64,000 nucleotides of DNA from a virus: positions 1 to 64,000 of the IMG/VR virus record IMGVR_UViG_3300010150_000016; one strand, 5' to 3'. The notes beneath the pieces were generated by a model. The model did not search any database, was not told where the DNA came from, and saw only the letters and a program-made list of their open reading frames with translations. Shown here piece by piece: positions 1 to 64,000 of the stretch (positions are counted from its first letter, which is position 1; each line of letters opens with the position of its first letter). Position numbers and translations under genes: made by a program.

Positions 1-729
1 AGACGCAGACAGTACCGGGGGCGTCTTACCCCGTAAGGTCGCAATCTTCTTCATTACCTTCTTCACAGTCGGTTTCACAACCTTTAACAAAAGATCAGCA
101 AGAGGCTTTGCAAGCAGTGCAGATGTCGTCGCGACTACAGCAATTGAGGCGGTAACAGTTACAGCACCTGGAGATGGTAGGTTAGCAATAATCTGATCTG
201 GTATATTTAAATTCTCAAATACGGGGAGACATTCTTTTCCTACTGTCTCATACCTAGTAATTTTTTTATCATTTTGTAATACTTTTCCTACAGGGTTCTT
301 TAACTGCTGCTCTCTTGTAGGACACTCTGCCTTTGCAGGCGGTGGAGGAGGTGGTGGTGCTTCGGTATCTGTTTTAGTATCTTCTTTCTCAGGAGGTGTA
401 ATGGGTGGAGGTGGTGGAGACTCTGTTGTTATCTCCAACTTATTTGGATCATAATCTATTGGGTTAAAACTAGGTGTTCCTGCATCACAAAATATCTGGA
501 CACCATCTTTATCTTCTTCCTTGAGTGTTTGATTCTCACCACTATCTCTATGAGACTCAACACATCCTGGCATGTTTATAATAGGTGTGCCAATTTGTGA
601 AGTAACTGGTGGATAGATTGGTATAGCCTGAGGTGGTTCAGATGTCAACCATTTAGGCACATCAGGTATACCTAGTGAGTTAATATTAATTTGCCGAACT
701 GAAAGATCAATGTTAGGTATTTCGGCCAT
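1..729 (-). CDS. Proline-rich virion-type protein, 3' end cut by window edge
   Basis: Reading leftwards from the ATG at 729-727 the frame is open for all 243 codons to base 1, so only the N-terminal part is present. It starts MAEIPNIDLSVRQIN. The middle holds two polyproline runs (about residues 119-123 and 138-144) among acidic and Lys/Thr-rich sequence. The end is a hydrophobic Ala/Val/Thr stretch followed by a very basic Lys-rich segment. I recall similar proteins from cyanomyoviruses annotated as structural or hypothetical, but no enzymatic motif is visible. The ATG overlaps the stop of the upstream minus-strand gene (TGATG at 731-727), so the two are probably translationally coupled and share the late promoter at 1334-1340. 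Confidence 0.75.
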   Translation of the reverse strand, partial: MAEIPNIDLSVRQININSLGIPDVPKWLTSEPPQAIPIYPPVTSQIGTPIINMPGCVESHRDSGENQTLKEEDKDGVQIFCDAGTPSFNPIDYDPNKLEITTESPPPPPITPPEKEDTKTDTEAPPPPPPPAKAECPTREQQLKNPVGKVLQNDKKITRYETVGKECLPVFENLNIPDQIIANLPSPGAVTVTASIAVVATTSALLAKPLADLLLKVVKPTVKKVMKKIATLRGKTPPVLSAS

Positions 730-1307
730 CAGCAATCATTAAATACGGATCCAACTGTAGATCCTGCCTCGGATCCAATCTTACCACCCAAAAGTGAAAT
801 CCATCCAGCTGCTAACCATCCAACATATGGAATACCAATCACAGCAGGAACACCAATACCGGCAGCAATGCTAGTTCCTGCCATTGCACCTTGTGATCGT
901 GCTCCAGCGTCCGCGATCAAACACTCTACTTCTTTTGCAGACTTTCCCTCGCTGTCTAATCCAGCACCTCCTAAGTTACGAGTGCCGTCCATTGTGTATT
1001 CATCACGGCGATATTCAGTTCTCCTTTCATTACTATTACCACCAAAGAATCCATTCTTATTTTTATCTAAGTCAAGAGATCTTTCAGAATTAAGAACAGC
1101 AGGATCGTTCGCTTTATACTCTATACTATATCCGTCTTTACTTGCTTCAATTTTGTAAGAAGAATAATCTCCTCTGGGTAAATTAATAATTGGAACTTCT
1201 GGCGTTTTTGTTGTATTGATTAAATGTCCAAGAACACCAATGTGCGCTATAGCAAACAATGTGCCCGTGCCAATTGCTACCCATTTAATCGGTCTAATAT
1301 CAGACAT
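729..1307 (-). CDS. Hydrophobic glycine-rich protein of unknown function
   Basis: 192 aa. A likely membrane helix lies at residues 8-30 (VAIGTGTLFAIAHIGVLG), followed by a charged Asn/Asp/Arg/Lys-rich middle. The C-terminal 60 residues are rich in Gly, Ala and Ile with glycine-zipper spacing (for example AGTSIAAGIGVPAVIGIP) and could span or insert into membrane. It is the first gene of the leftward unit and starts about 27 nt from the minus-strand CTAAATA box. Its neighbours are virion genes, so a virion or membrane-interaction role is possible, but that is inference from context only. I do not recognise a named family. Confidence 0.7.
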   Translation of the reverse strand: MSDIRPIKWVAIGTGTLFAIAHIGVLGHLINTTKTPEVPIINLPRGDYSSYKIEASKDGYSIEYKANDPAVLNSERSLDLDKNKNGFFGGNSNERRTEYRRDEYTMDGTRNLGGAGLDSEGKSAKEVECLIADAGARSQGAMAGTSIAAGIGVPAVIGIPYVGWLAAGWISLLGGKIGSEAGSTVGSVFNDC

Positions 1308-1333
1308 GAAAATTAGCCGCAGAGATCACTGCT

Positions 1334-1348
1334 TATTTAGTCTAAATA
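1334..1348. promoter_or_regulatory. Back-to-back divergent late promoters in one palindrome
   Basis: TATTTAG-T-CTAAATA is a perfect inverted repeat centred on T1341. The plus-strand CTAAATA (1342-1348) lies 33 nt before the ATG at 1381. The complement (1334-1340) gives CTAAATA on the minus strand, 27 nt before the start of the leftward gene. CTAAATA/TATAAATA is the form of the T4-type late -10 element recognised by the gp55 sigma factor. The same box recurs before other virion genes in this window. Confidence 0.7.
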
Positions 1349-1380
1349 GTCAGAGCACACAGTTCTCAGTCTGAAGAGAG

Positions 1381-4300
1381 ATGCCACTTAATAAGCTAGA
1401 GAATTTCATCAAGAATACTGAAGGTAAAATTCTTTATGTTAACCCTAACGATCTTGATGCCACTGATAGTATCACGAACCAGGGTAACTCCTTAACAAAA
1501 CCCTTCAAAACTATTCAGCGAGCATTATTAGAATCTGCACGATTCTCGTATCAAACTGGATTCGATAACGATATTACTGACAAGACAACTATTCTCTTGT
1601 TTCCCGGTGATCACTTCATCGACAATCGTCCTGGTTTTGCTATTAAAAAAGATCCCAGTGATCCGACTAGGGCGGTTGGCGTATCTCCAATCGGTGCAGA
1701 AACATTAGGCACAACTGAATTTTCTTTGTCATTGACAAGTGAATTTGATCTAACCGTAGAAAACAATCAATTATATAGATTCAACTCCGTCAACGGTGGT
1801 GTAATTGTACCTCGTGGTACTTCCGTTGTTGGACTTGATCTTAGAAAGACTAAACTTCGTCCTCTGTATGTACCTAATCCTACAGATGATGATGTTCCTG
1901 CAAGTAGTATTTTCAGAATTACTGGTAACTGTTACTTCTGGCAATTCTCTTTCTTCGATGGAGTGGGTGATCGATTAGTATTTACTGATCACCAGCAATT
2001 TAATGACGACAATAGATCATTTCCAGCATTTTCTCACCACAAACTTACTTGTTTTGAGTATGCTGATGGTAAGAATGATGTCAAAGGTTATGGTATCACT
2101 GACCTCAGCATGTATTATTACAAGCTGACATATGCTTTCCAAGAAGCATCTGGTCGTGCTATTTCATACGAATGGCCTGAAAATCAAGGTGACTTTGAAG
2201 CAGTTCGTCAAGAAAATGAGATCGTTGGTGCTCTTGGTACTGACCCTCTAGAGATTGCAAGTATCATCTCTGGTGATGGTTTAAGTCCTACATCTCAGAT
2301 CACTGTTACGACACAACTGGAGCACGGATTAAGTGCCGGTACTCCTATTAAGATTAGTGGTGTAAATGTATCACAATACAATATCTCAACAATTGTTCAA
2401 TCTATTGTAGATGCTACTACATTTACATATAGCCTTGCAACCTTTCCAAATAATTTACCAGCAACACCTTCTAACATTACAAGTGCTGTTGTTACTATTG
2501 AATCTGATACGGTAACTGGCGCATCTCCATATATCTTTAATATCTCATTGCGTTCTGTCTTTGGCATGAATGGGATGCATACGGATGGTAGTAAAGCTAC
2601 TGGTTTCCGTTCAATGGTTGTGGCTCAATTCACTGGAATTAGTCTACAAAAAGATGACCGTGCATTTGTTAAGTACAACTCACAATCTAGACTCTACGAA
2701 GGTATTGCATATCAAAAAGTATCTGGATCTACGCTTTCAGCAGAATCTTCATCTACTGATGCCACCACTGTTTATCACCTAGACTCTGGTGCAGTTTATA
2801 GACAAGGATGGGAACAATCTCATATCAAGATCTCAGAAAACGCTGTTGTTCAAGTCGTTTCTGTTTTTGCTATTGGTTACAATGCTCACTTTGTTGGTGA
2901 AAGTGGTGCTGACGCATCTATTACTAACTCAAACTCTAACTTTGGTCAATTTGCTCTATTAGCAGATGGATTTAGAGATGCAGCATTCCCAAGAGATGAT
3001 CAAGGATATATTACACATATCACCACACCTCAGCATGTAGATACATCAGCATCTAAAATTGATACTGTAAGTTTCTACCAGTTAGATGTAAGTAAGACCA
3101 AAAATGTTGGTTTATCCAGTCACCTGTATATCTTCGGGTTTGATCGTCAGGATGAACCACCTCTATCACTCTCTCAGGGTTTTAGAATTGGTGCCAATAA
3201 TACAGAAAAATTATATGTCTCTATTGGTGGTACAGAATATAATGCTGATGTTCGTATGTCAGAGAATGTTCTGTCTGGTGTTGCGACAGCAATCCTTGGT
3301 GATCAAACTGGGTCTAAAAATAGCAGTCTAACTGTTCCAAATAGTCAGTTTGCAATGACCAATACTGCTATTGGTTTGGTAACAGGTGAGAAGATTAGAA
3401 TCTTCAGTGATGATGGTGATCTCCCAGAAGGTCTTCAATTTAATAGAATATATTATGCTATCGTAGATTCTCCAACCGAACTAAAAGTAGCAACTACATT
3501 CTCCAATGCTATTAATGGTATCCCCATTGAATTATTTGGTGGTTCATCATTAAGAGTTCAAAGTACAGTATCTGATAAGCAAACTGGTGATATTGGTCAT
3601 CCAATTCAATGGGATATTAACCAGGAACAATGGTTCTTGCATGTAGAGGATGGTAATACAATCTATCCTCAGATTCAAACAAATATCAATTTAGACGCTG
3701 GAGCTGGAACTAACATTGGTTTCATCAGAAGATTTGAAGATAAGAGAAGTATTGAAGATAAGTTGTATAAGGTAAGATATGTTATTCCTAAAGAGGCAGG
3801 AAACTCTAGAGACCCTGTAAATGGTTTCATCATCCAAAACTCTAGCCTCACTGGATTTGCTAAGACTAGTGATCCGTCATCAACTACAATTTCTCTTGAC
3901 GATAACAACTTTAAGAGAAATCATCAGTTTATTGCTGATATCAGTGAAACAGGATCTGTTGTTACTGTTAGAACTGAATTACCTCACATGGTTGAGGTTG
4001 GAGATATCATCTTCGTAGAGAATGTTCAAGACTCTAATAATACTGGTGGACTTGCTAACAAAGGATACAATGGATATTTTACTGTTAGTGGATTAATTGA
4101 TGCATATCAATTTAATTATGGCAATACTGACAATGGTGGTGTAGAAAGAAACACTGGTAATTTTGTCTCTACTGTCAACAGCAGAAATTTATTCCTGCCT
4201 AGATTTGCAATTAACAATAATAAGAAAAACTTCTCAGTATATCGTAGTACCGTTGTTGAAAAATATCTCGCTGGACAGGAGGATGGTGTTTACATCTTAG

Positions 4301-6615
4301 AACTTCTTTCTGCTGACTATTCACCACCTCAGGAGTTTACTCCTAAGAAATATGAGCAGAATGTTACTTTTTACTATCCACAACAGGATAGAGATAATGT
4401 TCTAATTAACCCACCAGCTGCAAAATCATTTGCAAGACGCTCACCTTTGGGTAAAGTTGATGTAAATGATCTTAAGAACTCTTTGACCAGAGAAACTGTT
4501 GATAAGTTCTTAACTACATTTAATGTTGGTTATGCAGTATCCAGTGTTACTGGTATTTCTGCTGGTGTCTGTACAGTTACCTTTGAAAACCAACATGATT
4601 TAGGTGGACTTAAGATTCACGAGAATTTGGTATCTTCTACGGGATATGCTGTAACTACACAACATAATATAAGACTACTAAATGGTAGTGTTTGGAATGG
4701 TGCCACAGCTACAGTTACTGTAGGTGTTGGTTCTACTACCATTACTGGATTTGAAGTATTTGCTCCTGGTTCTGGTTTCTCTGGTGGAGAAACATTAACA
4801 ATTGAGAATTATCCCGGATCTTCTATTGGTGTTCCCACTTCTGGTATTTCATCATGTATTGGTGATGTAGTATCAATTACTGGTATTGGCACAACTAGTG
4901 ATGGATTATTCCGAATTACTAGTGTACCAGATAAGAATAGTATTGCTATTGCAGTAACATCTGGCGATCCTATTGTTATTGAAGGTCAATATGCTTACAG
5001 AGTTACACCTTCTGTCTCTCTAGCATCAACTCATTTTGATAGCACATTAGGATTGACAACTGTCACAACATCTTATCCTCACGGACTCCGTAAAGGATCT
5101 AGATTCAAGATTGTAGATGCTAGTAGCAACAATCTTGGAGAATTTACGGTTAATACAGTTGCAGGTATTAACACATTTACTACTACAACAGTAAATGATA
5201 TCAATTATAGTGCTGGATATAGACTGTATAAAACTGCATTCAATGGTAATAATCAGACAGTTCCACTTAGTGAAGCTATTGGATCGAGATATACCAATCT
5301 ATATGGTGGCGAGCATGCAACTGCTAAAGATGCACTAGATGCAACATCAACAACACTTAGACTACAACTTCCCAATGCTGGTATTGGTACTGATTTAAGA
5401 TTCCAACTTGGTGATTATGTTGAGGTTGATGCTGAGATCATGAGAGTATCTGAAAAAGGTTTGATTGGTGGTGGTAATGATGGTCTTCGTGTTATTCGAG
5501 GTGCGCTTGGTACACTACCGGCAGAACATTATGTAGGATCATTGATCAGAAAAGTCGATCCTTTAGCTATTGAAATGCGTCGTCCATCGATTCTTCGTGC
5601 ATCTGGACACACATTTGAATATCTTGGATATGGTCCTGGTAACTATTCAACAGGTCTTCCCCAAGTACAGAACAGAACACTGACTGATGATGAAGAGTAT
5701 TTGTCACAGGCACAAGAAAGATCAGCAGGTGCAATTGTATATACTGGTCTGAATAATGAAGGTGACTTCTACATTGGTAACAAGAGAATCTCTTCTTCTA
5801 GTGGTGAAGAATCATCCTTCGGTATTCCTATTCCTACTGTAACAGGTGAATCTGCATCTAGTAACTCTGTTGTATTTGATGAAGTTATTGTTAGACAAAG
5901 AATCATTGTTGAAGGTGGTCCTCAACAGAATATCCTATCTCAGTTTGATGGTCCTGTCACATTCTCCAACGATGTTAACTTCACTGATGACTTAATTACT
6001 AGTGGTACTGTTGAACTTGGTGGAAGTCTTGAAATTGTTGGAAACTTCCCGAATGGTGCTAAGTTAAACAATGTTCTGGTTGGTGTTGGTACTCAACAGA
6101 CAGAAATTAGAACAGTTGCTGGATCTGGTGATCTTGTTCTTAATGCTGCAACTGGATTCGCTGTTGCTATCGCAACTGATACTAGGTACACAGCATCTGT
6201 AACATTTGAGAAGCAGGTTAACTTCAATGGTTTCACCACATTCTCTGGTGATGTATTCATGAGTGGTGCAGGATTTACATATTGTGGTGGTCCACTCCAT
6301 GTATGTGATGACATTGTTGCTTTCTATGGTCAGACATCTGACCTTGCTATGAAGGAAAATGTTTCCACACTTGATAATCCTCTCGCTAAGGTTATGCAGA
6401 TTCGTGGTACTGAATACGATTGGAAGGAAGGTAACAAGAGCTATACAGGTCACGATGTTGGCGTTATCGCTCAAGATGTAGAAAAAGTTCTCCCTGAGGC
6501 AGTATCTACCAAACCTGATGGCACTAAAGGTGTCCACTATAACAAACTAATTCCTCTCCTTATTGAAGCAGTCAAAGACCTGAGTTCACAGGTTGATGAA
6601 CTAAAGGATAAATAA
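1381..6615 (+). CDS. Large tail-fibre/adhesin with C-terminal S74 intramolecular chaperone
   Basis: 1744 aa; ATG preceded by the SD-like sequence GAAGAGAG. The N-terminal region (about 12-60) reads LYVNPND...G...KPFKTIQRAL, the opening of pectate-lyase-like parallel beta-helices. The middle is beta-rich with several HGL-type modules and one GxGF-type repeat near residue 1125. The last 92 residues match the Peptidase_S74/endosialidase chaperone: SDLAMKENV (Ser1653, Asp1654, Lys1658), then GHDVGVIAQDVEKVLPEAV and a C-terminal helix. In characterised members this domain trimerises the fibre and then cleaves itself off at the Ser-Asp bond. The mature fibre would end near residue 1653. It is a probable host-recognition fibre; the receptor is unknown. 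Confidence 0.88.
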   Translation: MPLNKLENFIKNTEGKILYVNPNDLDATDSITNQGNSLTKPFKTIQRALLESARFSYQTGFDNDITDKTTILLFPGDHFIDNRPGFAIKKDPSDPTRAVGVSPIGAETLGTTEFSLSLTSEFDLTVENNQLYRFNSVNGGVIVPRGTSVVGLDLRKTKLRPLYVPNPTDDDVPASSIFRITGNCYFWQFSFFDGVGDRLVFTDHQQFNDDNRSFPAFSHHKLTCFEYADGKNDVKGYGITDLSMYYYKLTYAFQEASGRAISYEWPENQGDFEAVRQENEIVGALGTDPLEIASIISGDGLSPTSQITVTTQLEHGLSAGTPIKISGVNVSQYNISTIVQSIVDATTFTYSLATFPNNLPATPSNITSAVVTIESDTVTGASPYIFNISLRSVFGMNGMHTDGSKATGFRSMVVAQFTGISLQKDDRAFVKYNSQSRLYEGIAYQKVSGSTLSAESSSTDATTVYHLDSGAVYRQGWEQSHIKISENAVVQVVSVFAIGYNAHFVGESGADASITNSNSNFGQFALLADGFRDAAFPRDDQGYITHITTPQHVDTSASKIDTVSFYQLDVSKTKNVGLSSHLYIFGFDRQDEPPLSLSQGFRIGANNTEKLYVSIGGTEYNADVRMSENVLSGVATAILGDQTGSKNSSLTVPNSQFAMTNTAIGLVTGEKIRIFSDDGDLPEGLQFNRIYYAIVDSPTELKVATTFSNAINGIPIELFGGSSLRVQSTVSDKQTGDIGHPIQWDINQEQWFLHVEDGNTIYPQIQTNINLDAGAGTNIGFIRRFEDKRSIEDKLYKVRYVIPKEAGNSRDPVNGFIIQNSSLTGFAKTSDPSSTTISLDDNNFKRNHQFIADISETGSVVTVRTELPHMVEVGDIIFVENVQDSNNTGGLANKGYNGYFTVSGLIDAYQFNYGNTDNGGVERNTGNFVSTVNSRNLFLPRFAINNNKKNFSVYRSTVVEKYLAGQEDGVYILELLSADYSPPQEFTPKKYEQNVTFYYPQQDRDNVLINPPAAKSFARRSPLGKVDVNDLKNSLTRETVDKFLTTFNVGYAVSSVTGISAGVCTVTFENQHDLGGLKIHENLVSSTGYAVTTQHNIRLLNGSVWNGATATVTVGVGSTTITGFEVFAPGSGFSGGETLTIENYPGSSIGVPTSGISSCIGDVVSITGIGTTSDGLFRITSVPDKNSIAIAVTSGDPIVIEGQYAYRVTPSVSLASTHFDSTLGLTTVTTSYPHGLRKGSRFKIVDASSNNLGEFTVNTVAGINTFTTTTVNDINYSAGYRLYKTAFNGNNQTVPLSEAIGSRYTNLYGGEHATAKDALDATSTTLRLQLPNAGIGTDLRFQLGDYVEVDAEIMRVSEKGLIGGGNDGLRVIRGALGTLPAEHYVGSLIRKVDPLAIEMRRPSILRASGHTFEYLGYGPGNYSTGLPQVQNRTLTDDEEYLSQAQERSAGAIVYTGLNNEGDFYIGNKRISSSSGEESSFGIPIPTVTGESASSNSVVFDEVIVRQRIIVEGGPQQNILSQFDGPVTFSNDVNFTDDLITSGTVELGGSLEIVGNFPNGAKLNNVLVGVGTQQTEIRTVAGSGDLVLNAATGFAVAIATDTRYTASVTFEKQVNFNGFTTFSGDVFMSGAGFTYCGGPLHVCDDIVAFYGQTSDLAMKENVSTLDNPLAKVMQIRGTEYDWKEGNKSYTGHDVGVIAQDVEKVLPEAVSTKPDGTKGVHYNKLIPLLIEAVKDLSSQVDELKDK
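6607..6614 (+). promoter_or_regulatory. T4-type late promoter box
   Basis: GATAAATA, one mismatch from TATAAATA, overlaps the stop codon of the S74 fibre gene and ends 28 nt before the next ATG. This is the same arrangement as the other late boxes in this window. Confidence 0.55.
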
Positions 6616-6642
6616 GTAAAAAGGTCTTGCCACTAAAAGATA

Positions 6643-9369
6643 ATGCCTAATAATTACAAGACAATCATCAACTTTAGAGATGGCATTCAGGTTGATGCAG
6701 ATGATCTAATCTCTAGTAATGGTCTAGTCGGAATCGGCACGACTATTCCTAGAGAGGAACTTGATATTCGGGGTAACTTGATTGTAGAAAATCAAGCTAA
6801 CTTTAGAGATGTCAATGTAATTGGATATCAAACACATTATGGCAATGTTAATGTTGCTGTAGGATATTCAGTTGGAATTGGAACAACAGTACCTGAAGCA
6901 GTATTTCAAGTTGGTGTAGGAACAACGGGTGTTACTATATCCACTGGGGGTACAGTAAGAGCTGTCAAGTTTGAGGGTGATGGATCTCAATTAACCAACC
7001 TTCCAACATCTGTATGGGATAATGATACACCTGGAGTAGGATCAACAATATATGCATTTAGACCTGTTGGTGTATCTGTAACATTCCCACAGGCATCTTT
7101 TGCTGTTGGTGATCTTGTTGGAGTTGATGCTATTAGTGGTGTTGGTACATTTGAAGGACTGAGTGCAAAAAATATTACACTTACTGGTAATGCACAGCAA
7201 GGTAACATCAACCTGGTTGGTGATATTGTTGGCGTTCAAACTGTCAGTGGTAGTGGTAATATTGAACTGACTGGTATCGGTTCATTTGTTGGTGGATTAA
7301 ATATGGCATCAGGTGCCATGATTGGCACTGATCGTGGATTGACATTCACTAATGATGAGAATAGTATTACTTTCATTGGAACTGTATCTAACGCAGACAG
7401 TCGTCATGGCATTAGGTTTATTGAAACTAGTGGTGCTATTCCAAGACAAGCAATTCTTTTCAACGGTGCCGTAACTGGTGTAGGTAATACCCCTATCGGA
7501 CAAGTTGAGTTCTGGGGGCAAGATGATTTAGATCCAGATGCTATTAAGAATAAGCCTCGTGTAGTTGTTACTAGTGAAGGTAAGATTGGTGTTGGTAAAT
7601 CTAGAGTTGACCCCGATTATGATCTCGATGTGGTCGGAACAGGTACATTTAGCGGTTCGGTTGGCGCTGCTGGTGGATTCATTGGCGATGTTATCGGTGA
7701 TATTACTGGTGTCGCAGGTTTGGCACAAGGATTAACTGGCGTACCTGATATTAGTGTTGATCAGATTGATTCTCTTGGAATTAACAGCATCTTTATTAGA
7801 AACACTGGCATATCTACATTTGGTGGTGAGGTAATCGTATCCAATTTTGTTGGTGTAGGTAGTACATCCTCTGCACTTGGTAGGGGATTGGGTGTTATTG
7901 GTGGTGCTGATTTCTCAGGAGATGGTACATTTGGTGGTGATGTTACTATTGGTGGTGATCTTTCAATCGGTGGTACATTTGGCGGATCTGTAAATATTTC
8001 TGATGTTACTGCTACTGAGTTAGTTGTACTTGGCATTGTCTCTTGTGTACCAGGATCTAGTGCAACTCTTGATGACACAACAATTACCGGGGATATTACT
8101 CAAACTGGTGGAGACTCTGCAACATTCAAGCAAGTCAATATTGGTGGCACATGTAGAATTCTTACAGATACCTTAGTCTTTGGGGATCTATCAACACAAG
8201 TTTCTGCATCTGGTACAGTATTTGCTAACTTGAGTGGTATTATTACTACAACATCACTTTTCGCAGAGTCTTTGACTCTTCAGAGTACATTTGTTTATAA
8301 TGGTGGTGGTATTAGTACATTTGGATCTATTCGGTTAGATGGTGGTACTGGAGAAATTAGTGGTACAAGTGTTGTTGTAGGAGGAGCGGTTAGTTGTCAG
8401 TTCATGATTGGATCTGTCGGTGTTACATCTGTTGCTGACCTTGACATTACTGACGGAAATAACACTAACTTACTAATTAAGAAGGTTGGATTTAATACTA
8501 CACTTGGTGGTATTAGAGTAGAAGAAGGAATCAGCATGGATGACAATGCTGAAATTGCTGTAATTGGATATGGTGGTATTGGTATTGGTACTACATCAGG
8601 TAAGCGTCAAGATGATGTTGATTTCTATGTTGGACTGAGAAGAAATGCATCTCAGGAATTTGTTGGTGGAGAATCAATCTTTGAGGGTGGTGTTGGTATC
8701 GGTACTAAGGTTAGTCTAAATGACTCTAATGCCGTAGAAGTTTATAAAAATGCCAAGTTCTACAGTAATCATACTGGTCTTGGTGGTACTGATACCGGGA
8801 GTTTTGTTAGAGTTGGATTCGATACATTATCCCCTTCTTCGACAATTGATATATCACAATCTGTTGGTAGTCTTATTCTCTGCAATACAGATGATGGAAC
8901 ACCAGTTGGATCTAAAGCTGGATGTCTTTGGTTTGATGCTAATTCTGATGTTAACAACCTATTTTTCCAAGGTAATGGTCCTGATGCAGTTGGTATTAAA
9001 ACAGTTCTAAGTGAGTATCACGATCCTATTGAATATATTCAAGAAATTGGATATATTGGTGGTATTGTTGATAGCGATGCTGATCGTTCTGCTAAAATCC
9101 TGGCTAATGTTGACAATGCTGTTCAACCTGGTGCTGAGTTCGGTGTAACTCCTGTTGGTTTTGGTACTGCACATATGACCTATAACAAGGCATATAATAA
9201 GCACCAATATGCAACCACTCAAGGTTCGAGTGCAACAGATGCTAGCATCTTCAGATCATATGTTTCATCTGGAACTTCAGCCCTAAATATTGAGCAGGAC
9301 GCATCAGATCCGACTAAAATTTATATCTCGGTTGCGGGTATTGGTTCAGTAACATTCACGCTTTCATAA
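6643..9369 (+). CDS. Tail-fibre protein with repeated GIGTT motifs
   Basis: 908 aa. The N-terminus (NYKTIINFRDGIQVDADDL) precedes many repeats of the form VGIGTTxPxxxLDV (residues about 30-45 and 82-95), then long Gly/Val/Thr/Ser beta-repeat sequence (SGDGTFGGDVTIGGDLSIGG). This is the composition of trimeric beta-solenoid phage fibres. The C-terminus reads AGIGSVTFTLS and has no S74 chaperone, so folding must rely on other means or on the upstream fibre. No Shine-Dalgarno is obvious; a late box lies just upstream. It sits between two other fibre genes, so a shared tail-fibre assembly is likely. Function is inferred from composition and position. Confidence 0.8.
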   Translation: MPNNYKTIINFRDGIQVDADDLISSNGLVGIGTTIPREELDIRGNLIVENQANFRDVNVIGYQTHYGNVNVAVGYSVGIGTTVPEAVFQVGVGTTGVTISTGGTVRAVKFEGDGSQLTNLPTSVWDNDTPGVGSTIYAFRPVGVSVTFPQASFAVGDLVGVDAISGVGTFEGLSAKNITLTGNAQQGNINLVGDIVGVQTVSGSGNIELTGIGSFVGGLNMASGAMIGTDRGLTFTNDENSITFIGTVSNADSRHGIRFIETSGAIPRQAILFNGAVTGVGNTPIGQVEFWGQDDLDPDAIKNKPRVVVTSEGKIGVGKSRVDPDYDLDVVGTGTFSGSVGAAGGFIGDVIGDITGVAGLAQGLTGVPDISVDQIDSLGINSIFIRNTGISTFGGEVIVSNFVGVGSTSSALGRGLGVIGGADFSGDGTFGGDVTIGGDLSIGGTFGGSVNISDVTATELVVLGIVSCVPGSSATLDDTTITGDITQTGGDSATFKQVNIGGTCRILTDTLVFGDLSTQVSASGTVFANLSGIITTTSLFAESLTLQSTFVYNGGGISTFGSIRLDGGTGEISGTSVVVGGAVSCQFMIGSVGVTSVADLDITDGNNTNLLIKKVGFNTTLGGIRVEEGISMDDNAEIAVIGYGGIGIGTTSGKRQDDVDFYVGLRRNASQEFVGGESIFEGGVGIGTKVSLNDSNAVEVYKNAKFYSNHTGLGGTDTGSFVRVGFDTLSPSSTIDISQSVGSLILCNTDDGTPVGSKAGCLWFDANSDVNNLFFQGNGPDAVGIKTVLSEYHDPIEYIQEIGYIGGIVDSDADRSAKILANVDNAVQPGAEFGVTPVGFGTAHMTYNKAYNKHQYATTQGSSATDASIFRSYVSSGTSALNIEQDASDPTKIYISVAGIGSVTFTLS

Positions 9370-9379
9370 GGATTGATAT

Positions 9380-11020
9380 ATGGCTTACGGAGATTGGAGC
9401 ACAAAAACTCAACAACTCCTCACAGGTACACCAGGAACACAGATTTCTTATGGTGATGTTAGGGCGGCAGTAGGTAATACTTCCGCCTCAATTTCTGCAT
9501 CTGAGATGCATCGAGTCACAGATCTTGATGCACCATATGATTTCAATACAGGCAAATATGCCACATCATCTTCTCCTCATCTACCATATGTGTTGGATGC
9601 AACTGAAAATGTAGGTGTTGGTACGAGTGGAGCTATCACACCTCAAGATCTTAGAGGTATTATTGATGAATATGTAATTGAGCAGGCAGCTAACTCTGAA
9701 GAAGAAAACTTTAGTGTTACTGATTTAAATAGTCCATCAACTCCTAGTATCAATGCACAATGGAATGGAAATCTTAACAGAAATATATCAAAGTATCTAA
9801 GGATAAAAGGTAGAATTGTTAGTACCAGTGTTGCATCTCCTGCTGTTGTTGCTAATGATGCATCATCAAATCTAAACATCTATGTAAATAATGCACCACC
9901 ATCATATGGTGTTTATTCTGCCGGGGGAAATGCACAGGGACAACCTGGCGGTCATGCGATTGAAATATCTAATCCTGGTGCTCCTGCAATTCGTAAAGTA
10001 TTTGTAGAATGCGAAGGATCAGACTCTCGCATTTATGCTGGTGGTGGTGGTGGCAAAACTGGATCTAACGGATCTCCTGGATCTAATGGATCCGGTGCAT
10101 CTTCTGGATCTCCTGGTAGTCCTGGATCACCCGGTGGTTCAGGTGGTAGTGGATCACCCGGTGGTCGTGGTGGAAATGGTAGTCCTGGATCACCCGGTAG
10201 TGGCGGTCAGCAGAGACATGGGTATCAGCAAAGATCCGGTAAGCAAAATAGAAATAGTAACAGAGATAGAAGATCTAGAAGAAAACGGTATGGTGGTTGG
10301 CCCCGTAGTAGAAGGGGACCAAAACAGGAGAGGCAAGGTTATCAGAGCAGAAATACATTTCAGGCAAGAAACAGTATGAGACATCGGCATCATTGCTCCG
10401 GTGGATCCGGTGGTGGCGGTGGATCAGGCGGTGGCGGTGGATCCGGCGGCGGTGGCGGCGGCGGTGGTTCAGGTGGTGGCGGTGGTTCAGGTGGTCCTTC
10501 AGGATACAATGGAACTGGCGGTGGCGGCGGCTATCGTGGGGTAGGTGCTCCCGGTCGCGGTTGGAACTATAAGACGGGCAATATCACTGGACAACCTGGC
10601 ACTCCTGGACAACCTGGCACCCCTGGTGGTGGTGGCGGTCCCGGTGGATCAGGTGGTGGCGGCGGAGGCGGTCAACCTGGTGGTAGTGGATCTCCTGGAT
10701 CTAGTGGAACTCCTGGTGGCCGTGGTGGTGGTGCATCATGTGGTGCTGGTACTCCTGGAACTCCTGGAACCCCTGGTGGTCGTGGTGGTCGTGGAACACC
10801 CGGTGGTAGCGGTCAACCTGGTCAACCCGGTCAACCTGGAACCCCTGGAAGAGCTGGTACTCCTGGACAAGGTGGCCAACCCGGTCAACCCGGTGGATCC
10901 GGTGGTGATTGGGGTCAACCTGCATTTGGTGGCGCTGCTGGTGGTCAAGGTGGTCGCGCTGTTAAGGGTAGCAAATATGAAGTGATTCCTAATAATGGGG
11001 ATATTAAAGTAGTTTACTGA
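9380..11020 (+). CDS. Collagen-like, glycine-rich tail-fibre protein
   Basis: 546 aa; starts 11 nt after the previous stop, with AAGGA before the ATG. Residues 1-220 form a normal beta-rich phage domain (MAYGDWSTKTQQLL; SYGVYSAGGNAQGQPGGHAIEI). From about residue 222 it becomes Gly/Ser/Pro-rich. Residues about 403-510 contain runs of Gly-X-Pro (GTPGQPGTPGG, GTPGTPGTPGG, QPGQPGQPGTPG), with proline in the collagen Y position. An Arg/Gln-rich island (about 278-339) interrupts the glycine-rich part. The protein ends in a short non-repetitive tail (VKGSKYEVIPNNGDIKVVY). Collagen-like phage proteins form trimeric fibres; this is probably an adhesin. The next gene encodes a hydroxylase-like enzyme that may act on it. 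Confidence 0.85.
   Translation: MAYGDWSTKTQQLLTGTPGTQISYGDVRAAVGNTSASISASEMHRVTDLDAPYDFNTGKYATSSSPHLPYVLDATENVGVGTSGAITPQDLRGIIDEYVIEQAANSEEENFSVTDLNSPSTPSINAQWNGNLNRNISKYLRIKGRIVSTSVASPAVVANDASSNLNIYVNNAPPSYGVYSAGGNAQGQPGGHAIEISNPGAPAIRKVFVECEGSDSRIYAGGGGGKTGSNGSPGSNGSGASSGSPGSPGSPGGSGGSGSPGGRGGNGSPGSPGSGGQQRHGYQQRSGKQNRNSNRDRRSRRKRYGGWPRSRRGPKQERQGYQSRNTFQARNSMRHRHHCSGGSGGGGGSGGGGGSGGGGGGGGSGGGGGSGGPSGYNGTGGGGGYRGVGAPGRGWNYKTGNITGQPGTPGQPGTPGGGGGPGGSGGGGGGGQPGGSGSPGSSGTPGGRGGGASCGAGTPGTPGTPGGRGGRGTPGGSGQPGQPGQPGTPGRAGTPGQGGQPGQPGGSGGDWGQPAFGGAAGGQGGRAVKGSKYEVIPNNGDIKVVY
10589..10910 (+). repeat. Gly-X-Pro collagen-like coding repeat
   Basis: Imperfect 9- and 18-nt coding repeats (GGA-CAA-CCT, GGC-ACT-CCT, GGA-ACC-CCT) encode Gly-Gln-Pro and Gly-Thr-Pro triplets interspersed with poly-Gly. 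Repeats like this readily change copy number by slippage or recombination, so length variation between strains is expected. Confidence 0.75.
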
Positions 11021-11027
11021 TTTTATT

Positions 11028-11630
11028 ATGTCAATTTATCGCATATCTCCCTCACCAAACTTTGGTACGGGGGAGATATTATATGAGTCTTGGGAAGATG
11101 GATTTACATCTGAAGAATGTGATAAGATTATTACTTATGGAGAGTCATTAAATCCTCATGACTCAGTTGTAGGGCAGGATGAAGAATCGCACGAAATAGA
11201 AACAAGTATTAGAAAGTCAAAGAACTCATGGATTGAGTTGAATGATGATACTGAGTGGATATATGACAGACTGGGTAATATTCTTAGATGTATGAATGGT
11301 ATGCATTGGAGATTTGATATTCATGGATTTCATGAACATCTACAATATACTGTTTACAATGATAATGATTCATTTTATCGTTGGCATGTAGATAATATGG
11401 TTCTGGGTGAAATGCCACCCAGAAAGTTAAGTATGTCGGTGCAACTATCTGATCCTGATGATTATGATGGTGGTGAGTTGCAGTTACATAATGGTGTCAT
11501 TCAAACAGCAGCAGATGATAGAGGCATAGTTACGATGTTTCCTAGCTATGTGGTTCATCGTGTGACACCTGTCACAAGGGGCACTAGACGCTCTCTAGTG
11601 GTCTGGGCAAACGGTCCTGGGTTCAGATGA
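11028..11630 (+). CDS. 2-oxoglutarate/Fe(II)-dependent oxygenase, prolyl-4-hydroxylase-like
   Basis: 200 aa, starting 7 nt after the collagen-like gene. It has the double-stranded beta-helix signature: His120-Val-Asp122 (FYRWHVDN), distal His177 (VVHRVTPV) as third Fe ligand, and Arg187 ten residues later to bind 2-oxoglutarate. DDYDGGELQL precedes the distal histidine, as in PKHD/P4H-type enzymes. Such enzymes hydroxylate prolines or other residues using O2, 2-oxoglutarate and ascorbate. 2OG oxygenases are common in cyanophages and their substrates are mostly unknown. The adjacent Gly-X-Pro fibre is the obvious candidate substrate, which is inference. The gene lies in the same direction with no promoter between, so co-transcription is likely. 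Confidence 0.88.
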   Translation: MSIYRISPSPNFGTGEILYESWEDGFTSEECDKIITYGESLNPHDSVVGQDEESHEIETSIRKSKNSWIELNDDTEWIYDRLGNILRCMNGMHWRFDIHGFHEHLQYTVYNDNDSFYRWHVDNMVLGEMPPRKLSMSVQLSDPDDYDGGELQLHNGVIQTAADDRGIVTMFPSYVVHRVTPVTRGTRRSLVVWANGPGFR

Positions 11631-11670
11631 AGAACTGTCCACTAAACCGCCCACAACGCAGTGTAGGCGC

Positions 11671-11676
11671 TATAAT
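11671..11676 (+). promoter_or_regulatory. Host-type promoter -10 box
   Basis: TATAAT in the context GGCGCTATAATACAGACATG, with the start codon only 7 nt downstream. The same GC-TATAAT-A-AGACAT context recurs at 14515. I see no good -35 hexamer. If the box is used, the transcript would be nearly leaderless. Confidence 0.5.
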
Positions 11677-11682
11677 ACAGAC

Positions 11683-12861
11683 ATGAAGAACACACACCTT
11701 GAGCACCTAGAAGACGAGATCCTGAACAGCGGCACCGCTGGTGGTTTCAATGTCATCACATTTTTGCGTCAGTTCAGTGACATGTTGTCTGGCAAGTCTA
11801 GTGACTTAAATATCACCACGAAGTGGGATGGTGCTCCAGCTATCATTTGTGGCACAGAACCTGTCAGTGGTCGTTTCTTTGTTGGTACTAAATCAGTATT
11901 CAACAAAGTCAATCCAAAGATCTGTTTTGATGACACTGATGTAGATCGTTTCTATACTGGTCAACTTGCATCCAAACTCAAAGATTGCTTGCAGTATCTT
12001 CCTCAACTCAATATCTCAGGTATCGTTCAAGGTGACTTATTATTCACTGCGGAAGATAAGAGAAGCGGCATTATCGGTGGAAACAGAGTTATTTGTTTCA
12101 CTCCTAATACTATTACTTACGCTGTTGATCGTAATTCCCGTACAGGTTCTGTCGTTCATCTTTCCAAACTTGGAATCGTATTTCATACAAAATACAAGGG
12201 CGATACTCTACAGACTGCGGAAGTTGTACCTCTCAAGAAAGCCCCTAAGTATCATTCTACTGAAGATGTTTTTGTTGCCAGTGCGAATTTTATTGATGCC
12301 ACTGGTTCTTCTTTGTTTGATCAAGGAGATCTGTATACTTTCAATGCTCACATCAATCGCGCACAAGGTGCGCTAAAGCAATCTTCTAAGTTTCTTGACA
12401 TCTTACAAGGTCAAGGTAGATCTAATCTAATGATGCACCTTCTCATTAAGAAGTTCTTCAATCAGCGCATTCGTGCTGGTCGTGGCATTGTCAATGCAAA
12501 GACAATGGTTGCTGAGTTTGCACAATTCTACAGAGTTGCTATTCAAACTGAGAAAGGTAAGAAGAAGACTGCTGCCACTCAGAAAAAGTATGACAACATG
12601 GAATCTGATGGTCTTATGTTTATTGCACATCACCGTCGTGAGTTCTATTTTCTAGTTGCTGCATATATTTCTATTCGTAGTGCTAAGAAGATGGTTATCG
12701 ATCAACTCAACAAAGTCGGTACTATCAAGACATTCATCGGTCAAACTCCTACAAATCCAGAGGGTTATGTTGTCCACAACGATAAGTCTATGATGAAGTT
12801 TGTTGACGATGAGTTTCGTCTTGCCAACATTACGGTTGACAAGACCTGGGCAACCAAGTAG
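11683..12861 (+). CDS. Putative ligase-like nucleotidyltransferase (cyanophage protein of unknown function)
   Basis: 392 aa. Residues 47-50 are K-W-D-G, the KxDG adenylation motif I of ATP-dependent DNA/RNA ligases and capping enzymes, in a beta-strand context (NITTKWDGAPAIICG). GIVQGDLLF (113-121) resembles motif III. Near the C-terminus PEGYVV (359-364) followed by K368-x3-K372 resembles motifs IV (EGxV) and V (KxK). A helical insertion of about 190 residues separates III and IV, which is larger than usual. If the assignment is right, Lys47 would carry AMP. Close relatives in cyanophages have, as far as I know, no assigned function. Ligase-like chemistry is inferred from motifs alone; nick sealing, RNA repair and protein adenylylation are all open. 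Confidence 0.8.
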   Translation: MKNTHLEHLEDEILNSGTAGGFNVITFLRQFSDMLSGKSSDLNITTKWDGAPAIICGTEPVSGRFFVGTKSVFNKVNPKICFDDTDVDRFYTGQLASKLKDCLQYLPQLNISGIVQGDLLFTAEDKRSGIIGGNRVICFTPNTITYAVDRNSRTGSVVHLSKLGIVFHTKYKGDTLQTAEVVPLKKAPKYHSTEDVFVASANFIDATGSSLFDQGDLYTFNAHINRAQGALKQSSKFLDILQGQGRSNLMMHLLIKKFFNQRIRAGRGIVNAKTMVAEFAQFYRVAIQTEKGKKKTAATQKKYDNMESDGLMFIAHHRREFYFLVAAYISIRSAKKMVIDQLNKVGTIKTFIGQTPTNPEGYVVHNDKSMMKFVDDEFRLANITVDKTWATK

Positions 12862-12895
12862 ACTAACTTTGTCGAAGTTCAGCACAACTATAGCT

Positions 12896-13057
12896 ATGAG
12901 TTCAATGAAATTCGCTCTCTGTTGGAAGCGTCCAAAGAAAGGATACTCTTCATTTCAAAAGGCAGTATTCTACAGACAAGAAGATGTAATCTGGTACATT
13001 AATGTGCTAAAAGAGCAAGGAATTGAAGACTATGATATTCTACCGGTTCTTAACTAA
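12896..13057 (+). CDS. Small basic protein of unknown function
   Basis: 53 aa starting MSSMKFALCWKRPKKGYSSF, with a C-terminal part VIWYINVLKEQGIEDYDILPVL. I chose the ATG at 12896 because the longer open frame to 12800 lies inside the preceding gene and has different composition. It lies between the ligase-like and halogenase-like genes; its stop overlaps the late box of the latter. No known domain recognised. Confidence 0.6.
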   Translation: MSSMKFALCWKRPKKGYSSFQKAVFYRQEDVIWYINVLKEQGIEDYDILPVLN

Positions 13058-13060
13058 ATA
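13053..13060 (+). promoter_or_regulatory. T4-type late promoter box before halogenase-like gene
   Basis: ACTAAATA, 23 nt before the ATG at 13084 and overlapping the stop of the 53-aa gene. It suggests late expression of this flavoprotein while its neighbours carry host-type promoters. Confidence 0.55.
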
Positions 13061-13083
13061 GACGAAGATATAATTCTAGACGC

Positions 13084-14499
13084 ATGAGTAGGAAAATCGC
13101 TGTTATCGGTGCAGGTGCAGATGCTGTAGCGACTGTTACACAACTCATTGCTCGTAGAGATAATTCAGATAGCATTTTTCAGGATGACGAAATTACATGG
13201 ATACGGGATTGCTCGCATAAAATTGACAACTTCGGAGTGCAAGTCAATACACTTTGGCTTACTGTTATTGCTACCAACACCACAATTAGTACACTCGACT
13301 TTCATAAAAGATTTGATGCGACTCAAAAACTTGGGTTAAAGTTTATTGGGTTTGGTAATCGTACTGATAAAAACTTCTTCGTTATGTTTGATCCTACTGA
13401 GGTATCAATGCATATTGATGAAGGTAAGTTTGTTGACTTCTTTTGGGATAATGTACGAAATCAACACTTTAACCTTAACTTAGTTGATAAGAGAGTTAAA
13501 GATGTTACATTTGATGAGGATAGTGCATATATCGACGGTGAGGAGTTTGATTTCGTCGTTGACTGTGTAAGAGGTGGACTGTGGGATAAGACTTCATTTA
13601 AAGATGCACTATTCAATCCATCTGATACAAAATTAACTGTTAATCGTAAGATTCCTGGTGACTGGGACTACAGCGCATTTATTGCATGTGAGCATGGATA
13701 TTTGACTGGTATTCCTACACAAGATGCACAAACATGGATCTATTCATATGATCATGAGATTACAACTGAAGAAGAGGCAGTAGAAGATTTTAATAAGCAT
13801 TGCGCTGTTAAAAAGCATTGCTCATATAAGAAGACTGATTCTGATCATAAAGTATCTGAGTATTGCATTCATAGTAATAAAATGTATGCAAGATGTGGTC
13901 GTGCTCTAGGTATGAACGATGATTTAATTGGGTTTAATAGTTATGTTGAGACTGATGTTGGCGAAGCATTAGGAGAATTTATATTTGGTGATAATGATAG
14001 TCCATGCAATAACTTACAGCGTCTAGAAATTGAAGATAGGTGGAGAGATCACCAGATCGATGCTGCTGCTTTTATGGCATTCTATCTACAATTTGGTACA
14101 CAGTATCGTCAATCTGATTTCTGGATTAACGCTAGAGAAACGGCATGTAGGTTGCTTGAGGATAAAGATCTACACTCAACTGAGCGTAGATTAGTATATG
14201 AGAAGATGGAAGAAGTTCCTGTTGAAGAGAACATTAGACTTGATTATTTTAGACATCAAGCACAATCAGAGGATAAAACTTATCTGCGTCAAAGAATGAC
14301 AGATGAGTCAGATGAACCATATAGAATGTTAGGTCCCTACCAAAGTTTCTGTCAAGCAGTATATGGTTTAGGTGCTCCATATGCAGATAAATATCCTCTC
14401 ATGTCACCATTGTGGGAACCTAGTGAGAAATTTGGTGAAATTGTGTTAGATTCCATGATGGATGGACACTTTAAGAAGCGGACCAAAAAGAAGTCATGA
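13084..14499 (+). CDS. Tryptophan-halogenase-like FAD protein
   Basis: 471 aa. The N-terminal beta-strand and nucleotide-binding turn KIAVIGAGADAVATV fit the FAD-binding start of flavin-dependent tryptophan halogenases (PrnA/RebH family), and the length is close to the family norm (about 500-540). GLKFIGF places Lys86 where these enzymes have their catalytic lysine. The diagnostic GWxWxIP motif appears only as HGYLTGIP: the Ile-Pro end is kept but both tryptophans are replaced. Halogenase-like genes are known in cyanophages without proven substrate. Halogenation is therefore uncertain; another flavin-dependent reaction is possible. A late-type box lies 23 nt upstream. Confidence 0.75.
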   Translation: MSRKIAVIGAGADAVATVTQLIARRDNSDSIFQDDEITWIRDCSHKIDNFGVQVNTLWLTVIATNTTISTLDFHKRFDATQKLGLKFIGFGNRTDKNFFVMFDPTEVSMHIDEGKFVDFFWDNVRNQHFNLNLVDKRVKDVTFDEDSAYIDGEEFDFVVDCVRGGLWDKTSFKDALFNPSDTKLTVNRKIPGDWDYSAFIACEHGYLTGIPTQDAQTWIYSYDHEITTEEEAVEDFNKHCAVKKHCSYKKTDSDHKVSEYCIHSNKMYARCGRALGMNDDLIGFNSYVETDVGEALGEFIFGDNDSPCNNLQRLEIEDRWRDHQIDAAAFMAFYLQFGTQYRQSDFWINARETACRLLEDKDLHSTERRLVYEKMEEVPVEENIRLDYFRHQAQSEDKTYLRQRMTDESDEPYRMLGPYQSFCQAVYGLGAPYADKYPLMSPLWEPSEKFGEIVLDSMMDGHFKKRTKKKS

Positions 14500-14514
14500 T
14501 CCGGTTCTAGTTGC

Positions 14515-14520
14515 TATAAT
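14515..14520 (+). promoter_or_regulatory. Host-type promoter -10 box
   Basis: TATAAT in TTGCTATAATATAGACAT, 21 nt before the ATG at 14542. The -10 context matches that at 11671. No clear -35 hexamer is present. Confidence 0.5.
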
Positions 14521-14541
14521 ATAGACATAAGACAGGGAACC

Positions 14542-15246
14542 ATGAACGCTACTGAAGCAGGACGACTCGCCAAATTTGAGGGTCATGCATATGAGCATGA
14601 TCTTCCCGCATATTTAAATGAGGTATTTGGTGGTGATCATGTTGTTAATGGTCGCCCAGATACTAAAGTCGATGTTTATGACAACGATTCTGGTATTGCA
14701 TACTCTGTCAAGAATGTAAGTAAGAACCATACTCAAGTAGCATTATTATCCTCTCGTAAATTCATTGAGTATTTTGGACTTCAAGAGACTTTTCCAGCTC
14801 TGTTTATTAGGTTGTTCTTTGGTGTTCCTAATAACTTTGGTATGTCTACTGTTTGTTTACGCCATAAGGATCTCGTTCTGAGTGACGCTGAGATCCGTCA
14901 AAATCGTGTGTACGCTGACAATATCCCTCAGGGTATTAAAGACGCCTTCATGACCTTCATGAACGCCAATAAGATGGCAATTTTTGATGTGATAGTGCGT
15001 CATGGTCTTAATGATGGATATCCTGTGAGTCAAATGATATGGCGTAATAAGAAAACTGATGAAATGCGCTTCATCGATGTTGCATATCTTAGAGAGTTAT
15101 GTGAGGATGGAGAGTGGACTCTAAATAATACGACATTACATTTTCGTACCGCTAGTGGAGTTAAACTGTTCCATCTTCAGATGAAAGGATCAGGCAAAAA
15201 GTATAACTCTGGATACCACGGTATGATGTTTCACATCTATCAATAA
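14542..15246 (+). CDS. Unknown protein, possibly nuclease-fold
   Basis: 234 aa. Residues 38-60 (GRPDTKVDVYDNDSGIAYSVK) look like the core of a PD-(D/E)xK nuclease: acidic residues on a strand, a turn, then a strand ending in Lys. However, the residue two before the Lys is Ser rather than Asp/Glu. The C-terminal part is rich in aromatic and basic residues (LQMKGSGKKYNSGYHGMMF). AGGGAACC just before the ATG includes a weak SD. It heads a run of small overlapping genes. The nuclease reading is tentative and could be chance; otherwise the function is unknown. Confidence 0.6.
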   Translation: MNATEAGRLAKFEGHAYEHDLPAYLNEVFGGDHVVNGRPDTKVDVYDNDSGIAYSVKNVSKNHTQVALLSSRKFIEYFGLQETFPALFIRLFFGVPNNFGMSTVCLRHKDLVLSDAEIRQNRVYADNIPQGIKDAFMTFMNANKMAIFDVIVRHGLNDGYPVSQMIWRNKKTDEMRFIDVAYLRELCEDGEWTLNNTTLHFRTASGVKLFHLQMKGSGKKYNSGYHGMMFHIYQ

Positions 15247-15247
15247 C

Positions 15248-15595
15248 ATGGGCATGTTTGATACTCTAAGATCTTCTTATGATCTTGGTGCTGGGTTTAC
15301 TAAAGAATTGCAGACCAAGGACTTAGAGTGTTGCATGTATCATTATTGGATAGATCCTCTAGGTAGATTGTGGGATATCAATTATCAAGGAACACAAGAT
15401 CTTATTATCAATGAGAAAGCAGAGAATATATGGGAGAAAGTAAAACCAGTTCCAAATGGTTGTCATGGCAAAGTTAGTCCCGTATTCATAGATAAGGAGA
15501 TAGAAGTATATCCAGCGCAGTGGAACGCGCACTATGCAGCACTTCCGCGACGATATTTAACATTCAAAGGTGGAGTATTATATGGCGTTGAGTAA
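15248..15595 (+). CDS. Conserved phage protein of unknown function (MGMFDT family)
   Basis: 115 aa; starts 1 nt after the previous stop. The opening MGMFDTLRSSYDLG and TKDLECCMYHYWIDPLGRLW follow a pattern seen in many unrelated phages (MGMFDxhxxxY, then FQTKDLxxxxxxYxIxxxGxL). No enzymatic motif. Cysteines 28-29 are adjacent. The 3' end overlaps the next gene. Confidence 0.7.
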   Translation: MGMFDTLRSSYDLGAGFTKELQTKDLECCMYHYWIDPLGRLWDINYQGTQDLIINEKAENIWEKVKPVPNGCHGKVSPVFIDKEIEVYPAQWNAHYAALPRRYLTFKGGVLYGVE

Positions 15596-15779
15596 GTATG
15601 AATTTGGTGGACAGGAGAGATGTTCTGCTAATTATGCAAGGTTAATTAGTGAGTTAGAGGGGTCATATCAGATGCTTAAATTCTTAGGATTTGAAGAAGA
15701 TATGCTCAAGATTGAATCTATAAAGAAAAACTATTATAAACTATACTTCAAGCAAATACGAGCGGAGAAAAATGTCTAA
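15582..15779 (+). CDS. Small helical protein of unknown function
   Basis: 65 aa (MALSKYEFGGQERCSANYAR). I chose the ATG at 15582 because it follows a GGTGGAG SD; an upstream in-frame ATG at 15570 would place the start inside that SD. It overlaps the end of the previous gene by 14 nt. Largely alpha-helical by composition. Confidence 0.6.
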   Translation: MALSKYEFGGQERCSANYARLISELEGSYQMLKFLGFEEDMLKIESIKKNYYKLYFKQIRAEKNV

Positions 15780-15933
15780 AGACAATGAATTAGCATGGGC
15801 TTTGCATACTGCTGCTAAAATGCTTGGTGATAAGTATAAAATCACTCGAAGAACTGTCACAACTGACCTCGCAGAACACGATGAAGTTGTGATAGAATAT
15901 GGACATCGACTCAAACCAGAATGTCCCAATTGA
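15772..15933 (+). CDS. Small protein of unknown function
   Basis: 53 aa starting MSKDNELAWALHTAAKMLG; GCGGAG lies upstream of the ATG at SD distance. It overlaps both neighbours by 8-13 nt, which fits a tightly packed translated run. An N-terminal helix is followed by a strand-rich acidic end. No family recognised. Confidence 0.55.
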   Translation: MSKDNELAWALHTAAKMLGDKYKITRRTVTTDLAEHDEVVIEYGHRLKPECPN

Positions 15934-16121
15934 TTGACCGTAACGATCCGCGTTATTTCACAGAAACTTCTAGCGAGTCTTATGAGAGACATGATTACAA
16001 AATTGTTTATTCAAATAAACAATCTGTAGTTGTTGACAATTGGGAACATGCACAAATGTTATGGTTTCAAGCACCTGCACAATTTCTATCACACATTGAA
16101 GTATTAGACAAAAATGACTGA
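15921..16121 (+). CDS. Small protein of unknown function
   Basis: 66 aa (MSQLIDRNDPRYFTETSSES). Aromatic-rich C-terminal half (WEHAQMLWFQAPAQFLSHIE). Overlaps both neighbours. No known domain. Confidence 0.6.
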   Translation: MSQLIDRNDPRYFTETSSESYERHDYKIVYSNKQSVVVDNWEHAQMLWFQAPAQFLSHIEVLDKND

Positions 16122-16275
16122 AGAAGCGTTAATTTGGAAAGCGAGATACGAATCTCTGAAGAAATGGGTAGAGAATAATATGCAACAAGAGTATACTCAT
16201 CCATGGTACGAGTATACTAGGACAGTTGATGAACCGTCTGGTGGTCATAGACGCAAGGATATGGATCTGCTATAA
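16114..16275 (+). CDS. Small protein of unknown function
   Basis: 53 aa starting MTEEALIWKARYESLKKWVE, a likely amphipathic helix, then an aromatic and charged tail (HPWYEYTRTVDEPSGGHRRK). Its last two codons overlap the TATAAT box of the helicase gene. Confidence 0.55.
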   Translation: MTEEALIWKARYESLKKWVENNMQQEYTHPWYEYTRTVDEPSGGHRRKDMDLL

Positions 16276-16276
16276 T
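16248..16276 (+). promoter_or_regulatory. Host-type promoter for helicase gene
   Basis: TAGACG at 16248-16253, 17-nt spacer, TATAAT at 16271-16276. The -10 lies 26 nt before the ATG at 16303. Confidence 0.55.
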
Positions 16277-16302
16277 TAACCCATAAGCAAGCAACGCACT
16301 TG

Positions 16303-17568
16303 ATGCAACTCCGACCTCACCAGAAACGCGCTCTTGATGCTATTCAAAACGCAACTAAAGGGTGTGTCTATGTTCCTACTGGTGGCGGCAAGACCGTCAT
16401 CATGATGGAAGATTGTGTTCGTAAACTTGACAGTGCAGTCAATCCTCTCACTGTAGTTGTTGTTGCTCCTCGTATTCTCCTCGCTTCACAACTTTGTAGT
16501 GAGTTCATGCAATATCTTGACGGTATTGATGGATATGAGTACAACAACAACTATACTGTGATGCATATTCACAGTGGTGAGACTTCTCATTTCAAGACTA
16601 CTAAAGTCGCTGAGATTCAGCGTCATGATGATGTTTGTATGAATGCAGTTGTCCATCAACTGATCTTCACTACCTACCACAGTTTACACAAGATTGTTGA
16701 CAGTGGCATCAAAGTCGATGTTTTGTATTGTGATGAAGCACACAATGCAACTCAAAAGAATCACTTTGTTGGTGTTGCTGCTACTTCACAACTAGCATCT
16801 AATGCTTATTTCTTTACTGCAACTCCCAAATACTCACGCAATCCGTATGCTGCTGGGATGAACAATAAAGTCGTCTTCGGTGATACTCTGGAGAGTGTAC
16901 CTGCCCCCGAACTTATCAACAATGGCAGCATCATTCCTCCAGAGTTAGTTGTCCATGAGACAGAACTTGTGCGTAACAAGCATAATGCACATGATGTAGA
17001 TCGTGAGATGGTGTTAGATATCATCGATGATCTTGGTGATGAGAGTTCTGCAAAGATTCTAGTTGCTGCTCCCAATACTCGCATATTGTGGGCTATGCTA
17101 TCACGCACAGATATCCTTGATTCACTCAATGAGATGGGATATGACATCTTACATATTACATCAAAGCATGGTGCATATGTCAATCGTCAGAAAGTTGGTC
17201 GTGATAAGTTCTTTGAAACCCTCACTGAGTGGGGTAAAGATGATGACAAAAAGTTTATCGTCTTTCACTACTCCATTCTGTCTGAGGGTATCAATGTCCC
17301 TGGTTTGACTCATACTATTCTACTGCGTAATCTGCCCGTGATTGAGATGGCACAGACTATCGGTCGTGTCATCCGTCTACACAAAGATGATGCAAAGGAT
17401 ATTGCAGAGGGTAGAATCATCCCTGGCAAATTATCAGATTACCGTAAATCTCACGGTGTTGTGACTGTCCCTCTGTGTGGCAAAGCATCACAAGCAACAC
17501 GCAATCGTTTGCAAAGAGTCATCGATCTCATCTTTGTTGACGGTCTCCCTGCTCACTCATTCGCCTAA
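16303..17568 (+). CDS. SF2 DEAH-box helicase, UvsW-like
   Basis: 421 aa from the ATG at 16303; a TTG one codon earlier is less likely. Motifs in order: LRPHQKRAL at the N-terminus (UvsW/XPB-type), Walker A PTGGGKT (25-31), DEAH (144-147), TATP (172-175), SEGINVP and QTIGRVIR in the C-terminal RecA domain. This is an ATP-dependent nucleic-acid helicase. In T4, UvsW unwinds R-loops and branched DNA, ending origin-primed replication and supporting recombination. This protein is shorter than T4 UvsW (587 aa) and lacks its extra N-terminal domain, so it may be a second UvsW-type helicase rather than the orthologue. A host-type promoter lies upstream. Confidence 0.88.
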   Translation: MQLRPHQKRALDAIQNATKGCVYVPTGGGKTVIMMEDCVRKLDSAVNPLTVVVVAPRILLASQLCSEFMQYLDGIDGYEYNNNYTVMHIHSGETSHFKTTKVAEIQRHDDVCMNAVVHQLIFTTYHSLHKIVDSGIKVDVLYCDEAHNATQKNHFVGVAATSQLASNAYFFTATPKYSRNPYAAGMNNKVVFGDTLESVPAPELINNGSIIPPELVVHETELVRNKHNAHDVDREMVLDIIDDLGDESSAKILVAAPNTRILWAMLSRTDILDSLNEMGYDILHITSKHGAYVNRQKVGRDKFFETLTEWGKDDDKKFIVFHYSILSEGINVPGLTHTILLRNLPVIEMAQTIGRVIRLHKDDAKDIAEGRIIPGKLSDYRKSHGVVTVPLCGKASQATRNRLQRVIDLIFVDGLPAHSFA

Positions 17569-17582
17569 TTCTCTCTTTTATT

Positions 17583-17744
17583 ATGTTCGGAAACAACAAT
17601 CGCTCTGCTGAAGTCACATTCTACTCTGCTAGGACTGGAATGCAAACTGTCAATGTTCAGTGCCAAGATCAACAAGGTGCAGAACAACTCGTTGAATCTC
17701 AGTATGGTAATGTGCAAATCATGCGTGTTAATATGAATGTCTGA
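17583..17744 (+). CDS. Small protein of unknown function
   Basis: 53 aa (MFGNNNRSAEVTFYSARTGM), ending MRVNMNV. No SD; the leader TTCTCTCTTTTATT is pyrimidine-rich. Overlaps the next gene by 8 nt. Predominantly polar, rich in Asn and Gln. Confidence 0.55.
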   Translation: MFGNNNRSAEVTFYSARTGMQTVNVQCQDQQGAEQLVESQYGNVQIMRVNMNV

Positions 17745-17988
17745 TAACTATCGTTCCTTCTATCATACAAATACTCACATCCTTGATGCACAACTAAGAT
17801 ATTCTGGATATGTGAGCAAAAACGGGTTAGTGGCAGCGGTCCCGCTTGTAAATAGCAAAAAATTCGTAGTTATACATCAGGGCAGACAATATAAGGTCTG
17901 CCGTAACTATCAGTCTGCCTTAAATCTCTGCAAAAGGTTAGAGAAATCAACCAGTTCACGAACCGGACCCGCTACCTTGCCACTCTAG
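17737..17988 (+). CDS. Small basic protein of unknown function
   Basis: 83 aa (MSDNYRSFYHTNTHILDAQL). Central part KNGLVAAVPLVNSKKFVVIHQGRQYKV would be two strands, followed by a helix. The 3' end overlaps the -35 region of the following promoter. Confidence 0.55.
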   Translation: MSDNYRSFYHTNTHILDAQLRYSGYVSKNGLVAAVPLVNSKKFVVIHQGRQYKVCRNYQSALNLCKRLEKSTSSRTGPATLPL

Positions 17989-18005
17989 TGGTGGGGTGCT
18001 AGAAT
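17977..18005 (+). promoter_or_regulatory. Host-type sigma70 promoter with overlapping inverted repeat
   Basis: TTGCCA (17977-17982), 17-nt spacer, TAGAAT (18000-18005). The inverted repeat CCACT-ct-AGTGG (17980-17991) overlaps the -35, suggesting an operator or the terminator hairpin of the upstream gene. The next ATG is 21 nt downstream. Confidence 0.6.
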
Positions 18006-18026
18006 ATGTAAGGTTAAGACACCTCC

Positions 18027-18215
18027 ATGAGTACCAAGATCCCCAAAGAACTGCGAAAATTAATGAAATCTTATGATTTCATCTTGTATCGAATCGGCAA
18101 ACACTACACTTGGCACGGTCCTAATGGTGCTGTTGTTGTTACATCGATGACACCAGGCAAGGCAAGATATCTGAAAGAGATCGAAAAAAATATCAAACGA
18201 GAGACAGCAACATGA
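18027..18215 (+). CDS. HicA-like small protein
   Basis: 62 aa. PKELRKLMKSYDFILYRIGK followed by H-Y-T-W-H-G-P-N-G and a basic C-terminal helix follows the pattern of HicA/YcfA-type dsRBD-fold mRNA interferases (helix, two strands, G-K/S-H, strand, helix). The conserved histidine after Gly-Lys is present. HicA toxins normally pair with a HicB antitoxin, but no HicB-like gene is adjacent; the next gene encodes a membrane protein. It could act on host mRNA or be a non-toxic relative. The family call rests on pattern only. Confidence 0.6.
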   Translation: MSTKIPKELRKLMKSYDFILYRIGKHYTWHGPNGAVVVTSMTPGKARYLKEIEKNIKRETAT

Positions 18216-18424
18216 AAATTGATGTCACTGCCAGAATTATTGGTAGTGTCCTTTCTATCATCTCATACTTCATTGTTCTTCATGTAAGTTCAACTCTAGG
18301 TGCTATGATGATGTTGGTTGCTGATTTAATATCAGTGCCGTACTTTGTAAGAACTAAGTCATGGGATGTAGTTCTTATGTTATCATTTCTACTCTTTATT
18401 TCTTCTTCTAAATTATTCTTATGA
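18212..18424 (+). CDS. Small membrane protein
   Basis: 70 aa with two or three predicted membrane helices (residues about 8-28, 29-45 and 51-69; VLSIISYFIVLHV and WDVVLMLSFLLFI). It overlaps the HicA-like gene by 4 nt (ATGA) and the lysozyme-like gene by 4 nt, so the three are co-translated. The position just before a peptidoglycan hydrolase makes a holin or lysis accessory role worth testing. Confidence 0.6.
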   Translation: MKIDVTARIIGSVLSIISYFIVLHVSSTLGAMMMLVADLISVPYFVRTKSWDVVLMLSFLLFISSSKLFL

Positions 18425-18927
18425 TTACTTACAATCAACCTCCCGCACCAATTATAGTTTGCTTTGATTGTACAACAAACGAACAAAAAACACTTGAGTT
18501 TCTCCAGAAGCGAGGAATTCGCAATCAAAATGCACTTGCTGTCGTGTTGGGCAATATTAAACAAGAGTCTAAGTTTGAGACGCTAGTTTGTGAGGGTGGC
18601 GCAATGACTGGATATCATGGATGTAAATCAGGTGGATTTGGTTTAATTCAGTGGACCTCTCCCAATCGTTATTATGGATTAGGATCTTTTGCTGCTAAGT
18701 TTGGTGGAAATGTTGATAGTATTGAAACCCAATTGCGTTACATGGTAAACGAACCTCAATGGAATCGTTATGAACTTTATCTTAGGAGTGAGGATCAATC
18801 AGTAGATTTCTATATGAAACATGCATATAATTGGTTGGGGTGGGGTATCCATGGCAATCGTACTCGGTTCGCATATAATTATCAATCACGGTTCTCCATT
18901 ATCCAACCACTTCCCGAAGTGGCATAG
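18421..18927 (+). CDS. Phage tail lysozyme-family peptidoglycan hydrolase
   Basis: 168 aa. LGNIKQESKFET (43-54; Glu49 as candidate catalytic acid) and GGFGLIQWTSPNR (71-83) are the two hallmark segments of the phage_tail_lysozyme family. Members cleave peptidoglycan glycan strands. I recall a close relative across cyanomyoviruses in which MITYxQPPAPI starts the protein. It lies in the early-type small-gene region, far from the tail genes, so it may be the endolysin rather than a virion protein. A small membrane protein directly upstream overlaps it by 4 nt. Confidence 0.8.
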   Translation: MITYNQPPAPIIVCFDCTTNEQKTLEFLQKRGIRNQNALAVVLGNIKQESKFETLVCEGGAMTGYHGCKSGGFGLIQWTSPNRYYGLGSFAAKFGGNVDSIETQLRYMVNEPQWNRYELYLRSEDQSVDFYMKHAYNWLGWGIHGNRTRFAYNYQSRFSIIQPLPEVA

Positions 18928-18933
18928 CCCCGG

Positions 18934-18961
18934 TTGATCGGTCCCCGATCTCGTGTATTAT
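18934..18961 (+). promoter_or_regulatory. Duplicated host-type promoter, copy 1
   Basis: TTGATC (18934-18939), 16-nt spacer, TATTAT (18956-18961), followed by AAGAGAGTCAAAGGA. The same -10 and downstream sequence occurs at 20418. The inverted repeat CCACTTC-cc-GAAGTGG (18907-18922) precedes it. Confidence 0.6.
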
Positions 18962-18990
18962 AAGAGAGTCAAAGGAACACACCTCACAGC

Positions 18991-19245
18991 ATGCAACTCA
19001 CAGCAAACGGCGCTCACATGGTAGTTGACTTCTATCCCGTCAAGTATGCTGATGGAACTATCAGCGAGCGTCTAATGTATAAGACAGTTACATTCTGCGA
19101 TAAAATGCAATCTAAGTCATATATCAACAAAGAATCATTTGAGAAAGAGGTTGAGAATCGTGTTGAGGGTTATAAGTATGAAGTTACTGATATGCATACA
19201 GAACCACAACTTTTCAACTCTGCACTAATTCAAACTCGCTGGTGA
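18991..19245 (+). CDS. Small protein of unknown function
   Basis: 84 aa (MQLTANGAHMVVDFYPVKYA). Mixed alpha/beta, acidic and basic residues alternating; no known motif. It stands alone between promoter copy 1 and a strong terminator, so it is expressed as a one-gene unit. Confidence 0.65.
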   Translation: MQLTANGAHMVVDFYPVKYADGTISERLMYKTVTFCDKMQSKSYINKESFEKEVENRVEGYKYEVTDMHTEPQLFNSALIQTRW

Positions 19246-19246
19246 T

Positions 19247-19283
19247 TGAAGCGATTAACTCACTCTAATCGCTTCATTTTTTT
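19247..19283 (+). terminator. Intrinsic terminator, copy 1
   Basis: An 11-bp stem, TGAAGCGATTA / TAATCGCTTCA (19247-19257 and 19266-19276), with an 8-nt loop, followed by seven T residues (19277-19283). Nearly the same hairpin recurs at 20644. Confidence 0.85.
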
Positions 19284-19301
19284 ATCCTTCTATCTAACAC
19301 A

Positions 19302-19433
19302 ATGAGAGGCACACAATTTCTTCTAAGTGGCATTATTGCCTTTGTCACTATCACATGCTACCTGCTATTCCTTGCGGAGCGTGATAGTAAGATGATGAAC
19401 TATTATGACTCAACAATTGAGAGAGTTCGTTAA
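19302..19433 (+). CDS. Tiny membrane protein
   Basis: 43 aa (MRGTQFLLSGIIAFVTITCY). One membrane helix at about residues 6-25, then a charged tail. No SD; pyrimidine-rich leader that includes the terminator T-run. Function unknown. Confidence 0.5.
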   Translation: MRGTQFLLSGIIAFVTITCYLLFLAERDSKMMNYYDSTIERVR

Positions 19434-19469
19434 CCTCATTAAATAGTAAAGACCACAATTTCCAAAAAA

Positions 19470-19622
19470 ATGACAACCTCCACATTCAGTACAATTGAAG
19501 TTACTAAAGCGCAAGCAGATGTAATTCTATGGTGTATTGAACAAATGTATATTGATTTGAGTGACGCTGAAGAACATGATCTTAAACCAGTTATGGATAA
19601 ACTAGTGGAGATTGTCCAGTGA
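19470..19622 (+). CDS. Small acidic protein of unknown function
   Basis: 50 aa (MTTSTFSTIEVTKAQADVIL). An ATTAAATA box lies about 25 nt upstream. The stop overlaps the next GTG start. Likely helical throughout. Confidence 0.55.
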   Translation: MTTSTFSTIEVTKAQADVILWCIEQMYIDLSDAEEHDLKPVMDKLVEIVQ

Positions 19623-19762
19623 TAGTTTTAAGAGTTACTCTTGTTTGTTCTATTTGTCTTTTCGGGGCATTGCTCTGTATTGATCTTGCCGACAATATGC
19701 AAAATGTTGTTGATAAGAGAAACGACAAATTGTGTCAAATTCAACCATCTTACTGTAAATGA
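19619..19762 (+). CDS. Tiny membrane or secreted protein, GTG start
   Basis: 47 aa from GTG overlapping the previous stop (GTGA). Residues 1-20 are hydrophobic (VIVLRVTLVCSICLFGALL), a membrane anchor or signal peptide; the tail has two Cys. No ATG start is available in this frame near the beginning. Confidence 0.5.
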   Translation: MIVLRVTLVCSICLFGALLCIDLADNMQNVVDKRNDKLCQIQPSYCK

Positions 19763-19875
19763 ATAACATTGAAGATGTAACAAACTCACCTCACGATTGG
19801 TACGATTTCTGGTATAATGAAGACACCTCTGATGATGAACCAACCGATGGAACTACCACCGAGTTTCTATCATAA
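19759..19875 (+). CDS. Very small acidic protein (tentative)
   Basis: 38 aa (MNNIEDVTNSPHDWYDFWYN), very acidic. Starts in the ATGA overlap with the previous gene. It overlaps the next gene by up to 59 nt in another frame, so either this ORF or the long 5' form of the next gene is probably not translated. Confidence 0.4.
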   Translation: MNNIEDVTNSPHDWYDFWYNEDTSDDEPTDGTTTEFLS

Positions 19876-20152
19876 TGCCCCAGATGGATATTCATATGAA
19901 TGTGAAGAATACAAGAAGAACTTACTTCGTATTTGGTTACTTCATCCAGATGTTTATAGTTACACTACTGATCGTGTTCGCACAATCTGGGGATTCTGTA
20001 AAACAAAGACAACAGCAAAGAGAGGCACTACGCACACTTATCATTCCCCCATCAACTCAAATAAGGTAGGAAAGGAGGTGTGCATTAAGGATACTACTTC
20101 CTTCACTTCGATGCAAATTAATTATACAGGATTAGAGGCATTTTTTGTATGA
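19817..20152 (+). CDS. Conserved cyanophage small protein
   Basis: Up to 111 aa. The segments FYHNAPDGYSYECEEYKKN, VRTIWGFCKTKT, TYHSPINSNKVG and IKDTTSFTSMQIN match a small protein I recall from many cyanomyoviruses. The true start may be one of the downstream ATGs (19835 or 19847) rather than 19817, because the first residues overlap another ORF and no SD separates them. Function unknown. Its stop overlaps the next start (ATGA). Confidence 0.65.
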   Translation: MKTPLMMNQPMELPPSFYHNAPDGYSYECEEYKKNLLRIWLLHPDVYSYTTDRVRTIWGFCKTKTTAKRGTTHTYHSPINSNKVGKEVCIKDTTSFTSMQINYTGLEAFFV

Positions 20153-20349
20153 ACTACACTAAAGAACAATTGATTGATGCACTTGTTCATGAGTGGGATT
20201 ACCTCTGCCACGATGATTACGATCCACAAGATCCAACACCAGAAGAATATCGTAAAGAGATGGAATCGTACACAATAGAACAATTAATTGAAGAAACATC
20301 AACAGGCGAAGGTTACACTCTCGATGAATTTATGGAGAACCATGGATAA
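20149..20349 (+). CDS. Small acidic protein of unknown function
   Basis: 66 aa, strongly acidic (DDYDPQDPTPEEYRKEMESY). Two helices probable. It overlaps the previous gene by 4 nt. Small acidic phage proteins sometimes mimic nucleic acid or bind host enzymes, but nothing specific supports that here. Confidence 0.6.
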   Translation: MNYTKEQLIDALVHEWDYLCHDDYDPQDPTPEEYRKEMESYTIEQLIEETSTGEGYTLDEFMENHG

Positions 20350-20395
20350 CATTTAGTGTTTTTTCCATCCAGTTGGGGAACTGGTCTAGCCCTGG

Positions 20396-20423
20396 TTGTG
20401 CGGGGTCTGTTTTCGTGTATTAT
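20396..20423 (+). promoter_or_regulatory. Duplicated host-type promoter, copy 2
   Basis: TTGTGC (20396-20401), 16-nt spacer, TATTAT (20418-20423), then AAGAGAGTCAAAGGA as at 18962. The inverted repeat CCAGTT-gggg-AACTGG (20369-20384) lies upstream. Confidence 0.6.
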
Positions 20424-20447
20424 AAGAGAGTCAAAGGAAAACACCCC

Positions 20448-20636
20448 ATGCGATCCATCACTAAAGCACAAGCACTAGAGCAATTCCGTTACAACTGGAA
20501 ATGTGATACTAAGGGCACAAAAATGGCGACTGATGCAATTGCCAAGCGTTTGCAGTGGTCATACTTTACTGATGCACTTTGCAAGGAAGGTTACATCACC
20601 ATGAAGAAATACGAGTCATGGTCTAACCCTTTCTGA
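20448..20636 (+). CDS. Small basic protein of unknown function
   Basis: 62 aa from the ATG at 20448 (MRSITKAQALEQFRYNWKCD). I reject the longer frame to 20373 because it runs through the promoter. Helical, with W/Y/K-rich surface. It is a single-gene unit flanked by promoter copy 2 and terminator copy 2. Confidence 0.65.
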   Translation: MRSITKAQALEQFRYNWKCDTKGTKMATDAIAKRLQWSYFTDALCKEGYITMKKYESWSNPF

Positions 20637-20643
20637 TCTTAAA

Positions 20644-20673
20644 TGAAGCGATTAATTCACTCTAATCGCTTCA
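20644..20673 (+). terminator. Terminator-like hairpin, copy 2
   Basis: The same 11-bp stem as at 19247 (TGAAGCGATTA / TAATCGCTTCA) with an 8-nt loop differing by one base. The T-run is replaced by TCATTCATCC, so termination may be weaker or factor-dependent. Confidence 0.65.
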
Positions 20674-20697
20674 TCATTCATCCCTCTATTTTACATC

Positions 20698-20865
20698 ATG
20701 CTCAAAGGTCAAGTTCTCAAAGTCGTCGGTGAAACTGCAATTGGTGTTGATGCTAACATGACACGATTGGAGAAGTTTGAAGTATTCTGTCGTGTCTGTG
20801 ATGGATTACTTCAAGATGGTAGGATTAGCTCTGCTAAACATCAAGCATGGACCAACATATTCTAG
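20698..20865 (+). CDS. Small protein of unknown function
   Basis: 55 aa (MLKGQVLKVVGETAIGVDAN). The pyrimidine-rich leader CCCTCTATTTTACATC precedes the ATG instead of an SD. No family recognised. Confidence 0.55.
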   Translation: MLKGQVLKVVGETAIGVDANMTRLEKFEVFCRVCDGLLQDGRISSAKHQAWTNIF

Positions 20866-20895
20866 TGTGACAGTTGGGATAGTGTCCACTATCGC

Positions 20896-20924
20896 TTGCA
20901 ATTCGCCCCAAAACCTGCCATAAT
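20896..20924 (+). promoter_or_regulatory. Host-type sigma70 promoter
   Basis: TTGCAA (20896-20901), 17-nt spacer, CATAAT (20919-20924). The ATG follows 6 nt later, so the message is nearly leaderless. The inverted repeat GATAGTG-tc-CACTATC (20878-20893) abuts the -35. Confidence 0.6.
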
Positions 20925-20930
20925 AACAGC

Positions 20931-21131
20931 ATGAACAAAACACCAATGCTTCTCAACAACTCTGCTTTCATCTCCGCTCTTCAAGGTCTGCAATCCTTTG
21001 TGATTGAGACCGGTGCTGATATTGATATGGCATATGATTGGGTCGCTGATCAAAGCGGAATCTCTTCATTCTGCCATGATCCGTTTGCATTTAATTGCTT
21101 CTACGATGTATTCATGGAGGCATCAAACTGA
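20931..21131 (+). CDS. Small protein of unknown function
   Basis: 66 aa (MNKTPMLLNNSAFISALQGL). Helical N-terminal half, aromatic and Cys-containing C-terminal half (CHDPFAFNCFYDVF). First gene after the promoter at 20896. Confidence 0.6.
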   Translation: MNKTPMLLNNSAFISALQGLQSFVIETGADIDMAYDWVADQSGISSFCHDPFAFNCFYDVFMEASN

Positions 21132-21172
21132 ACATTAAAGAACAACTTAATTCACTCTCTATTTTCAAAACT

Positions 21173-21325
21173 ATGCGCTACACAAACCCTGCTGGTCGTC
21201 ATTATTACTTTCCCGAGTCAATCTCTCGTGAGGAGGCATTAGAACGCATGGCACAATATGCAAAGAAAGCAGAGAAAGATGAGCGTTCTGGGCAACAGTT
21301 ATTCGATGACATGTTCGGAGGTTGA
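21173..21325 (+). CDS. Small charged protein of unknown function
   Basis: 50 aa from the ATG at 21173 (MRYTNPAGRHYYFPESISRE). The longer open frame overlaps the previous gene. No SD; CACTCTCTATTTTC lies upstream. A single long charged helix is likely in the C-terminal half. Confidence 0.55.
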   Translation: MRYTNPAGRHYYFPESISREEALERMAQYAKKAEKDERSGQQLFDDMFGG

Positions 21326-21330
21326 TTGAT

Positions 21331-21579
21331 ATGAGAGATTTTATTTGTGCTTACTTTGGTAAAGATTGGACTATCACTGCCCGAGGTTTCGCTAATAGTC
21401 AAGAGGCAGAAAAGCATGGTCTCTTTATGATGCCAACTCCAGGATGTTTTGGTTTCGCTGTTATCGCTGAGAATGATATTGTAGAGGGTTGGCAACTACG
21501 ACTAGAGCGTAGTTTGTTATCACCAATAAACAGAGTTATACGAGATGAACTCAATAACTATAAAATTGTTTCTTACTAA
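21331..21579 (+). CDS. Small protein of unknown function
   Basis: 82 aa from the ATG at 21331, chosen because GGAGG lies 9 nt upstream; a TTG at 21322 is the alternative. Starts MRDFICAYFGKDWTITARGF. No known domain. Confidence 0.6.
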   Translation: MRDFICAYFGKDWTITARGFANSQEAEKHGLFMMPTPGCFGFAVIAENDIVEGWQLRLERSLLSPINRVIRDELNNYKIVSY

Positions 21580-21603
21580 CTAACACTCACTCTCTCATTG
21601 ATT

Positions 21604-21828
21604 ATGTCCCTTATCAAACAACAACTCTATACTAACATGAATGCAAGAGATCAACTCATGGAAGACATTGAATCTATTATAGAGAAAAAGTACGGTCACA
21701 CAGCAGATGGAGCAGAGGATTTAATTGTAGCATTATGTGATGCTGTTATTCGTAATTTCCCCACAACGATGTATAGTATTTCTGAACTAGAGGAAACTGC
21801 GATCGATCCCATGGGAACAGGCAAATAA
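21604..21828 (+). CDS. Small protein of unknown function
   Basis: 74 aa (MSLIKQQLYTNMNARDQLME), mostly helical and acidic. Leader CACTCTCTCATTGATT without SD. An in-frame ATT/ATG two codons upstream is possible. Confidence 0.55.
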   Translation: MSLIKQQLYTNMNARDQLMEDIESIIEKKYGHTADGAEDLIVALCDAVIRNFPTTMYSISELEETAIDPMGTGK

Positions 21829-21844
21829 AACCAGTTGCCAAAGT

Positions 21845-21890
21845 GTCACAAGGTGACGGCACAGCGCCCCAAAATCGTGTATCTTATAGG
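21845..21890 (+). promoter_or_regulatory. Promoter-like region with inverted repeat
   Basis: The inverted repeat GTCAC-aag-GTGAC (21845-21857) is followed by TCGTGTATCTTATAGGAG, resembling the -10 region of the duplicated promoters (CGTGTATTATAAGAG). No TTG -35 is evident. The long leader before the ATG at 21944 is GGAGGGG- and CTC-rich. The gap 21829-21943 holds no gene. Confidence 0.4.
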
Positions 21891-21943
21891 AGTGGAGGGG
21901 ACAGCACCTCTCCCGCCTCTTAACTCTCTTCTCTTCTCTCATC

Positions 21944-22291
21944 ATGCGTAAGATCGAATCACAAATGAACGCCGCCATCCAGTCTAACCGCAACTGGTCT
22001 TCAGGAAATACAGCAGTTTATTTTGATGAGACCTCAGGCACCTCTGTCGTTCGCCTGCATGGCAACAAGATCGCAGAAGTCACAGACGACACCATGACCA
22101 TCTTCGATGGCGGTTGGCAGTCTGTAACCACTAAATCACGCCTTAACGCTCTCTGCGATGAATTCTGCATCGCTGGTGAGGGAGTATTTCAAAAGGATTT
22201 CGTTTGGTATGTCCGCAAGTTTGTAGGGCAGGCAGGTAAGAGCAAAGTTTACAACGCTGACGATTTCGTCAATGGTTACACCTTCGCATGA
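21944..22291 (+). CDS. Conserved small phage protein of unknown function
   Basis: 115 aa (MRKIESQMNAAIQSNRNWSS). Codon use is slightly more GC-rich than in its neighbours. Strand-rich centre (TAVYFDETSGTSVVRLHGNK) and a basic aromatic tail. Leader CTCTCTTCTCTTCTCTCATC just before the ATG, with no SD. Confidence 0.65.
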   Translation: MRKIESQMNAAIQSNRNWSSGNTAVYFDETSGTSVVRLHGNKIAEVTDDTMTIFDGGWQSVTTKSRLNALCDEFCIAGEGVFQKDFVWYVRKFVGQAGKSKVYNADDFVNGYTFA

Positions 22292-22367
22292 TCAAAACTA
22301 AAAAAGAGTGGGCATCATGTTATGCCCGCTTCTATTCAATCGTCCTAATCCTCATTCTTCTCTAATC

Positions 22368-22523
22368 ATGACAGATCTCGAATTGAAAGCACTTGAAGTC
22401 TTAGAATTGATGGAAGATAATGTAGAGTATATTTGTGATCAAGAGAAAATGTCCGGTGAGATGGTATGGACTATGATTGCCTCTCTTGCTGATGCTAAAC
22501 TCGCTCAATTCCCTTCTAACTGA
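22368..22523 (+). CDS. Small acidic helical protein
   Basis: 51 aa from the ATG at 22368 (MTDLELKALEVLELMEDNVE). The longer frame runs through a pyrimidine-rich leader (TCATTCTTCTCTAATC). Function unknown. Confidence 0.55.
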   Translation: MTDLELKALEVLELMEDNVEYICDQEKMSGEMVWTMIASLADAKLAQFPSN

Positions 22524-22524
22524 T

Positions 22525-22833
22525 ATGCCTAACTCCCACATGATCATTATGGCAAACAACACAAAACTTTCAATTGAAAGACTTGCACAGGGCATCGAGT
22601 TTCACTCTGAAGCAATTGCTGAAATCGCCCTAGATCTCATTATGGATCATCCTCGCTTTATTGCTAATTTCATCGCTAAATACGAAGAGTTCGTCAATCT
22701 ACAACTTGTAAGGATTGACAATAATCAGCATATCTTCAGACTCGGTGCATCATCTCAAAAGGAAATCGCCCGGATCTGTGATATAATGTTAGAGGATATC
22801 GATGTTATCGATTTAGAAATTCTTTCTGAGTAA
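22525..22833 (+). CDS. Small helical protein of unknown function
   Basis: 102 aa from the ATG at 22525, or 94 aa from 22549 (MANNTKLSIERLAQGIEFHS), which looks the more natural N-terminus. Long helices and an acidic end (MLEDIDVIDLEILSE). No SD before either start. Confidence 0.6.
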   Translation: MPNSHMIIMANNTKLSIERLAQGIEFHSEAIAEIALDLIMDHPRFIANFIAKYEEFVNLQLVRIDNNQHIFRLGASSQKEIARICDIMLEDIDVIDLEILSE

Positions 22834-22845
22834 GGGTTACAATCA

Positions 22846-23013
22846 ATGGCAAAACTAGACTTCATCTTCGACCACATGATCGATACAATTATGGATGACA
22901 TTCCTGATGATATGTGGTATAATAAAGATGGGCAACAATTCCCAACTGATGATACAACAGTGGATGAATCTGTTCCCTCTTATATTAAACTTGAATGTCT
23001 CTCTAAATGGTAA
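22846..23013 (+). CDS. Small acidic protein of unknown function
   Basis: 55 aa (MAKLDFIFDHMIDTIMDDIP), rich in Asp. Its stop overlaps the start of the next frame. Confidence 0.5.
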   Translation: MAKLDFIFDHMIDTIMDDIPDDMWYNKDGQQFPTDDTTVDESVPSYIKLECLSKW

Positions 23014-23183
23014 ACTATGATGATAATCTCTATCAAGAGGTTGTTAAGTATTACAATTGCAATGATGCCATCGCCGCCCTAAAAATTGATGAATCAACAA
23101 TCAGTCAGTACAGTACAATTATCACATCAGCAACTTTCCCTGTTAGTGTCACTAATCGTACAGTACAAAATGAAATGGAATGA
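23007..23183 (+). CDS. Small ORF, possibly decayed (tentative)
   Basis: 58 aa (MVNYDDNLYQEVVKYYNCND). The first 30 residues look like a normal protein; the rest overlaps the next ORF by 95 nt in another frame and is Ser/Thr-rich. One of the two ORFs may be a frameshifted remnant. Confidence 0.35.
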   Translation: MVNYDDNLYQEVVKYYNCNDAIAALKIDESTISQYSTIITSATFPVSVTNRTVQNEME

Positions 23184-23271
23184 TGAGGGACAGTTACCAA
23201 CACATATCACAGACTTATTAGACTCAACACACTATCAACTAACAACATCATGTTTACCAAAGGAGAGTTAG
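23089..23271 (+). CDS. Small helical protein of unknown function
   Basis: 60 aa from the ATG at 23089 (MNQQSVSTVQLSHQQLSLLV). The central amphipathic sequence followed by DEGQLPTHITDLLD reads as a folded helical protein. I prefer it over the overlapping upstream ORF where they conflict. Confidence 0.5.
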   Translation: MNQQSVSTVQLSHQQLSLLVSLIVQYKMKWNDEGQLPTHITDLLDSTHYQLTTSCLPKES

Positions 23272-23438
23272 TTAGAATAGGTAATACTGAGGGTTATGTA
23301 AACTTCATAGACCCCTCATATATCACTGTTTGTTTTAACTCTTATGCCTCTCCTGGTAGTAAGTACGGTGAGACAAAATGTTGCCTCTGTGTGTACCCTC
23401 ATCAGTGGGAAGATGTGATTAGATTAGAGTCCACCTAA
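23250..23438 (+). CDS. Small SH3-like protein of unknown function
   Basis: 62 aa (MFTKGELVRIGNTEGYVNFI). GELVRIGNTEGYV followed by strands is the pattern of a small SH3-like beta-barrel. Two Cys in tandem plus one more (KCCLCVY). It ends just as the repeat-rich gene-free region begins. Confidence 0.6.
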   Translation: MFTKGELVRIGNTEGYVNFIDPSYITVCFNSYASPGSKYGETKCCLCVYPHQWEDVIRLEST

Positions 23439-23484
23439 GTGTTATTTAAGTGCTCTCTGAGTGTCTCTGAGTGCCCTCTGAGTG
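23436..23484. repeat. Five helically phased TRAGTG repeats
   Basis: TAAGTG at 23436 and 23447 and TGAGTG at 23458, 23468 and 23479: spacings of 11, 11, 10 and 11 bp, about one helical turn. The last three are CTCTGAGTG. A sixth TAAGTG is at 23537. The first copy overlaps the stop region of the preceding gene. Confidence 0.75.
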
Positions 23485-23649
23485 AGTACGCGGAAAGTTA
23501 TTAAATACCTTTTTAAATATACTTGCGTGTTTTCTTTAAGTGTTATAAAAGTCTTATAAATGTGCTCTCACGATGTTAGCTAAGCGAGCGTACCATGAGA
23601 CTCGCAGTTTGTCAAGTATCAGGATTTTTATGTTACAGACAGGACACAA

Positions 23650-23678
23650 TTGCATTATGGCAGGTATCATGGTATAAT
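23650..23678 (+). promoter_or_regulatory. Strong host-type sigma70 promoter in gene-free region
   Basis: TTGCAT (23650-23655), 17-nt spacer, perfect TATAAT (23673-23678). The nearest real gene start is about 280 nt downstream, so the transcript has a long untranslated leader or is itself the product. Confidence 0.75.
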
Positions 23679-23753
23679 ATGGAGGCATCACACCAAGAAC
23701 ACCAATCACATGCCAGCTGACTATCAATCACTCACAGGCACTATGTAACAGCT

Positions 23754-23824
23754 CTGAGGCATTCTGAGACATTCTGAGTATCACTGAGGGGGACCTACAT
23801 CATGATGCTCTGAGTATCACTTAG
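23754..23824. repeat. CTGAG repeats at exact 10-bp spacing
   Basis: CTGAG at 23754, 23764, 23774 and 23784, then at 23810. The last unit repeats a longer word: CTGAGTATCACTGAG (23774-23788) and CTGAGTATCACTTAG (23810-23824), 14 of 15 identical. Confidence 0.75.
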
Positions 23825-23961
23825 TACTCACACAGTTCTTATCACACAGTGGTTTAAATTCGATGGGTCCTTATAACCTACAACGAACCGAATTCGACCT
23901 CTCAATATCAAGCGAATAAAAAAAAATTCTGATATATAAGAATGACTCCCAGGTTCGCATA

Positions 23962-24141
23962 ATGGAAAAAAAATCTCACAGAATTATATCCAGTGTAAGG
24001 ATCGACCCTGTGACTGATGAATATATCGTGAGTTTGCCAGAGACTTTTTGCAATGAATTAGATTGGTACGAGGGTACTGAGATTGCGTTAAATCTTGATG
24101 TAGATGGGATCTTCCTAGAAGAAAAATATGACGAAGACTGA
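23962..24141 (+). CDS. AbrB/MazE-like swapped-hairpin DNA-binding protein
   Basis: 59 aa. VSLPETFCNELDWYEGTEIA followed by LNLDVDGIFL fits the SpoVT/AbrB looped-hinge pattern (hydrophobic-P-x(6)-L-W-x-x-G-x-x-hydrophobic). Such proteins dimerise by strand exchange and bind DNA as regulators or antitoxins. It is encoded directly downstream of the repeat-rich region, so it could bind those repeats; this is inference. The ATG is followed by an A8 run. It overlaps the next gene by 14 nt. Confidence 0.6.
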   Translation: MEKKSHRIISSVRIDPVTDEYIVSLPETFCNELDWYEGTEIALNLDVDGIFLEEKYDED

Positions 24142-24295
24142 GACTATCTTTCATGTGTATTCAGGAGATAAATGTATCTTTGCCAATCTCACTCCAGAGC
24201 AATTTAAGGAAAAGATTAAGAGTAGTGAAATCGACCTGACAGATCACGAAGTTGAGATGGTCAGGGGCGATATTGATCAAGATGCGTCCTATTGA
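24128..24295 (+). CDS. Small acidic protein of unknown function
   Basis: 55 aa (MTKTETIFHVYSGDKCIFAN). Two strands then a helix (TPEQFKEKIKSSEIDLTDHE). Overlaps the AbrB-like gene and ends on the -35 box of the next promoter. Confidence 0.6.
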   Translation: MTKTETIFHVYSGDKCIFANLTPEQFKEKIKSSEIDLTDHEVEMVRGDIDQDASY

Positions 24296-24320
24296 CTAGG
24301 ACTATATAAACTGTTAGAAT
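24292..24320 (+). promoter_or_regulatory. Host-type sigma70 promoter for glycosyltransferase
   Basis: TTGACT (24292-24297), 17-nt spacer, TAGAAT (24315-24320); the ATG is 21 nt downstream. Confidence 0.65.
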
Positions 24321-24341
24321 GATGAAGCGTAATTAATCGTT

Positions 24342-25097
24342 ATGGCTAAAGGATTTACTGTAAAAGCAAAAGCGCCCCAGAAGAAAGAAGAACCAGAATG
24401 GGATTATGATGCTGCCCGTGAGATGCTTAGGGGTAAAGCAATTGTATTCTGTCTTCCTGGTCGGGGTTGTTCATATCAATTCATGAAGTCGTTCCTGCAG
24501 CTAAGTTTCGACTTAGTACAGATGGGCGCGAGTATTCAGATTTCACAAGACTACAGCAGCATGGTAAACTTTGCTCGTTGTAAGTGTCTTGGAGCAAATG
24601 TACTGCGTGGACCGGACCAGATTCCCTGGGATGGTAAACTGAAGTATGACTATCAGTTGTGGATCGACTCTGATATTGTATTCAATACTGAGAAGTTCTT
24701 GCAGTTGGTTCTTATGGATCAACAGATTGCAGCTGGTTGGTACATGACTGAAGATGGTCGTACTACATCTGTTGCTCACTGGTTGGATGAAGGCGACTTC
24801 CGTAACAACGGTGGTGTCATGAATCATGAGACTGGTGAAACGATGTCCAAGCGTAAGAAGCCCTTCACCGTAGACTACACAGGTTTCGGATGGGTACTCA
24901 TCAAGCACGGCGTCTTTGAGCATGCTGAAATGAAGTATCCATGGTTTGCACCCAAGATGCAAGTCTTCGAGTCTGGGGATGTCCAGGACATGTGTGGAGA
25001 GGATGTGAGTTTCTGTCTGGATGCTATCGAAGCAGGAATCGAGATCTGGTGTGATCCTCGTATCAGAGTTGGTCACGAGAAAATGCGTGTTATCTGA
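24342..25097 (+). CDS. GT-A-fold glycosyltransferase
   Basis: 251 aa. After a Lys-rich N-terminus, KAIVFCLPGRG starts the nucleotide-sugar fold. YDYQLWIDSDIVF holds the DxD metal site (Asp109-Ser-Asp111). CGEDVSFC (Glu220-Asp221) fits the acceptor or base motif, and His245 lies near the C-terminus (RIRVGHEKMRV). GT-A enzymes transfer sugar from a UDP- or GDP-donor. The target could be phage virion protein, phage DNA or a host surface component; the context (small conserved cyanophage genes just before gp25) does not decide. The start is the ATG at 24342; no clear SD. Confidence 0.78.
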   Translation: MAKGFTVKAKAPQKKEEPEWDYDAAREMLRGKAIVFCLPGRGCSYQFMKSFLQLSFDLVQMGASIQISQDYSSMVNFARCKCLGANVLRGPDQIPWDGKLKYDYQLWIDSDIVFNTEKFLQLVLMDQQIAAGWYMTEDGRTTSVAHWLDEGDFRNNGGVMNHETGETMSKRKKPFTVDYTGFGWVLIKHGVFEHAEMKYPWFAPKMQVFESGDVQDMCGEDVSFCLDAIEAGIEIWCDPRIRVGHEKMRVI

Positions 25098-25270
25098 TGG
25101 CAATGACAGTCTACACAATCTATATCAATGGTGCTGAGACGCACACCGATTTGAGTGAAGACGAGTTCTTAGATATAATGGATGATTACGCCTACTCTTA
25201 TTATCAGACAGGGCGTCCTCATCCTGATAGAATTTCACACACTATGAAAGAATTGAATCATTATGGCTAA
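25097..25270 (+). CDS. Small acidic protein of unknown function
   Basis: 57 aa (MAMTVYTIYINGAETHTDLS). Starts in TGATG overlap with the glycosyltransferase stop, so coupled. Overlaps the next gene by 8 nt. Confidence 0.6.
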   Translation: MAMTVYTIYINGAETHTDLSEDEFLDIMDDYAYSYYQTGRPHPDRISHTMKELNHYG

Positions 25271-25409
25271 AATCAGCAAATCATTGAGCGGTGGATCATT
25301 TATCGAAGCCACCCCCAAAAAAACTCGTCAAGGTACTGGCAAGCATACAAAACTTAGCGCCACGAGCGCGAACGCTCGTAAGAAGAGGTATCGGGGTCAA
25401 GGTAAGTGA
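25263..25409 (+). CDS. Small, very basic protein
   Basis: 48 aa (MAKISKSLSGGSFIEATPKK), ending in a Lys/Arg-rich tail (NARKKRYRGQGK). Probably nucleic-acid binding by charge, and disordered. I recall a similar short basic protein at this location in cyanomyoviruses. Function unknown. Confidence 0.6.
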   Translation: MAKISKSLSGGSFIEATPKKTRQGTGKHTKLSATSANARKKRYRGQGK

Positions 25410-25609
25410 GAGTAGAGACTCGTGAATCCATGGAGATGTTATTCTCTGCTAAGTGGAACTTACCGAAGGCTGCTAGGAATGCTAACCTAACTAATAAAGA
25501 AATGAAGATCACATTCAATGAGTATTGTGCTTTTCATCCTCCAAGTTGGACAATAGAAAATGAGTCAATTAATCATCAATCTTCCACCACAGAAAGTCTG
25601 GGTTCGTAA
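25406..25609 (+). CDS. Conserved cyanophage small protein, GTG start
   Basis: 67 aa from GTG in a GTGA overlap with the previous stop. Core AKWNLPKAARNANLTNKEMK followed by TFNEYCAFHPPSW resembles a short helix-turn-helix and is familiar from cyanomyoviruses. DNA binding is a possibility only. The 3' end overlaps the next gene by 50 nt. Confidence 0.65.
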   Translation: MRVETRESMEMLFSAKWNLPKAARNANLTNKEMKITFNEYCAFHPPSWTIENESINHQSSTTESLGS

Positions 25610-26213
25610 AGAATACCTTAGAGATTTCCAAGATGGATTTGGTGAGTTTGTAGAGGGCGTTTGGGTATCGTGTAAATCGATACCTGGACGCGCTTTTTAT
25701 TTTGAGACATACTTACCTAAGTATGCAGCAATGTTTGACAAGCTTCCAATTTCCGCCTTTTGCTCGCGTCCCGAAACGCCGACGCCTGATCTGGATCTCC
25801 CTAACCTTCAGTTCTGGAACTGTATGGACTATGGGGTTAGATGCCTTGAGAAGCAGTTTATCGGGTCAATGGACTTCCAAGTACGCACACGCAACTTCGG
25901 CACCCTTAACGGCGAATACTGCTTCACCTTAGATAACTTTCATCCAGACATAGACACCACAAATACTAATGTTAGCGAAATTCCTGACGAACATAAGTCA
26001 CATAACTGTATTGAGCTTGAGAATGGTCAATTTTGCTTGTATCCCAACAACCGAACACGAATCTTTGACTTGTCTATTACACCCGAAGAACCACTTATAC
26101 CAGACTTCAAAGTAAGTACACATTACTTTCAGGTAGAGAATGGTGTTAGATGGGGTAGACTAGGAGATACTGATGAATATTTCTGGGAAACAGAATCAGA
26201 GAAAGAGCAATAA
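25560..26213 (+). CDS. Conserved cyanophage protein of unknown function
   Basis: 217 aa (MSQLIINLPPQKVWVRKEYL). Strand-rich with many aromatic residues; GRAFYFETYLPKYAAMFDKL is a recognisable segment shared by cyanomyoviruses. No catalytic motif. It lies just before the baseplate cluster, and its stop overlaps a late box. Confidence 0.65.
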   Translation: MSQLIINLPPQKVWVRKEYLRDFQDGFGEFVEGVWVSCKSIPGRAFYFETYLPKYAAMFDKLPISAFCSRPETPTPDLDLPNLQFWNCMDYGVRCLEKQFIGSMDFQVRTRNFGTLNGEYCFTLDNFHPDIDTTNTNVSEIPDEHKSHNCIELENGQFCLYPNNRTRIFDLSITPEEPLIPDFKVSTHYFQVENGVRWGRLGDTDEYFWETESEKEQ

Positions 26214-26216
26214 ATA
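26209..26216 (+). promoter_or_regulatory. Late promoter-like box
   Basis: AATAAATA, two mismatches or fewer from the late consensus, 25 nt before the ATG at 26242. Confidence 0.4.
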
Positions 26217-26241
26217 ATCTTACAATATTATAGTAACAAAA

Positions 26242-26391
26242 ATGGATGACGATCTTATTGTAAATATGGACGGTGGTGTCGGTGGTTCCTGGGGAGTTAA
26301 GACTGATCGTAAAAAATCAGACAAAATTCTTCGTGAAGTAGCAGGTGATTATAAAAATGATGAGACAGAACCTGATCTTCTCCAAGAGTGA
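26242..26391 (+). CDS. Small acidic protein of unknown function
   Basis: 49 aa (MDDDLIVNMDGGVGGSWGVK), acidic at both ends with a glycine-rich centre. Its stop is 1 nt before the gp25 late promoter. Confidence 0.55.
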   Translation: MDDDLIVNMDGGVGGSWGVKTDRKKSDKILREVAGDYKNDETEPDLLQE

Positions 26392-26392
26392 C

Positions 26393-26400
26393 TATAAATA
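26393..26400 (+). promoter_or_regulatory. Consensus T4 late promoter for baseplate genes
   Basis: Exact TATAAATA, 23 nt before the gp25 start. It opens the baseplate cluster gp25-gp6-giant protein. Confidence 0.75.
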
Positions 26401-26423
26401 ATATCGATATATAGTGTCGATTC

Positions 26424-26822
26424 GTGGCTGAAACCAATTCACGGGCTTTTCAAGACATTAGTTTGTCCTTTAAAGCACACCCTGTTACTGGTGATATCCA
26501 AGTTTTAAGGAATGAGGACGCAATCAAACGGGCCGTAAGGAATTTAGTACAAACAATCCCTGGGGAGAGACCTTTCCGGGGAACAGTTGGCACAGATATT
26601 AATAGCTCGTTGTTTGATTTTGTTGATTTTGGTACTGCAAACCTAATTTCTCAACAAATCTTTGATGTACTGAAAACTTTTGAAGGTAGGATAGCAGGAA
26701 CTAAGGTTGTAGTAAGTCCAAATCCTGATGGAAATGCTTTCGATATCCTAATTAGTTACGATATTATTGGTGATGAGTTTCAAAGACAAGAATTTGAATT
26801 TCTTTTAGAGCCAACTAGGTAA
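26424..26822 (+). CDS. gp25: Baseplate wedge protein gp25
   Basis: 132 aa, exactly the length of T4 gp25. RNEDAIKRAVRNLVQTIPGE followed by RPF is the diagnostic GPW/gp25 segment. gp25 joins the baseplate wedge to the tail tube/sheath interface and resembles the T6SS protein TssE. Start is GTG; no ATG lies nearby and the late box spacing fits. Confidence 0.95.
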   Translation: MAETNSRAFQDISLSFKAHPVTGDIQVLRNEDAIKRAVRNLVQTIPGERPFRGTVGTDINSSLFDFVDFGTANLISQQIFDVLKTFEGRIAGTKVVVSPNPDGNAFDILISYDIIGDEFQRQEFEFLLEPTR

Positions 26823-26826
26823 AAAA

Positions 26827-28746
26827 ATGCCATCATTTAAGTATACCAACCTAAATTTTGATCAAATTAAGAGTTCGATCAAAGATTATTTGAGGTCTAA
26901 CTCAGAATTCTCTGATTTTGACTTTGAAGGGTCAAATATTTCGCTGTTAATTGATGTTTTAGCATATAATACTTACCTGACAGCATTCAACAGCAACATG
27001 GTTGCTAATGAATCCTTCTTAGACTCGGCAACTTTAAGAGAAAATGTAGTTTCTCTTGCAAGAAACATTGGATATGTCCCTAGATCGCGTAAAGCAGCAG
27101 AAGCGATCATTAGTTTTGACTATAAATTCAATGGAAATAGCACAACTGTTAGTTTAAAGAAAGGATTAGTATTAGTTGGTAGTGTTGAAAAGACTTCTTA
27201 TGTCTTTTCTATTCCAGAAGACATCGTTGCAACGAGTCCAATTGATGCTGGAGGCGTAGTTGGGTCAAATCCTCCTCGCACAGCATCGTTTAATAATATT
27301 ACAGTCTATCAAGGATCCCTATTAGGCAAGTCTTGGGTAGTAAACGGTAGTACTGATCAAAGATTTATCATTGAAAACTCAAATGTTGATATTGATACCC
27401 TTACGGTGAATGTTAAAAAGTCTGGAGCTACTGCAGGACTGTCATTTTCTAAGGTTGATAACATTATCAATGTTACAAAAGACTCAAATATCTTCTTAAT
27501 TCAAGAATCACCGAACGAAACATATGAATTACTGTTTGGAGATGGTCTTTTTGGATCAAAACTAGAACAAGGCGATACAATTGAAATTAATTACATCACT
27601 ACTGATGGAAAATTTGGTAATGAAGGGAAAAATTTCACTTTTTCCGGTGATGTGCAAGATGATTCAAATAATTCGTTAATATCGACAAATATAATCAGCG
27701 TAACTACTTCTCAGACTGCCCGTAATGGCGCTGAGATTGAAGCAATTGACTCTGTACGATACTTTGCTCCTAGATTGTACTCCGCACAGAACAGAGCGGT
27801 TACACCAAGGGACTATGAAGCTATTATTCAAAAGATTTATCCCAATACTGAGTCAGTTTCTGTCGTTGGTGGTGAAGAATTAGATCCTCCAGAGTTTGGA
27901 ACTGTTGTTTTAAGTATCAAACCAGTAAATGGCACATTTTTATCTGATTTTACTAAGCAGAACATCCTGAACGACCTTAAAAGTTATTCTATTGCAGGTA
28001 TTAACCAAAGAATTGAAGATCTTAAAGTTCTATACATTGAATTGGACACTACTGCTTACTATAACAACACTATTTTTGATGATGCGAACGAATTAAAGGC
28101 AGAAGTTATTCAATCATTGACAACTTATGGTAATTCTACAAATCTGAATAAGTTTGGCGGTAGATTTAAGTATTCTGAATCGCAAAGTATTATTGATAAG
28201 ACGAATAATTCAATTACTTCCAATATTACAAAAGTTACAATCCGTAGAGACCTTAAAGTTCTTGTAAATACGACTGCACAATATGAATTATGCTTTGGAA
28301 ATCAATTCCATATCTTAGCAGGTGGTGGAACCGTTAAGTCTAGTGGATTTACGATTGCTGGAGACCCCGAATTTGTATATCTAACTGATATTCCTAGAGA
28401 TGATGGTAGATATGGCGATATTGCAATTTTTAAACCAGCAAAGTTAGAAGGAGAATCTGCAGAAGTTGTTATTAAATCTGCAGGTACTGTAGATTATTTA
28501 AAAGGTGAGATTTTACTCAATGCAGTTACTATCAACACTACTACAGCTGGAGATAATATTATTGAAGTACAGGCATTCCCAGAGTCGAATGATGTTATTG
28601 GACTTAAGGATATTTACCTGAGTCTAGATCTATCAAATTCGGAGATAAATATCGTGAGAGACACGATTTCCTCTGGCCAACAAATTTCTGGTATTGGTTA
28701 TCAAATCACATCCAGTTACTCCAACGGATCGCTAATTAGACAGTAG
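26827..28746 (+). CDS. gp6: Baseplate wedge protein gp6
   Basis: 639 aa (T4 gp6 is 660). N-terminal DIKSSIKDYLR-type helix (here FDQIKSSIKDYLRSNSEFSD) and central RNGAEIEAIDSVRYFAPR/AVTPRDYEAI are typical of the gp6/baseplate J-like family. gp6 forms the inner ring holding the wedges together. It lies 4 nt after gp25 and 1 nt before the giant protein, matching T4 order. Confidence 0.93.
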   Translation: MPSFKYTNLNFDQIKSSIKDYLRSNSEFSDFDFEGSNISLLIDVLAYNTYLTAFNSNMVANESFLDSATLRENVVSLARNIGYVPRSRKAAEAIISFDYKFNGNSTTVSLKKGLVLVGSVEKTSYVFSIPEDIVATSPIDAGGVVGSNPPRTASFNNITVYQGSLLGKSWVVNGSTDQRFIIENSNVDIDTLTVNVKKSGATAGLSFSKVDNIINVTKDSNIFLIQESPNETYELLFGDGLFGSKLEQGDTIEINYITTDGKFGNEGKNFTFSGDVQDDSNNSLISTNIISVTTSQTARNGAEIEAIDSVRYFAPRLYSAQNRAVTPRDYEAIIQKIYPNTESVSVVGGEELDPPEFGTVVLSIKPVNGTFLSDFTKQNILNDLKSYSIAGINQRIEDLKVLYIELDTTAYYNNTIFDDANELKAEVIQSLTTYGNSTNLNKFGGRFKYSESQSIIDKTNNSITSNITKVTIRRDLKVLVNTTAQYELCFGNQFHILAGGGTVKSSGFTIAGDPEFVYLTDIPRDDGRYGDIAIFKPAKLEGESAEVVIKSAGTVDYLKGEILLNAVTINTTTAGDNIIEVQAFPESNDVIGLKDIYLSLDLSNSEINIVRDTISSGQQISGIGYQITSSYSNGSLIRQ

Positions 28747-28747
28747 G

Positions 28748-31700
28748 ATGATAGAGACAAACTCCCCACTAAGTCCAAGAGTAAAAACTTATCAGACTGT
28801 TTCGGAATCTATTCCCGAATTTGCGGTCTCGGAAAATCCCAATTTTACCGAATTCCTGAAACAGTATTATATCTCTCAGGATTACCAAGGTGGACCTGCA
28901 GATATTGCTGAAAACATTGATGCTTACATTAAGATTGATAATCTTACTGTAGATGTCATTAGAGGATCTACACAACTGACAGGATCTTGTTCTGAGACTG
29001 ATGATACCATTACTGTAGAGAATACAGATGGATATCCCTCAAAATATGGTCTGATTAAGATTGATGCCGAAATTATTGGATATGAATACAAGACTGAAAC
29101 TAGTTTTATTGGATGTACGCGAGGGTTCAGCGGGATTAGTTCCTATACTGCACCTAATAATGCTAGCGATTTAGTTTGGGAGCAAACTACAGCATCTGAA
29201 CACCTTATTGGCACAAATGTTCAAAATGTGAGTGCTCTTTTTCTAAAAGAGTTTTATAAAAAGTTAAAAGCGATGTATGCTCCCGGATTAGAGGGAGTAA
29301 ATCTATCGCCACAGTTAGATGTCAATAATTTTATTAAAGAGGCTAGAAGTCTTTACGAATCAAAAGGAACTGAGGATTCTTTTAAGATTTTATTTAAGGC
29401 TTTATTTGGCATTGATCCAAAAATCAATGATCTTGAGAAATATCTCATTAAGCCATCATATGCAAACTATGTTCGTAGAAAAACACTCTCTCTTGAGTTA
29501 ATTTCCGGGAATCCTTCAAATCTTGTCGGAGAAACATTATATCAGGATAACGATGTACTAAATGATAAGTTTAATGCGGCATCTGGTCCCATTTCCGAAG
29601 TTTCTAATATTCGAGACAATTATTTTAAAATCTCACTCTTTACTGGTTTTGATGAACGAAGCCTAACAGATGGTACTTTTGTAGTTCCCGGAAAAACTCG
29701 CAATATTGGTGAAGTTGGACTTGGTGCATCTGTAATTACTGTAGATTCTACTATTGGATTCTCTAGTACAGGAACTCTGTCTATTGGTGCAACAACATAT
29801 ACTTATGGACAGAAGAGTATTTCTCAATTCTTTGATGTAAGTCCATTAATTGCAACAACAGTTCCAAATAATACAGATATTTCTGCTCCTAATATTGTTT
29901 ATGGATTTGAGAACGGCGATTCATCTAAGAGAGTAGAATTTAAGGTTACTGGTGTTCTCAGCAGGTTCTTAGCTAACCAACCACTTCAAAACCTTGATGA
30001 TGATTCTTCTATTAGGATTAGAAACTTAGGTAGGTTAATTGAAAACCCAGAAATCAATAAAGGATATGAGAATATATTTTTCAACTCCTGGATGTACAAT
30101 ACAGCTGCTAGATATGAGGTTTCTTCATTCTCTGGATCTGGTTTTGTTTTAACCGGGACTATCGATAAGAGTAGTATCCGAAAAAATGATACCGTAGAAA
30201 TAGTTAATAGAAATTCAGAGTTAGTAGAAGCCACAGGATTGACCGTAGCATCGGTAAACACCACCACAAATACAATTACTCTTTCTGGCACTATTCCCAC
30301 ATTAAACTCAACATTATATTACGATATTCGTAGAGTTCAATTAAAAGCAAATTCTTCTAATGTTCCTATTAGAGGTGGGCAAAATCAGTTACTGGCAGAC
30401 ATTAATAATTCTTATATTGAAACTGAAAATGAGTCTGTAACAGGTAAGAGGGAAGCATATGTAGCTTCTAGCTCACTACCCAGTTACCTAATTACTGTAG
30501 ACAAGTTAAAATCTACATTAGTAGATCCTACTGTAGCTCTTGGAAACTTTGACAACTACTACAGTGTAGAAGATGCATACTCTACCCTAGCATTTACTAA
30601 CGATGTTCCATTTAGAACGGGAGATGAAATTTCCTATGTTCCATCACCCGGAACAGTTAATATTCTTGGTCTTGAGCAAAAAAATTATTTTGTAAAAGTA
30701 TTAAGTCCTGCCAATAGAATTGAACTGTATACATCGCGAGCTTTTATCAAAGCAAATCTTCCAGAATATTTCAATCCTACCGGTATTGCTGGAACACATG
30801 ATTTCATTCTTGCTAGTCAGGGTAAGCGGGAAATTTTTCCATCTAGACCTATCCGTAGATTTACATTAGCACAAGATCTTAAGAGTGGTAAAGAAGCGCA
30901 GACTACCTCAGAAATTACTGCTGATGGTAATACTGGAATGCTCATCAATGGTCTAGAAATTCTTAATTACAAAGGTGAAGATTCAGTTTACTATGGACCT
31001 CTGAAGGCAATTAATATTTTAAGTGGTGGAACTGGATATGATGTCCAAAACCCACCTAGTATTACCATTACAGACTCCACAGTTAGTGCAGCTAATACTG
31101 CAGGTGCAATCGTTAGTATCGCAGGTACAGTTTCCAATATATTTGTTGATCCTGTAGAGTTTGATATTGATAAAGTTACCAGTGTAGAAATCTATGGCGG
31201 TAATGGCACTGGAGCAAGAGGTAGAGCACTTCTTGAGGAAAGATACCGGCAGATTGAGTTTGCAGGCATCAGCACCATCTCAGGGGGCAATGTAGAGGCT
31301 GTTAATGATAGGTTTACATTTGGCAAGAAACATAACCTAGTAACTGGTAATAGAATTGTTTATGATAATAATGGTAACAATAATTTAGGTATCGCTACTA
31401 CAGGTGGAGTAAAAGATGAATTGACCCTGATGAGTGGTCAAGACTACTATGTAAGGACATCTGGCGACCTTTCTGTTTTCTTACATTATTCAAAGTCTGA
31501 TGCTGTCCTTGGTATTAGCACCATTGCTATTTCAGAAGATGCTGCTAGTGCTAATAGTGGTCAGCACATTTTTAGAACATTTGAAAAGAAAAAGACTATT
31601 GGTAGAATTAGTGTAGAGAATTCTGGTGAAGGATATACTAGTAGAAATGTTTTTGTTAAACCAACTGGTATCAATACATTTAGAGACTATGTGTATTTTG

Positions 31701-34700
31701 AGGATCATGGATTCTCTGATGGGGATATTCTAAATTACACATATGATACTACTAGTATTACTGGACTGAGTAGTGATAAACAATATCAAGTATTGAAACT
31801 TGATAGTTCTAGTTTTAGATTGGCAGAAGTTGGTAATAAGGGTGACACAAAACCATCGGGATCTAATTATACTAAAAAAATTCATACATTCTTAGATACT
31901 CCTGGATCAGGATATCAAAAATTTTCGTATCCTCCAATTGAATGTACTGTAAAAGTACTAACGGAAGATCAGACGGAACAAGAGCTTGTAGCAACTCCAA
32001 TTGTTCGGGGTGAAATCGTTGATGCTGTTTTATATGAAAGAGGGTCAAATTATGGATCCACTATTATTAATTTCCAGAATCCTCCAAAAATTTCTGTTAA
32101 CAGAGGTTCTTTAGGACAGATTGGATTAATTTTTTCTAATGGTAGAATTATTAGTGCATTTGTTCAGGCTGGTGGATCTGGTTATTCTGGTCCCCCAGAG
32201 ATTCAAGTCTCTAGTGCCAGTTCAGAGGCAAATGGAGCAATTCTTAGAGCAATTGTAAACGACAATGGAAGTATCACAGAAGTAAAAGTTATTTCTGGTG
32301 GAGTTGGATATGCTTCTTCTACTACAACTATCAATATTCAACCAGTAGGAACAAACCTAAGACTTGAAGCTGCATTAAGACCATTAGTTATTAATAAGTC
32401 TTTTGGACTCGATCCAGACGAATTAGACTACCTTGCACCTTATGGTGTAGGTGTTGCTGTAAATTATATCGGTTATGGAAATACGATTAGAAATTTCTTC
32501 GGAGATGATGGATCTAGTCACTCACCTATTATTGGGTGGGCATATGACGGCAATCCAATTTATGGACCTTATGGATTAAAAGATTCGGATAATATCCAAT
32601 CCGATGTTAAGAGGCAATTGTCTAGCTATGAAATTGATGCTAATAAAATTATCAATAGACCTCCCACATCTAGTTTTCCATATGGATCTTTAATTGCTGA
32701 TTATGCTTATCAGGGATCTGGAGATCTTGACGAGCATAACGGAAAATTTACCAAAACTCCTGATTTTCCACTCGGCGTCTACGCATACTTTGCAACTGTA
32801 GATAATATCAATACACCAGTATTTCCATATTTTATTGGAGATACTTTCCGTAGTTTTGCTATTCCAGAAAATACTATCAGAGGTTTAGTTATTGATCAAA
32901 CTAACTTTGATTTTGAAAACTCTAAATTAGTTAGAAATACCTTCCCATATAATATTTTTGGTGACGGCAAAGCATATGATTATGTCTTCCAACCATACAA
33001 AACTAATAACCAAGAATCAACGCCAGATAACCTCGGTGTAGGATCGATTACTTCGATCGAAGTTGATTTTGCAGGATCAGGTTATAGCGTTTTAGATACT
33101 GTAGTTTTTGATGATACTGGAACTAATGGTGGAGGCGCTTCAGCAGAAGTTCAAGAAATTTATGGAGTTCATATTAATGAAGTAAGTAGTGAGCAAGTTA
33201 GCTTTACAAATGTACCATTTAAAGTAGGAAGAGAATCAGTATCTTTCAGAGTTTCTCCGTATCATGAGTTTAGCGAAAATGATTTTGTGAGAATTAGTGG
33301 TGTTTCCACTTATGTACAAGGAATTGAAGATTTTCATAAGATTACAACACCAACATACTTCACATTTCTTGAGCAGGATGGGTATTCTGGCATTGTTACT
33401 GATTTAAAAGTTAATCGAGTTCCATCAAATGTTTCTGCGGGAGATTCTATTGGAATTGGAACAGAAACATTACGAGTTATTAATGCATTCCCAACAGAAA
33501 AAATTCTTAGAGTAGAAAGATATGCTGGATTTGCTACAGCATCTGCAGGAGTTGCGGTTACTTACTTTACAAGTGAATTAAACTTCCCACTTACAGAGAC
33601 TACACCAGTTGATTCTAGATTCCAAGAACTTTACTACTTTAATCCCAAAGAGTCTGTTGGCGTTGGAACTACTGTTGGTATTTCTACAGCAGTAAATGTA
33701 TCTTTAAATGGAGTAACTAAATCTCGCTCTATTCTTGCACAATCAATTCACATTGGTCAGCATGGTTTAAAAACTAATGATTTAGTAACATTTAGTAGAA
33801 ATGGAAACACATCTCTGACGGCTACAGACTCAATCAGTCCTTACACCACTCCTAGTGCTCTTCCAACAAGTCTATATGTAGTTCGCAAGACTTCCAACAC
33901 GATTGGACTTAAGACCGCTCCTGATGCCCCAGAGTTGTTCTTTACGAACTCTGGAGATGATATTGGGAATTACTTCTTCAATACAAACTATGCACAACAA
34001 ACTGCGAATATTGATAGGGGAGAATTGACCGTTCAAACCAGTGAATCGCACAATCTCTCGATTAATGATAAAGTTTCTTTAGTCGTAAGACCGGGACTGA
34101 CGACTGGACTTGGACCTAATTCAGATGTTGTTGTCAAACTTTTAGATGGGAATCTTATTCTCAACCCATTTGAGGTTCCTACAACAGGTATCAATACTTC
34201 CGATAATACTTTCACTTTTACTGATCATGGTTTAGAAAGTGGATTTAAGATTCTAGCTTACGGTGCTGATGGTAATGAGGCAAATCTTCCTGAGAATATA
34301 TTCCAAAGAACATATTTTGTTTTAAAAGTTGATAAGAATACTTTTCAATTATCAGAATCTAGAGCACAATTATTCTTAGATCCTCCCGAAGTTGTAAACC
34401 TAATTGGAATTGGTTCTACTGGACAATCAATCAATCCAATCAATCCACCAATTAAAGTAACTAAGAATAACAATATCGTATTCAATATGAATGATCCTAG
34501 TTTACTTGGCGGTAAACTAAAGATCTTTTACGATAATAACTTCTTTAATGAATTTGTCGGATCAGGAACTACCGATCAACTAGAAGTTGTTGGGGTTAAT
34601 ACTGTTGGACTTGGAACAACTACTCCAAGTAATGTATCTAAAGTTACTATTAATTACAATAAATCCATTACAAATGAATTGTATTATGGTTTTGAAAAGG

Positions 34701-37700
34701 GTGGATACATGTCAACCTCAGATACCGAGGTTAATGGATACACTAAAATTAGTTTTATTGACAGTTCATTTAATGGTAGATATACCGTAACTGGTGTAGG
34801 AGATACCACATTTACTGCAACTCTAGCTTTTGATGCTGAGAAGGATGGATATTCTCAGGATGATTGCGAAGATCTTTTCTTCACAACAACATCAATTGGT
34901 GCAACCGGTGGAATTTCAAAAGTTCGCATAATCAACAATGGATTTGGATATCAATCAATTCCAGCAGTTACCTCTATTGGATCTAGTGGAATTAGTGCAA
35001 ACTTAAATTTAATTGGACCTTCCATTAACAAATTGAATAATGTAACTGTTCCTACTGATGTTTATGGATATCCTTCGGATAATACACTAAAACCGGATGC
35101 TTTCTTACCAAGATCGGTAAAGGTCAAAAACGCAAATAGAGTAATTGATGTACAAGTTACATTTGGTGGCAAGTCTTATCTAAATGCACCGTCACTGGCT
35201 CTTTTTGATAAGTCAACCGGAGAGATTGTAAATAATGGTTTGATTACATGCGACCTTAGCGATTCTGCTGTTAACTCAGCAAAAGTTGTTGTACAACCCA
35301 GGGGTTTGTCAGGAAACGATTATGGAGTTGCACCATTACAGAATAGTAATGGAATTTCAATCATCGAAGCTTTCTCGGATGTTGGTGTAGTTACATGTAA
35401 AATTACTACACCTATTCTTGGGTATGTAAACGAACCCTTTGTAATTGGAGAAGTGGTATTCGTTGAAGGTATTCAATTCAATGGTGATGGCGATGGATTT
35501 AACTCTGGAGATTACAAATTTACAAACTTTGTAATTGATGACTATAACTCTGCCGTAAACCCAAGAGAAGTATCATTCAAGTACGCTGGATTTACAACAA
35601 ATGTTGGTACTGGCGCAACTGTTATTCCTGGTTTTGGACAAATTGTAAAGGCAGAAAACTTAGCACAATTTAGTTGCGATAAAGCCTTCTCACCTTTTTC
35701 TAAAAACGAACCATTAAGAAGAAATAATGATTTACAAAATGATCTGATTTTAAGATCTATCGATGTTAATACTGGAATTATGGTCATCGAAGGGTCTAGA
35801 CCTTTAGAGCCGGATGATCTACTCGTAGGTACGAATAGTGGAGACCGGGCAGAAGTTGATATAGTTACAATATTCGATGGATATTATGACATTGATTCTA
35901 CAATCGATGCAAATGTTGGGTGGTCGGATAATATTGGATTAATTGGAGATAGTAACCAATTCCTGCCGGATAATGATTATTATCAAAATATGTCATATGC
36001 TATTGAAAGTGATAAGACATTTGAAGAAATCATTACTTATGTAAATGATATTGTCCATCCTTCTGGGATGAAGAACTTTGCCAATACTCAAATTCTATCT
36101 GTTGGTAATGCTGGAGATTCAACAAAACCTGCAGATGATGCTGGTGGATTTGTTCTTGACTTTATTGGCGATCCTTTAAGAGTTGATGCAATATACAAGT
36201 TTGACCTTTCTAGAGATGTTAACTCTGCCGACAATGTATCTAAATTCCTAGAACTTAAATCTACCAGACTTGCTGACTTTATTCTTAATAAAACAAATAG
36301 AGTTTTAATTCACGATGATATTAGTCCAGAATTTGTTAGTAACGAATCTAATGATTTAAGTGATGACAGAACTATTGCAGCTGCTGTCGCCGGAAGAAAT
36401 TTCGCAAGATATTTAATCCAAACGACTCATAATGCAGAAAACCCACTAAACAACCAATATCAACTTAATGAAGTTATTTTAGTTGCAGTTGACGGCGATA
36501 CATTCTTGCTTCAAAAATCCCATATGAACAATACCAATAATGTTGGTTTGTCAACGGGATATGCAGAGTTCTTTGCTTTCTTTAATAGTAATGATAATGT
36601 ATCTGAGGTAAGAATTAAACCTTACGAAACATTTGATACTAATTTTGACATTAAAACATTCCAGCAAGGATTTTCTGCTGATATTGGTATTGGATCAACT
36701 GCCACTGGCAATGTCGTAAATTCTTCGGCTAATGTTCTTGTTTCTTCTGGTGCTACAACAGAAGTTGTTGGATTTAGCACAACAACTTATGTCGCTGGCA
36801 TTGGACACTTCCTTGTAGTCGATAATGTTGATAACAAAATTGATTATATTGAGTTAGCATTACAACATGACGGTACAGACACCTACCTGACTGAATTGGC
36901 TTCATTTAACAACCGTCAGAGTCTTGGTGGTCTTTCAGGTCCTAAGTTTATGGGCACATTCACCTCTTCTATAGAAAGTGGTGTTGTTAAAATCAACTAT
37001 GTTCATCAAGAAGGTTCTCCACTTGCAGTTAGGTCTAAGTTTGTATCTTTTGAAAATGTTGGACTTGGTACAACTACTATCAGACATCTTAACCTTGAGT
37101 TTACTCCAGAAGGCACAGAAAGAACTGCTAGAGTAATTGCAGGAACATCTGCAACTACTGGCATCTCTACGGTTGTTGGTGTTAGTAGCTTTACTAATCT
37201 ATCATTCAAATCGACCGTACATGTTTCTTATGGATCAACTCAGACACTACATCAAATCTATGTTCTGTCGGATCCAGAAAAAGCAGATACTTATATTTCT
37301 CAACAACCAATCGCAGCTATTGGTACAACTACTGGTATAGGTACATTTGGAGCAGAATTTAGCGGGAGTAATGTAAATCTAGAATTCTATCCAGATGCAG
37401 GTGTATCTGGAATGGTGAGCATCTATTCATACAACGAAGTTCTTTACAAAGATCTCGATCCTAACGGTACTCTTGCGGGTATTGGTTCATTTGGATATGG
37501 AAATGTATTTGAAAATGTTACTCAAAATACTTACTTAGGTATCAACAATAGAAATCTTAGGACTTTTGATCTTAAGTACCAGGGAATCCCCATTTACGAA
37601 AGAGACTTAAATCCACAAAACCCCAATCAAATTGATTTTGGAAGTGGATTAATTAGTTTCAAACACTTCTTCTCAAATACCGAAGAAGTTACATATGAAC

Positions 37701-40700
37701 CAGATTCCAATATTATTGGTGTTGCTGCTAGTGCTCTTGAGTATGTTACTGGATATGGATCAACGGTATTGCCATCCACCGTCTTTATTGTTAAGAATAA
37801 CAATAGTCAGTTCTTCATCTCTACTAATATTACCGATGCTAGACAGGGTATTGCCGTAACATTCCAACCTGGAACATCTGCTGGCAATAAGCACAGATTT
37901 ACAATGAATAAGAGAGATGAAAAATCAGTCATCGCTCTTAACGGTATCGTTCAAAAACCAATTTCTTTCACTTCAATCATTTATGATCTTGATGTTGCAG
38001 TAAATGGTATTGTCACATCGTTTGCTCTTAGTGGATTGAGTACCGTTACTTCTGGAGATTTACTAAAAATTGAAGATGAATATTCAATTGTAAGAACTGT
38101 TGGATTTGCTACTCAACCTCAAGGTCCTATTACTGGTATTGGTACTTGGAGTATTGTTGAAGTTGAAAGAGGAGCAGTTGGATCAGCTAAAACTGATCAT
38201 GCTGCAGGCAGTGTAGCAAGAATTCATAGAGGTTCTTTCCAAATCCTTAATAGTCAAATTCACTTTACAGAAGCTCCTCTTGGTGGTGACTTAGGAATTA
38301 TCAACCCTGCCAACCTTCCTTATCCTAGAGCATCCTTTGGTGGTAGAACATATCTGAGAGATGATTATGAAACTAACGAATTGTTTGATGATTTCTCAGA
38401 CCAATTTGATGGTCTTCAAAATACCTTCAACTTATCCGCAACCGGTGCAGCTGTAACAGGTATTGGTTCTACAGGTGGTAACGGTGTTCTGTTTATTAAC
38501 GGTATTTTCCAAGCACCATTTGGTAAAAATAACGAAGGTGTTTCTAACTTTAAAATTCTTGAAGATCCTGTTTCTACCGCTGCTAGTGTTCAGTTTAGTG
38601 GTATTACATCCGTTGGATTCACAGATTTAATTATTGATGAAGATGATATTAATCAAAACCAACTCCCAAGAGGTGGCATCATTGTTTCTGTAGCATCTAC
38701 TCCCGGAATGGGATATGCACCATTCAATGGAGCAGCTGTTCGTCTTGAGGTTGGTACTGGCGGAACAATTACTAATGTTACTGGAGTTTCTACATCAGGA
38801 ACAGCAGTTAACATCAGCACTGCATCTTATACTAGTAAGACTGGTATCATGACAGTTACTACAGCAACTGCTCATGGTCTGGTACTCCAGAATCAGGTCA
38901 AGTTGTCTGGTCTTGCGTTCACTTGTGGTGCAGCTCATGCTGGCGTTACGACTAATATTTTCCCAGATCATAATGATCCTTTCTATGTTGTTGGTATTAT
39001 TTCCGCAACAACCTTCAAGGTACAAGTTGGTGCATCTACTATCCCACATGCTTATGTAAGTGGTGGTACTGCTGCAGAATTCCATCCATTGACTTTTGGT
39101 AGTGGATATAATACCAATCTGGGTACAATTGGTATTGCCATAACTTCTCCTACAGGAACTGGAGCAACTATTACTGCTGTTGTAGGTGCTGGTGGATCTC
39201 TCGTATTCAATGTCGTTGGACCTGGCACAAATTATACTGAAGATAACGGACTTATCCTTCCTCCAGAACCTAACGGAGAAAACCTCCCAATTGTTGGTGT
39301 TACTAGAATTGGTCTTGGAAATACAACTATAACTGGTGTTGGTTGTTCCGTATCTATTGACATTGCAGGGGTATCTACAGCTACTGGTATTGGATCTACA
39401 TATTACCAAATATCTAATTTCCAGTTCTCCAAAAAAGGATATGGATTTAAGAGGGGAGATACCTTTACAGTAACTGGACTTTCTACAGATCCTTTCGCAG
39501 GTGATGACTTTAGACAGTTTGAAATTGAAGTTGTCGATGTATTCACTGATCAAGTATCTTCTTGGCAGTTTGGTAATATCGATTATCTTGATAATATACA
39601 ACCATTCCAAGATGGAAATCAAAAGAGATTCCTTCTTTACTATCAGTCATCACTAGTCAGTTTTGAAATTGATAGAGGAGATCAAGATTCTAAAGAAATT
39701 GATCTTTCTGCAGTTCTTTTGATCTTTATTAACGGTGTTATTCAAGAACCAGGTATCAACTATACATTTGACGGCGGTTCTGTTATTGAATTTAATAGTG
39801 CTCCTACTACCGAAGATAATGTTGTTATTTTCTTCTACAGAGGAACAATTGGACAAGATAGTTTCTTATTCGATGTAAATGAAGTTATTAAGGTTGGTGA
39901 CAACTTGAGACTTCAAAAGAGTAGTCAAATTGAATTGAATCAAGTTGATCAAAGCACCGAAAATCTTGCTCAGAGTGCCAATAGAATTGTTAAGAGAGTT
40001 GATAGTGCCGCTACAGTAGAAACAGCATTCTATAGAGGTGTAGGTATTAGTAATGATAACTACAAACCAATGGATTGGATTAAGCAGAAAAAAGACATTC
40101 TGATTGATGGATCTTTGGTATCTAAAGCAAGAGATTCTCTTGAGGCACAGATTAATCCAATTGCAAGTGTAATTGGTGTTGTTAGCACAACTGATTCCTT
40201 TATATTCACCGATACTACGGCTTTGTTTAGAGATACCGATGATCTACTAACAGGATCGTTTAGTCTTGCATATATTGCACCAGTCGGATTTGGAACAACA
40301 GCCGTTTATGGTAGCAACTATGAAAATATTACTGGTATCGAACCACTAGTTGCAAATGTTCAGGGATTTGTTGGTGTTGTGACTGGAATCGGAACTTGTC
40401 CTGGTATTGGTACTGACTTGGCTCTTCAAATTCAATTTGATGCTCAGGACTATGTAAATGATGGCAATAGTACTGCTGGTTTACTAGTTGGACAACCAAT
40501 TAAGTTGTACGGATCTGGAATTAACACAGCAGGTGCTGCTGTTACATCTATTGACACTCATGATACTGATATTGTCGGTATCAGTACATTCAATGGTGAT
40601 AACATTTATTATGTGCATGCGGTATCTACAAGAAACGGTGGTCGCGTGGGTGTTCTTACTTGTAACATTGCTTCTTATACAGATACTAGTGATTTTGTAG

Positions 40701-40894
40701 GTGTTGGTTCTACTGCTGGACCTTACTGCGAATTCACATGGGGTAAGTTTAGTAATGTCACTAGAGACGCTACGAATGCAGTTTATGCTGACATCAAGGG
40801 TCTTACTTTTGACCCACAGCTAACCAACTATCCTATTGTACAAAGGCGTGGAGCTGGATTGAGAGGAACTGGAGGATTGCCTAAGATCTTATAA
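28748..40894 (+). CDS. Giant virion protein in gp7 position, with YHYH-type domain
   Basis: 4048 aa, starting 1 nt after the gp6 stop. The N-terminal 300 residues (ESIPEFAVSENPNFTEFLKQ; FLKEFYKKLKAMYAPGLEG; YESKGTEDSFKILFKALFG) look like the conserved baseplate-attachment part. Around residues 1257-1280, SHSPIIGWAYDGNPIYGPYG is the signature of the YHYH family. The remainder is beta-repeat sequence: at least eight GxGY units, several HGL units, and INGVxQxP units near the C-terminus. T4 gp7 is 1032 aa, so most of this is added domains. Probably baseplate wedge plus long adhesin arm. The role of gp7 is inferred from position. Confidence 0.8.
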   Translation: MIETNSPLSPRVKTYQTVSESIPEFAVSENPNFTEFLKQYYISQDYQGGPADIAENIDAYIKIDNLTVDVIRGSTQLTGSCSETDDTITVENTDGYPSKYGLIKIDAEIIGYEYKTETSFIGCTRGFSGISSYTAPNNASDLVWEQTTASEHLIGTNVQNVSALFLKEFYKKLKAMYAPGLEGVNLSPQLDVNNFIKEARSLYESKGTEDSFKILFKALFGIDPKINDLEKYLIKPSYANYVRRKTLSLELISGNPSNLVGETLYQDNDVLNDKFNAASGPISEVSNIRDNYFKISLFTGFDERSLTDGTFVVPGKTRNIGEVGLGASVITVDSTIGFSSTGTLSIGATTYTYGQKSISQFFDVSPLIATTVPNNTDISAPNIVYGFENGDSSKRVEFKVTGVLSRFLANQPLQNLDDDSSIRIRNLGRLIENPEINKGYENIFFNSWMYNTAARYEVSSFSGSGFVLTGTIDKSSIRKNDTVEIVNRNSELVEATGLTVASVNTTTNTITLSGTIPTLNSTLYYDIRRVQLKANSSNVPIRGGQNQLLADINNSYIETENESVTGKREAYVASSSLPSYLITVDKLKSTLVDPTVALGNFDNYYSVEDAYSTLAFTNDVPFRTGDEISYVPSPGTVNILGLEQKNYFVKVLSPANRIELYTSRAFIKANLPEYFNPTGIAGTHDFILASQGKREIFPSRPIRRFTLAQDLKSGKEAQTTSEITADGNTGMLINGLEILNYKGEDSVYYGPLKAINILSGGTGYDVQNPPSITITDSTVSAANTAGAIVSIAGTVSNIFVDPVEFDIDKVTSVEIYGGNGTGARGRALLEERYRQIEFAGISTISGGNVEAVNDRFTFGKKHNLVTGNRIVYDNNGNNNLGIATTGGVKDELTLMSGQDYYVRTSGDLSVFLHYSKSDAVLGISTIAISEDAASANSGQHIFRTFEKKKTIGRISVENSGEGYTSRNVFVKPTGINTFRDYVYFEDHGFSDGDILNYTYDTTSITGLSSDKQYQVLKLDSSSFRLAEVGNKGDTKPSGSNYTKKIHTFLDTPGSGYQKFSYPPIECTVKVLTEDQTEQELVATPIVRGEIVDAVLYERGSNYGSTIINFQNPPKISVNRGSLGQIGLIFSNGRIISAFVQAGGSGYSGPPEIQVSSASSEANGAILRAIVNDNGSITEVKVISGGVGYASSTTTINIQPVGTNLRLEAALRPLVINKSFGLDPDELDYLAPYGVGVAVNYIGYGNTIRNFFGDDGSSHSPIIGWAYDGNPIYGPYGLKDSDNIQSDVKRQLSSYEIDANKIINRPPTSSFPYGSLIADYAYQGSGDLDEHNGKFTKTPDFPLGVYAYFATVDNINTPVFPYFIGDTFRSFAIPENTIRGLVIDQTNFDFENSKLVRNTFPYNIFGDGKAYDYVFQPYKTNNQESTPDNLGVGSITSIEVDFAGSGYSVLDTVVFDDTGTNGGGASAEVQEIYGVHINEVSSEQVSFTNVPFKVGRESVSFRVSPYHEFSENDFVRISGVSTYVQGIEDFHKITTPTYFTFLEQDGYSGIVTDLKVNRVPSNVSAGDSIGIGTETLRVINAFPTEKILRVERYAGFATASAGVAVTYFTSELNFPLTETTPVDSRFQELYYFNPKESVGVGTTVGISTAVNVSLNGVTKSRSILAQSIHIGQHGLKTNDLVTFSRNGNTSLTATDSISPYTTPSALPTSLYVVRKTSNTIGLKTAPDAPELFFTNSGDDIGNYFFNTNYAQQTANIDRGELTVQTSESHNLSINDKVSLVVRPGLTTGLGPNSDVVVKLLDGNLILNPFEVPTTGINTSDNTFTFTDHGLESGFKILAYGADGNEANLPENIFQRTYFVLKVDKNTFQLSESRAQLFLDPPEVVNLIGIGSTGQSINPINPPIKVTKNNNIVFNMNDPSLLGGKLKIFYDNNFFNEFVGSGTTDQLEVVGVNTVGLGTTTPSNVSKVTINYNKSITNELYYGFEKGGYMSTSDTEVNGYTKISFIDSSFNGRYTVTGVGDTTFTATLAFDAEKDGYSQDDCEDLFFTTTSIGATGGISKVRIINNGFGYQSIPAVTSIGSSGISANLNLIGPSINKLNNVTVPTDVYGYPSDNTLKPDAFLPRSVKVKNANRVIDVQVTFGGKSYLNAPSLALFDKSTGEIVNNGLITCDLSDSAVNSAKVVVQPRGLSGNDYGVAPLQNSNGISIIEAFSDVGVVTCKITTPILGYVNEPFVIGEVVFVEGIQFNGDGDGFNSGDYKFTNFVIDDYNSAVNPREVSFKYAGFTTNVGTGATVIPGFGQIVKAENLAQFSCDKAFSPFSKNEPLRRNNDLQNDLILRSIDVNTGIMVIEGSRPLEPDDLLVGTNSGDRAEVDIVTIFDGYYDIDSTIDANVGWSDNIGLIGDSNQFLPDNDYYQNMSYAIESDKTFEEIITYVNDIVHPSGMKNFANTQILSVGNAGDSTKPADDAGGFVLDFIGDPLRVDAIYKFDLSRDVNSADNVSKFLELKSTRLADFILNKTNRVLIHDDISPEFVSNESNDLSDDRTIAAAVAGRNFARYLIQTTHNAENPLNNQYQLNEVILVAVDGDTFLLQKSHMNNTNNVGLSTGYAEFFAFFNSNDNVSEVRIKPYETFDTNFDIKTFQQGFSADIGIGSTATGNVVNSSANVLVSSGATTEVVGFSTTTYVAGIGHFLVVDNVDNKIDYIELALQHDGTDTYLTELASFNNRQSLGGLSGPKFMGTFTSSIESGVVKINYVHQEGSPLAVRSKFVSFENVGLGTTTIRHLNLEFTPEGTERTARVIAGTSATTGISTVVGVSSFTNLSFKSTVHVSYGSTQTLHQIYVLSDPEKADTYISQQPIAAIGTTTGIGTFGAEFSGSNVNLEFYPDAGVSGMVSIYSYNEVLYKDLDPNGTLAGIGSFGYGNVFENVTQNTYLGINNRNLRTFDLKYQGIPIYERDLNPQNPNQIDFGSGLISFKHFFSNTEEVTYEPDSNIIGVAASALEYVTGYGSTVLPSTVFIVKNNNSQFFISTNITDARQGIAVTFQPGTSAGNKHRFTMNKRDEKSVIALNGIVQKPISFTSIIYDLDVAVNGIVTSFALSGLSTVTSGDLLKIEDEYSIVRTVGFATQPQGPITGIGTWSIVEVERGAVGSAKTDHAAGSVARIHRGSFQILNSQIHFTEAPLGGDLGIINPANLPYPRASFGGRTYLRDDYETNELFDDFSDQFDGLQNTFNLSATGAAVTGIGSTGGNGVLFINGIFQAPFGKNNEGVSNFKILEDPVSTAASVQFSGITSVGFTDLIIDEDDINQNQLPRGGIIVSVASTPGMGYAPFNGAAVRLEVGTGGTITNVTGVSTSGTAVNISTASYTSKTGIMTVTTATAHGLVLQNQVKLSGLAFTCGAAHAGVTTNIFPDHNDPFYVVGIISATTFKVQVGASTIPHAYVSGGTAAEFHPLTFGSGYNTNLGTIGIAITSPTGTGATITAVVGAGGSLVFNVVGPGTNYTEDNGLILPPEPNGENLPIVGVTRIGLGNTTITGVGCSVSIDIAGVSTATGIGSTYYQISNFQFSKKGYGFKRGDTFTVTGLSTDPFAGDDFRQFEIEVVDVFTDQVSSWQFGNIDYLDNIQPFQDGNQKRFLLYYQSSLVSFEIDRGDQDSKEIDLSAVLLIFINGVIQEPGINYTFDGGSVIEFNSAPTTEDNVVIFFYRGTIGQDSFLFDVNEVIKVGDNLRLQKSSQIELNQVDQSTENLAQSANRIVKRVDSAATVETAFYRGVGISNDNYKPMDWIKQKKDILIDGSLVSKARDSLEAQINPIASVIGVVSTTDSFIFTDTTALFRDTDDLLTGSFSLAYIAPVGFGTTAVYGSNYENITGIEPLVANVQGFVGVVTGIGTCPGIGTDLALQIQFDAQDYVNDGNSTAGLLVGQPIKLYGSGINTAGAAVTSIDTHDTDIVGISTFNGDNIYYVHAVSTRNGGRVGVLTCNIASYTDTSDFVGVGSTAGPYCEFTWGKFSNVTRDATNAVYADIKGLTFDPQLTNYPIVQRRGAGLRGTGGLPKIL

Positions 40895-40897
40895 ATA
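40890..40897 (+). promoter_or_regulatory. Consensus T4 late promoter before gp8
   Basis: Exact TATAAATA overlapping the stop codon of the giant gene, 33 nt before the gp8 ATG. Confidence 0.75.
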
Positions 40898-40930
40898 CAA
40901 AAAAGTTAGACCTTCCGCCCGTTCATAATA

Positions 40931-42505
40931 ATGGCAGCCATTATCACCGACCAGTTTAGGGTCATTAATGCAAATAACTTTGTAGACTCTGTAATTGACG
41001 GTACTAACTCGTACTTTACTTTTTTGAGTCTCGCAAACCCAACTATCACGGGTTATGGGAGAACTAGTACCTGGAATAGTACAACGGTACAACCACCGTC
41101 ACCTATTGATAATATTAGCTATATTAATCATGTCTACGATACGATGCTTTTTGGTCGGAAGGTATTACCTGCCGATGTAAGAAGACTTATTCGCAAAATT
41201 CAGTGGACAAAAGGTACATCATATGATATGTATCGACATGATTATGATACTAATAACCGATCATTAGTATCAAACTCCAGCAGACTTTATTCTGCAAACT
41301 ATTACATTATGAATAAAGACTTTAGAGTCTATATTTGTATTAACAATGGTTCTGCTGGGATTACATCTTCAGCAAATGCTTCTCTAGATGAACCAACATT
41401 TACTGACCTAGAACCATCCGCAGCTGGAACGAGTGGTGACGGATATCTATGGAAGTATCTATTTACTGTTCCTCCTGCAGATATTGTCAAATTCGACTCA
41501 ACCGAATATGTAGCAGTTCCTAACCAATGGACTACTAGCTCTGAGAATGAAATTAAAGTTGTTAGAGACAACGGCGATTCTTCGATTAACAACAATCAAA
41601 TTAAGGTTGTTTCTATCGATGAGCAAGGTGAAGGATATTCGTTCTTATCATCTCCAGTAGAATTAGATGTTTTAGGTGATGGTACTGGTGGTAAGGTTAG
41701 GGTTCAAACAAACACTAATGGTCAAATTATTTCTGCAGTTGTAACTGCAGGAGGACAGGGTTACAGTTTTGGAAGAGTTAATCTTTCTTCGATCAATAGT
41801 TCTGCAACTAAGTTTGCAAGACTTACCCCAATCATTCCTCCATCAAGAGGGCATGGATTTGATTTATACAAAGAGTTAGGAACTGATAAAGTTCTAATTT
41901 ATTCTAGATTTGATAACTCTTCATACGACTTTATTTCTGACACTACATTTGCTCAAATTGGTGTTATTAAAAATCCAATTTCCGCAGGTGCCGGATCTAC
42001 TGCGGTTATTAACACTTCAGAATACTCCTCCACAAAGTCCTTAAAATTTACTGGTAATACAGTACAAACCCTTGCTATTGGATCTAAGATTCAACAGGAT
42101 ATTTCGGGAGTTGGAACTGCAAAGGGATATGTAGCTTCCTATGACACTAGCACAAGAGTCATTAAGTATTTCCAAGATAGGAACTTGTATTTGAATCCAA
42201 ATCTTTACGATTCTACTGATAGTATCGGTGTTGGTGGAGATGCCGATGTTTTAGAATTCAGTTCTTCTGGAAACGCTGTTACTGGACCAAGTGGTTTCAG
42301 CGTAAACATCGATTCTGGATTTACCGGTATCTCAACAACTACTCCTTCTGGTAAGGTTATTGATTTGGGAGTGCAGTTTACTAATGGTCTTGCTGCAGAG
42401 GAAATAAATAAAAGGACTGGTGAGATACTTTATCTTGATAATAGACCATCTATTACAAGAAATGAGCGTCAAAAAGAAGACATCAAAATCGTTTTAGAAT
42501 TCTAA
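40931..42505 (+). CDS. gp8: Baseplate wedge protein gp8, enlarged
   Basis: 524 aa against 334 in T4. MAAIITDQFRVINANNFVDS and the segment VLPADVRRLIRKIQWTKGTS are typical of gp8, which sits as a dimer in each wedge. Extra length comes partly from two GxGY beta-units (GEGYSF, GGQGYSF at about residues 230-285) and a C-terminal beta region. Upstream is an exact late box; the downstream gene begins 4 nt after the stop. Confidence 0.9.
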   Translation: MAAIITDQFRVINANNFVDSVIDGTNSYFTFLSLANPTITGYGRTSTWNSTTVQPPSPIDNISYINHVYDTMLFGRKVLPADVRRLIRKIQWTKGTSYDMYRHDYDTNNRSLVSNSSRLYSANYYIMNKDFRVYICINNGSAGITSSANASLDEPTFTDLEPSAAGTSGDGYLWKYLFTVPPADIVKFDSTEYVAVPNQWTTSSENEIKVVRDNGDSSINNNQIKVVSIDEQGEGYSFLSSPVELDVLGDGTGGKVRVQTNTNGQIISAVVTAGGQGYSFGRVNLSSINSSATKFARLTPIIPPSRGHGFDLYKELGTDKVLIYSRFDNSSYDFISDTTFAQIGVIKNPISAGAGSTAVINTSEYSSTKSLKFTGNTVQTLAIGSKIQQDISGVGTAKGYVASYDTSTRVIKYFQDRNLYLNPNLYDSTDSIGVGGDADVLEFSSSGNAVTGPSGFSVNIDSGFTGISTTTPSGKVIDLGVQFTNGLAAEEINKRTGEILYLDNRPSITRNERQKEDIKIVLEF

Positions 42506-42509
42506 GAAG

Positions 42510-45500
42510 ATGCCACAACAGACTAACCTCAATATAAGTCCGTACTACGATGATTTTGATCCTGAAAAGGGATATCATCGGGTTTTGTTCAAACCAGGAT
42601 TTCCGGTACAAGCCAGAGAGCTTACTACCTTACAATCTATTCTACAAAATCAAGTAGAAAAATTCGGTAGCCACATCTTCAAAGAAGGATCCATAGTTAT
42701 TCCTGGATCCGTCACATTTGATGGACAATACTACGCAGTTCAAGTAAATCCAACTCACCTTGGTGTTGATATCGGAGTATATGCCGATAAGGTTATTGGT
42801 AAGAGGATTAAGGGACAGACTACTGGGGTTACTGCAAAAGTAATCAATTTCATTAGTGCATCTCAATCTGATAATGATTTCGACACTTTCTTCGTAAAAT
42901 ATATCAATTCTGCCGTTACTGGAGATTTTAATTTCTTCAACGATGGGGAAGTTTTAGTTGCAGAAGAGTCATTTACTTATGGTGGCACAACTATTAATGT
43001 TGGCGGTACTTTTGGATCTACTATTGATTTAAATGCATGCACTATCGGATCTTCAGCTTCTATTGATAATGGAATTTTCTTTCTTAGAGGAAATTTTGTA
43101 CGAGTAGATAAGCAAACAATTGTTTTAGACCAATATAGTTCACAACCTTCTTATAGAGTTGGACTTAAAGTAGTCGAAACTACAGTTTCTGCTAAATCAG
43201 ATGAAAGTCTCTATGATAATGCTAAGGGTTTTTCTAATTTTGCTGCTCCTGGTGCTGATAGACTTAAGTACACTTTAGTACTTGATAAGAAGAATCTGAC
43301 AGACTTTAATGATACTGACTTTGTAGAGATTCTTCGTATCAATAACGGCGAAGTACTACAAATTAAAAGAGAGACAGAATATTCTAAGATCAGAGATTAC
43401 CTTGCATCAAGAACTTTTGACGAGTCTGGTGACTACACAGTCAATAAGTTTCTACTAAATGTTACCGAATGTCTTAATGATAGACAAGGTAATAATGGAG
43501 TATACTTTTCAGATCAGACAACTCTTGATGGCAATGAACCGGATGAGGATCTTGCTTGCTTAAAAGTTAGTGCAGGTAAGGCATATGTAAAAGGATATGA
43601 GGTATCCACTGATGGCCCGACAACTATTGACTTCTTCAAACCAAGAGAAACTCAAGAAGTAAAAGGTAAAGCGTTCCCATTTGAAATGGGAAATAAGTTC
43701 GTTGTAAATAATGTAACTGGTATCACTACATTTACAAACAGAATTGATCTGTTTAGTGGTCCAAATATTAATGCTACTGCTAATGTCCCTGGAACATCAG
43801 TAAAAGTTGGTGATGCTAAGGTATATAATTTTGGATTAAGAGATCAAAAATATGAAAATGCATCTACAGAGTTTGATCTGTATTTGTATGATGTTCAAAC
43901 ATACACAACACTAAAACTAAGTGACAATGTAAGCTCAACTGAACTTATTAAGTCGGCGTTTATTGTCGGTAAAGAAAGTGGTGCTAATGCATTTGCAGTA
44001 TCTGCAGGTGCTGGTAGTAGTACAATTCAAGTTACTCAAACCTCGGGTTCGTTCCGAAGAGGAGAAACTATCTTAGTTAATGGTACTGATGAACTTCCAA
44101 GAACCATTGAAGAAGTTACTGCTTACGGTATAAATGATGTTTTCTCGTTTGCTCAAAGTGGTAACAGTTTTGTCGCTAATAAGAAACTAACTGACAGAAT
44201 TCCACCTAGATTAGGAACAGGTGAGATTAGTATGGTTAAAGCAGGTGCTACTGCAACAGTAACTGCACCTAGGATCGATAGTTTTCAAAGATTCAAGCCT
44301 GGTGATATTATTAGATACACTAGAAAAATTGGTAGTGTAGAAACTCAAGTTGAAAATGTTGTCGTTACCATTGCTGCTGATTTGCAGTCGATGACCGTTG
44401 GTGCTATGACCACGGTTTCAAATCTATATGATGGTTCGGTGGCCACTTTTACTGGTCAAATTAAAATTGGTCAGCAAGATAATAGCACGGAAAATGCATC
44501 TTTGATTACGGTTATTCCCGATCTCAATGTTTCTAATGTTGATTTTACGGGATCATCTCTTTTTCTTTCTGCTCAAGTTCAAAATGAGTCTACAAATGCA
44601 CTTGGTCAATTAGTTCTTCCTATTTCTTCTGTAGATCTTGATGATGCATCATTTGCAGCTTTTGATGAAGAGAGATATCAAGCACAATATTCTAACGGAA
44701 CTATTGCTGTAATTCAAGAGGATCAAGTAACAGTAAGTCCAACACAACTTACAATTACTGGACTCGATGCTTCACAAACTGGAATGACAGTTAATGTCAC
44801 AGTTACTAAGGCTAATATTAAAAATAAAGTAAAAGAATTTAAGAGATGTCAGCAAGTTTCAGTCACTAGATCGTCAAATAGGAGCTCTGGTAGCGATCCT
44901 GCCACGAGTGTAAATGATGGATTAAATCATAGTGAATTGTATGGACTGAGAGTTCAGGACAGAGACATTTCTTTGCATGAACCAGATTCTACAGATATTG
45001 TCGCTATCTACGAGTCATTAGATACTTCTGCTCCTATACTTGATAAGTTAGTATTTGTATCTACAGATGATGTATTCACTAGTGCCATTATTGGAGAAAA
45101 CATTTCTGGTACTACTAGCAAAGCAATTGCAAAAGTAGTTTCTATTGATGCAGCTAGTAATGAAATTTCAATCGTTTATCTTACTGGCGATAAGTTTTCT
45201 GTTTTAGAACCACTAGTTTTTGAAGAGTCGAACACTACTGCGGTCTTACAGGCATTTGTTCCTGGTAAGTATAGAGATATTACTTCCAGTTATCTACTAG
45301 ATAAAGGTCAAAGAGACCAATACTATGATTATTCAAGAGTAGTAAGAAATAGAGGTGCATATGTTCCTCATAGACAACTTTTGATTATTCATAACAGATA
45401 TGATGTACCTAGTGGAGATACTGGAGATGTCTTCACGGTTAATAGTTACGATGAAGAAAGATATAAAAATGATATTCCACAGATTGGACCGAGGCGTATT

Positions 45501-48500
45501 GAGGCACAAGATGTTTTAGACTTTAGACCTAGAGTTCCTACATATAATCCAGCTTCTGCTTCGGAATCGCCTTTCTTCTATACCTCTAGAGATTTCGTAG
45601 GAAAACCAGATAGAATCTTGACTCCTAATGAGTCAATGACTTTCGATTATGATTTCTATCTACCTAGAATTGACAAGTTAGTTCTCCTCCCTGATGGTAA
45701 TTTTGACTTATTAAAGGGTAAGGCAGCTAGACAACCAATTCCCCCAGTAGTGTCTGGACCAGGAATGGAGATTGGTACAATTCTTCTTCCTGCGTATCTT
45801 AAGGATGTTGAAGAAGCAAGAGTTTATCTGAAGGATAATCGTCGTTATACGATGAGAGATATTGGCGATCTTGCTGATAGAGTCGAAAACTTAGAAGTAG
45901 TTACTAGCCTCAACCTCTTAGAAAAGAGCGCAGAGTCTCTACAAATTAGAGATGCTCAAGGTCTTACAAGATTTAAATCTGGTTTCTTTGTTGACAACTT
46001 CAAGACCTTTGATTTTATGCATCCCAGTTCACCAGCTGAGATTGATAGGGACCTTGGTGAACTAAGACCATTACGAGAATTTGAGTCTTCTGCACTTCAG
46101 GTTGCTGCTAAGTCCGACTTACCAGTATCTCAGATCGATTATAGTACTAACTTCTTATTACTTGATGATGGAAATACTCAGAAGACTGGTAATCTATTGT
46201 CCCTAAAATATGAAGAAGTTGAATATATTAAGCAAGAGTTTGCTACAAGAGTAAACAACATTAATCCATTCCATGTTGTTGCATACACTGGCGAATTAAA
46301 ACTCAACCCTTCTATTGATAATTGGATCAATACTAGAGAGACTCAAAATACTATCCGTAATACTATTGGTATTACTGTATTCAATAACCAAGTTGCTGCA
46401 AACTTTAGTTTGACTAGAGGTGGTGCTCTTGGAGGTTCAGCTTCTGTAACTACTAGAGAAACTGGTAGAACTGTACAGAGAGATGACATTAGATCTGAGA
46501 ATACTTTTATTGCAGAGGAAACTTTTGATCCATTCTGCCGTTCTAGAAATATTGAATTTAATGCAATTGGATTAAAACCATTTACTAATTTCTATCCTTT
46601 CTTTGATAACCAGGGTGGGGTTGATATTATTCCCAAGTTGCTAGAAGTCTCTAATGTTTCTGGTTCTTTCCAAATAGGTGAAACTATTAGAGGAACTATT
46701 GGTGCAACAGCCTTTGAGTTTAGATTGGCTGCTCCAAATCATAAGATTGGACCGTTCAATGCTCCCACAACAACATACACTGTAAATCCCTACGATCCTT
46801 CATCTACTCTTCCAAACGGTTACTCTCAGGCATCTACCGTCTTAAACATTGATGTTACTTCACTTGCTGCTCAAGCGCAGGGAGCGTTCTTCGGATTCGC
46901 TCCTACTGGAATGGTCATTAGAGGTCTTACAAGTGGCGCACAAGCGAGTGTAGCAGGGGTAAGATTAGTATCTGATGACTTTGGTGATCTATTTGGTTCC
47001 ATCTTCTTAAGAGATCCTAATCAGACACCCACACCTCAAGTTAGAATTAGATCTGGTAATAGAGACTTTAGATTGACATCTAGTCAATCTAATGCAAACC
47101 CAGCACCAGGATCTACTTTAATTTCTCATGCTACCACTCGTTATACCGCAACTGGTACAACAAGAGTTGTTCAAACAGATATTAGAATTACTACACTTGA
47201 AACAACCACAATTACCAATCTTTCTACGATTGATATTAGAGGAACAATTCCAAATCCTCCTCCACCACCACCGCCAGTAATCATCAATAATACAAGAGTT
47301 ATTGATAGAACTAGAACGGTCATTAGAAACCGTACTAGAGTTATTAATAGAACTCGTGTTGTCCGCGTAAGAAGAAGAGACCCGCTGGCACAAACGATTG
47401 TGACTGGACCAGAAGGAGCTTGGATTACCTCGCTTGATCTGTTCTTTGCAACTAAGAATGCAGGAACAACACCCGTAAGGATTGAAATTAGAACAGTTGA
47501 ATTGGGTACTCCAACTCTGTTTGTTATCGATAGAGCTGCTCAGGCAACTATTCGCCCTTCAGATATTACAACATCTGCAGATGGTTCTGTTGCAACTAAT
47601 GTTAGATTTGACACTCCATTCTACTTAGATCCAGACGAGTCTTATGCCATTGTTATCTTGTCAGATAGTGATGAGTATGAGGTATATTGTGGTGAAATGG
47701 GTCAGAAAGCCCTGAATGCACAGTCACTACCTTCTGCTAAGGGTAAAATTTACTCTCAGCAATTTGCTATGGGTTCATTGTTCAAGTCACAAAACGGTGC
47801 AACTTGGACACCCACACAGTTTGAAGACCTTACATTCACTCTATACAGAGCGAATTATACATCGGAGCAGGGTCTATTAACATTCTTCAACCCACCAGTT
47901 GAACCAAATAACGGTTTTCTTCCCCCATTATCTTTTGATCCCATCATTGGTATTCCTAAGAAAGGAAAACTTGGTATCGTAACAACAACAAATGCTGGGC
48001 TAATCGGCACAGTATTTACTGCTGGTCGTAAGATTAGTGAACAAACCTCTACATATCGCTATGGATATATTGAAGATAAGGGTGGTCCTGTAACGGGAGT
48101 AGTCGGTATTCTTACAGGTGGTTCCAATTATGGCACTCCCACCAATCCAATAACGACATACAATATTAATGGTAACGGAGAAGGTCTTACCTTAAACACC
48201 ACTATTGGTGCTGGCATCTCAGCTGTTACTGCAGTTACTGTTGCTGCTTCTGGTAGAGGGTACAAAGTTGGTGATGTAATCGGACTAACAACTGCAGATG
48301 TTGGTGGATCTGGTTCTGGTGTTCGTATTGGGATTAACTCTATTAATGGTATCGATACTCTGTATCTCACAGATGTTCAAGCAGAAACTTTTGATACCTC
48401 AGCTGGAAATGAGGCTACTTATTCCCATACTTCAGGTTCTATAATCGCAACTGGTTTAGATATTACTAGTTTTAATGCAACCGGAAGTGTGTACACTGGA

Positions 48501-49832
48501 GAATACTTTAAAGTATCTCATCGTAATCATGGTATGCATAGTCCTTTGAACAAGGTAATTCTTTCAGATGTCCAATCTGATGTTATTCCTACGGAATTGT
48601 CCGTAAATTTAGCATCAAATGAAACTTCTATCTCTGTTGCATCAACTACACAATTTAGTACATTTGAAGGTGCTGTAGTTAGTGCCGCAAACACTGGATA
48701 TGCGTTTATTAACAGTGAAATTATTTCTTACACTACTGTTGGAGTTTCAAGTCTTGGTGGTGTTGTAAGGGGTGTAGATGACTCGAACGCATTGAATCAT
48801 CTCAAAGATGATATCGTGAACAAGTATGAATACAATGGGGTTTCTTTAAGAAAAATTAATACTGAGCATGATGTGCAAACCATTCTTAGAGGTATTGACG
48901 AATATTATTTAAAAGTTGACAGAGGATCTAGTAGATCTGTTGATGACAACTCTAATAACATTCCTCAGGTATCTTTCCAAGAAGAAGCCGCTGGTGGTGG
49001 TCAACAAGTACATGCTTCTAAAAACATCCAATTTGACGCTGTAAGACCACTATTAGATGCTTCCACCTTTGGACCCACAGACTTCATTTCTCTACAAATG
49101 AGAAGTGTTACAGGTACTTCTCCTGACGGTTCAGAGACATCTTTCCTTGATCAGGGATTTGAAGATTTAAACCTCAATAGAAATAACATTCTTGAGACAA
49201 CAAGACTTCTTGCTGCTAGAACTAACGAGTCAGCTAGACTTGGATCATTACCAAGAAACAAGTCATTTACATTCACAGTCGAACTTGCAAATAGTGGAGA
49301 CAAATTTAATTCACCTACCGTGAATCTTGAAGGTGCTAACGCACTATTCTATGAGAACAGACTCAATAATCCTGTTCTGGATTATCGTACTGATCCTAGA
49401 GTTAAGTCCAGATTCAATGATCCCCATGCTTCTTATTATATGTCGCAACCGATCTATACTAAGAATCCTGCAACTTCAATCAAACTTATTTTTGAAGCTC
49501 GTAGACCGATTGAGTGTGAATTTAGAGCTCTGTATAGCATTATGAAAACAGACTCTAGTGAGGTAACACCTGATTTTGAATTGTTCCCCGGATTTAGAAA
49601 TCTTCTTGATACTGATGGAGATGGTATTGGTGATCAAGTAATTGATCCAACCCAAAATGATGGTATGTCAGATTCCTTTGTTGGTGCTGACGAGACCCAA
49701 TATAGGGAATATACATACTCTGTAGATGACCTGCCAAGTTTCAACGGATTACAAATTAAAATTGTATTCACAGGAACTAATCAAGCAAAACATCCCGTAA
49801 TTAAGAATTTGAGAGTAATTGCTGTAGCATGA
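42510..49832 (+). CDS. DUF4815-type tail-fibre/baseplate protein
   Basis: 2440 aa; AAGAAG lies just before the ATG. The N-terminus YYDDFDPEKGYHRVLFKPGF followed by PVQARELTTLQSILQNQ is the hallmark of the DUF4815 family in large phages. Around residues 1582-1628 a seven-proline run leads into RTRVI-type repeats and a very basic stretch (VVRVRRRDPLAQT). Two GxGY-type units lie near 1870-1915. DTDGDGIGD near residue 2367 looks like a calcium-binding loop of the thrombospondin-3 type. Probably a large peripheral baseplate or fibre protein. Confidence 0.85.
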   Translation: MPQQTNLNISPYYDDFDPEKGYHRVLFKPGFPVQARELTTLQSILQNQVEKFGSHIFKEGSIVIPGSVTFDGQYYAVQVNPTHLGVDIGVYADKVIGKRIKGQTTGVTAKVINFISASQSDNDFDTFFVKYINSAVTGDFNFFNDGEVLVAEESFTYGGTTINVGGTFGSTIDLNACTIGSSASIDNGIFFLRGNFVRVDKQTIVLDQYSSQPSYRVGLKVVETTVSAKSDESLYDNAKGFSNFAAPGADRLKYTLVLDKKNLTDFNDTDFVEILRINNGEVLQIKRETEYSKIRDYLASRTFDESGDYTVNKFLLNVTECLNDRQGNNGVYFSDQTTLDGNEPDEDLACLKVSAGKAYVKGYEVSTDGPTTIDFFKPRETQEVKGKAFPFEMGNKFVVNNVTGITTFTNRIDLFSGPNINATANVPGTSVKVGDAKVYNFGLRDQKYENASTEFDLYLYDVQTYTTLKLSDNVSSTELIKSAFIVGKESGANAFAVSAGAGSSTIQVTQTSGSFRRGETILVNGTDELPRTIEEVTAYGINDVFSFAQSGNSFVANKKLTDRIPPRLGTGEISMVKAGATATVTAPRIDSFQRFKPGDIIRYTRKIGSVETQVENVVVTIAADLQSMTVGAMTTVSNLYDGSVATFTGQIKIGQQDNSTENASLITVIPDLNVSNVDFTGSSLFLSAQVQNESTNALGQLVLPISSVDLDDASFAAFDEERYQAQYSNGTIAVIQEDQVTVSPTQLTITGLDASQTGMTVNVTVTKANIKNKVKEFKRCQQVSVTRSSNRSSGSDPATSVNDGLNHSELYGLRVQDRDISLHEPDSTDIVAIYESLDTSAPILDKLVFVSTDDVFTSAIIGENISGTTSKAIAKVVSIDAASNEISIVYLTGDKFSVLEPLVFEESNTTAVLQAFVPGKYRDITSSYLLDKGQRDQYYDYSRVVRNRGAYVPHRQLLIIHNRYDVPSGDTGDVFTVNSYDEERYKNDIPQIGPRRIEAQDVLDFRPRVPTYNPASASESPFFYTSRDFVGKPDRILTPNESMTFDYDFYLPRIDKLVLLPDGNFDLLKGKAARQPIPPVVSGPGMEIGTILLPAYLKDVEEARVYLKDNRRYTMRDIGDLADRVENLEVVTSLNLLEKSAESLQIRDAQGLTRFKSGFFVDNFKTFDFMHPSSPAEIDRDLGELRPLREFESSALQVAAKSDLPVSQIDYSTNFLLLDDGNTQKTGNLLSLKYEEVEYIKQEFATRVNNINPFHVVAYTGELKLNPSIDNWINTRETQNTIRNTIGITVFNNQVAANFSLTRGGALGGSASVTTRETGRTVQRDDIRSENTFIAEETFDPFCRSRNIEFNAIGLKPFTNFYPFFDNQGGVDIIPKLLEVSNVSGSFQIGETIRGTIGATAFEFRLAAPNHKIGPFNAPTTTYTVNPYDPSSTLPNGYSQASTVLNIDVTSLAAQAQGAFFGFAPTGMVIRGLTSGAQASVAGVRLVSDDFGDLFGSIFLRDPNQTPTPQVRIRSGNRDFRLTSSQSNANPAPGSTLISHATTRYTATGTTRVVQTDIRITTLETTTITNLSTIDIRGTIPNPPPPPPPVIINNTRVIDRTRTVIRNRTRVINRTRVVRVRRRDPLAQTIVTGPEGAWITSLDLFFATKNAGTTPVRIEIRTVELGTPTLFVIDRAAQATIRPSDITTSADGSVATNVRFDTPFYLDPDESYAIVILSDSDEYEVYCGEMGQKALNAQSLPSAKGKIYSQQFAMGSLFKSQNGATWTPTQFEDLTFTLYRANYTSEQGLLTFFNPPVEPNNGFLPPLSFDPIIGIPKKGKLGIVTTTNAGLIGTVFTAGRKISEQTSTYRYGYIEDKGGPVTGVVGILTGGSNYGTPTNPITTYNINGNGEGLTLNTTIGAGISAVTAVTVAASGRGYKVGDVIGLTTADVGGSGSGVRIGINSINGIDTLYLTDVQAETFDTSAGNEATYSHTSGSIIATGLDITSFNATGSVYTGEYFKVSHRNHGMHSPLNKVILSDVQSDVIPTELSVNLASNETSISVASTTQFSTFEGAVVSAANTGYAFINSEIISYTTVGVSSLGGVVRGVDDSNALNHLKDDIVNKYEYNGVSLRKINTEHDVQTILRGIDEYYLKVDRGSSRSVDDNSNNIPQVSFQEEAAGGGQQVHASKNIQFDAVRPLLDASTFGPTDFISLQMRSVTGTSPDGSETSFLDQGFEDLNLNRNNILETTRLLAARTNESARLGSLPRNKSFTFTVELANSGDKFNSPTVNLEGANALFYENRLNNPVLDYRTDPRVKSRFNDPHASYYMSQPIYTKNPATSIKLIFEARRPIECEFRALYSIMKTDSSEVTPDFELFPGFRNLLDTDGDGIGDQVIDPTQNDGMSDSFVGADETQYREYTYSVDDLPSFNGLQIKIVFTGTNQAKHPVIKNLRVIAVA

Positions 49833-50032
49833 GTTTAATTCCCGTTGAAGGGCATTCTAATCTCTGGAGAGATTCTGATACCGGAGCCATCGTTAACGGC
49901 GATGACTCTGCTTATTATGCTTATCAAAGAGAGAAAAGTGCCAAGAAAAATGAAAGGCAGGAACTTGATGATATGAAAAAGGATATTGATGATATTAAAT
50001 CTATGTTAGTTAAAATTGCGAATAAATTATGA
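49829..50032 (+). CDS. Small coiled-coil virion-region protein
   Basis: 67 aa. N-terminal HSNLWRDSDTGAIVNGDDSA, then a C-terminal coiled coil (ELDDMKKDIDDIKSMLVKIA). Overlaps both neighbours by 4 nt (ATGA), so coupled. The form is common next to cyanophage fibre genes and suggests an oligomerising linker or chaperone. Confidence 0.7.
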   Translation: MSLIPVEGHSNLWRDSDTGAIVNGDDSAYYAYQREKSAKKNERQELDDMKKDIDDIKSMLVKIANKL

Positions 50033-50190
50033 GAAATCCACACTCTGAGTTTTTAAAGTATCATGGATTTGCTTCCGAAGATACTCAAAGTATTCCTCCT
50101 ACTGACATGGAAATGCTGAAAACAGATGTTTTAGAAATTAAATTAACCCTCCAACAGGTATTACAGGAATTAAGGAAACTAAATACCTAA
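50029..50190 (+). CDS. Small coiled-coil protein
   Basis: 53 aa (MRNPHSEFLKYHGFASEDTQ). The C-terminal half is a heptad-like helix (EIKLTLQQVLQELRKL). Starts in an ATGA overlap; its stop overlaps the following late-promoter region. Confidence 0.6.
   Translation: MRNPHSEFLKYHGFASEDTQSIPPTDMEMLKTDVLEIKLTLQQVLQELRKLNT
50178..50185 (+). promoter_or_regulatory. T4-type late promoter box
   Basis: ACTAAATA, 28 nt before the ATG at 50214; opens the run of coupled genes from 50214 to 61201. Confidence 0.65.
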
Positions 50191-50213
50191 TAGGATAATC
50201 CGTGATGTAAAGA

Positions 50214-50552
50214 ATGGCAGTTTACATTGCTAATCTCTCAGTCGATACAGGTGTTGATTTTCAACATGGTTTTAGTCTAGGAGATAACGACACAGGCACA
50301 TTTTTGAATCTAACAAACTATACCGCCACATCTCAAATGAGAAAGTGGGCGGGAAGTACTACTGCCGTATCATTCGCGTCCACAGTTACCGATCCCGAAC
50401 AGGGTCAGATCCAGATATCTCTGGCATCTACGCTTACAGCTGATATTAAGCCAGGGCGATACTTTTACGATGTAAATCTTGAAGATTCTGGCGGATTCAA
50501 GTATAAGGTTGTTGAAGGAATGGTCCTAGTCAGAGCAGGAGTAACAAGGTAA
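50214..50552 (+). CDS. Small beta-sandwich virion protein
   Basis: 112 aa. VDFQHGFSLGDNDTGTFLNL, then SQMRKWAG and KPGRYFYDVNLEDSGG. The order of strands resembles the BppU-like N-terminal domains that attach fibres. The ATG is preceded by AAAGA. The stop overlaps the next start (TAATG). Confidence 0.65.
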   Translation: MAVYIANLSVDTGVDFQHGFSLGDNDTGTFLNLTNYTATSQMRKWAGSTTAVSFASTVTDPEQGQIQISLASTLTADIKPGRYFYDVNLEDSGGFKYKVVEGMVLVRAGVTR

Positions 50553-50764
50553 TGCCATCATTACGAATAGGCACATCAAATCAAGTAAAAGTTATTGCCA
50601 GTGGTGCCCTTGGGGGTGGCTCTGGCGGTAGATTGTCATTGCTTGCTGATGTTGATGCATCAGACTTACAGGATGGTTCAATCCTGGTATATGAAGCGGC
50701 GTCGAACGCCTTCAAAACAACAAAAAATTTCCCTGCTGCCATCATTGACGGAGGTGTCTTCTAA
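50552..50764 (+). CDS. Small fibre-associated protein ending IDGGVF
   Basis: 70 aa. SLRIGTSNQVKVIASGALGG, then SLLADVDASDLQDGSILVYE and a C-terminal IDGGVF. The last hexapeptide resembles the end of the next gene's product (IDGGTF). TAATG overlaps at both ends. Probably a virion component. Confidence 0.65.
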   Translation: MPSLRIGTSNQVKVIASGALGGGSGGRLSLLADVDASDLQDGSILVYEAASNAFKTTKNFPAAIIDGGVF

Positions 50765-53700
50765 TGTCCGCAACGATTCTCTTAAAAAGGACACTTGGAA
50801 CCTCCCCGCCGAATATATCTCCAGTTGGTACTGGCGTATCGTTTGGCGAACTTGTATATGCATACGATACCAGCGATGTTGGTGCTGGTAAGTCTTACAA
50901 AAAATTATATATTGGTAACCCTGCTGGTCCTGGTTCAGCACCAATTCCTATTGGTGGTGAATACTACACCAGTCTTTTTAATGACAACCCTGCTGATTAC
51001 GGCAAACCTCAAGCATCTAAAGTTCTTATCCTTGATTCTCAAGGAAGAGTTGATTCTTGGACAGTTGTCGATGACTTCTTTACATCTGGTATTGGTACAG
51101 TCGCTGGCGACTTTAATGTTGGCGGAAACCTTAATGTAACAGGAGACCTCGTTTATGACGAGGCTAATGCTAGAAACTGGAATATATCTGGTGTTGCAAC
51201 TGCTGCCACATTAGATGTTGGTGCTGCTGGATTCTCTACCCTAGGTGTAACTGATTTCCGTGCAATTGCGGGTGTTGTAACTACTCTTAGTGGTACAAAT
51301 GCTGACTACTACGAAGTAAATGTAGGGCATGCACTTACTGCAAATAATGTAGAAATTACTGGGGTATCATCCTTCAGTAATATTACATTCTCTAATGATG
51401 TTATTAGAGTTGGTCGTGATGCTGCTGTAGGTCTTAGCAGTGCTGACTCTTCCATCTTTATTGGTGACTTTGCCGGTGCTGGTATTGGACAAACAGTCCT
51501 TAACCGTCGCAATATTGCGATTGGTGCCAGCGCAATGCAATATGCTGGTATTCTTTCCAGCAGTGACGAGTTAGAATCTAACATCGTCATGGGTAACTTT
51601 GCAGGTTATAGACTGCAAGGTACTAAGAACCTGATGATTGGTGATAAGGTAGGTTTTGCCTTATCTTCTCCCGGCAACGATGAGAACATTGCTCTGGGTA
51701 ACCAGTCGATGTATGGTGAGACTTTCCCTGTTGTTGATGGGGTATCTCTCAGCGTAAGTATTGGCGATCAAACTGCTGTTGCAGATTATGATCAGACTGA
51801 AGATGTAACAGAAACCAGTGGATCTGGTGTTGGACTTTTAGTTAGATTGCAGACTGGTTCTACTGGTCTGATTACTAACATCGAAATCGTGGCCCCTGGC
51901 GATGGTTACGAAGTTGGTGATACATTCACCATGCCGTTTGGTTTCCAGACTCTCACAGGTAGCGTAACCAGCAAGGATGGTCGCTTCCTGGGTGGTGGTA
52001 CAGGAACTAGACAGCAGAAACAAAACATTGCGATTGGTCCATATACATTATTCAGTGTAGACGGTAGCAGAAACATTGCTATTGGTTACTCTGCTGGTAA
52101 CGATACTCTTGGTAGTGGTAATGTAATTATCGGTTATGAGCGAAATGTTGCTATCGGAGATAGTGACAATCAGCTTGCGATTGGTAATTCTACAATCAAT
52201 TGGATCGACGGTAACCAACTTGGTTATGTCGGCATCGGAACCACACGACCCTTCGGGTTGCTGGATGTTGGTGGTGTAGTAATTGTTGACAAAGGCACTG
52301 GTAACACAGTAATCGCTGGCGTAACATCTGTTCCACAAATTGATGCTAATGATATTGGTGTTGAGGATATCAAGGTCACTGCTGGTTTAGCAACTGACTT
52401 TGCAATTACCAATGCTAAGATTCAGTCAGGTATTATTACTGACACTGTTGGTACTGCAGCAACTATTACGAATGTAGATTTCGTAAATGCAGACATTGAG
52501 GCAGCTAAGATCACTGCAGGTATCATTACTGATATCGTCGGTACTGCTGCTACTATTACGACGATTGATGCTACCGAAGGCGATATTGTCAATGCGAAGA
52601 TTACCGCTGGTGTCGTAACCTCCCTGGTTGGCACCTATGCCACGATCACAACCTTCGATTCTAATGAAGGTGATATCAACACCCTCAAAACTGTTGCTGG
52701 TGTTGTAACATCTATTGTTGGTTATGGTCTAACATATACCGTTGGTGATTTTGCTAATCTTGATGCACTTGACGCTAAGATTACTACAGGCATCATCACC
52801 TCACTGACAGGTACATATGTAACCTTCCAAGATGCTAACTTCCAAGACGATGTTCGTGTTGGTGGAGCTCTTACTGTTGTTGGTGATCTGACAGTCAACG
52901 GAACTACAAGTTTTGTTCAGAGTACGGTTGTTCAGATTACCGATAAGAACATTGAACTTGGATTCAGTTCTACTGGTGGACATGCTGATGCTACAGCCGA
53001 TAACGGCGGTATCATCCTTAAGGGATCAACTGACAAAGAATTCATATACGATCAGGCAAGAGAGGGTTGGGAATCTAACCTCAAGTTTATTCCTAGTGCC
53101 GATGGTACTCTGGATATTGGTACTACTGATAGAGAGTGGAAGGACATTTATATTGATGGTACAGCACATCTTGATGCTGCTGACATCCTCGATGCTAAGA
53201 TCACTGCTGGTATTATTACTAGTCAGGTTGGTACTTATGCAACTATCACGACAGTTGACATTGAAACTCTTGATGCCAAGGATGTAAACATCACTGGTCT
53301 TGCCGTCACTGATATTGTCGGCACCGCTGCAACAATCACAACGATTGATGCAACAGAAGGTGATATTGTTAATGCTAAGATTACTGCTGGTATCATCACA
53401 AGTTTGGTTGGTACTGCTGCCACCATTGGCGATGTTGAGATTACTGGTGACCTCAGAGTTGGTGGAGCTACAACCTTTACTGGTAATGTAACCTTCAATG
53501 GTGGCACGATCGGTCTTGGTGACTCTACTACAGACAACATCGTCTTTACTGGTGAAGTTGACTCTGACATCGTTCCTGACGATGATGACACCTTTGATCT
53601 TGGCAGTGCCACTAAAGAGTGGAAAGACATTTATATCGATGGCGTTGCTCGTGTTGATGACCTGATTGTTGATTCTACAGTCGGTACATATGCGACAATC

Positions 53701-56700
53701 ACAACTGCTGATATCGATGTACTCGATGCAAGACAGACAAATATTACTGGATTAGCAGTCACCGATATTGTCGGTACTGCTGCTACTATCACGACGATTG
53801 ATGCCACAGAAGGCGATATCGTTAACGCTAAGATCACTGCTGGTGTTGTAACCTCGCTGGTTGGCACCTACGCTACGATCACCACGGTCGATATTGAGAC
53901 CCTAGATGCGAAGCAAACAAATATTACTGGATTAGCAGTTACTGACATTGTTGGTACTGCAGCAACCATCACTACGGTTGACTTTGAAGTTGCAGACATT
54001 CTGAATGCAACTGTCTCAGTTGGTATTGCAACCTCTGCATTCGTGCAAGCTGGTTTCATTACCTCACTGTATGACTCCACTGGTGTTGTTGGTCTGAACA
54101 CTCAGCACATGCTGAGTACTAATCCAGATGGCACAATCACCTGGCGCGAACCTGCACAGATTGGTATTGCCACAATCAATGCTAAGTTGGACACATGGTT
54201 CGTATCAACCAACGGTGTTGATGATGGTGATGCATCTCGCGGTAGAACACCAGAGAGACCATACAGAACGATTGCATACGCTCTGTCTCAGATCTCCAAT
54301 ATCGGCGTAAACGATATATTGAATATCGCCGCTGGTGAGTATGAAGAAGTCTTCCCACTTATTGTTCCTGCCGGATTAACGGTTAAGGGTGCTGGTCTCC
54401 GTGCTACCAAGATTTGTCCTACCGTTGCTACTAAGCAGAAGGACTGCTTCTTGATGAACGACAGATCTGTTGTTGAGGATGTCACGATTGCTAACATGTA
54501 TTTCGATACTGCTGGCAATCAGGGTTATGCGTTTAAGTATGCTCCTGGTATCGCGATCACAAGCAGATCTCCTTATGTTCAGCGCGTAACCGTATTCAAC
54601 AAAGGTAGCAATACTTCTGCTAGTGATCCATACGGTTATGGATCTGCTGATTCTGCACCTTCCTCCTACATCGCTGGTGGTGGTGCATACATCGACGGTT
54701 CTGAAGTAGCATCAGGATCTCTTGAGGCTGCGTTCCTGTTCAATGAAGTTACTTTCATTGTACCGAACAGTAAAGGTCTGATTATGACCAACGGTGCTCG
54801 CACTGAGTACCTGAACTGTTTCTCTTACTTTGCTGCTGAAGCAATTAAGGGTACTTCTGGATCTCTTGGTATTAGTTCTGCTGGTGAGACAAGATTAAGA
54901 CTGACTGGTATCACTACGGTTGGTGTTGGTAACACGATTACAGTCTTTGATACTGACGGAACTACTGGCGTTGCGACTGCTGTTGTTGCTTCTTATGATG
55001 GCACTTACATAGGTGTAACTGGTAAGCAAACTGGGTTTGAACTTCTGAATGCTAGAACTGCTAAGGCAGTTACATTTAACGATGATGCTCAATTAGACAC
55101 AACTGTCAAGAAGTTTGGTAGTGCATCACTAGCACTTGACGGAACTAATGATTCTATCAGCGTTCCTTCTAGTGGTGATATTGGCTTTGGCACTAATATA
55201 GACTTCACGATTGAATTTTGGGCATACGCAAATACAACTGGTTTAACTAGTGCAACTCTCTTTGACTTGAGAGATAACGGCACTGATGCTGAAGGTATTA
55301 GTATTGCATATCGGGCTGCTGGTGAAGTTGACATGCGGGTTGGTACTACCACCGCTATCACTGGATCTGGCGCAGGCATCGCTACAGGCGTCTGGAAGCA
55401 CTATGCACTTGCTAGAGACGGCACAGACACTAGATTGTTCGTTGACGGTACTCAGAGGGGCATCAAGACCTCAGATACAACTGACTACGGTGCGTCTAAA
55501 GGTATTGTAATTGGTGCTGATTTTGATGGCGCAAGTCAAAATGTCACTGGTTGGATTGACGACTTCAGAATTGAAAGAGGAGTTGCCAAGTACACCGCTA
55601 ACTTTACTGCTCCTACTGCTGCACATACTGGCGATAAGGACACTGTTCTCTTACTAGACTTTAATGGTGCAAGTGGAGTAACCACAACTACTGACAATGT
55701 AATCCGCAATCAAGATATCCGCATCACTCAATCGGGTGGCGGTATCGGAACTGCAACTAAGGTTATCCTTGCTGACTACAGCGAGTTCGGTGCGGACATG
55801 CGTTCGGTCGGATGTGCTGTTGAATATGGTCAGAAGGGTGTCATCGCTGATGGTGATGGCGTAAGTCTGAGAATGTTTGCCCTGAACTTCAACCATGTTG
55901 GTTCTGGTGGCGACTTCACAAACGATCCTAACCTGGCAATTCAGGCGAACGAAGTCACTGAACTGAACAACGGTGATGTATCTTTCGTAAGTATTGATCA
56001 AAGAGGCGACTTCAGAGTTGGTGACGCATTCTTCGTTGATCAAGAAAACGGCACTGTATCGTTCTCACAGCAGGTAACCAGCCTCCAAGCACTTTCTTCT
56101 CTCCAAATTACTGACGGAACTAACAGCAGCACTGTTACTCCTACAAGCGGTACATTCGGTAACATCCAGATCTCTGGAAACAACATTGAATCTACCTCAG
56201 GTGATATCAACATTGACCCTGCTGGTGCTGGTGATATCAACATCACTGGTGATGTCAATGTCCTGGGTATCTTAACTGCGACAACTATCCAACTTGACTC
56301 CTTCCAGAAGAACGATACTTCTATCGCTCTGGATGATTCTGGCGCTAACGGCACTATCAGATTCAATACTGATAATGTTGAGGGTATGCGTCTAGACGCT
56401 AATCAGAAGTTGGGTATCGGCACTGCCGCACCTAGACAAAGATTAGATGTCCTAGACACCGCTAAGTTTGAAAGACTTGATGTAACTGGCGTATCTACAT
56501 TTGCTGAAAGAGTTGATTTCAATCTCAGCATTGACGCAGTTGACGCAAAGATTACTGCAGGTGTTGTAACTTCACTGGTCGGTACTTACGCAACCATCAC
56601 TACGGTTGACATTGAGACATTAGATGCTAAAGATGTCAACATTACTGGTCTTGCTGTAACAGATACTGTCGGTACTGCTGCAACGATTACCACAATTGAT

Positions 56701-57546
56701 ACTGAATCTCTTGATGCATTTGATGCCAAACTTACTGGTATCGCTGTTACAAACGCAGTATTCACTGGTATTGCATCCTTTAAGGATGATGTCAAATTAC
56801 ACTTCGGTGATGATGATGATCTCTCCATCTATCATGATGGTAACAACTCATACATTGATGATTCAGGAACTGGCACACTTGCAATCCGTTCTAACCAAAT
56901 AGAACTTCAGAAGTATACTGGCGAAACTCTCGCTAACTTTACTGCTGATGGTCGTGTTACCCTACACTACAATAATGGTATTAAACTTGAGACACTAGCA
57001 ATTGGTGCTAGCGTTCGTGGCGTAACTCAGACTGGAACAATCGATGTTGCTACTGATGCAAATATCCACTCCACTCTGACTGTAGATCAAGGAACAATTC
57101 TTACAGGAATTGTAACCAGTTCTGCTGGTGTTGAAGCAATCAACATTAATGTCTCTGGTATTCTCACCACTAACAACTTCAGAGTTACTGGAGTTTCTAC
57201 AGTCGCAGACATTACAATTGGCGCTGGTTCTTCATCAACAAAAATAAATACTAACAGTGGAGAACTTGTTCTCGATTCTGCTGCTGGTCAGGTAACTGTC
57301 CAAGACAATCTGAGCATAATCGGTTACGGTACATTCCGTGACGGTCTATATTACAGATCAGATCAAGGTGGATTAACTGGTATTGGATATAGCGGACCTA
57401 ACGGTGTCGCATTCTTTGAAGCAGATGGAAGATTGGTTAGCGGTCTTAGTACTGTAGGGTTCTTGACAACCTCCAATTACATGCTAACCACGGATGAAAA
57501 CAACATTCCAATTTGGTCCAATAGCATTGATGGAGGTACATTCTGA
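50764..57546 (+). CDS. Mosaic tail fibre with YadA-like, beta-helix and LamG-type domains
   Basis: 2260 aa. Order: N-terminal fibre-attachment part (ATILLKRTLGTSPPNISPVG); YadA-head-like repeats at about 240-495 (RNIAIGASAM, RNIAIGYSAG, QLAIGNSTI); AKITAG/VGTYATITT repeats at 540-1080 with inserted DLGSATKEWKDIYIDG units; pectate-lyase-like beta-helix at about 1142-1370 (WFVSTNGVDDGDASRGRTPE); LamG/concanavalin-like domain at about 1438-1630 (FGSASLALDGTNDSISVPSS; WKHYALARDG; GWIDDFRIERG); then more repeats, LSIYHDGNNSYIDDSGTG near 2018 and IDGGTF at the end. Likely host-binding fibre; the LamG domain suggests glycan binding. Domain functions are inferred. Confidence 0.85.
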   Translation: MSATILLKRTLGTSPPNISPVGTGVSFGELVYAYDTSDVGAGKSYKKLYIGNPAGPGSAPIPIGGEYYTSLFNDNPADYGKPQASKVLILDSQGRVDSWTVVDDFFTSGIGTVAGDFNVGGNLNVTGDLVYDEANARNWNISGVATAATLDVGAAGFSTLGVTDFRAIAGVVTTLSGTNADYYEVNVGHALTANNVEITGVSSFSNITFSNDVIRVGRDAAVGLSSADSSIFIGDFAGAGIGQTVLNRRNIAIGASAMQYAGILSSSDELESNIVMGNFAGYRLQGTKNLMIGDKVGFALSSPGNDENIALGNQSMYGETFPVVDGVSLSVSIGDQTAVADYDQTEDVTETSGSGVGLLVRLQTGSTGLITNIEIVAPGDGYEVGDTFTMPFGFQTLTGSVTSKDGRFLGGGTGTRQQKQNIAIGPYTLFSVDGSRNIAIGYSAGNDTLGSGNVIIGYERNVAIGDSDNQLAIGNSTINWIDGNQLGYVGIGTTRPFGLLDVGGVVIVDKGTGNTVIAGVTSVPQIDANDIGVEDIKVTAGLATDFAITNAKIQSGIITDTVGTAATITNVDFVNADIEAAKITAGIITDIVGTAATITTIDATEGDIVNAKITAGVVTSLVGTYATITTFDSNEGDINTLKTVAGVVTSIVGYGLTYTVGDFANLDALDAKITTGIITSLTGTYVTFQDANFQDDVRVGGALTVVGDLTVNGTTSFVQSTVVQITDKNIELGFSSTGGHADATADNGGIILKGSTDKEFIYDQAREGWESNLKFIPSADGTLDIGTTDREWKDIYIDGTAHLDAADILDAKITAGIITSQVGTYATITTVDIETLDAKDVNITGLAVTDIVGTAATITTIDATEGDIVNAKITAGIITSLVGTAATIGDVEITGDLRVGGATTFTGNVTFNGGTIGLGDSTTDNIVFTGEVDSDIVPDDDDTFDLGSATKEWKDIYIDGVARVDDLIVDSTVGTYATITTADIDVLDARQTNITGLAVTDIVGTAATITTIDATEGDIVNAKITAGVVTSLVGTYATITTVDIETLDAKQTNITGLAVTDIVGTAATITTVDFEVADILNATVSVGIATSAFVQAGFITSLYDSTGVVGLNTQHMLSTNPDGTITWREPAQIGIATINAKLDTWFVSTNGVDDGDASRGRTPERPYRTIAYALSQISNIGVNDILNIAAGEYEEVFPLIVPAGLTVKGAGLRATKICPTVATKQKDCFLMNDRSVVEDVTIANMYFDTAGNQGYAFKYAPGIAITSRSPYVQRVTVFNKGSNTSASDPYGYGSADSAPSSYIAGGGAYIDGSEVASGSLEAAFLFNEVTFIVPNSKGLIMTNGARTEYLNCFSYFAAEAIKGTSGSLGISSAGETRLRLTGITTVGVGNTITVFDTDGTTGVATAVVASYDGTYIGVTGKQTGFELLNARTAKAVTFNDDAQLDTTVKKFGSASLALDGTNDSISVPSSGDIGFGTNIDFTIEFWAYANTTGLTSATLFDLRDNGTDAEGISIAYRAAGEVDMRVGTTTAITGSGAGIATGVWKHYALARDGTDTRLFVDGTQRGIKTSDTTDYGASKGIVIGADFDGASQNVTGWIDDFRIERGVAKYTANFTAPTAAHTGDKDTVLLLDFNGASGVTTTTDNVIRNQDIRITQSGGGIGTATKVILADYSEFGADMRSVGCAVEYGQKGVIADGDGVSLRMFALNFNHVGSGGDFTNDPNLAIQANEVTELNNGDVSFVSIDQRGDFRVGDAFFVDQENGTVSFSQQVTSLQALSSLQITDGTNSSTVTPTSGTFGNIQISGNNIESTSGDINIDPAGAGDINITGDVNVLGILTATTIQLDSFQKNDTSIALDDSGANGTIRFNTDNVEGMRLDANQKLGIGTAAPRQRLDVLDTAKFERLDVTGVSTFAERVDFNLSIDAVDAKITAGVVTSLVGTYATITTVDIETLDAKDVNITGLAVTDTVGTAATITTIDTESLDAFDAKLTGIAVTNAVFTGIASFKDDVKLHFGDDDDLSIYHDGNNSYIDDSGTGTLAIRSNQIELQKYTGETLANFTADGRVTLHYNNGIKLETLAIGASVRGVTQTGTIDVATDANIHSTLTVDQGTILTGIVTSSAGVEAININVSGILTTNNFRVTGVSTVADITIGAGSSSTKINTNSGELVLDSAAGQVTVQDNLSIIGYGTFRDGLYYRSDQGGLTGIGYSGPNGVAFFEADGRLVSGLSTVGFLTTSNYMLTTDENNIPIWSNSIDGGTF
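52380..53990 (+). repeat. Long coding repeats in tail fibre
   Basis: Repeated units encode AKITAG(V/I)(V/I)TSLVGTYATITT and NITGLAVTDIVGTAATITTI. They recur many times here and again at about 56540-56730. Synonymous differences between copies show they are not recent identical duplications, but they are similar enough for homologous recombination. Confidence 0.75.
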
Positions 57547-58367
57547 TGGCAAAACCAACTACTAGACAGGAACTCAAGGATTATGCTCTTAGACAACTTG
57601 GGTATCCTGTCTTAGAAATAAATGTAGCTGATGAGCAGGTAGATGATAATTTAGATGACGCTCTTCAATTATTTCAAGAGCGTCATTTTGATGGCGTAGA
57701 AAGAGTTTATCTCAAGTATAAGGTCACAGCAGATGACATCAAAAGAGGCCGAGCAAGGGGTGCTAGCGAATCTCTTGGTATCACTACTTCTACTACAACA
57801 TCTGGAGACTTTGAGGAGAATACAAATTATCTGACTGTCCCAGATTCAGTTATTGGAATTGAGAAAGTACTTTTGTTTGATTCTAGCTTCATCTCCAACA
57901 ACATGTTTAGTTTCAAATATCAGTTGTTTTTAAATGATGTAGCTTTCAATCTTGGATATAGTGGTCTTCTCAGTTATGCGATGACTAAAACATATCTTGA
58001 AGATATTGATTTCTTAATGACAACAAATAAACAGATTAGATATAATAAGAGAAATAATCGTTTGTATCTCGATGTCGATTGGGGATCTGTAACGGAAGGA
58101 ACATACATAATTATTGATTGCCAAAGAATTATGGATCCTGCAAATTATGCAGGTGTTTATAATGATTCTTTCCTTAAAAAGTATTTTACATCTCTTGTTA
58201 AAAAACAGTGGGGTCAAAACCTCATCAAGTTTCAAGGAGTTAAACTTCCAGGAGGCACTGAACTGAATGGCAGACAAATTTATGAGGATGGTGTAATGGA
58301 ATTACAACGCATCGAAGATAGGATGCTCTCCACATATGAAGTCCCACCTCTTGATCTTATTGGATAA
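57546..58367 (+). CDS. gp13: Neck protein gp13
   Basis: 273 aa (T4 gp13 is 309). AKPTTRQELKDYALRQLGYP and VDDNLDDALQLFQERHFDGV are typical of cyanomyovirus gp13. gp13 and gp14 form the neck that closes the DNA-filled head and joins the tail. Starts in TGATG overlap with the fibre gene. Confidence 0.9.
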   Translation: MAKPTTRQELKDYALRQLGYPVLEINVADEQVDDNLDDALQLFQERHFDGVERVYLKYKVTADDIKRGRARGASESLGITTSTTTSGDFEENTNYLTVPDSVIGIEKVLLFDSSFISNNMFSFKYQLFLNDVAFNLGYSGLLSYAMTKTYLEDIDFLMTTNKQIRYNKRNNRLYLDVDWGSVTEGTYIIIDCQRIMDPANYAGVYNDSFLKKYFTSLVKKQWGQNLIKFQGVKLPGGTELNGRQIYEDGVMELQRIEDRMLSTYEVPPLDLIG

Positions 58368-59797
58368 TGGCGTTAAATCCCTTCTTTCTTCAAGGATCTC
58401 CTAACGAGCAAAATCTCATTCAGGAGTTAATAGACGAACATCTAAAAATGTTTGGACTTGATTGTTATTATATTCCTAGAAAAATGATTGTCACTGACGA
58501 TGTGCTTGGAGAAGTACAATCGTCAAAGTTTAATGATGCATATATTTTAGAAGCTTACCTCAATAACTATGAGGGATATGCTAAGGGCAGTGATATCATG
58601 ACAAAATTTGGTATCAATCTGCAGAATGAAATTACGCTAACGATTTCTAGGGAGAGGTATGAAGATTTTATTGCTCCCTTTGTAGTAACCCACAACGCAA
58701 AAAACGCTGGTAGTGATATTGTTTTTGGAGAAAGACCTAAAGAAGGAGATTTAATATTTTTTCCATTAGGTGAAAGGTTATTTGAAATTAAGCATGTAGA
58801 GTTTGAGAATCCATTTTATCAGTTAGGTAAAAATTATATTTACGAACTTCAATGCGAACTTTATCGCTACGAAGATGATTATGTCGATACTGGAGTTATT
58901 AGTGTTGATGAAAGAGTGATGCAAGAAGGAGAAACAACAACAGTTATTCTTGCAGGTATTGGATCCACAGCTAGTGCTACCGTTGACTCATTTGCCAGCC
59001 AAGGTGCATTACAACAAATTTTCTTAAATGATGATGGATATGGTTATACTTCCACACCCACTGTTAGTATCGAGCCCTCTCCTGCTGGTGTTACTTCCTC
59101 TAGGGCAGGTGCATTCGCATTTACCACAGAAAGATCAGGTTTGTATTCTGTTGATCAAGTAGTCCTACAAAACCCTGGATTTGCATATACAGAGGCACCA
59201 GCATTTACATTTGGTGGTCCTGGTGTAGGTGCAGCTGCAACAGCATCTCTTACAAACAGTGGTATCACATCAATTAGAATTACAGATCTTGGTACAAATT
59301 ATGTAACTGCTCCAATTATTACAATTCAACACCCCTCTGATGTTGGCATTGGTACATCAGGTGCTACAGTCGGTGTAAAAGCAGGTCAAGTACAAGCAAC
59401 TGCAATTTCTTTTCTTGATGGAGATAGTATTAGTAGAATATTCTTGACTAACGCTGGTTCTGGTTATGAGGAAGCACCTATTGTTACAATCGGAGACCCA
59501 CTTTCTCTTGGAATTGGTACATTCTTCTTCAACGAAAGAGTGGTTGGATCCCTGTCTGGGACTGAAGGATATGTGAGAGAATTTAATGAGAATGATAGAA
59601 AGTTAGAAATCTCAATAAATAATGGCATATTCTATCCTGGTGAATTCATTACAGGAACAGCATCTTCAGCCAGGTATCAAGTTCTAAGTCATAGTGGAAT
59701 TGACACGACAACCAAATCCACTTTCAATGATGAGTTTGAAGTTGAGGCAGAAGGTATCCTAGATTTCACTGAAATTAATCCGTTTGGTACTTTCTGA
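58367..59797 (+). CDS. gp14: Neck protein gp14 with added GxGY repeats
   Basis: 476 aa against 256 in T4. Residues 1-195 are gp14-like (MALNPFFLQGSPNEQNLIQE; MFGLDCYYIPRKMI). From about 200 to 390 there are four beta-repeat units with GYGY, GFAY, GTNY and GSGY turns followed by P-x-hydrophobic strands. A different C-terminal end follows. The added repeats would project from the neck as whisker-like or capsid-adjacent decoration. TAATG overlap with gp13. Confidence 0.9.
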   Translation: MALNPFFLQGSPNEQNLIQELIDEHLKMFGLDCYYIPRKMIVTDDVLGEVQSSKFNDAYILEAYLNNYEGYAKGSDIMTKFGINLQNEITLTISRERYEDFIAPFVVTHNAKNAGSDIVFGERPKEGDLIFFPLGERLFEIKHVEFENPFYQLGKNYIYELQCELYRYEDDYVDTGVISVDERVMQEGETTTVILAGIGSTASATVDSFASQGALQQIFLNDDGYGYTSTPTVSIEPSPAGVTSSRAGAFAFTTERSGLYSVDQVVLQNPGFAYTEAPAFTFGGPGVGAAATASLTNSGITSIRITDLGTNYVTAPIITIQHPSDVGIGTSGATVGVKAGQVQATAISFLDGDSISRIFLTNAGSGYEEAPIVTIGDPLSLGIGTFFFNERVVGSLSGTEGYVREFNENDRKLEISINNGIFYPGEFITGTASSARYQVLSHSGIDTTTKSTFNDEFEVEAEGILDFTEINPFGTF

Positions 59798-60597
59798 TGT
59801 TAGGCACTTATTTTTATCACGAGATCCTTCGCAAAACGGTGATTTCGTTTGGAACTCTATTCAATGAAGTACATATCCAAAAAGAAGATAAGAGTGGGAA
59901 AACTATTAGTGATATTAAAGTTCCATTAGCATATGGACCTAGGTCTAAATTTCTAGCAAAAATAGAACAGCAGCAAGAGTTAGCAAAGGCTACTGCTATC
60001 ACTCTTCCAAGAATGTCTTTTGAGATGACTAGTCTAGCTTATGATCCGACAAGAAAAACTTCAGTAACAAAAACATTTAAAGCAGTTGACGATAAAGATA
60101 GGGTAAAGAAAGTATTTCTACCAGTTCCGTATAATGTTGGATTTGAACTTAATATTATGACAAAATTAAATGATGATGCTTTACAAATTGTAGAACAAAT
60201 TTTACCATTCTTTCAACCATCATTTAATATTACGGTAGATTTAATAAATTCAATTGGAGAAAAAAGAGATATTCCAATTGTATTAGAAAATATTTCATTT
60301 TCAGACGAATATGAGGGAGATTTCTCTTCGCGAAGAGTCTTGACATATACTCTAAATTTTGTCGCTAAGACATATCTCTTCGGTCCTATTGCTGAGAGTA
60401 CTGATGGACTGATTCGGAAGGTACAAGTTGATTACTATTCTGATACTAATAGACAAACGGCTAAGCGTGAAATGAGATATACTGTTGAACCAGATCCAAT
60501 TACTGCAGAACCTGGAGATGATTTCGGGTTTAATGAAACTAGTACTTATTTTGATGACGGTAAAAATTATAGTCCCACCAGACAAGAGGATGTATAA
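59797..60597 (+). CDS. gp15: Tail completion/sheath stabiliser gp15
   Basis: 266 aa (T4 gp15 is 272). MLGTYFYHEILRKTVISFGT, then AYGPRSKFLAKIEQQQ and RMSFEMTSLAYDPTRK are diagnostic. gp15 caps the tail tube and sheath and joins the neck. TGATG overlap with gp14. Confidence 0.93.
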   Translation: MLGTYFYHEILRKTVISFGTLFNEVHIQKEDKSGKTISDIKVPLAYGPRSKFLAKIEQQQELAKATAITLPRMSFEMTSLAYDPTRKTSVTKTFKAVDDKDRVKKVFLPVPYNVGFELNIMTKLNDDALQIVEQILPFFQPSFNITVDLINSIGEKRDIPIVLENISFSDEYEGDFSSRRVLTYTLNFVAKTYLFGPIAESTDGLIRKVQVDYYSDTNRQTAKREMRYTVEPDPITAEPGDDFGFNETSTYFDDGKNYSPTRQEDV

Positions 60598-61001
60598 TGG
60601 ATTTCAAAAAAATAGACGAATCTTTAAATACATCTAGTGAAACTATTGATGTTACTCCGATTAAAAAACCAAAACCGGAACATTTAACTCAGAATGATAT
60701 TGATAAAGATTATAGTTATACCAGGGCTAATTTATATTCTTTGATTGAAAAGGGTCAGGAAGTATTGAATGGTGTGATGGAACTTGCTGAGGAAACACAA
60801 TCTCCTAGAGCATATGAAGTTGCTGGTCAGTTACTCAAGAATGTTGCCGATAATACTGACAAATTAATGAAGCTGCAAAAAGATATTAAGGATGTCAAGG
60901 AAGAAGTAAAAGGTCCTTCAAGTGTAACAAACAACGCTATGTTTGTTGGTAGTACTGCAGAGTTACAAAAAATGCTGAAAGAAATGAATAAGAAAAAATG
61001 A
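60597..61001 (+). CDS. gp16: Terminase small subunit gp16
   Basis: 134 aa (T4 gp16 is 164). Central coiled-coil helix YTRANLYSLIEKGQEVLNGV, then SPRAYEVAGQLLKNVADNTD is the family core. gp16 recognises concatemeric DNA and stimulates the large terminase gp17. gp17 does not follow; instead metabolic genes do. TAATG overlap with gp15. Confidence 0.9.
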   Translation: MDFKKIDESLNTSSETIDVTPIKKPKPEHLTQNDIDKDYSYTRANLYSLIEKGQEVLNGVMELAEETQSPRAYEVAGQLLKNVADNTDKLMKLQKDIKDVKEEVKGPSSVTNNAMFVGSTAELQKMLKEMNKKK

Positions 61002-61201
61002 ACGGGTTAGATCCTGAAGAGTGGTACTGCAGTGTCAATATCGGGATCGATGAAATACGGTTCATGTATTCTCACTTACAGTATTCATTAAAGATGTGGC
61101 CTGGGTCTCCTGCAAGACCAGTAGAAGAGCAACAATTTCTTATGGATATGAAAGATAAGTATTTTGCTATGCTAATGGAATATAACTTTTCTGAAAAATA
61201 A
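60998..61201 (+). CDS. Small conserved protein after gp16
   Basis: 67 aa (MNGLDPEEWYCSVNIGIDEI). Helical, aromatic-rich; ATGA overlap with gp16. Possibly a packaging or structural accessory by position only. Confidence 0.65.
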   Translation: MNGLDPEEWYCSVNIGIDEIRFMYSHLQYSLKMWPGSPARPVEEQQFLMDMKDKYFAMLMEYNFSEK

Positions 61202-61204
61202 ATA
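61197..61204 (+). promoter_or_regulatory. Late promoter-like box
   Basis: AATAAATA overlapping the preceding stop, 21 nt before the ATG at 61226. Confidence 0.45.
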
Positions 61205-61225
61205 GAAGAGCCATGCTTCCTTTCA

Positions 61226-61663
61226 ATGCCAGAAGAAGTCAAAAAAGAAGAACCTAAAAAGAAAGGTCTCTTAGGTAAAATTAAAGAGGCAGCAGATGAC
61301 AAAGAAGAACAGCTTGCTATTCTGTCTACTTTTGTTAGGCTCGGCATCCTTGTTTGGTCTGGCGGAATACTCACGCTGGCATACATCAAACTTCCACCAG
61401 CACTTGGAATTCCTGAACAAAAACTAGATCCCACTTTTATAGCCAGCGTCTTCACCGGAGTTTTAGCTACTTTTGGTGTTCAGGCAGCAAAGAAAGCAGG
61501 AGAAGGTGGTGGTAATGGTGGTGGTGGTATCACCAAAGAACAGATGGAAAGATTGATTGAGAAAGCAGCACAAACTGCACCCTCACAAACTATTCGTATT
61601 GAGCAGGCACCAATTCAGTTTACTACAAAAGATAGTGAACCACCTGTAAAACCAACTGTATAA
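61226..61663 (+). CDS. Two-helix membrane protein, holin-like candidate
   Basis: 145 aa. A charged Lys/Glu N-terminus is followed by two membrane helices (about 37-55, VRLGILVWSGGILTLAYIKL, and 70-86, TFIASVFTGVLATFGVQAAK), a glycine-rich linker (GEGGGNGGGG), then a soluble helix and disordered tail. The topology is compatible with a holin or with a structural membrane protein. No lysis gene is adjacent. Late-type boxes lie on both sides of the gene. Confidence 0.65.
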   Translation: MPEEVKKEEPKKKGLLGKIKEAADDKEEQLAILSTFVRLGILVWSGGILTLAYIKLPPALGIPEQKLDPTFIASVFTGVLATFGVQAAKKAGEGGGNGGGGITKEQMERLIEKAAQTAPSQTIRIEQAPIQFTTKDSEPPVKPTV

Positions 61664-61670
61664 TCCTAGT

Positions 61671-61678
61671 ACTAAATA
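61671..61678 (+). promoter_or_regulatory. T4-type late promoter box
   Basis: ACTAAATA followed by AATAG, 31 nt before the ATG at 61710. Confidence 0.6.
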
Positions 61679-61709
61679 AATAGTTAGATAAGGTTCTAAA
61701 CTTTTAGGT

Positions 61710-62600
61710 ATGGCACTATCATATTCAGATATTTCTAACTTCCTAGCAGAAGGGAGGAAAAAAAAGCCTCTCACTACAGGAGACTGTGATGCCCCTAAAG
61801 TTGACGATTCCTCTGTAAAAATTACAGAGGGAAGTTTTACTATTGGACCAGGGCACAAAGGTGCTATGAGAGGTAGTAAGATTTATAATAAAGGGAAAAG
61901 TACAACTAATCCTAATGAGAAGGATGCTTTCTTAAAGAAATCTGGAGCACAACTTCCTCCTCTAGCTCAAAAGAAACCATCCACACAAATGGCTGGATAT
62001 CAACCGCAAGGTGAGTTGATTGAGGAGACAGATATGAGATTCTGTCCTAAGTGTGAGAAGATGGAAGTTAGAGAAGAGTGTGCTTATGGTCCTGATTATT
62101 GGGATGCATTTGCTATTAAGAATGTCTCTCAGAAGGTAAAAGAGAGTGTTGTTAATGAATTTGTTGGCGGCAAACCTGGAGACGGATATATTGGTCATCC
62201 TAATCTAGATATTAAAAATCCACTTGCTAAGAAACAAGTTAAGGGTCCCACTGGTAATCAAGGACTTGCTGGTAAACTTGGTGATAGAAAGATGAGGATT
62301 GATAGGATGACTAATCAAATGCTCAATCAATCTTTTGATCCTGAAGGTGAGACTATTGAAGAGAAGTCTGCTGCATGGCAACGCAGTGAAGGTAAGAATA
62401 AAAAAGGTGGTCTGAATGAAAAGGGCCGTAAGTCTTATGAGCGTGAGAATCCTGGCAGTGATCTCAAAGCACCTCAACCTGAAGGTGGTCCTAGAAAAAG
62501 ATCCTTCTGTGCTCGTATGGGTGGTATGAAAGGTGCAATGAAAAAACCTAACGGTGAACCTACCCGTAAAGCTCTAGCATTAAGAAAGTGGAAGTGCTGA
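61710..62600 (+). CDS. Cys-motif protein with basic C-terminal domain, unknown function
   Basis: 296 aa. CPKCEKMEVREEC (about 112-124) is a zinc-ribbon-like half. The C-terminal 75 residues (SAAWQRSEGKNKKGGLNEKG; then SYERENPGSDLKAPQPEGGP; RKRSFCARMGGMKGAMKKPN) belong to a type of basic domain I recall from marine phages with no known function. The C-terminus is strongly basic and likely binds nucleic acid or pairs with packaged DNA. Late box upstream. Confidence 0.7.
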   Translation: MALSYSDISNFLAEGRKKKPLTTGDCDAPKVDDSSVKITEGSFTIGPGHKGAMRGSKIYNKGKSTTNPNEKDAFLKKSGAQLPPLAQKKPSTQMAGYQPQGELIEETDMRFCPKCEKMEVREECAYGPDYWDAFAIKNVSQKVKESVVNEFVGGKPGDGYIGHPNLDIKNPLAKKQVKGPTGNQGLAGKLGDRKMRIDRMTNQMLNQSFDPEGETIEEKSAAWQRSEGKNKKGGLNEKGRKSYERENPGSDLKAPQPEGGPRKRSFCARMGGMKGAMKKPNGEPTRKALALRKWKC

Positions 62601-62606
62601 TAAATA
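62599..62606 (+). promoter_or_regulatory. Late promoter-like box
   Basis: GATAAATA overlapping the preceding stop, about 40 nt before the ATG at 62646. Confidence 0.5.
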
Positions 62607-62645
62607 TGTCATAATATATCTGTAGGATATCCTACAGGAGTGATG

Positions 62646-62975
62646 ATGTCCGATTTAAGAGTAATTATGTCTGACAAGGAATTTTCAGATTTTAAACTAG
62701 AGCGTAAAGAATGTGAAAAGTGTGGAGCAACTTGGATAAATGGACAACATGTCTGGCGTGGCACTGGCGGTTCATCTGTTTCTAGTGAGCTTGACCTTGC
62801 TGGTCTTGTTTGCAACAAATTGGGCAATGAGCAGTGCATCAATCCTTTAAAAGGTAAGGAGGGTGGACAAACTTGGGAGTATCGGATGGGGTATATTGAC
62901 GGTGCAATGAAAGAGAAAAAAGAGTCAATGGAAAAAATGAGAGACTTAGGAAATGATATGGGATTTGAGTTCTGA
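62646..62975 (+). CDS. Zinc-ribbon-type small protein of unknown function
   Basis: 109 aa from the ATG at 62646 (chosen because AGGAG lies at SD distance; ATG 62643 and GTG 62640 are in frame). CEKCGATWINGQHVWRG and LAGLVCNKLGNEQCINPLKG supply two Cys pairs, consistent with one metal site. Ends in a charged Met/Lys/Glu helix. A similar protein is familiar from cyanobacteria and their phages, function unknown. Confidence 0.7.
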   Translation: MSDLRVIMSDKEFSDFKLERKECEKCGATWINGQHVWRGTGGSSVSSELDLAGLVCNKLGNEQCINPLKGKEGGQTWEYRMGYIDGAMKEKKESMEKMRDLGNDMGFEF

Positions 62976-63000
62976 AACGCTGATATTTTTTGAAGGAAGG

Positions 63001-63008
63001 TATAAAAA
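63001..63008 (+). promoter_or_regulatory. Possible late-type promoter before petE
   Basis: TATAAAAA, one mismatch from TATAAATA, 31 nt before the petE ATG, following GAAGGAAGG. A host-type TATAGT lies at 63022 but lacks a -35. Confidence 0.4.
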
Positions 63009-63039
63009 GAGTACTAGATAGTATAGTTGCAAACACTCA

Positions 63040-63363
63040 ATGAAGCTATTTTTTGCACTACTAGCTACACTCTTTTTTGCTGCGCCTGCATGGGCAGTAG
63101 ATGTCTCAATGGGTCATGATGGCAACCTAGTATTTGAACCGAATGAGATTACAATCTCTGCAGGTGATACAGTTCATTTTGTCAATGAAGCACTACCTCC
63201 TCACAATATTATTGTAGAAGGTCGTGCAGATCTTTCCAGAGAAGCATTACTGTTTGCTCCTGGAGAAACACAGGATGTTGTATTTGCAGACAAAGGGGAC
63301 TATAATTTCTTCTGTGGACCTCACCAGGGCGCAGGGATGACTGGCACAATTCATGTAAACTAA
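63040..63363 (+). CDS. petE: Plastocyanin
   Basis: 107 aa. Signal peptide at residues 1-19 (MKLFFALLATLFFAAPAWA) directs it to the thylakoid lumen. Mature blue-copper fold with ligands His55 (PPHN), Cys92, His95 and Met100 (FFCGPHQGAGM). It carries electrons from cytochrome b6f to photosystem I. A host-derived auxiliary metabolic gene known in several cyanomyoviruses. The phage form is short and acidic; all four Cu ligands are intact, so it should be functional. The petF ATG is adjacent to its stop codon. Confidence 0.95.
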   Translation: MKLFFALLATLFFAAPAWAVDVSMGHDGNLVFEPNEITISAGDTVHFVNEALPPHNIIVEGRADLSREALLFAPGETQDVVFADKGDYNFFCGPHQGAGMTGTIHVN

Positions 63364-63657
63364 ATGACTTATTCAATCAAAGTTAAACTTTCAGACGGCA
63401 CAGAATCTTCTTTTGAATGTTCTCCTGATGATTATATTTTAGACGCTGCTGAGGAAGCAGGTGTTGATCTTCCTTACTCTTGTCGTGCTGGTGCCTGTTC
63501 TTCATGTGCGGGAAAAATTCTAGAAGGTACAGTCAATCAAGAAGAACAATCTTTTCTAGATGATGATCAAATGGAGGCAGGATTTGCACTTTTATGCGTG
63601 TCATATCCCACTTCTGATTGTGTAGTCAAAGCAGAGGCAGAGGAAGAAATTTATTAA
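63364..63657 (+). CDS. petF: Plant-type [2Fe-2S] ferredoxin
   Basis: 97 aa, normal length. Cluster ligands Cys40, Cys45, Cys48 and Cys78 ([19 protein letters not shown]) are all present. It accepts electrons from photosystem I and feeds FNR, nitrogen assimilation and, in cyanophages, bilin reductases. It begins right after the petE stop, so the two form one unit spanning photosystem I on both donor and acceptor sides. Confidence 0.95.
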
Positions 63658-63677
63658 AATAATCAGTGCCACACAGA

Positions 63678-63881
63678 ATGACTGAAATTAAACCTCCTCA
63701 CTATATTACTAAAAAACAATGCCAGGAGATGATTGACGATGCAATACGAAAGCATAATCGTAACGCTGGAATTATTAGTATGTGTGTTGGTTGGGTTGTT
63801 CTCGCACTTTTTGCTGAGGGTTTACTTCGACTCATTGGAGTAATCCCTCCGATATTACCTTGGTTAAAAATTACACTGTAA
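63678..63881 (+). CDS. Small single-span membrane protein
   Basis: 67 aa from the ATG at 63678; a GTG at 63666 is in frame. The soluble N-terminus (MTEIKPPHYITKKQCQEMID) is followed by a membrane segment around residues 34-62 (MCVGWVVLALFAEGLLRLIG). It is located between petF and gnd. Function unknown. Confidence 0.65.
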   Translation: MTEIKPPHYITKKQCQEMIDDAIRKHNRNAGIISMCVGWVVLALFAEGLLRLIGVIPPILPWLKITL

Positions 63882-63885
63882 AATT

Positions 63886-64000
63886 ATGAAAGTTGGAATG
63901 ATTGGTCTAGGTCGTACTGGTGAAGGTATGGCCCGCCGTATGATCGAAAAGGGTATTGAAGTCTGGGGTTACAGTAGTACCAACTATGAGAATGCCTGTG
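63886..64000 (+). CDS. gnd: 6-phosphogluconate dehydrogenase, 5' end only
   Basis: 38 codons before the window ends. MKVGMIGLGRTGEGMARRMI is the N-terminal NAD(P)-binding Rossmann motif (GxGxxG) of 6-phosphogluconate dehydrogenase; related 3-hydroxyisobutyrate-type dehydrogenases share it, so the exact call rests on cyanophage context. It would oxidise 6-phosphogluconate to ribulose-5-phosphate with NADPH formation, supporting nucleotide synthesis. Confidence 0.8.
   Translation, partial: MKVGMIGLGRTGEGMARRMIEKGIEVWGYSSTNYENAC

Follow-up and report, generated by a model that had tools for sequence, protein, structure and literature searches.

A virus precedent for pairing collagen with a hydroxylase is mimivirus, whose L230 lysyl hydroxylase/glycosyltransferase is reported together with viral collagen (Luther 2011, as cited in the available part of PMC8968730). 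The same part of that source cites a prolyl 4-hydroxylase (P4H) of Bacillus anthracis that hydroxylates (PPG)n peptides with a preference for the Y position of the triplet (Schnicker and Dey). For bacteriophages, the collagen-like tail proteins EPclA-D of Escherichia coli O157 prophages have an X position favoured by Pro and no prolyl hydroxylase, and bacteria and viruses are said to lack both a preference for Pro in Y and a prolyl hydroxylase (PMC3368898). For marine phages, the accessible text of a 2026 phage annotation paper presents numerous PHROG 61 oxygenases that resemble EGLN3 and leaves their substrate unnamed (PMC12774648). In the literature searched, with subscription papers and preprints outside it, we met no account of a phage fibre linked to a hydroxylase of its own.

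The fibre and oxygenase genes

We analysed a window of 64,000 nucleotides (the whole stretch of DNA under study), which covers nearly all of a virus record of 64,371 bases. Because it encodes gp6- and gp8-like baseplate proteins together with a plastocyanin and a 2Fe-2S ferredoxin, the source phage is, judging by gene content, a T4-like cyanophage; the plastocyanin and ferredoxin genes, a cyanophage marker, are adjacent at 63040–63660. Upstream of the gene pair studied here are genes for a 1744-aa tail-fibre protein that has a chaperone domain and for a tail protein of 908 aa; a DUF6267 gene comes next after the pair. The window also holds a tryptophan-halogenase-like flavoprotein gene at 13084–14499, which matches PHROG 2928 at 5e-16 and scores slightly under the cut-off of Pfam Trp_halogenase. 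Related genes (prnA) are present in other marine phages. The features of the pair are as follows.

9380–11020 (+): collagen-like, Gly-rich fibre gene, open reading frame of 546 aa
9380–10039 (+): fibre residues 1-220, non-repetitive N-terminal region, 56-100% identical across 25 IMG/VR loci
10040–10219 (+): residues 221-280, collagen-like tract 1, Gly-x-y with GSP repeats, the Gly at every third residue invariant
10220–10393 (+): residues 281-338, Arg/Gln-rich insert with the conserved pattern QQR..YQ.R...RRKRYGGWPRSRRG, right before the invariant Cys339
10394–10549 (+): residues 339-390, Cys339 and a GGx-rich tract typical of polyglycine-II helices
10550–10591 (+): residues 391-404, linker with the invariant R393-G394-W395
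10592–10909 (+): residues 405-510, collagen-like tract 2, about 34 triplets, GTP/GQP-rich, interrupted at the invariant Cys454
10910–11017 (+): residues 511-546, C-terminal strands, RAV.G.KYEVIPN.GDIKVIY
11028–11630 (+): 2OG-Fe(II) oxygenase of prolyl/PKHD-hydroxylase type, 200 aa, assigned from profile and predicted-fold matches
11385–11393 (+): His120-x-Asp122, iron ligands, invariant in 20 aligned relatives
11556–11558 (+): His177, iron ligand, invariant in 20 aligned relatives
11586–11588 (+): Arg187, 2-oxoglutarate anchor, invariant in 20 aligned relatives

Counting four or more Gly-x-y triplets in a row as a tract, we found 68 triplets in six runs in the fibre, the longest of 18, which are the tandem triplets expected of a collagen-like protein. 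The first-pass annotation had described Gly-x-Pro tracts with Pro in the Y position, and this was borne out, with 25 prolines in Y and none in X within the tracts; the x residue of these 25 triplets is T in 9, S in 8 and Q in 8, and a second Gly occurs in 35 of the 68 triplets. The motif GxPG occurs 26 times in residues 221-546, well above what composition accounts for, since 20,000 shuffles of the same residues averaged 3.2 and never exceeded 12; GPxG occurs there once. Across an alignment of 18 relatives Gly is near-invariant at every third position and Cys339 and Cys454 are invariant, while conservation of the Y-Pro columns is moderate (0.73 versus 0.62 for X residues in the 18 aligned fibres of the window family). 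The N-terminal region, in which the AlphaFold2 (AF2) model has beta strands, probably combines an attachment part with a beta-rich domain that spans roughly residues 137-210.

The Arg/Gln-rich insert (about 58 aa, 10220–10393) splits the Gly-rich body and is strongly basic; going by its composition, it could be a nucleic-acid- or polysaccharide-binding loop. A frameshift at this Arg-rich stretch was considered and ruled out, as the same frame is kept in all relatives, and the retention of the segment in all of them indicates that the reading frame of the fibre is real.

The oxygenase gene begins 7 nt past the fibre gene on the same strand with H120, D122, H177 and R187 intact, in agreement with the first-pass annotation. 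Its product matches PF13640 at 6.8e-14 (53.1 bits by hmmscan, above the gathering cut-off of 27) and PHROG 61 at 8.8e-38 (131.7 bits), and a profile search against the PDB gave 3dkq (2.9e-15), PiuC (7.4e-15) and the P4H of the Chlorella virus PBCV-1 (5c5t, 7.8e-9), with further matches to the B. anthracis P4H (3itq/5hv0) and Chlamydomonas P4H-1. Its AF2 model (pLDDT 83.6) has a predicted double-stranded beta-helix fold near the prolyl hydroxylases, with P. putida P4H (4iw3, E 2.1e-11), PiuC and PHD2 as top Foldseek matches. The Pfam, PHROG, NCBIfam, PDB-profile and fold comparisons thus concur on a 2OG-Fe(II) oxygenase of prolyl/PKHD-hydroxylase type. Because it scores under all NCBIfam curated cut-offs (57.3 bits for PRK05467, PiuC/YbiX, where the cut-off is 143, and still less for the others), we did not place it in the PiuC/YbiX equivalog. 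A predicted fold and a motif do not reveal whether a hydroxylase of this kind acts on Pro, Asn, Arg or Lys.

Pairing of the two genes in other phages

Searching IMG/VR with the fibre N-terminus only, we obtained 25 loci (56-100% identical), all of which carry 26-49 Gly-x-Pro triplets with an oxygenase 4-10 nt downstream. As these loci form one lineage, gene order alone could account for the pairing among them. A further group, L041-L047, was found via the oxygenase search and has an unrelated fibre N-terminus, other neighbours and 20-25 Gly-x-Pro triplets immediately upstream. Cultured phage records gave no match to the N-terminus of the window fibre nor to the ends of two further Y-type fibres used as probes, so that these searches found no isolate with the module; no Gly-x-Pro fibre lies near the oxygenase of the cultured phage CRP-810 or of the 735-kb phage LR756501.

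To sample collagen-like phage genes independently of the enzyme, we scanned IMG/VR by DNA patterns for Gly-x-Pro repeats, Gly-Pro-x repeats and Pro-free GGx repeats, blind to the oxygenase. Open reading frames were then called, oxygenases were detected with a profile grown from the window enzyme, and a hit was an oxygenase on the same strand within 1.5 kb, with at least 1.5 kb of downstream sequence required. Families were defined by N-terminal similarity alone, the cut-offs of the survey were of our choosing, and positives and negatives were counted symmetrically. Two 926-aa apparent Y-type reading frames (in L083 and L101) were judged to be broken-up frames and were dropped by a tract-length filter.

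Among the matches listed, an oxygenase lies within 1.5 kb of 31/34 Y-Pro genes (17/20 families), compared with 22/93 X-Pro, mixed and Pro-free Gly-rich genes (18/67 families), a difference with Fisher p 3.5e-12 by gene and 4.5e-6 by family. The tract-length filter and later scans were decided on after the result of the first survey version, in which, before that filter and the last two scans, the counts were 6/8 families compared with 15/58 (each comparison at p about 0.03). Where 1.5 kb was available on both sides, the figures among the matches listed were 18/19 Y-Pro genes and 9/10 families versus 9/50 and 8/35. As a control, the remaining genes of these loci gave 9/53 among the matches listed; oxygenase linkage showed a dose trend with the number of Y prolines, again among the matches listed. 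When only loci that hold an oxygenase were compared, contact within 50 nt was found for 29/38 Y-Pro genes versus 5/37 of the rest (p 4e-8, among the matches listed). The 44 non-redundant Y-type fibres among the matches listed have 1687 prolines in Y and 50 in X. The three Y-Pro genes without a reachable oxygenase among the matches listed are those of L069 and L557, both upstream-truncated, and of L170, a short bacterial-type lipoprotein. The upstream-truncated collagen-like reading frame of L069 (1–6900) encodes at least 2299 aa with 370 Gly-x-Pro triplets in GIPGIS repeats, and no oxygenase is present in the 5.7 kb downstream of it.

The co-occurrence across related phages that the first-pass annotation had proposed as a check, and whose absence it had named as refuting, is therefore seen in 25/25 close relatives and in 31/34 genes of the blind survey among the matches listed. 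The simplest account of an association of Pro in Y, and not in X, with a prolyl-hydroxylase-like enzyme, and one that we consider probable, is that the enzyme hydroxylates the Y prolines of the fibre encoded by the same phage.

Fibre structure

The first-pass annotation had also suggested that the two genes form a fibre-hydroxylating system that could stabilise a collagen triple helix or create a receptor-binding surface. The enzyme–substrate link in that proposal has gained from co-occurrence beyond one locus; the triple helix is doubtful, in view of the GGx stretches and a gp38 fold match. An alternative with the same enzyme–substrate pair makes the Gly-rich body an antiparallel polyglycine-II (PGII) sandwich like that of gp38, with the hydroxyprolines on an outer face of the lattice; we regard this as somewhat probable and lean to such a lattice over the triple helix. 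PGII sandwich bodies are known from gp38, the tip adhesin of the phages S16 and PP01, and also from the snow-flea antifreeze protein. By fold, the fibre model, which is of low confidence, matches a single PDB entry, the receptor-binding domain of PP01 gp38 (9v85, E 0.015, prob 0.89), a domain that contains a PGII sandwich according to the available text of PMC12892980. The model bridges every third residue between segments that are far apart, although its mean pLDDT is 46 and a single-chain prediction is unable to form a trimer. The GGx-rich tract at residues 340-390 and the 35/68 triplets with a second Gly fit inner PGII strands and are ill-suited to a triple helix. In distant relatives the N-terminus (AGSxTFNxxGTFxxP) and the C-terminus (YxVxVxxGGxITISWxxQ) both carry beta strands, which suggests that the two ends meet.

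Some observations point instead to collagen. Fibre residues 405-509 align with collagen alpha chains in the PDB profile search, and several relatives (L024, L529, L614, L041 and L182) pass the cut-off of Pfam Collagen (PF01391); the window fibre itself has no Pfam match and so none to that family. In gp38-like adhesins Gly-rich motifs alternate with variable loops; the window fibre has GGx tracts and non-repeat inserts, but its Arg-rich insert is conserved and not hypervariable. Taking together the long GGx stretches, the end strands in distant relatives and gp38 as the sole PDB fold match, we find PGII helices at least as likely as a collagen triple helix.

Oxygenase clades and alternative targets

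In a tree of 145 non-redundant phage oxygenases, all of which have R or K at the equivalent of Arg187, the Y-linked label needs 11 changes versus a shuffled mean of 35. The clade of the window oxygenase has 29 members, 24 of them Y-linked, and 38/40 non-redundant Y-linked enzymes retain the iron ligands and the 2OG anchor. The X-linked oxygenases form a separate clade; X-Pro (GPx) collagen-like phage genes sometimes adjoin a 2OG oxygenase of this clade (L183, L190, L205, L213, L290, L582 and L305), which could act on a different residue. In many Y-type loci (L526, L350, L616, L635, L529, L614 and L041-L047) the type A enzyme of the window clade is accompanied by a type-B oxygenase (FIGxYxNVFPxxFC), often on the far side of the fibre gene, which suggests two modified positions or residues; the window locus has type A only.

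It is also conceivable, but unlikely in our estimate, that the target of the oxygenase is not the fibre but, for example, host EF-Tu, a ribosomal protein or a different virion protein, and that the position of the gene reflects conserved gene order only. The best structural match is the P4H–EF-Tu complex of P. putida (4iw3), in which the P4H acts on EF-Tu, and the oxygenase family is widespread in bacteria that have no fibre. Enzymes 32-40% identical to that of the window occur in cultured cyanophages, in clusters away from Gly-x-Pro fibres, and about a quarter of the other Gly-rich/X-Pro genes also have an oxygenase within 1.5 kb (among the matches listed). In GTDB genomes, only 2 of 60 related loci have a Gly-x-Pro fibre, and both are phage-contig-like sequences binned into MAGs; the chromosomal bacterial homologues in the GTDB loci examined have no Gly-rich neighbour and no fibre link. 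Chromosomal alphaproteobacterial homologues (L645-L648 and L651) adjoin a short reading frame of ~200 aa that resembles a second oxygenase of the same size, e.g. MSELKTRPVVIGEHKVAVWKDAFTP. Against another target stands the recurrence of the pairing with unrelated fibre N-termini and neighbourhoods and its specificity to Y-Pro, for which the gene order of a single lineage is inadequate.

That the enzyme modifies a non-Pro residue of the fibre, such as an Asn, Gln, Thr or Arg at the x position or within the Arg-rich insert, appears quite improbable. In Gly-x-Pro, x is mostly N, T, Q or S, the enzymes of PF13640 are diverse, and with a type-B oxygenase in many Y-type loci two residues may be modified. 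However, it is Pro in Y that the oxygenase tracks; Gly-rich fibres devoid of Pro show no such link, and x differs freely from one family to the next (N, T, Q, S, L, A). That an ordinary Gly-rich tail fibre merely lies by chance beside a common cyanophage 2OG oxygenase is highly improbable and is disfavoured by the survey: PHROG 61 oxygenases are indeed very common in marine phages (available text of PMC12774648), but the pairing holds in 25/25 close relatives, in 31/34 survey genes (among the matches listed) and against three internal controls.

Proposed modification

Hydroxylation of the fibre's own prolines would make the two genes a fibre-modification module. The basis for this reading is the presence of both genes, the intact catalytic residues, the prolyl-hydroxylase-like predicted fold, the strict preference for Pro in Y over X and the pairing across phage families that is specific to Y-Pro. 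During infection, the 200-aa oxygenase would hydroxylate the Y proline in Gly-x-Pro-Gly (x = T, S, Q or N). Prolyl 4-hydroxylases bind an extended left-handed strand of PPII/PGII type, and the tract chain is expected to be such a strand. Hydroxyprolines at regular spacing would result, and these would stiffen the tract, provide surface hydroxyls for binding, or both. We infer the reaction, its regiochemistry and the effect of the modification on stiffness, folding or binding.

More tentatively, marine phages may widely carry a self-contained module of this kind, made up of a Gly-x-Pro adhesin, probably a PGII lattice, and one or two dedicated prolyl-hydroxylase-type oxygenases. Such phages would have hydroxyproline-decorated receptor-binding fibres, with maturation tied to oxygen, iron and host 2-oxoglutarate.

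Comparison with known systems

The pairing described here recurs in many unrelated marine phages and suggests a modification of their own fibres akin to that of animal collagen. It defines a class of phage fibres with a preference for Pro in Y (1687 to 50, among the matches listed) that is genetically tied to a hydroxylase-type enzyme. If the proposed reaction is correct, collagen-style post-translational modification would extend to phages of bacteria, some of the very numerous 2OG oxygenases of marine phages, which have no assigned function, would gain a role, and small single-gene hydroxylases with matched substrates would be at hand for producing hydroxylated repeat proteins in bacteria.

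By analogy, the PBCV-1 P4H and the mimivirus lysyl hydroxylase may be seen as the virus precedents of the module. The former is, like the window oxygenase, a virus-encoded enzyme of prolyl-4-hydroxylase type, with a eukaryotic alga as host; we know of no demonstrated partner fibre gene for it. Mimivirus has genes for a collagen as well as for the oxygenase by which that collagen is hydroxylated, but the residue is Lys and the host eukaryotic, whereas the association here is specific to Y-Pro and found in phages of bacteria. B. anthracis provides a bacterial P4H together with collagen-like proteins of BclA type, but these are cellular and form no phage fibre module. The PKHD-type hydroxylase PiuC/YbiX is the family nearest to the window oxygenase by sequence, though not an equivalog; to our knowledge, the substrate of PiuC itself is not settled. 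Adhesins of the T2-type gp38 class (S16, PP01) resemble the window fibre in a Gly-rich body with loops, with a weak fold match (E 0.015, low-confidence model), and the available text of PMC12892980 describes neither tandem Gly-x-Pro repeats nor a linked oxygenase for them. The prophage proteins EPclA-D are, like the fibre studied here, collagen-like proteins of phages, and with its prolines in Y and its linked oxygenase the present module is the opposite case.
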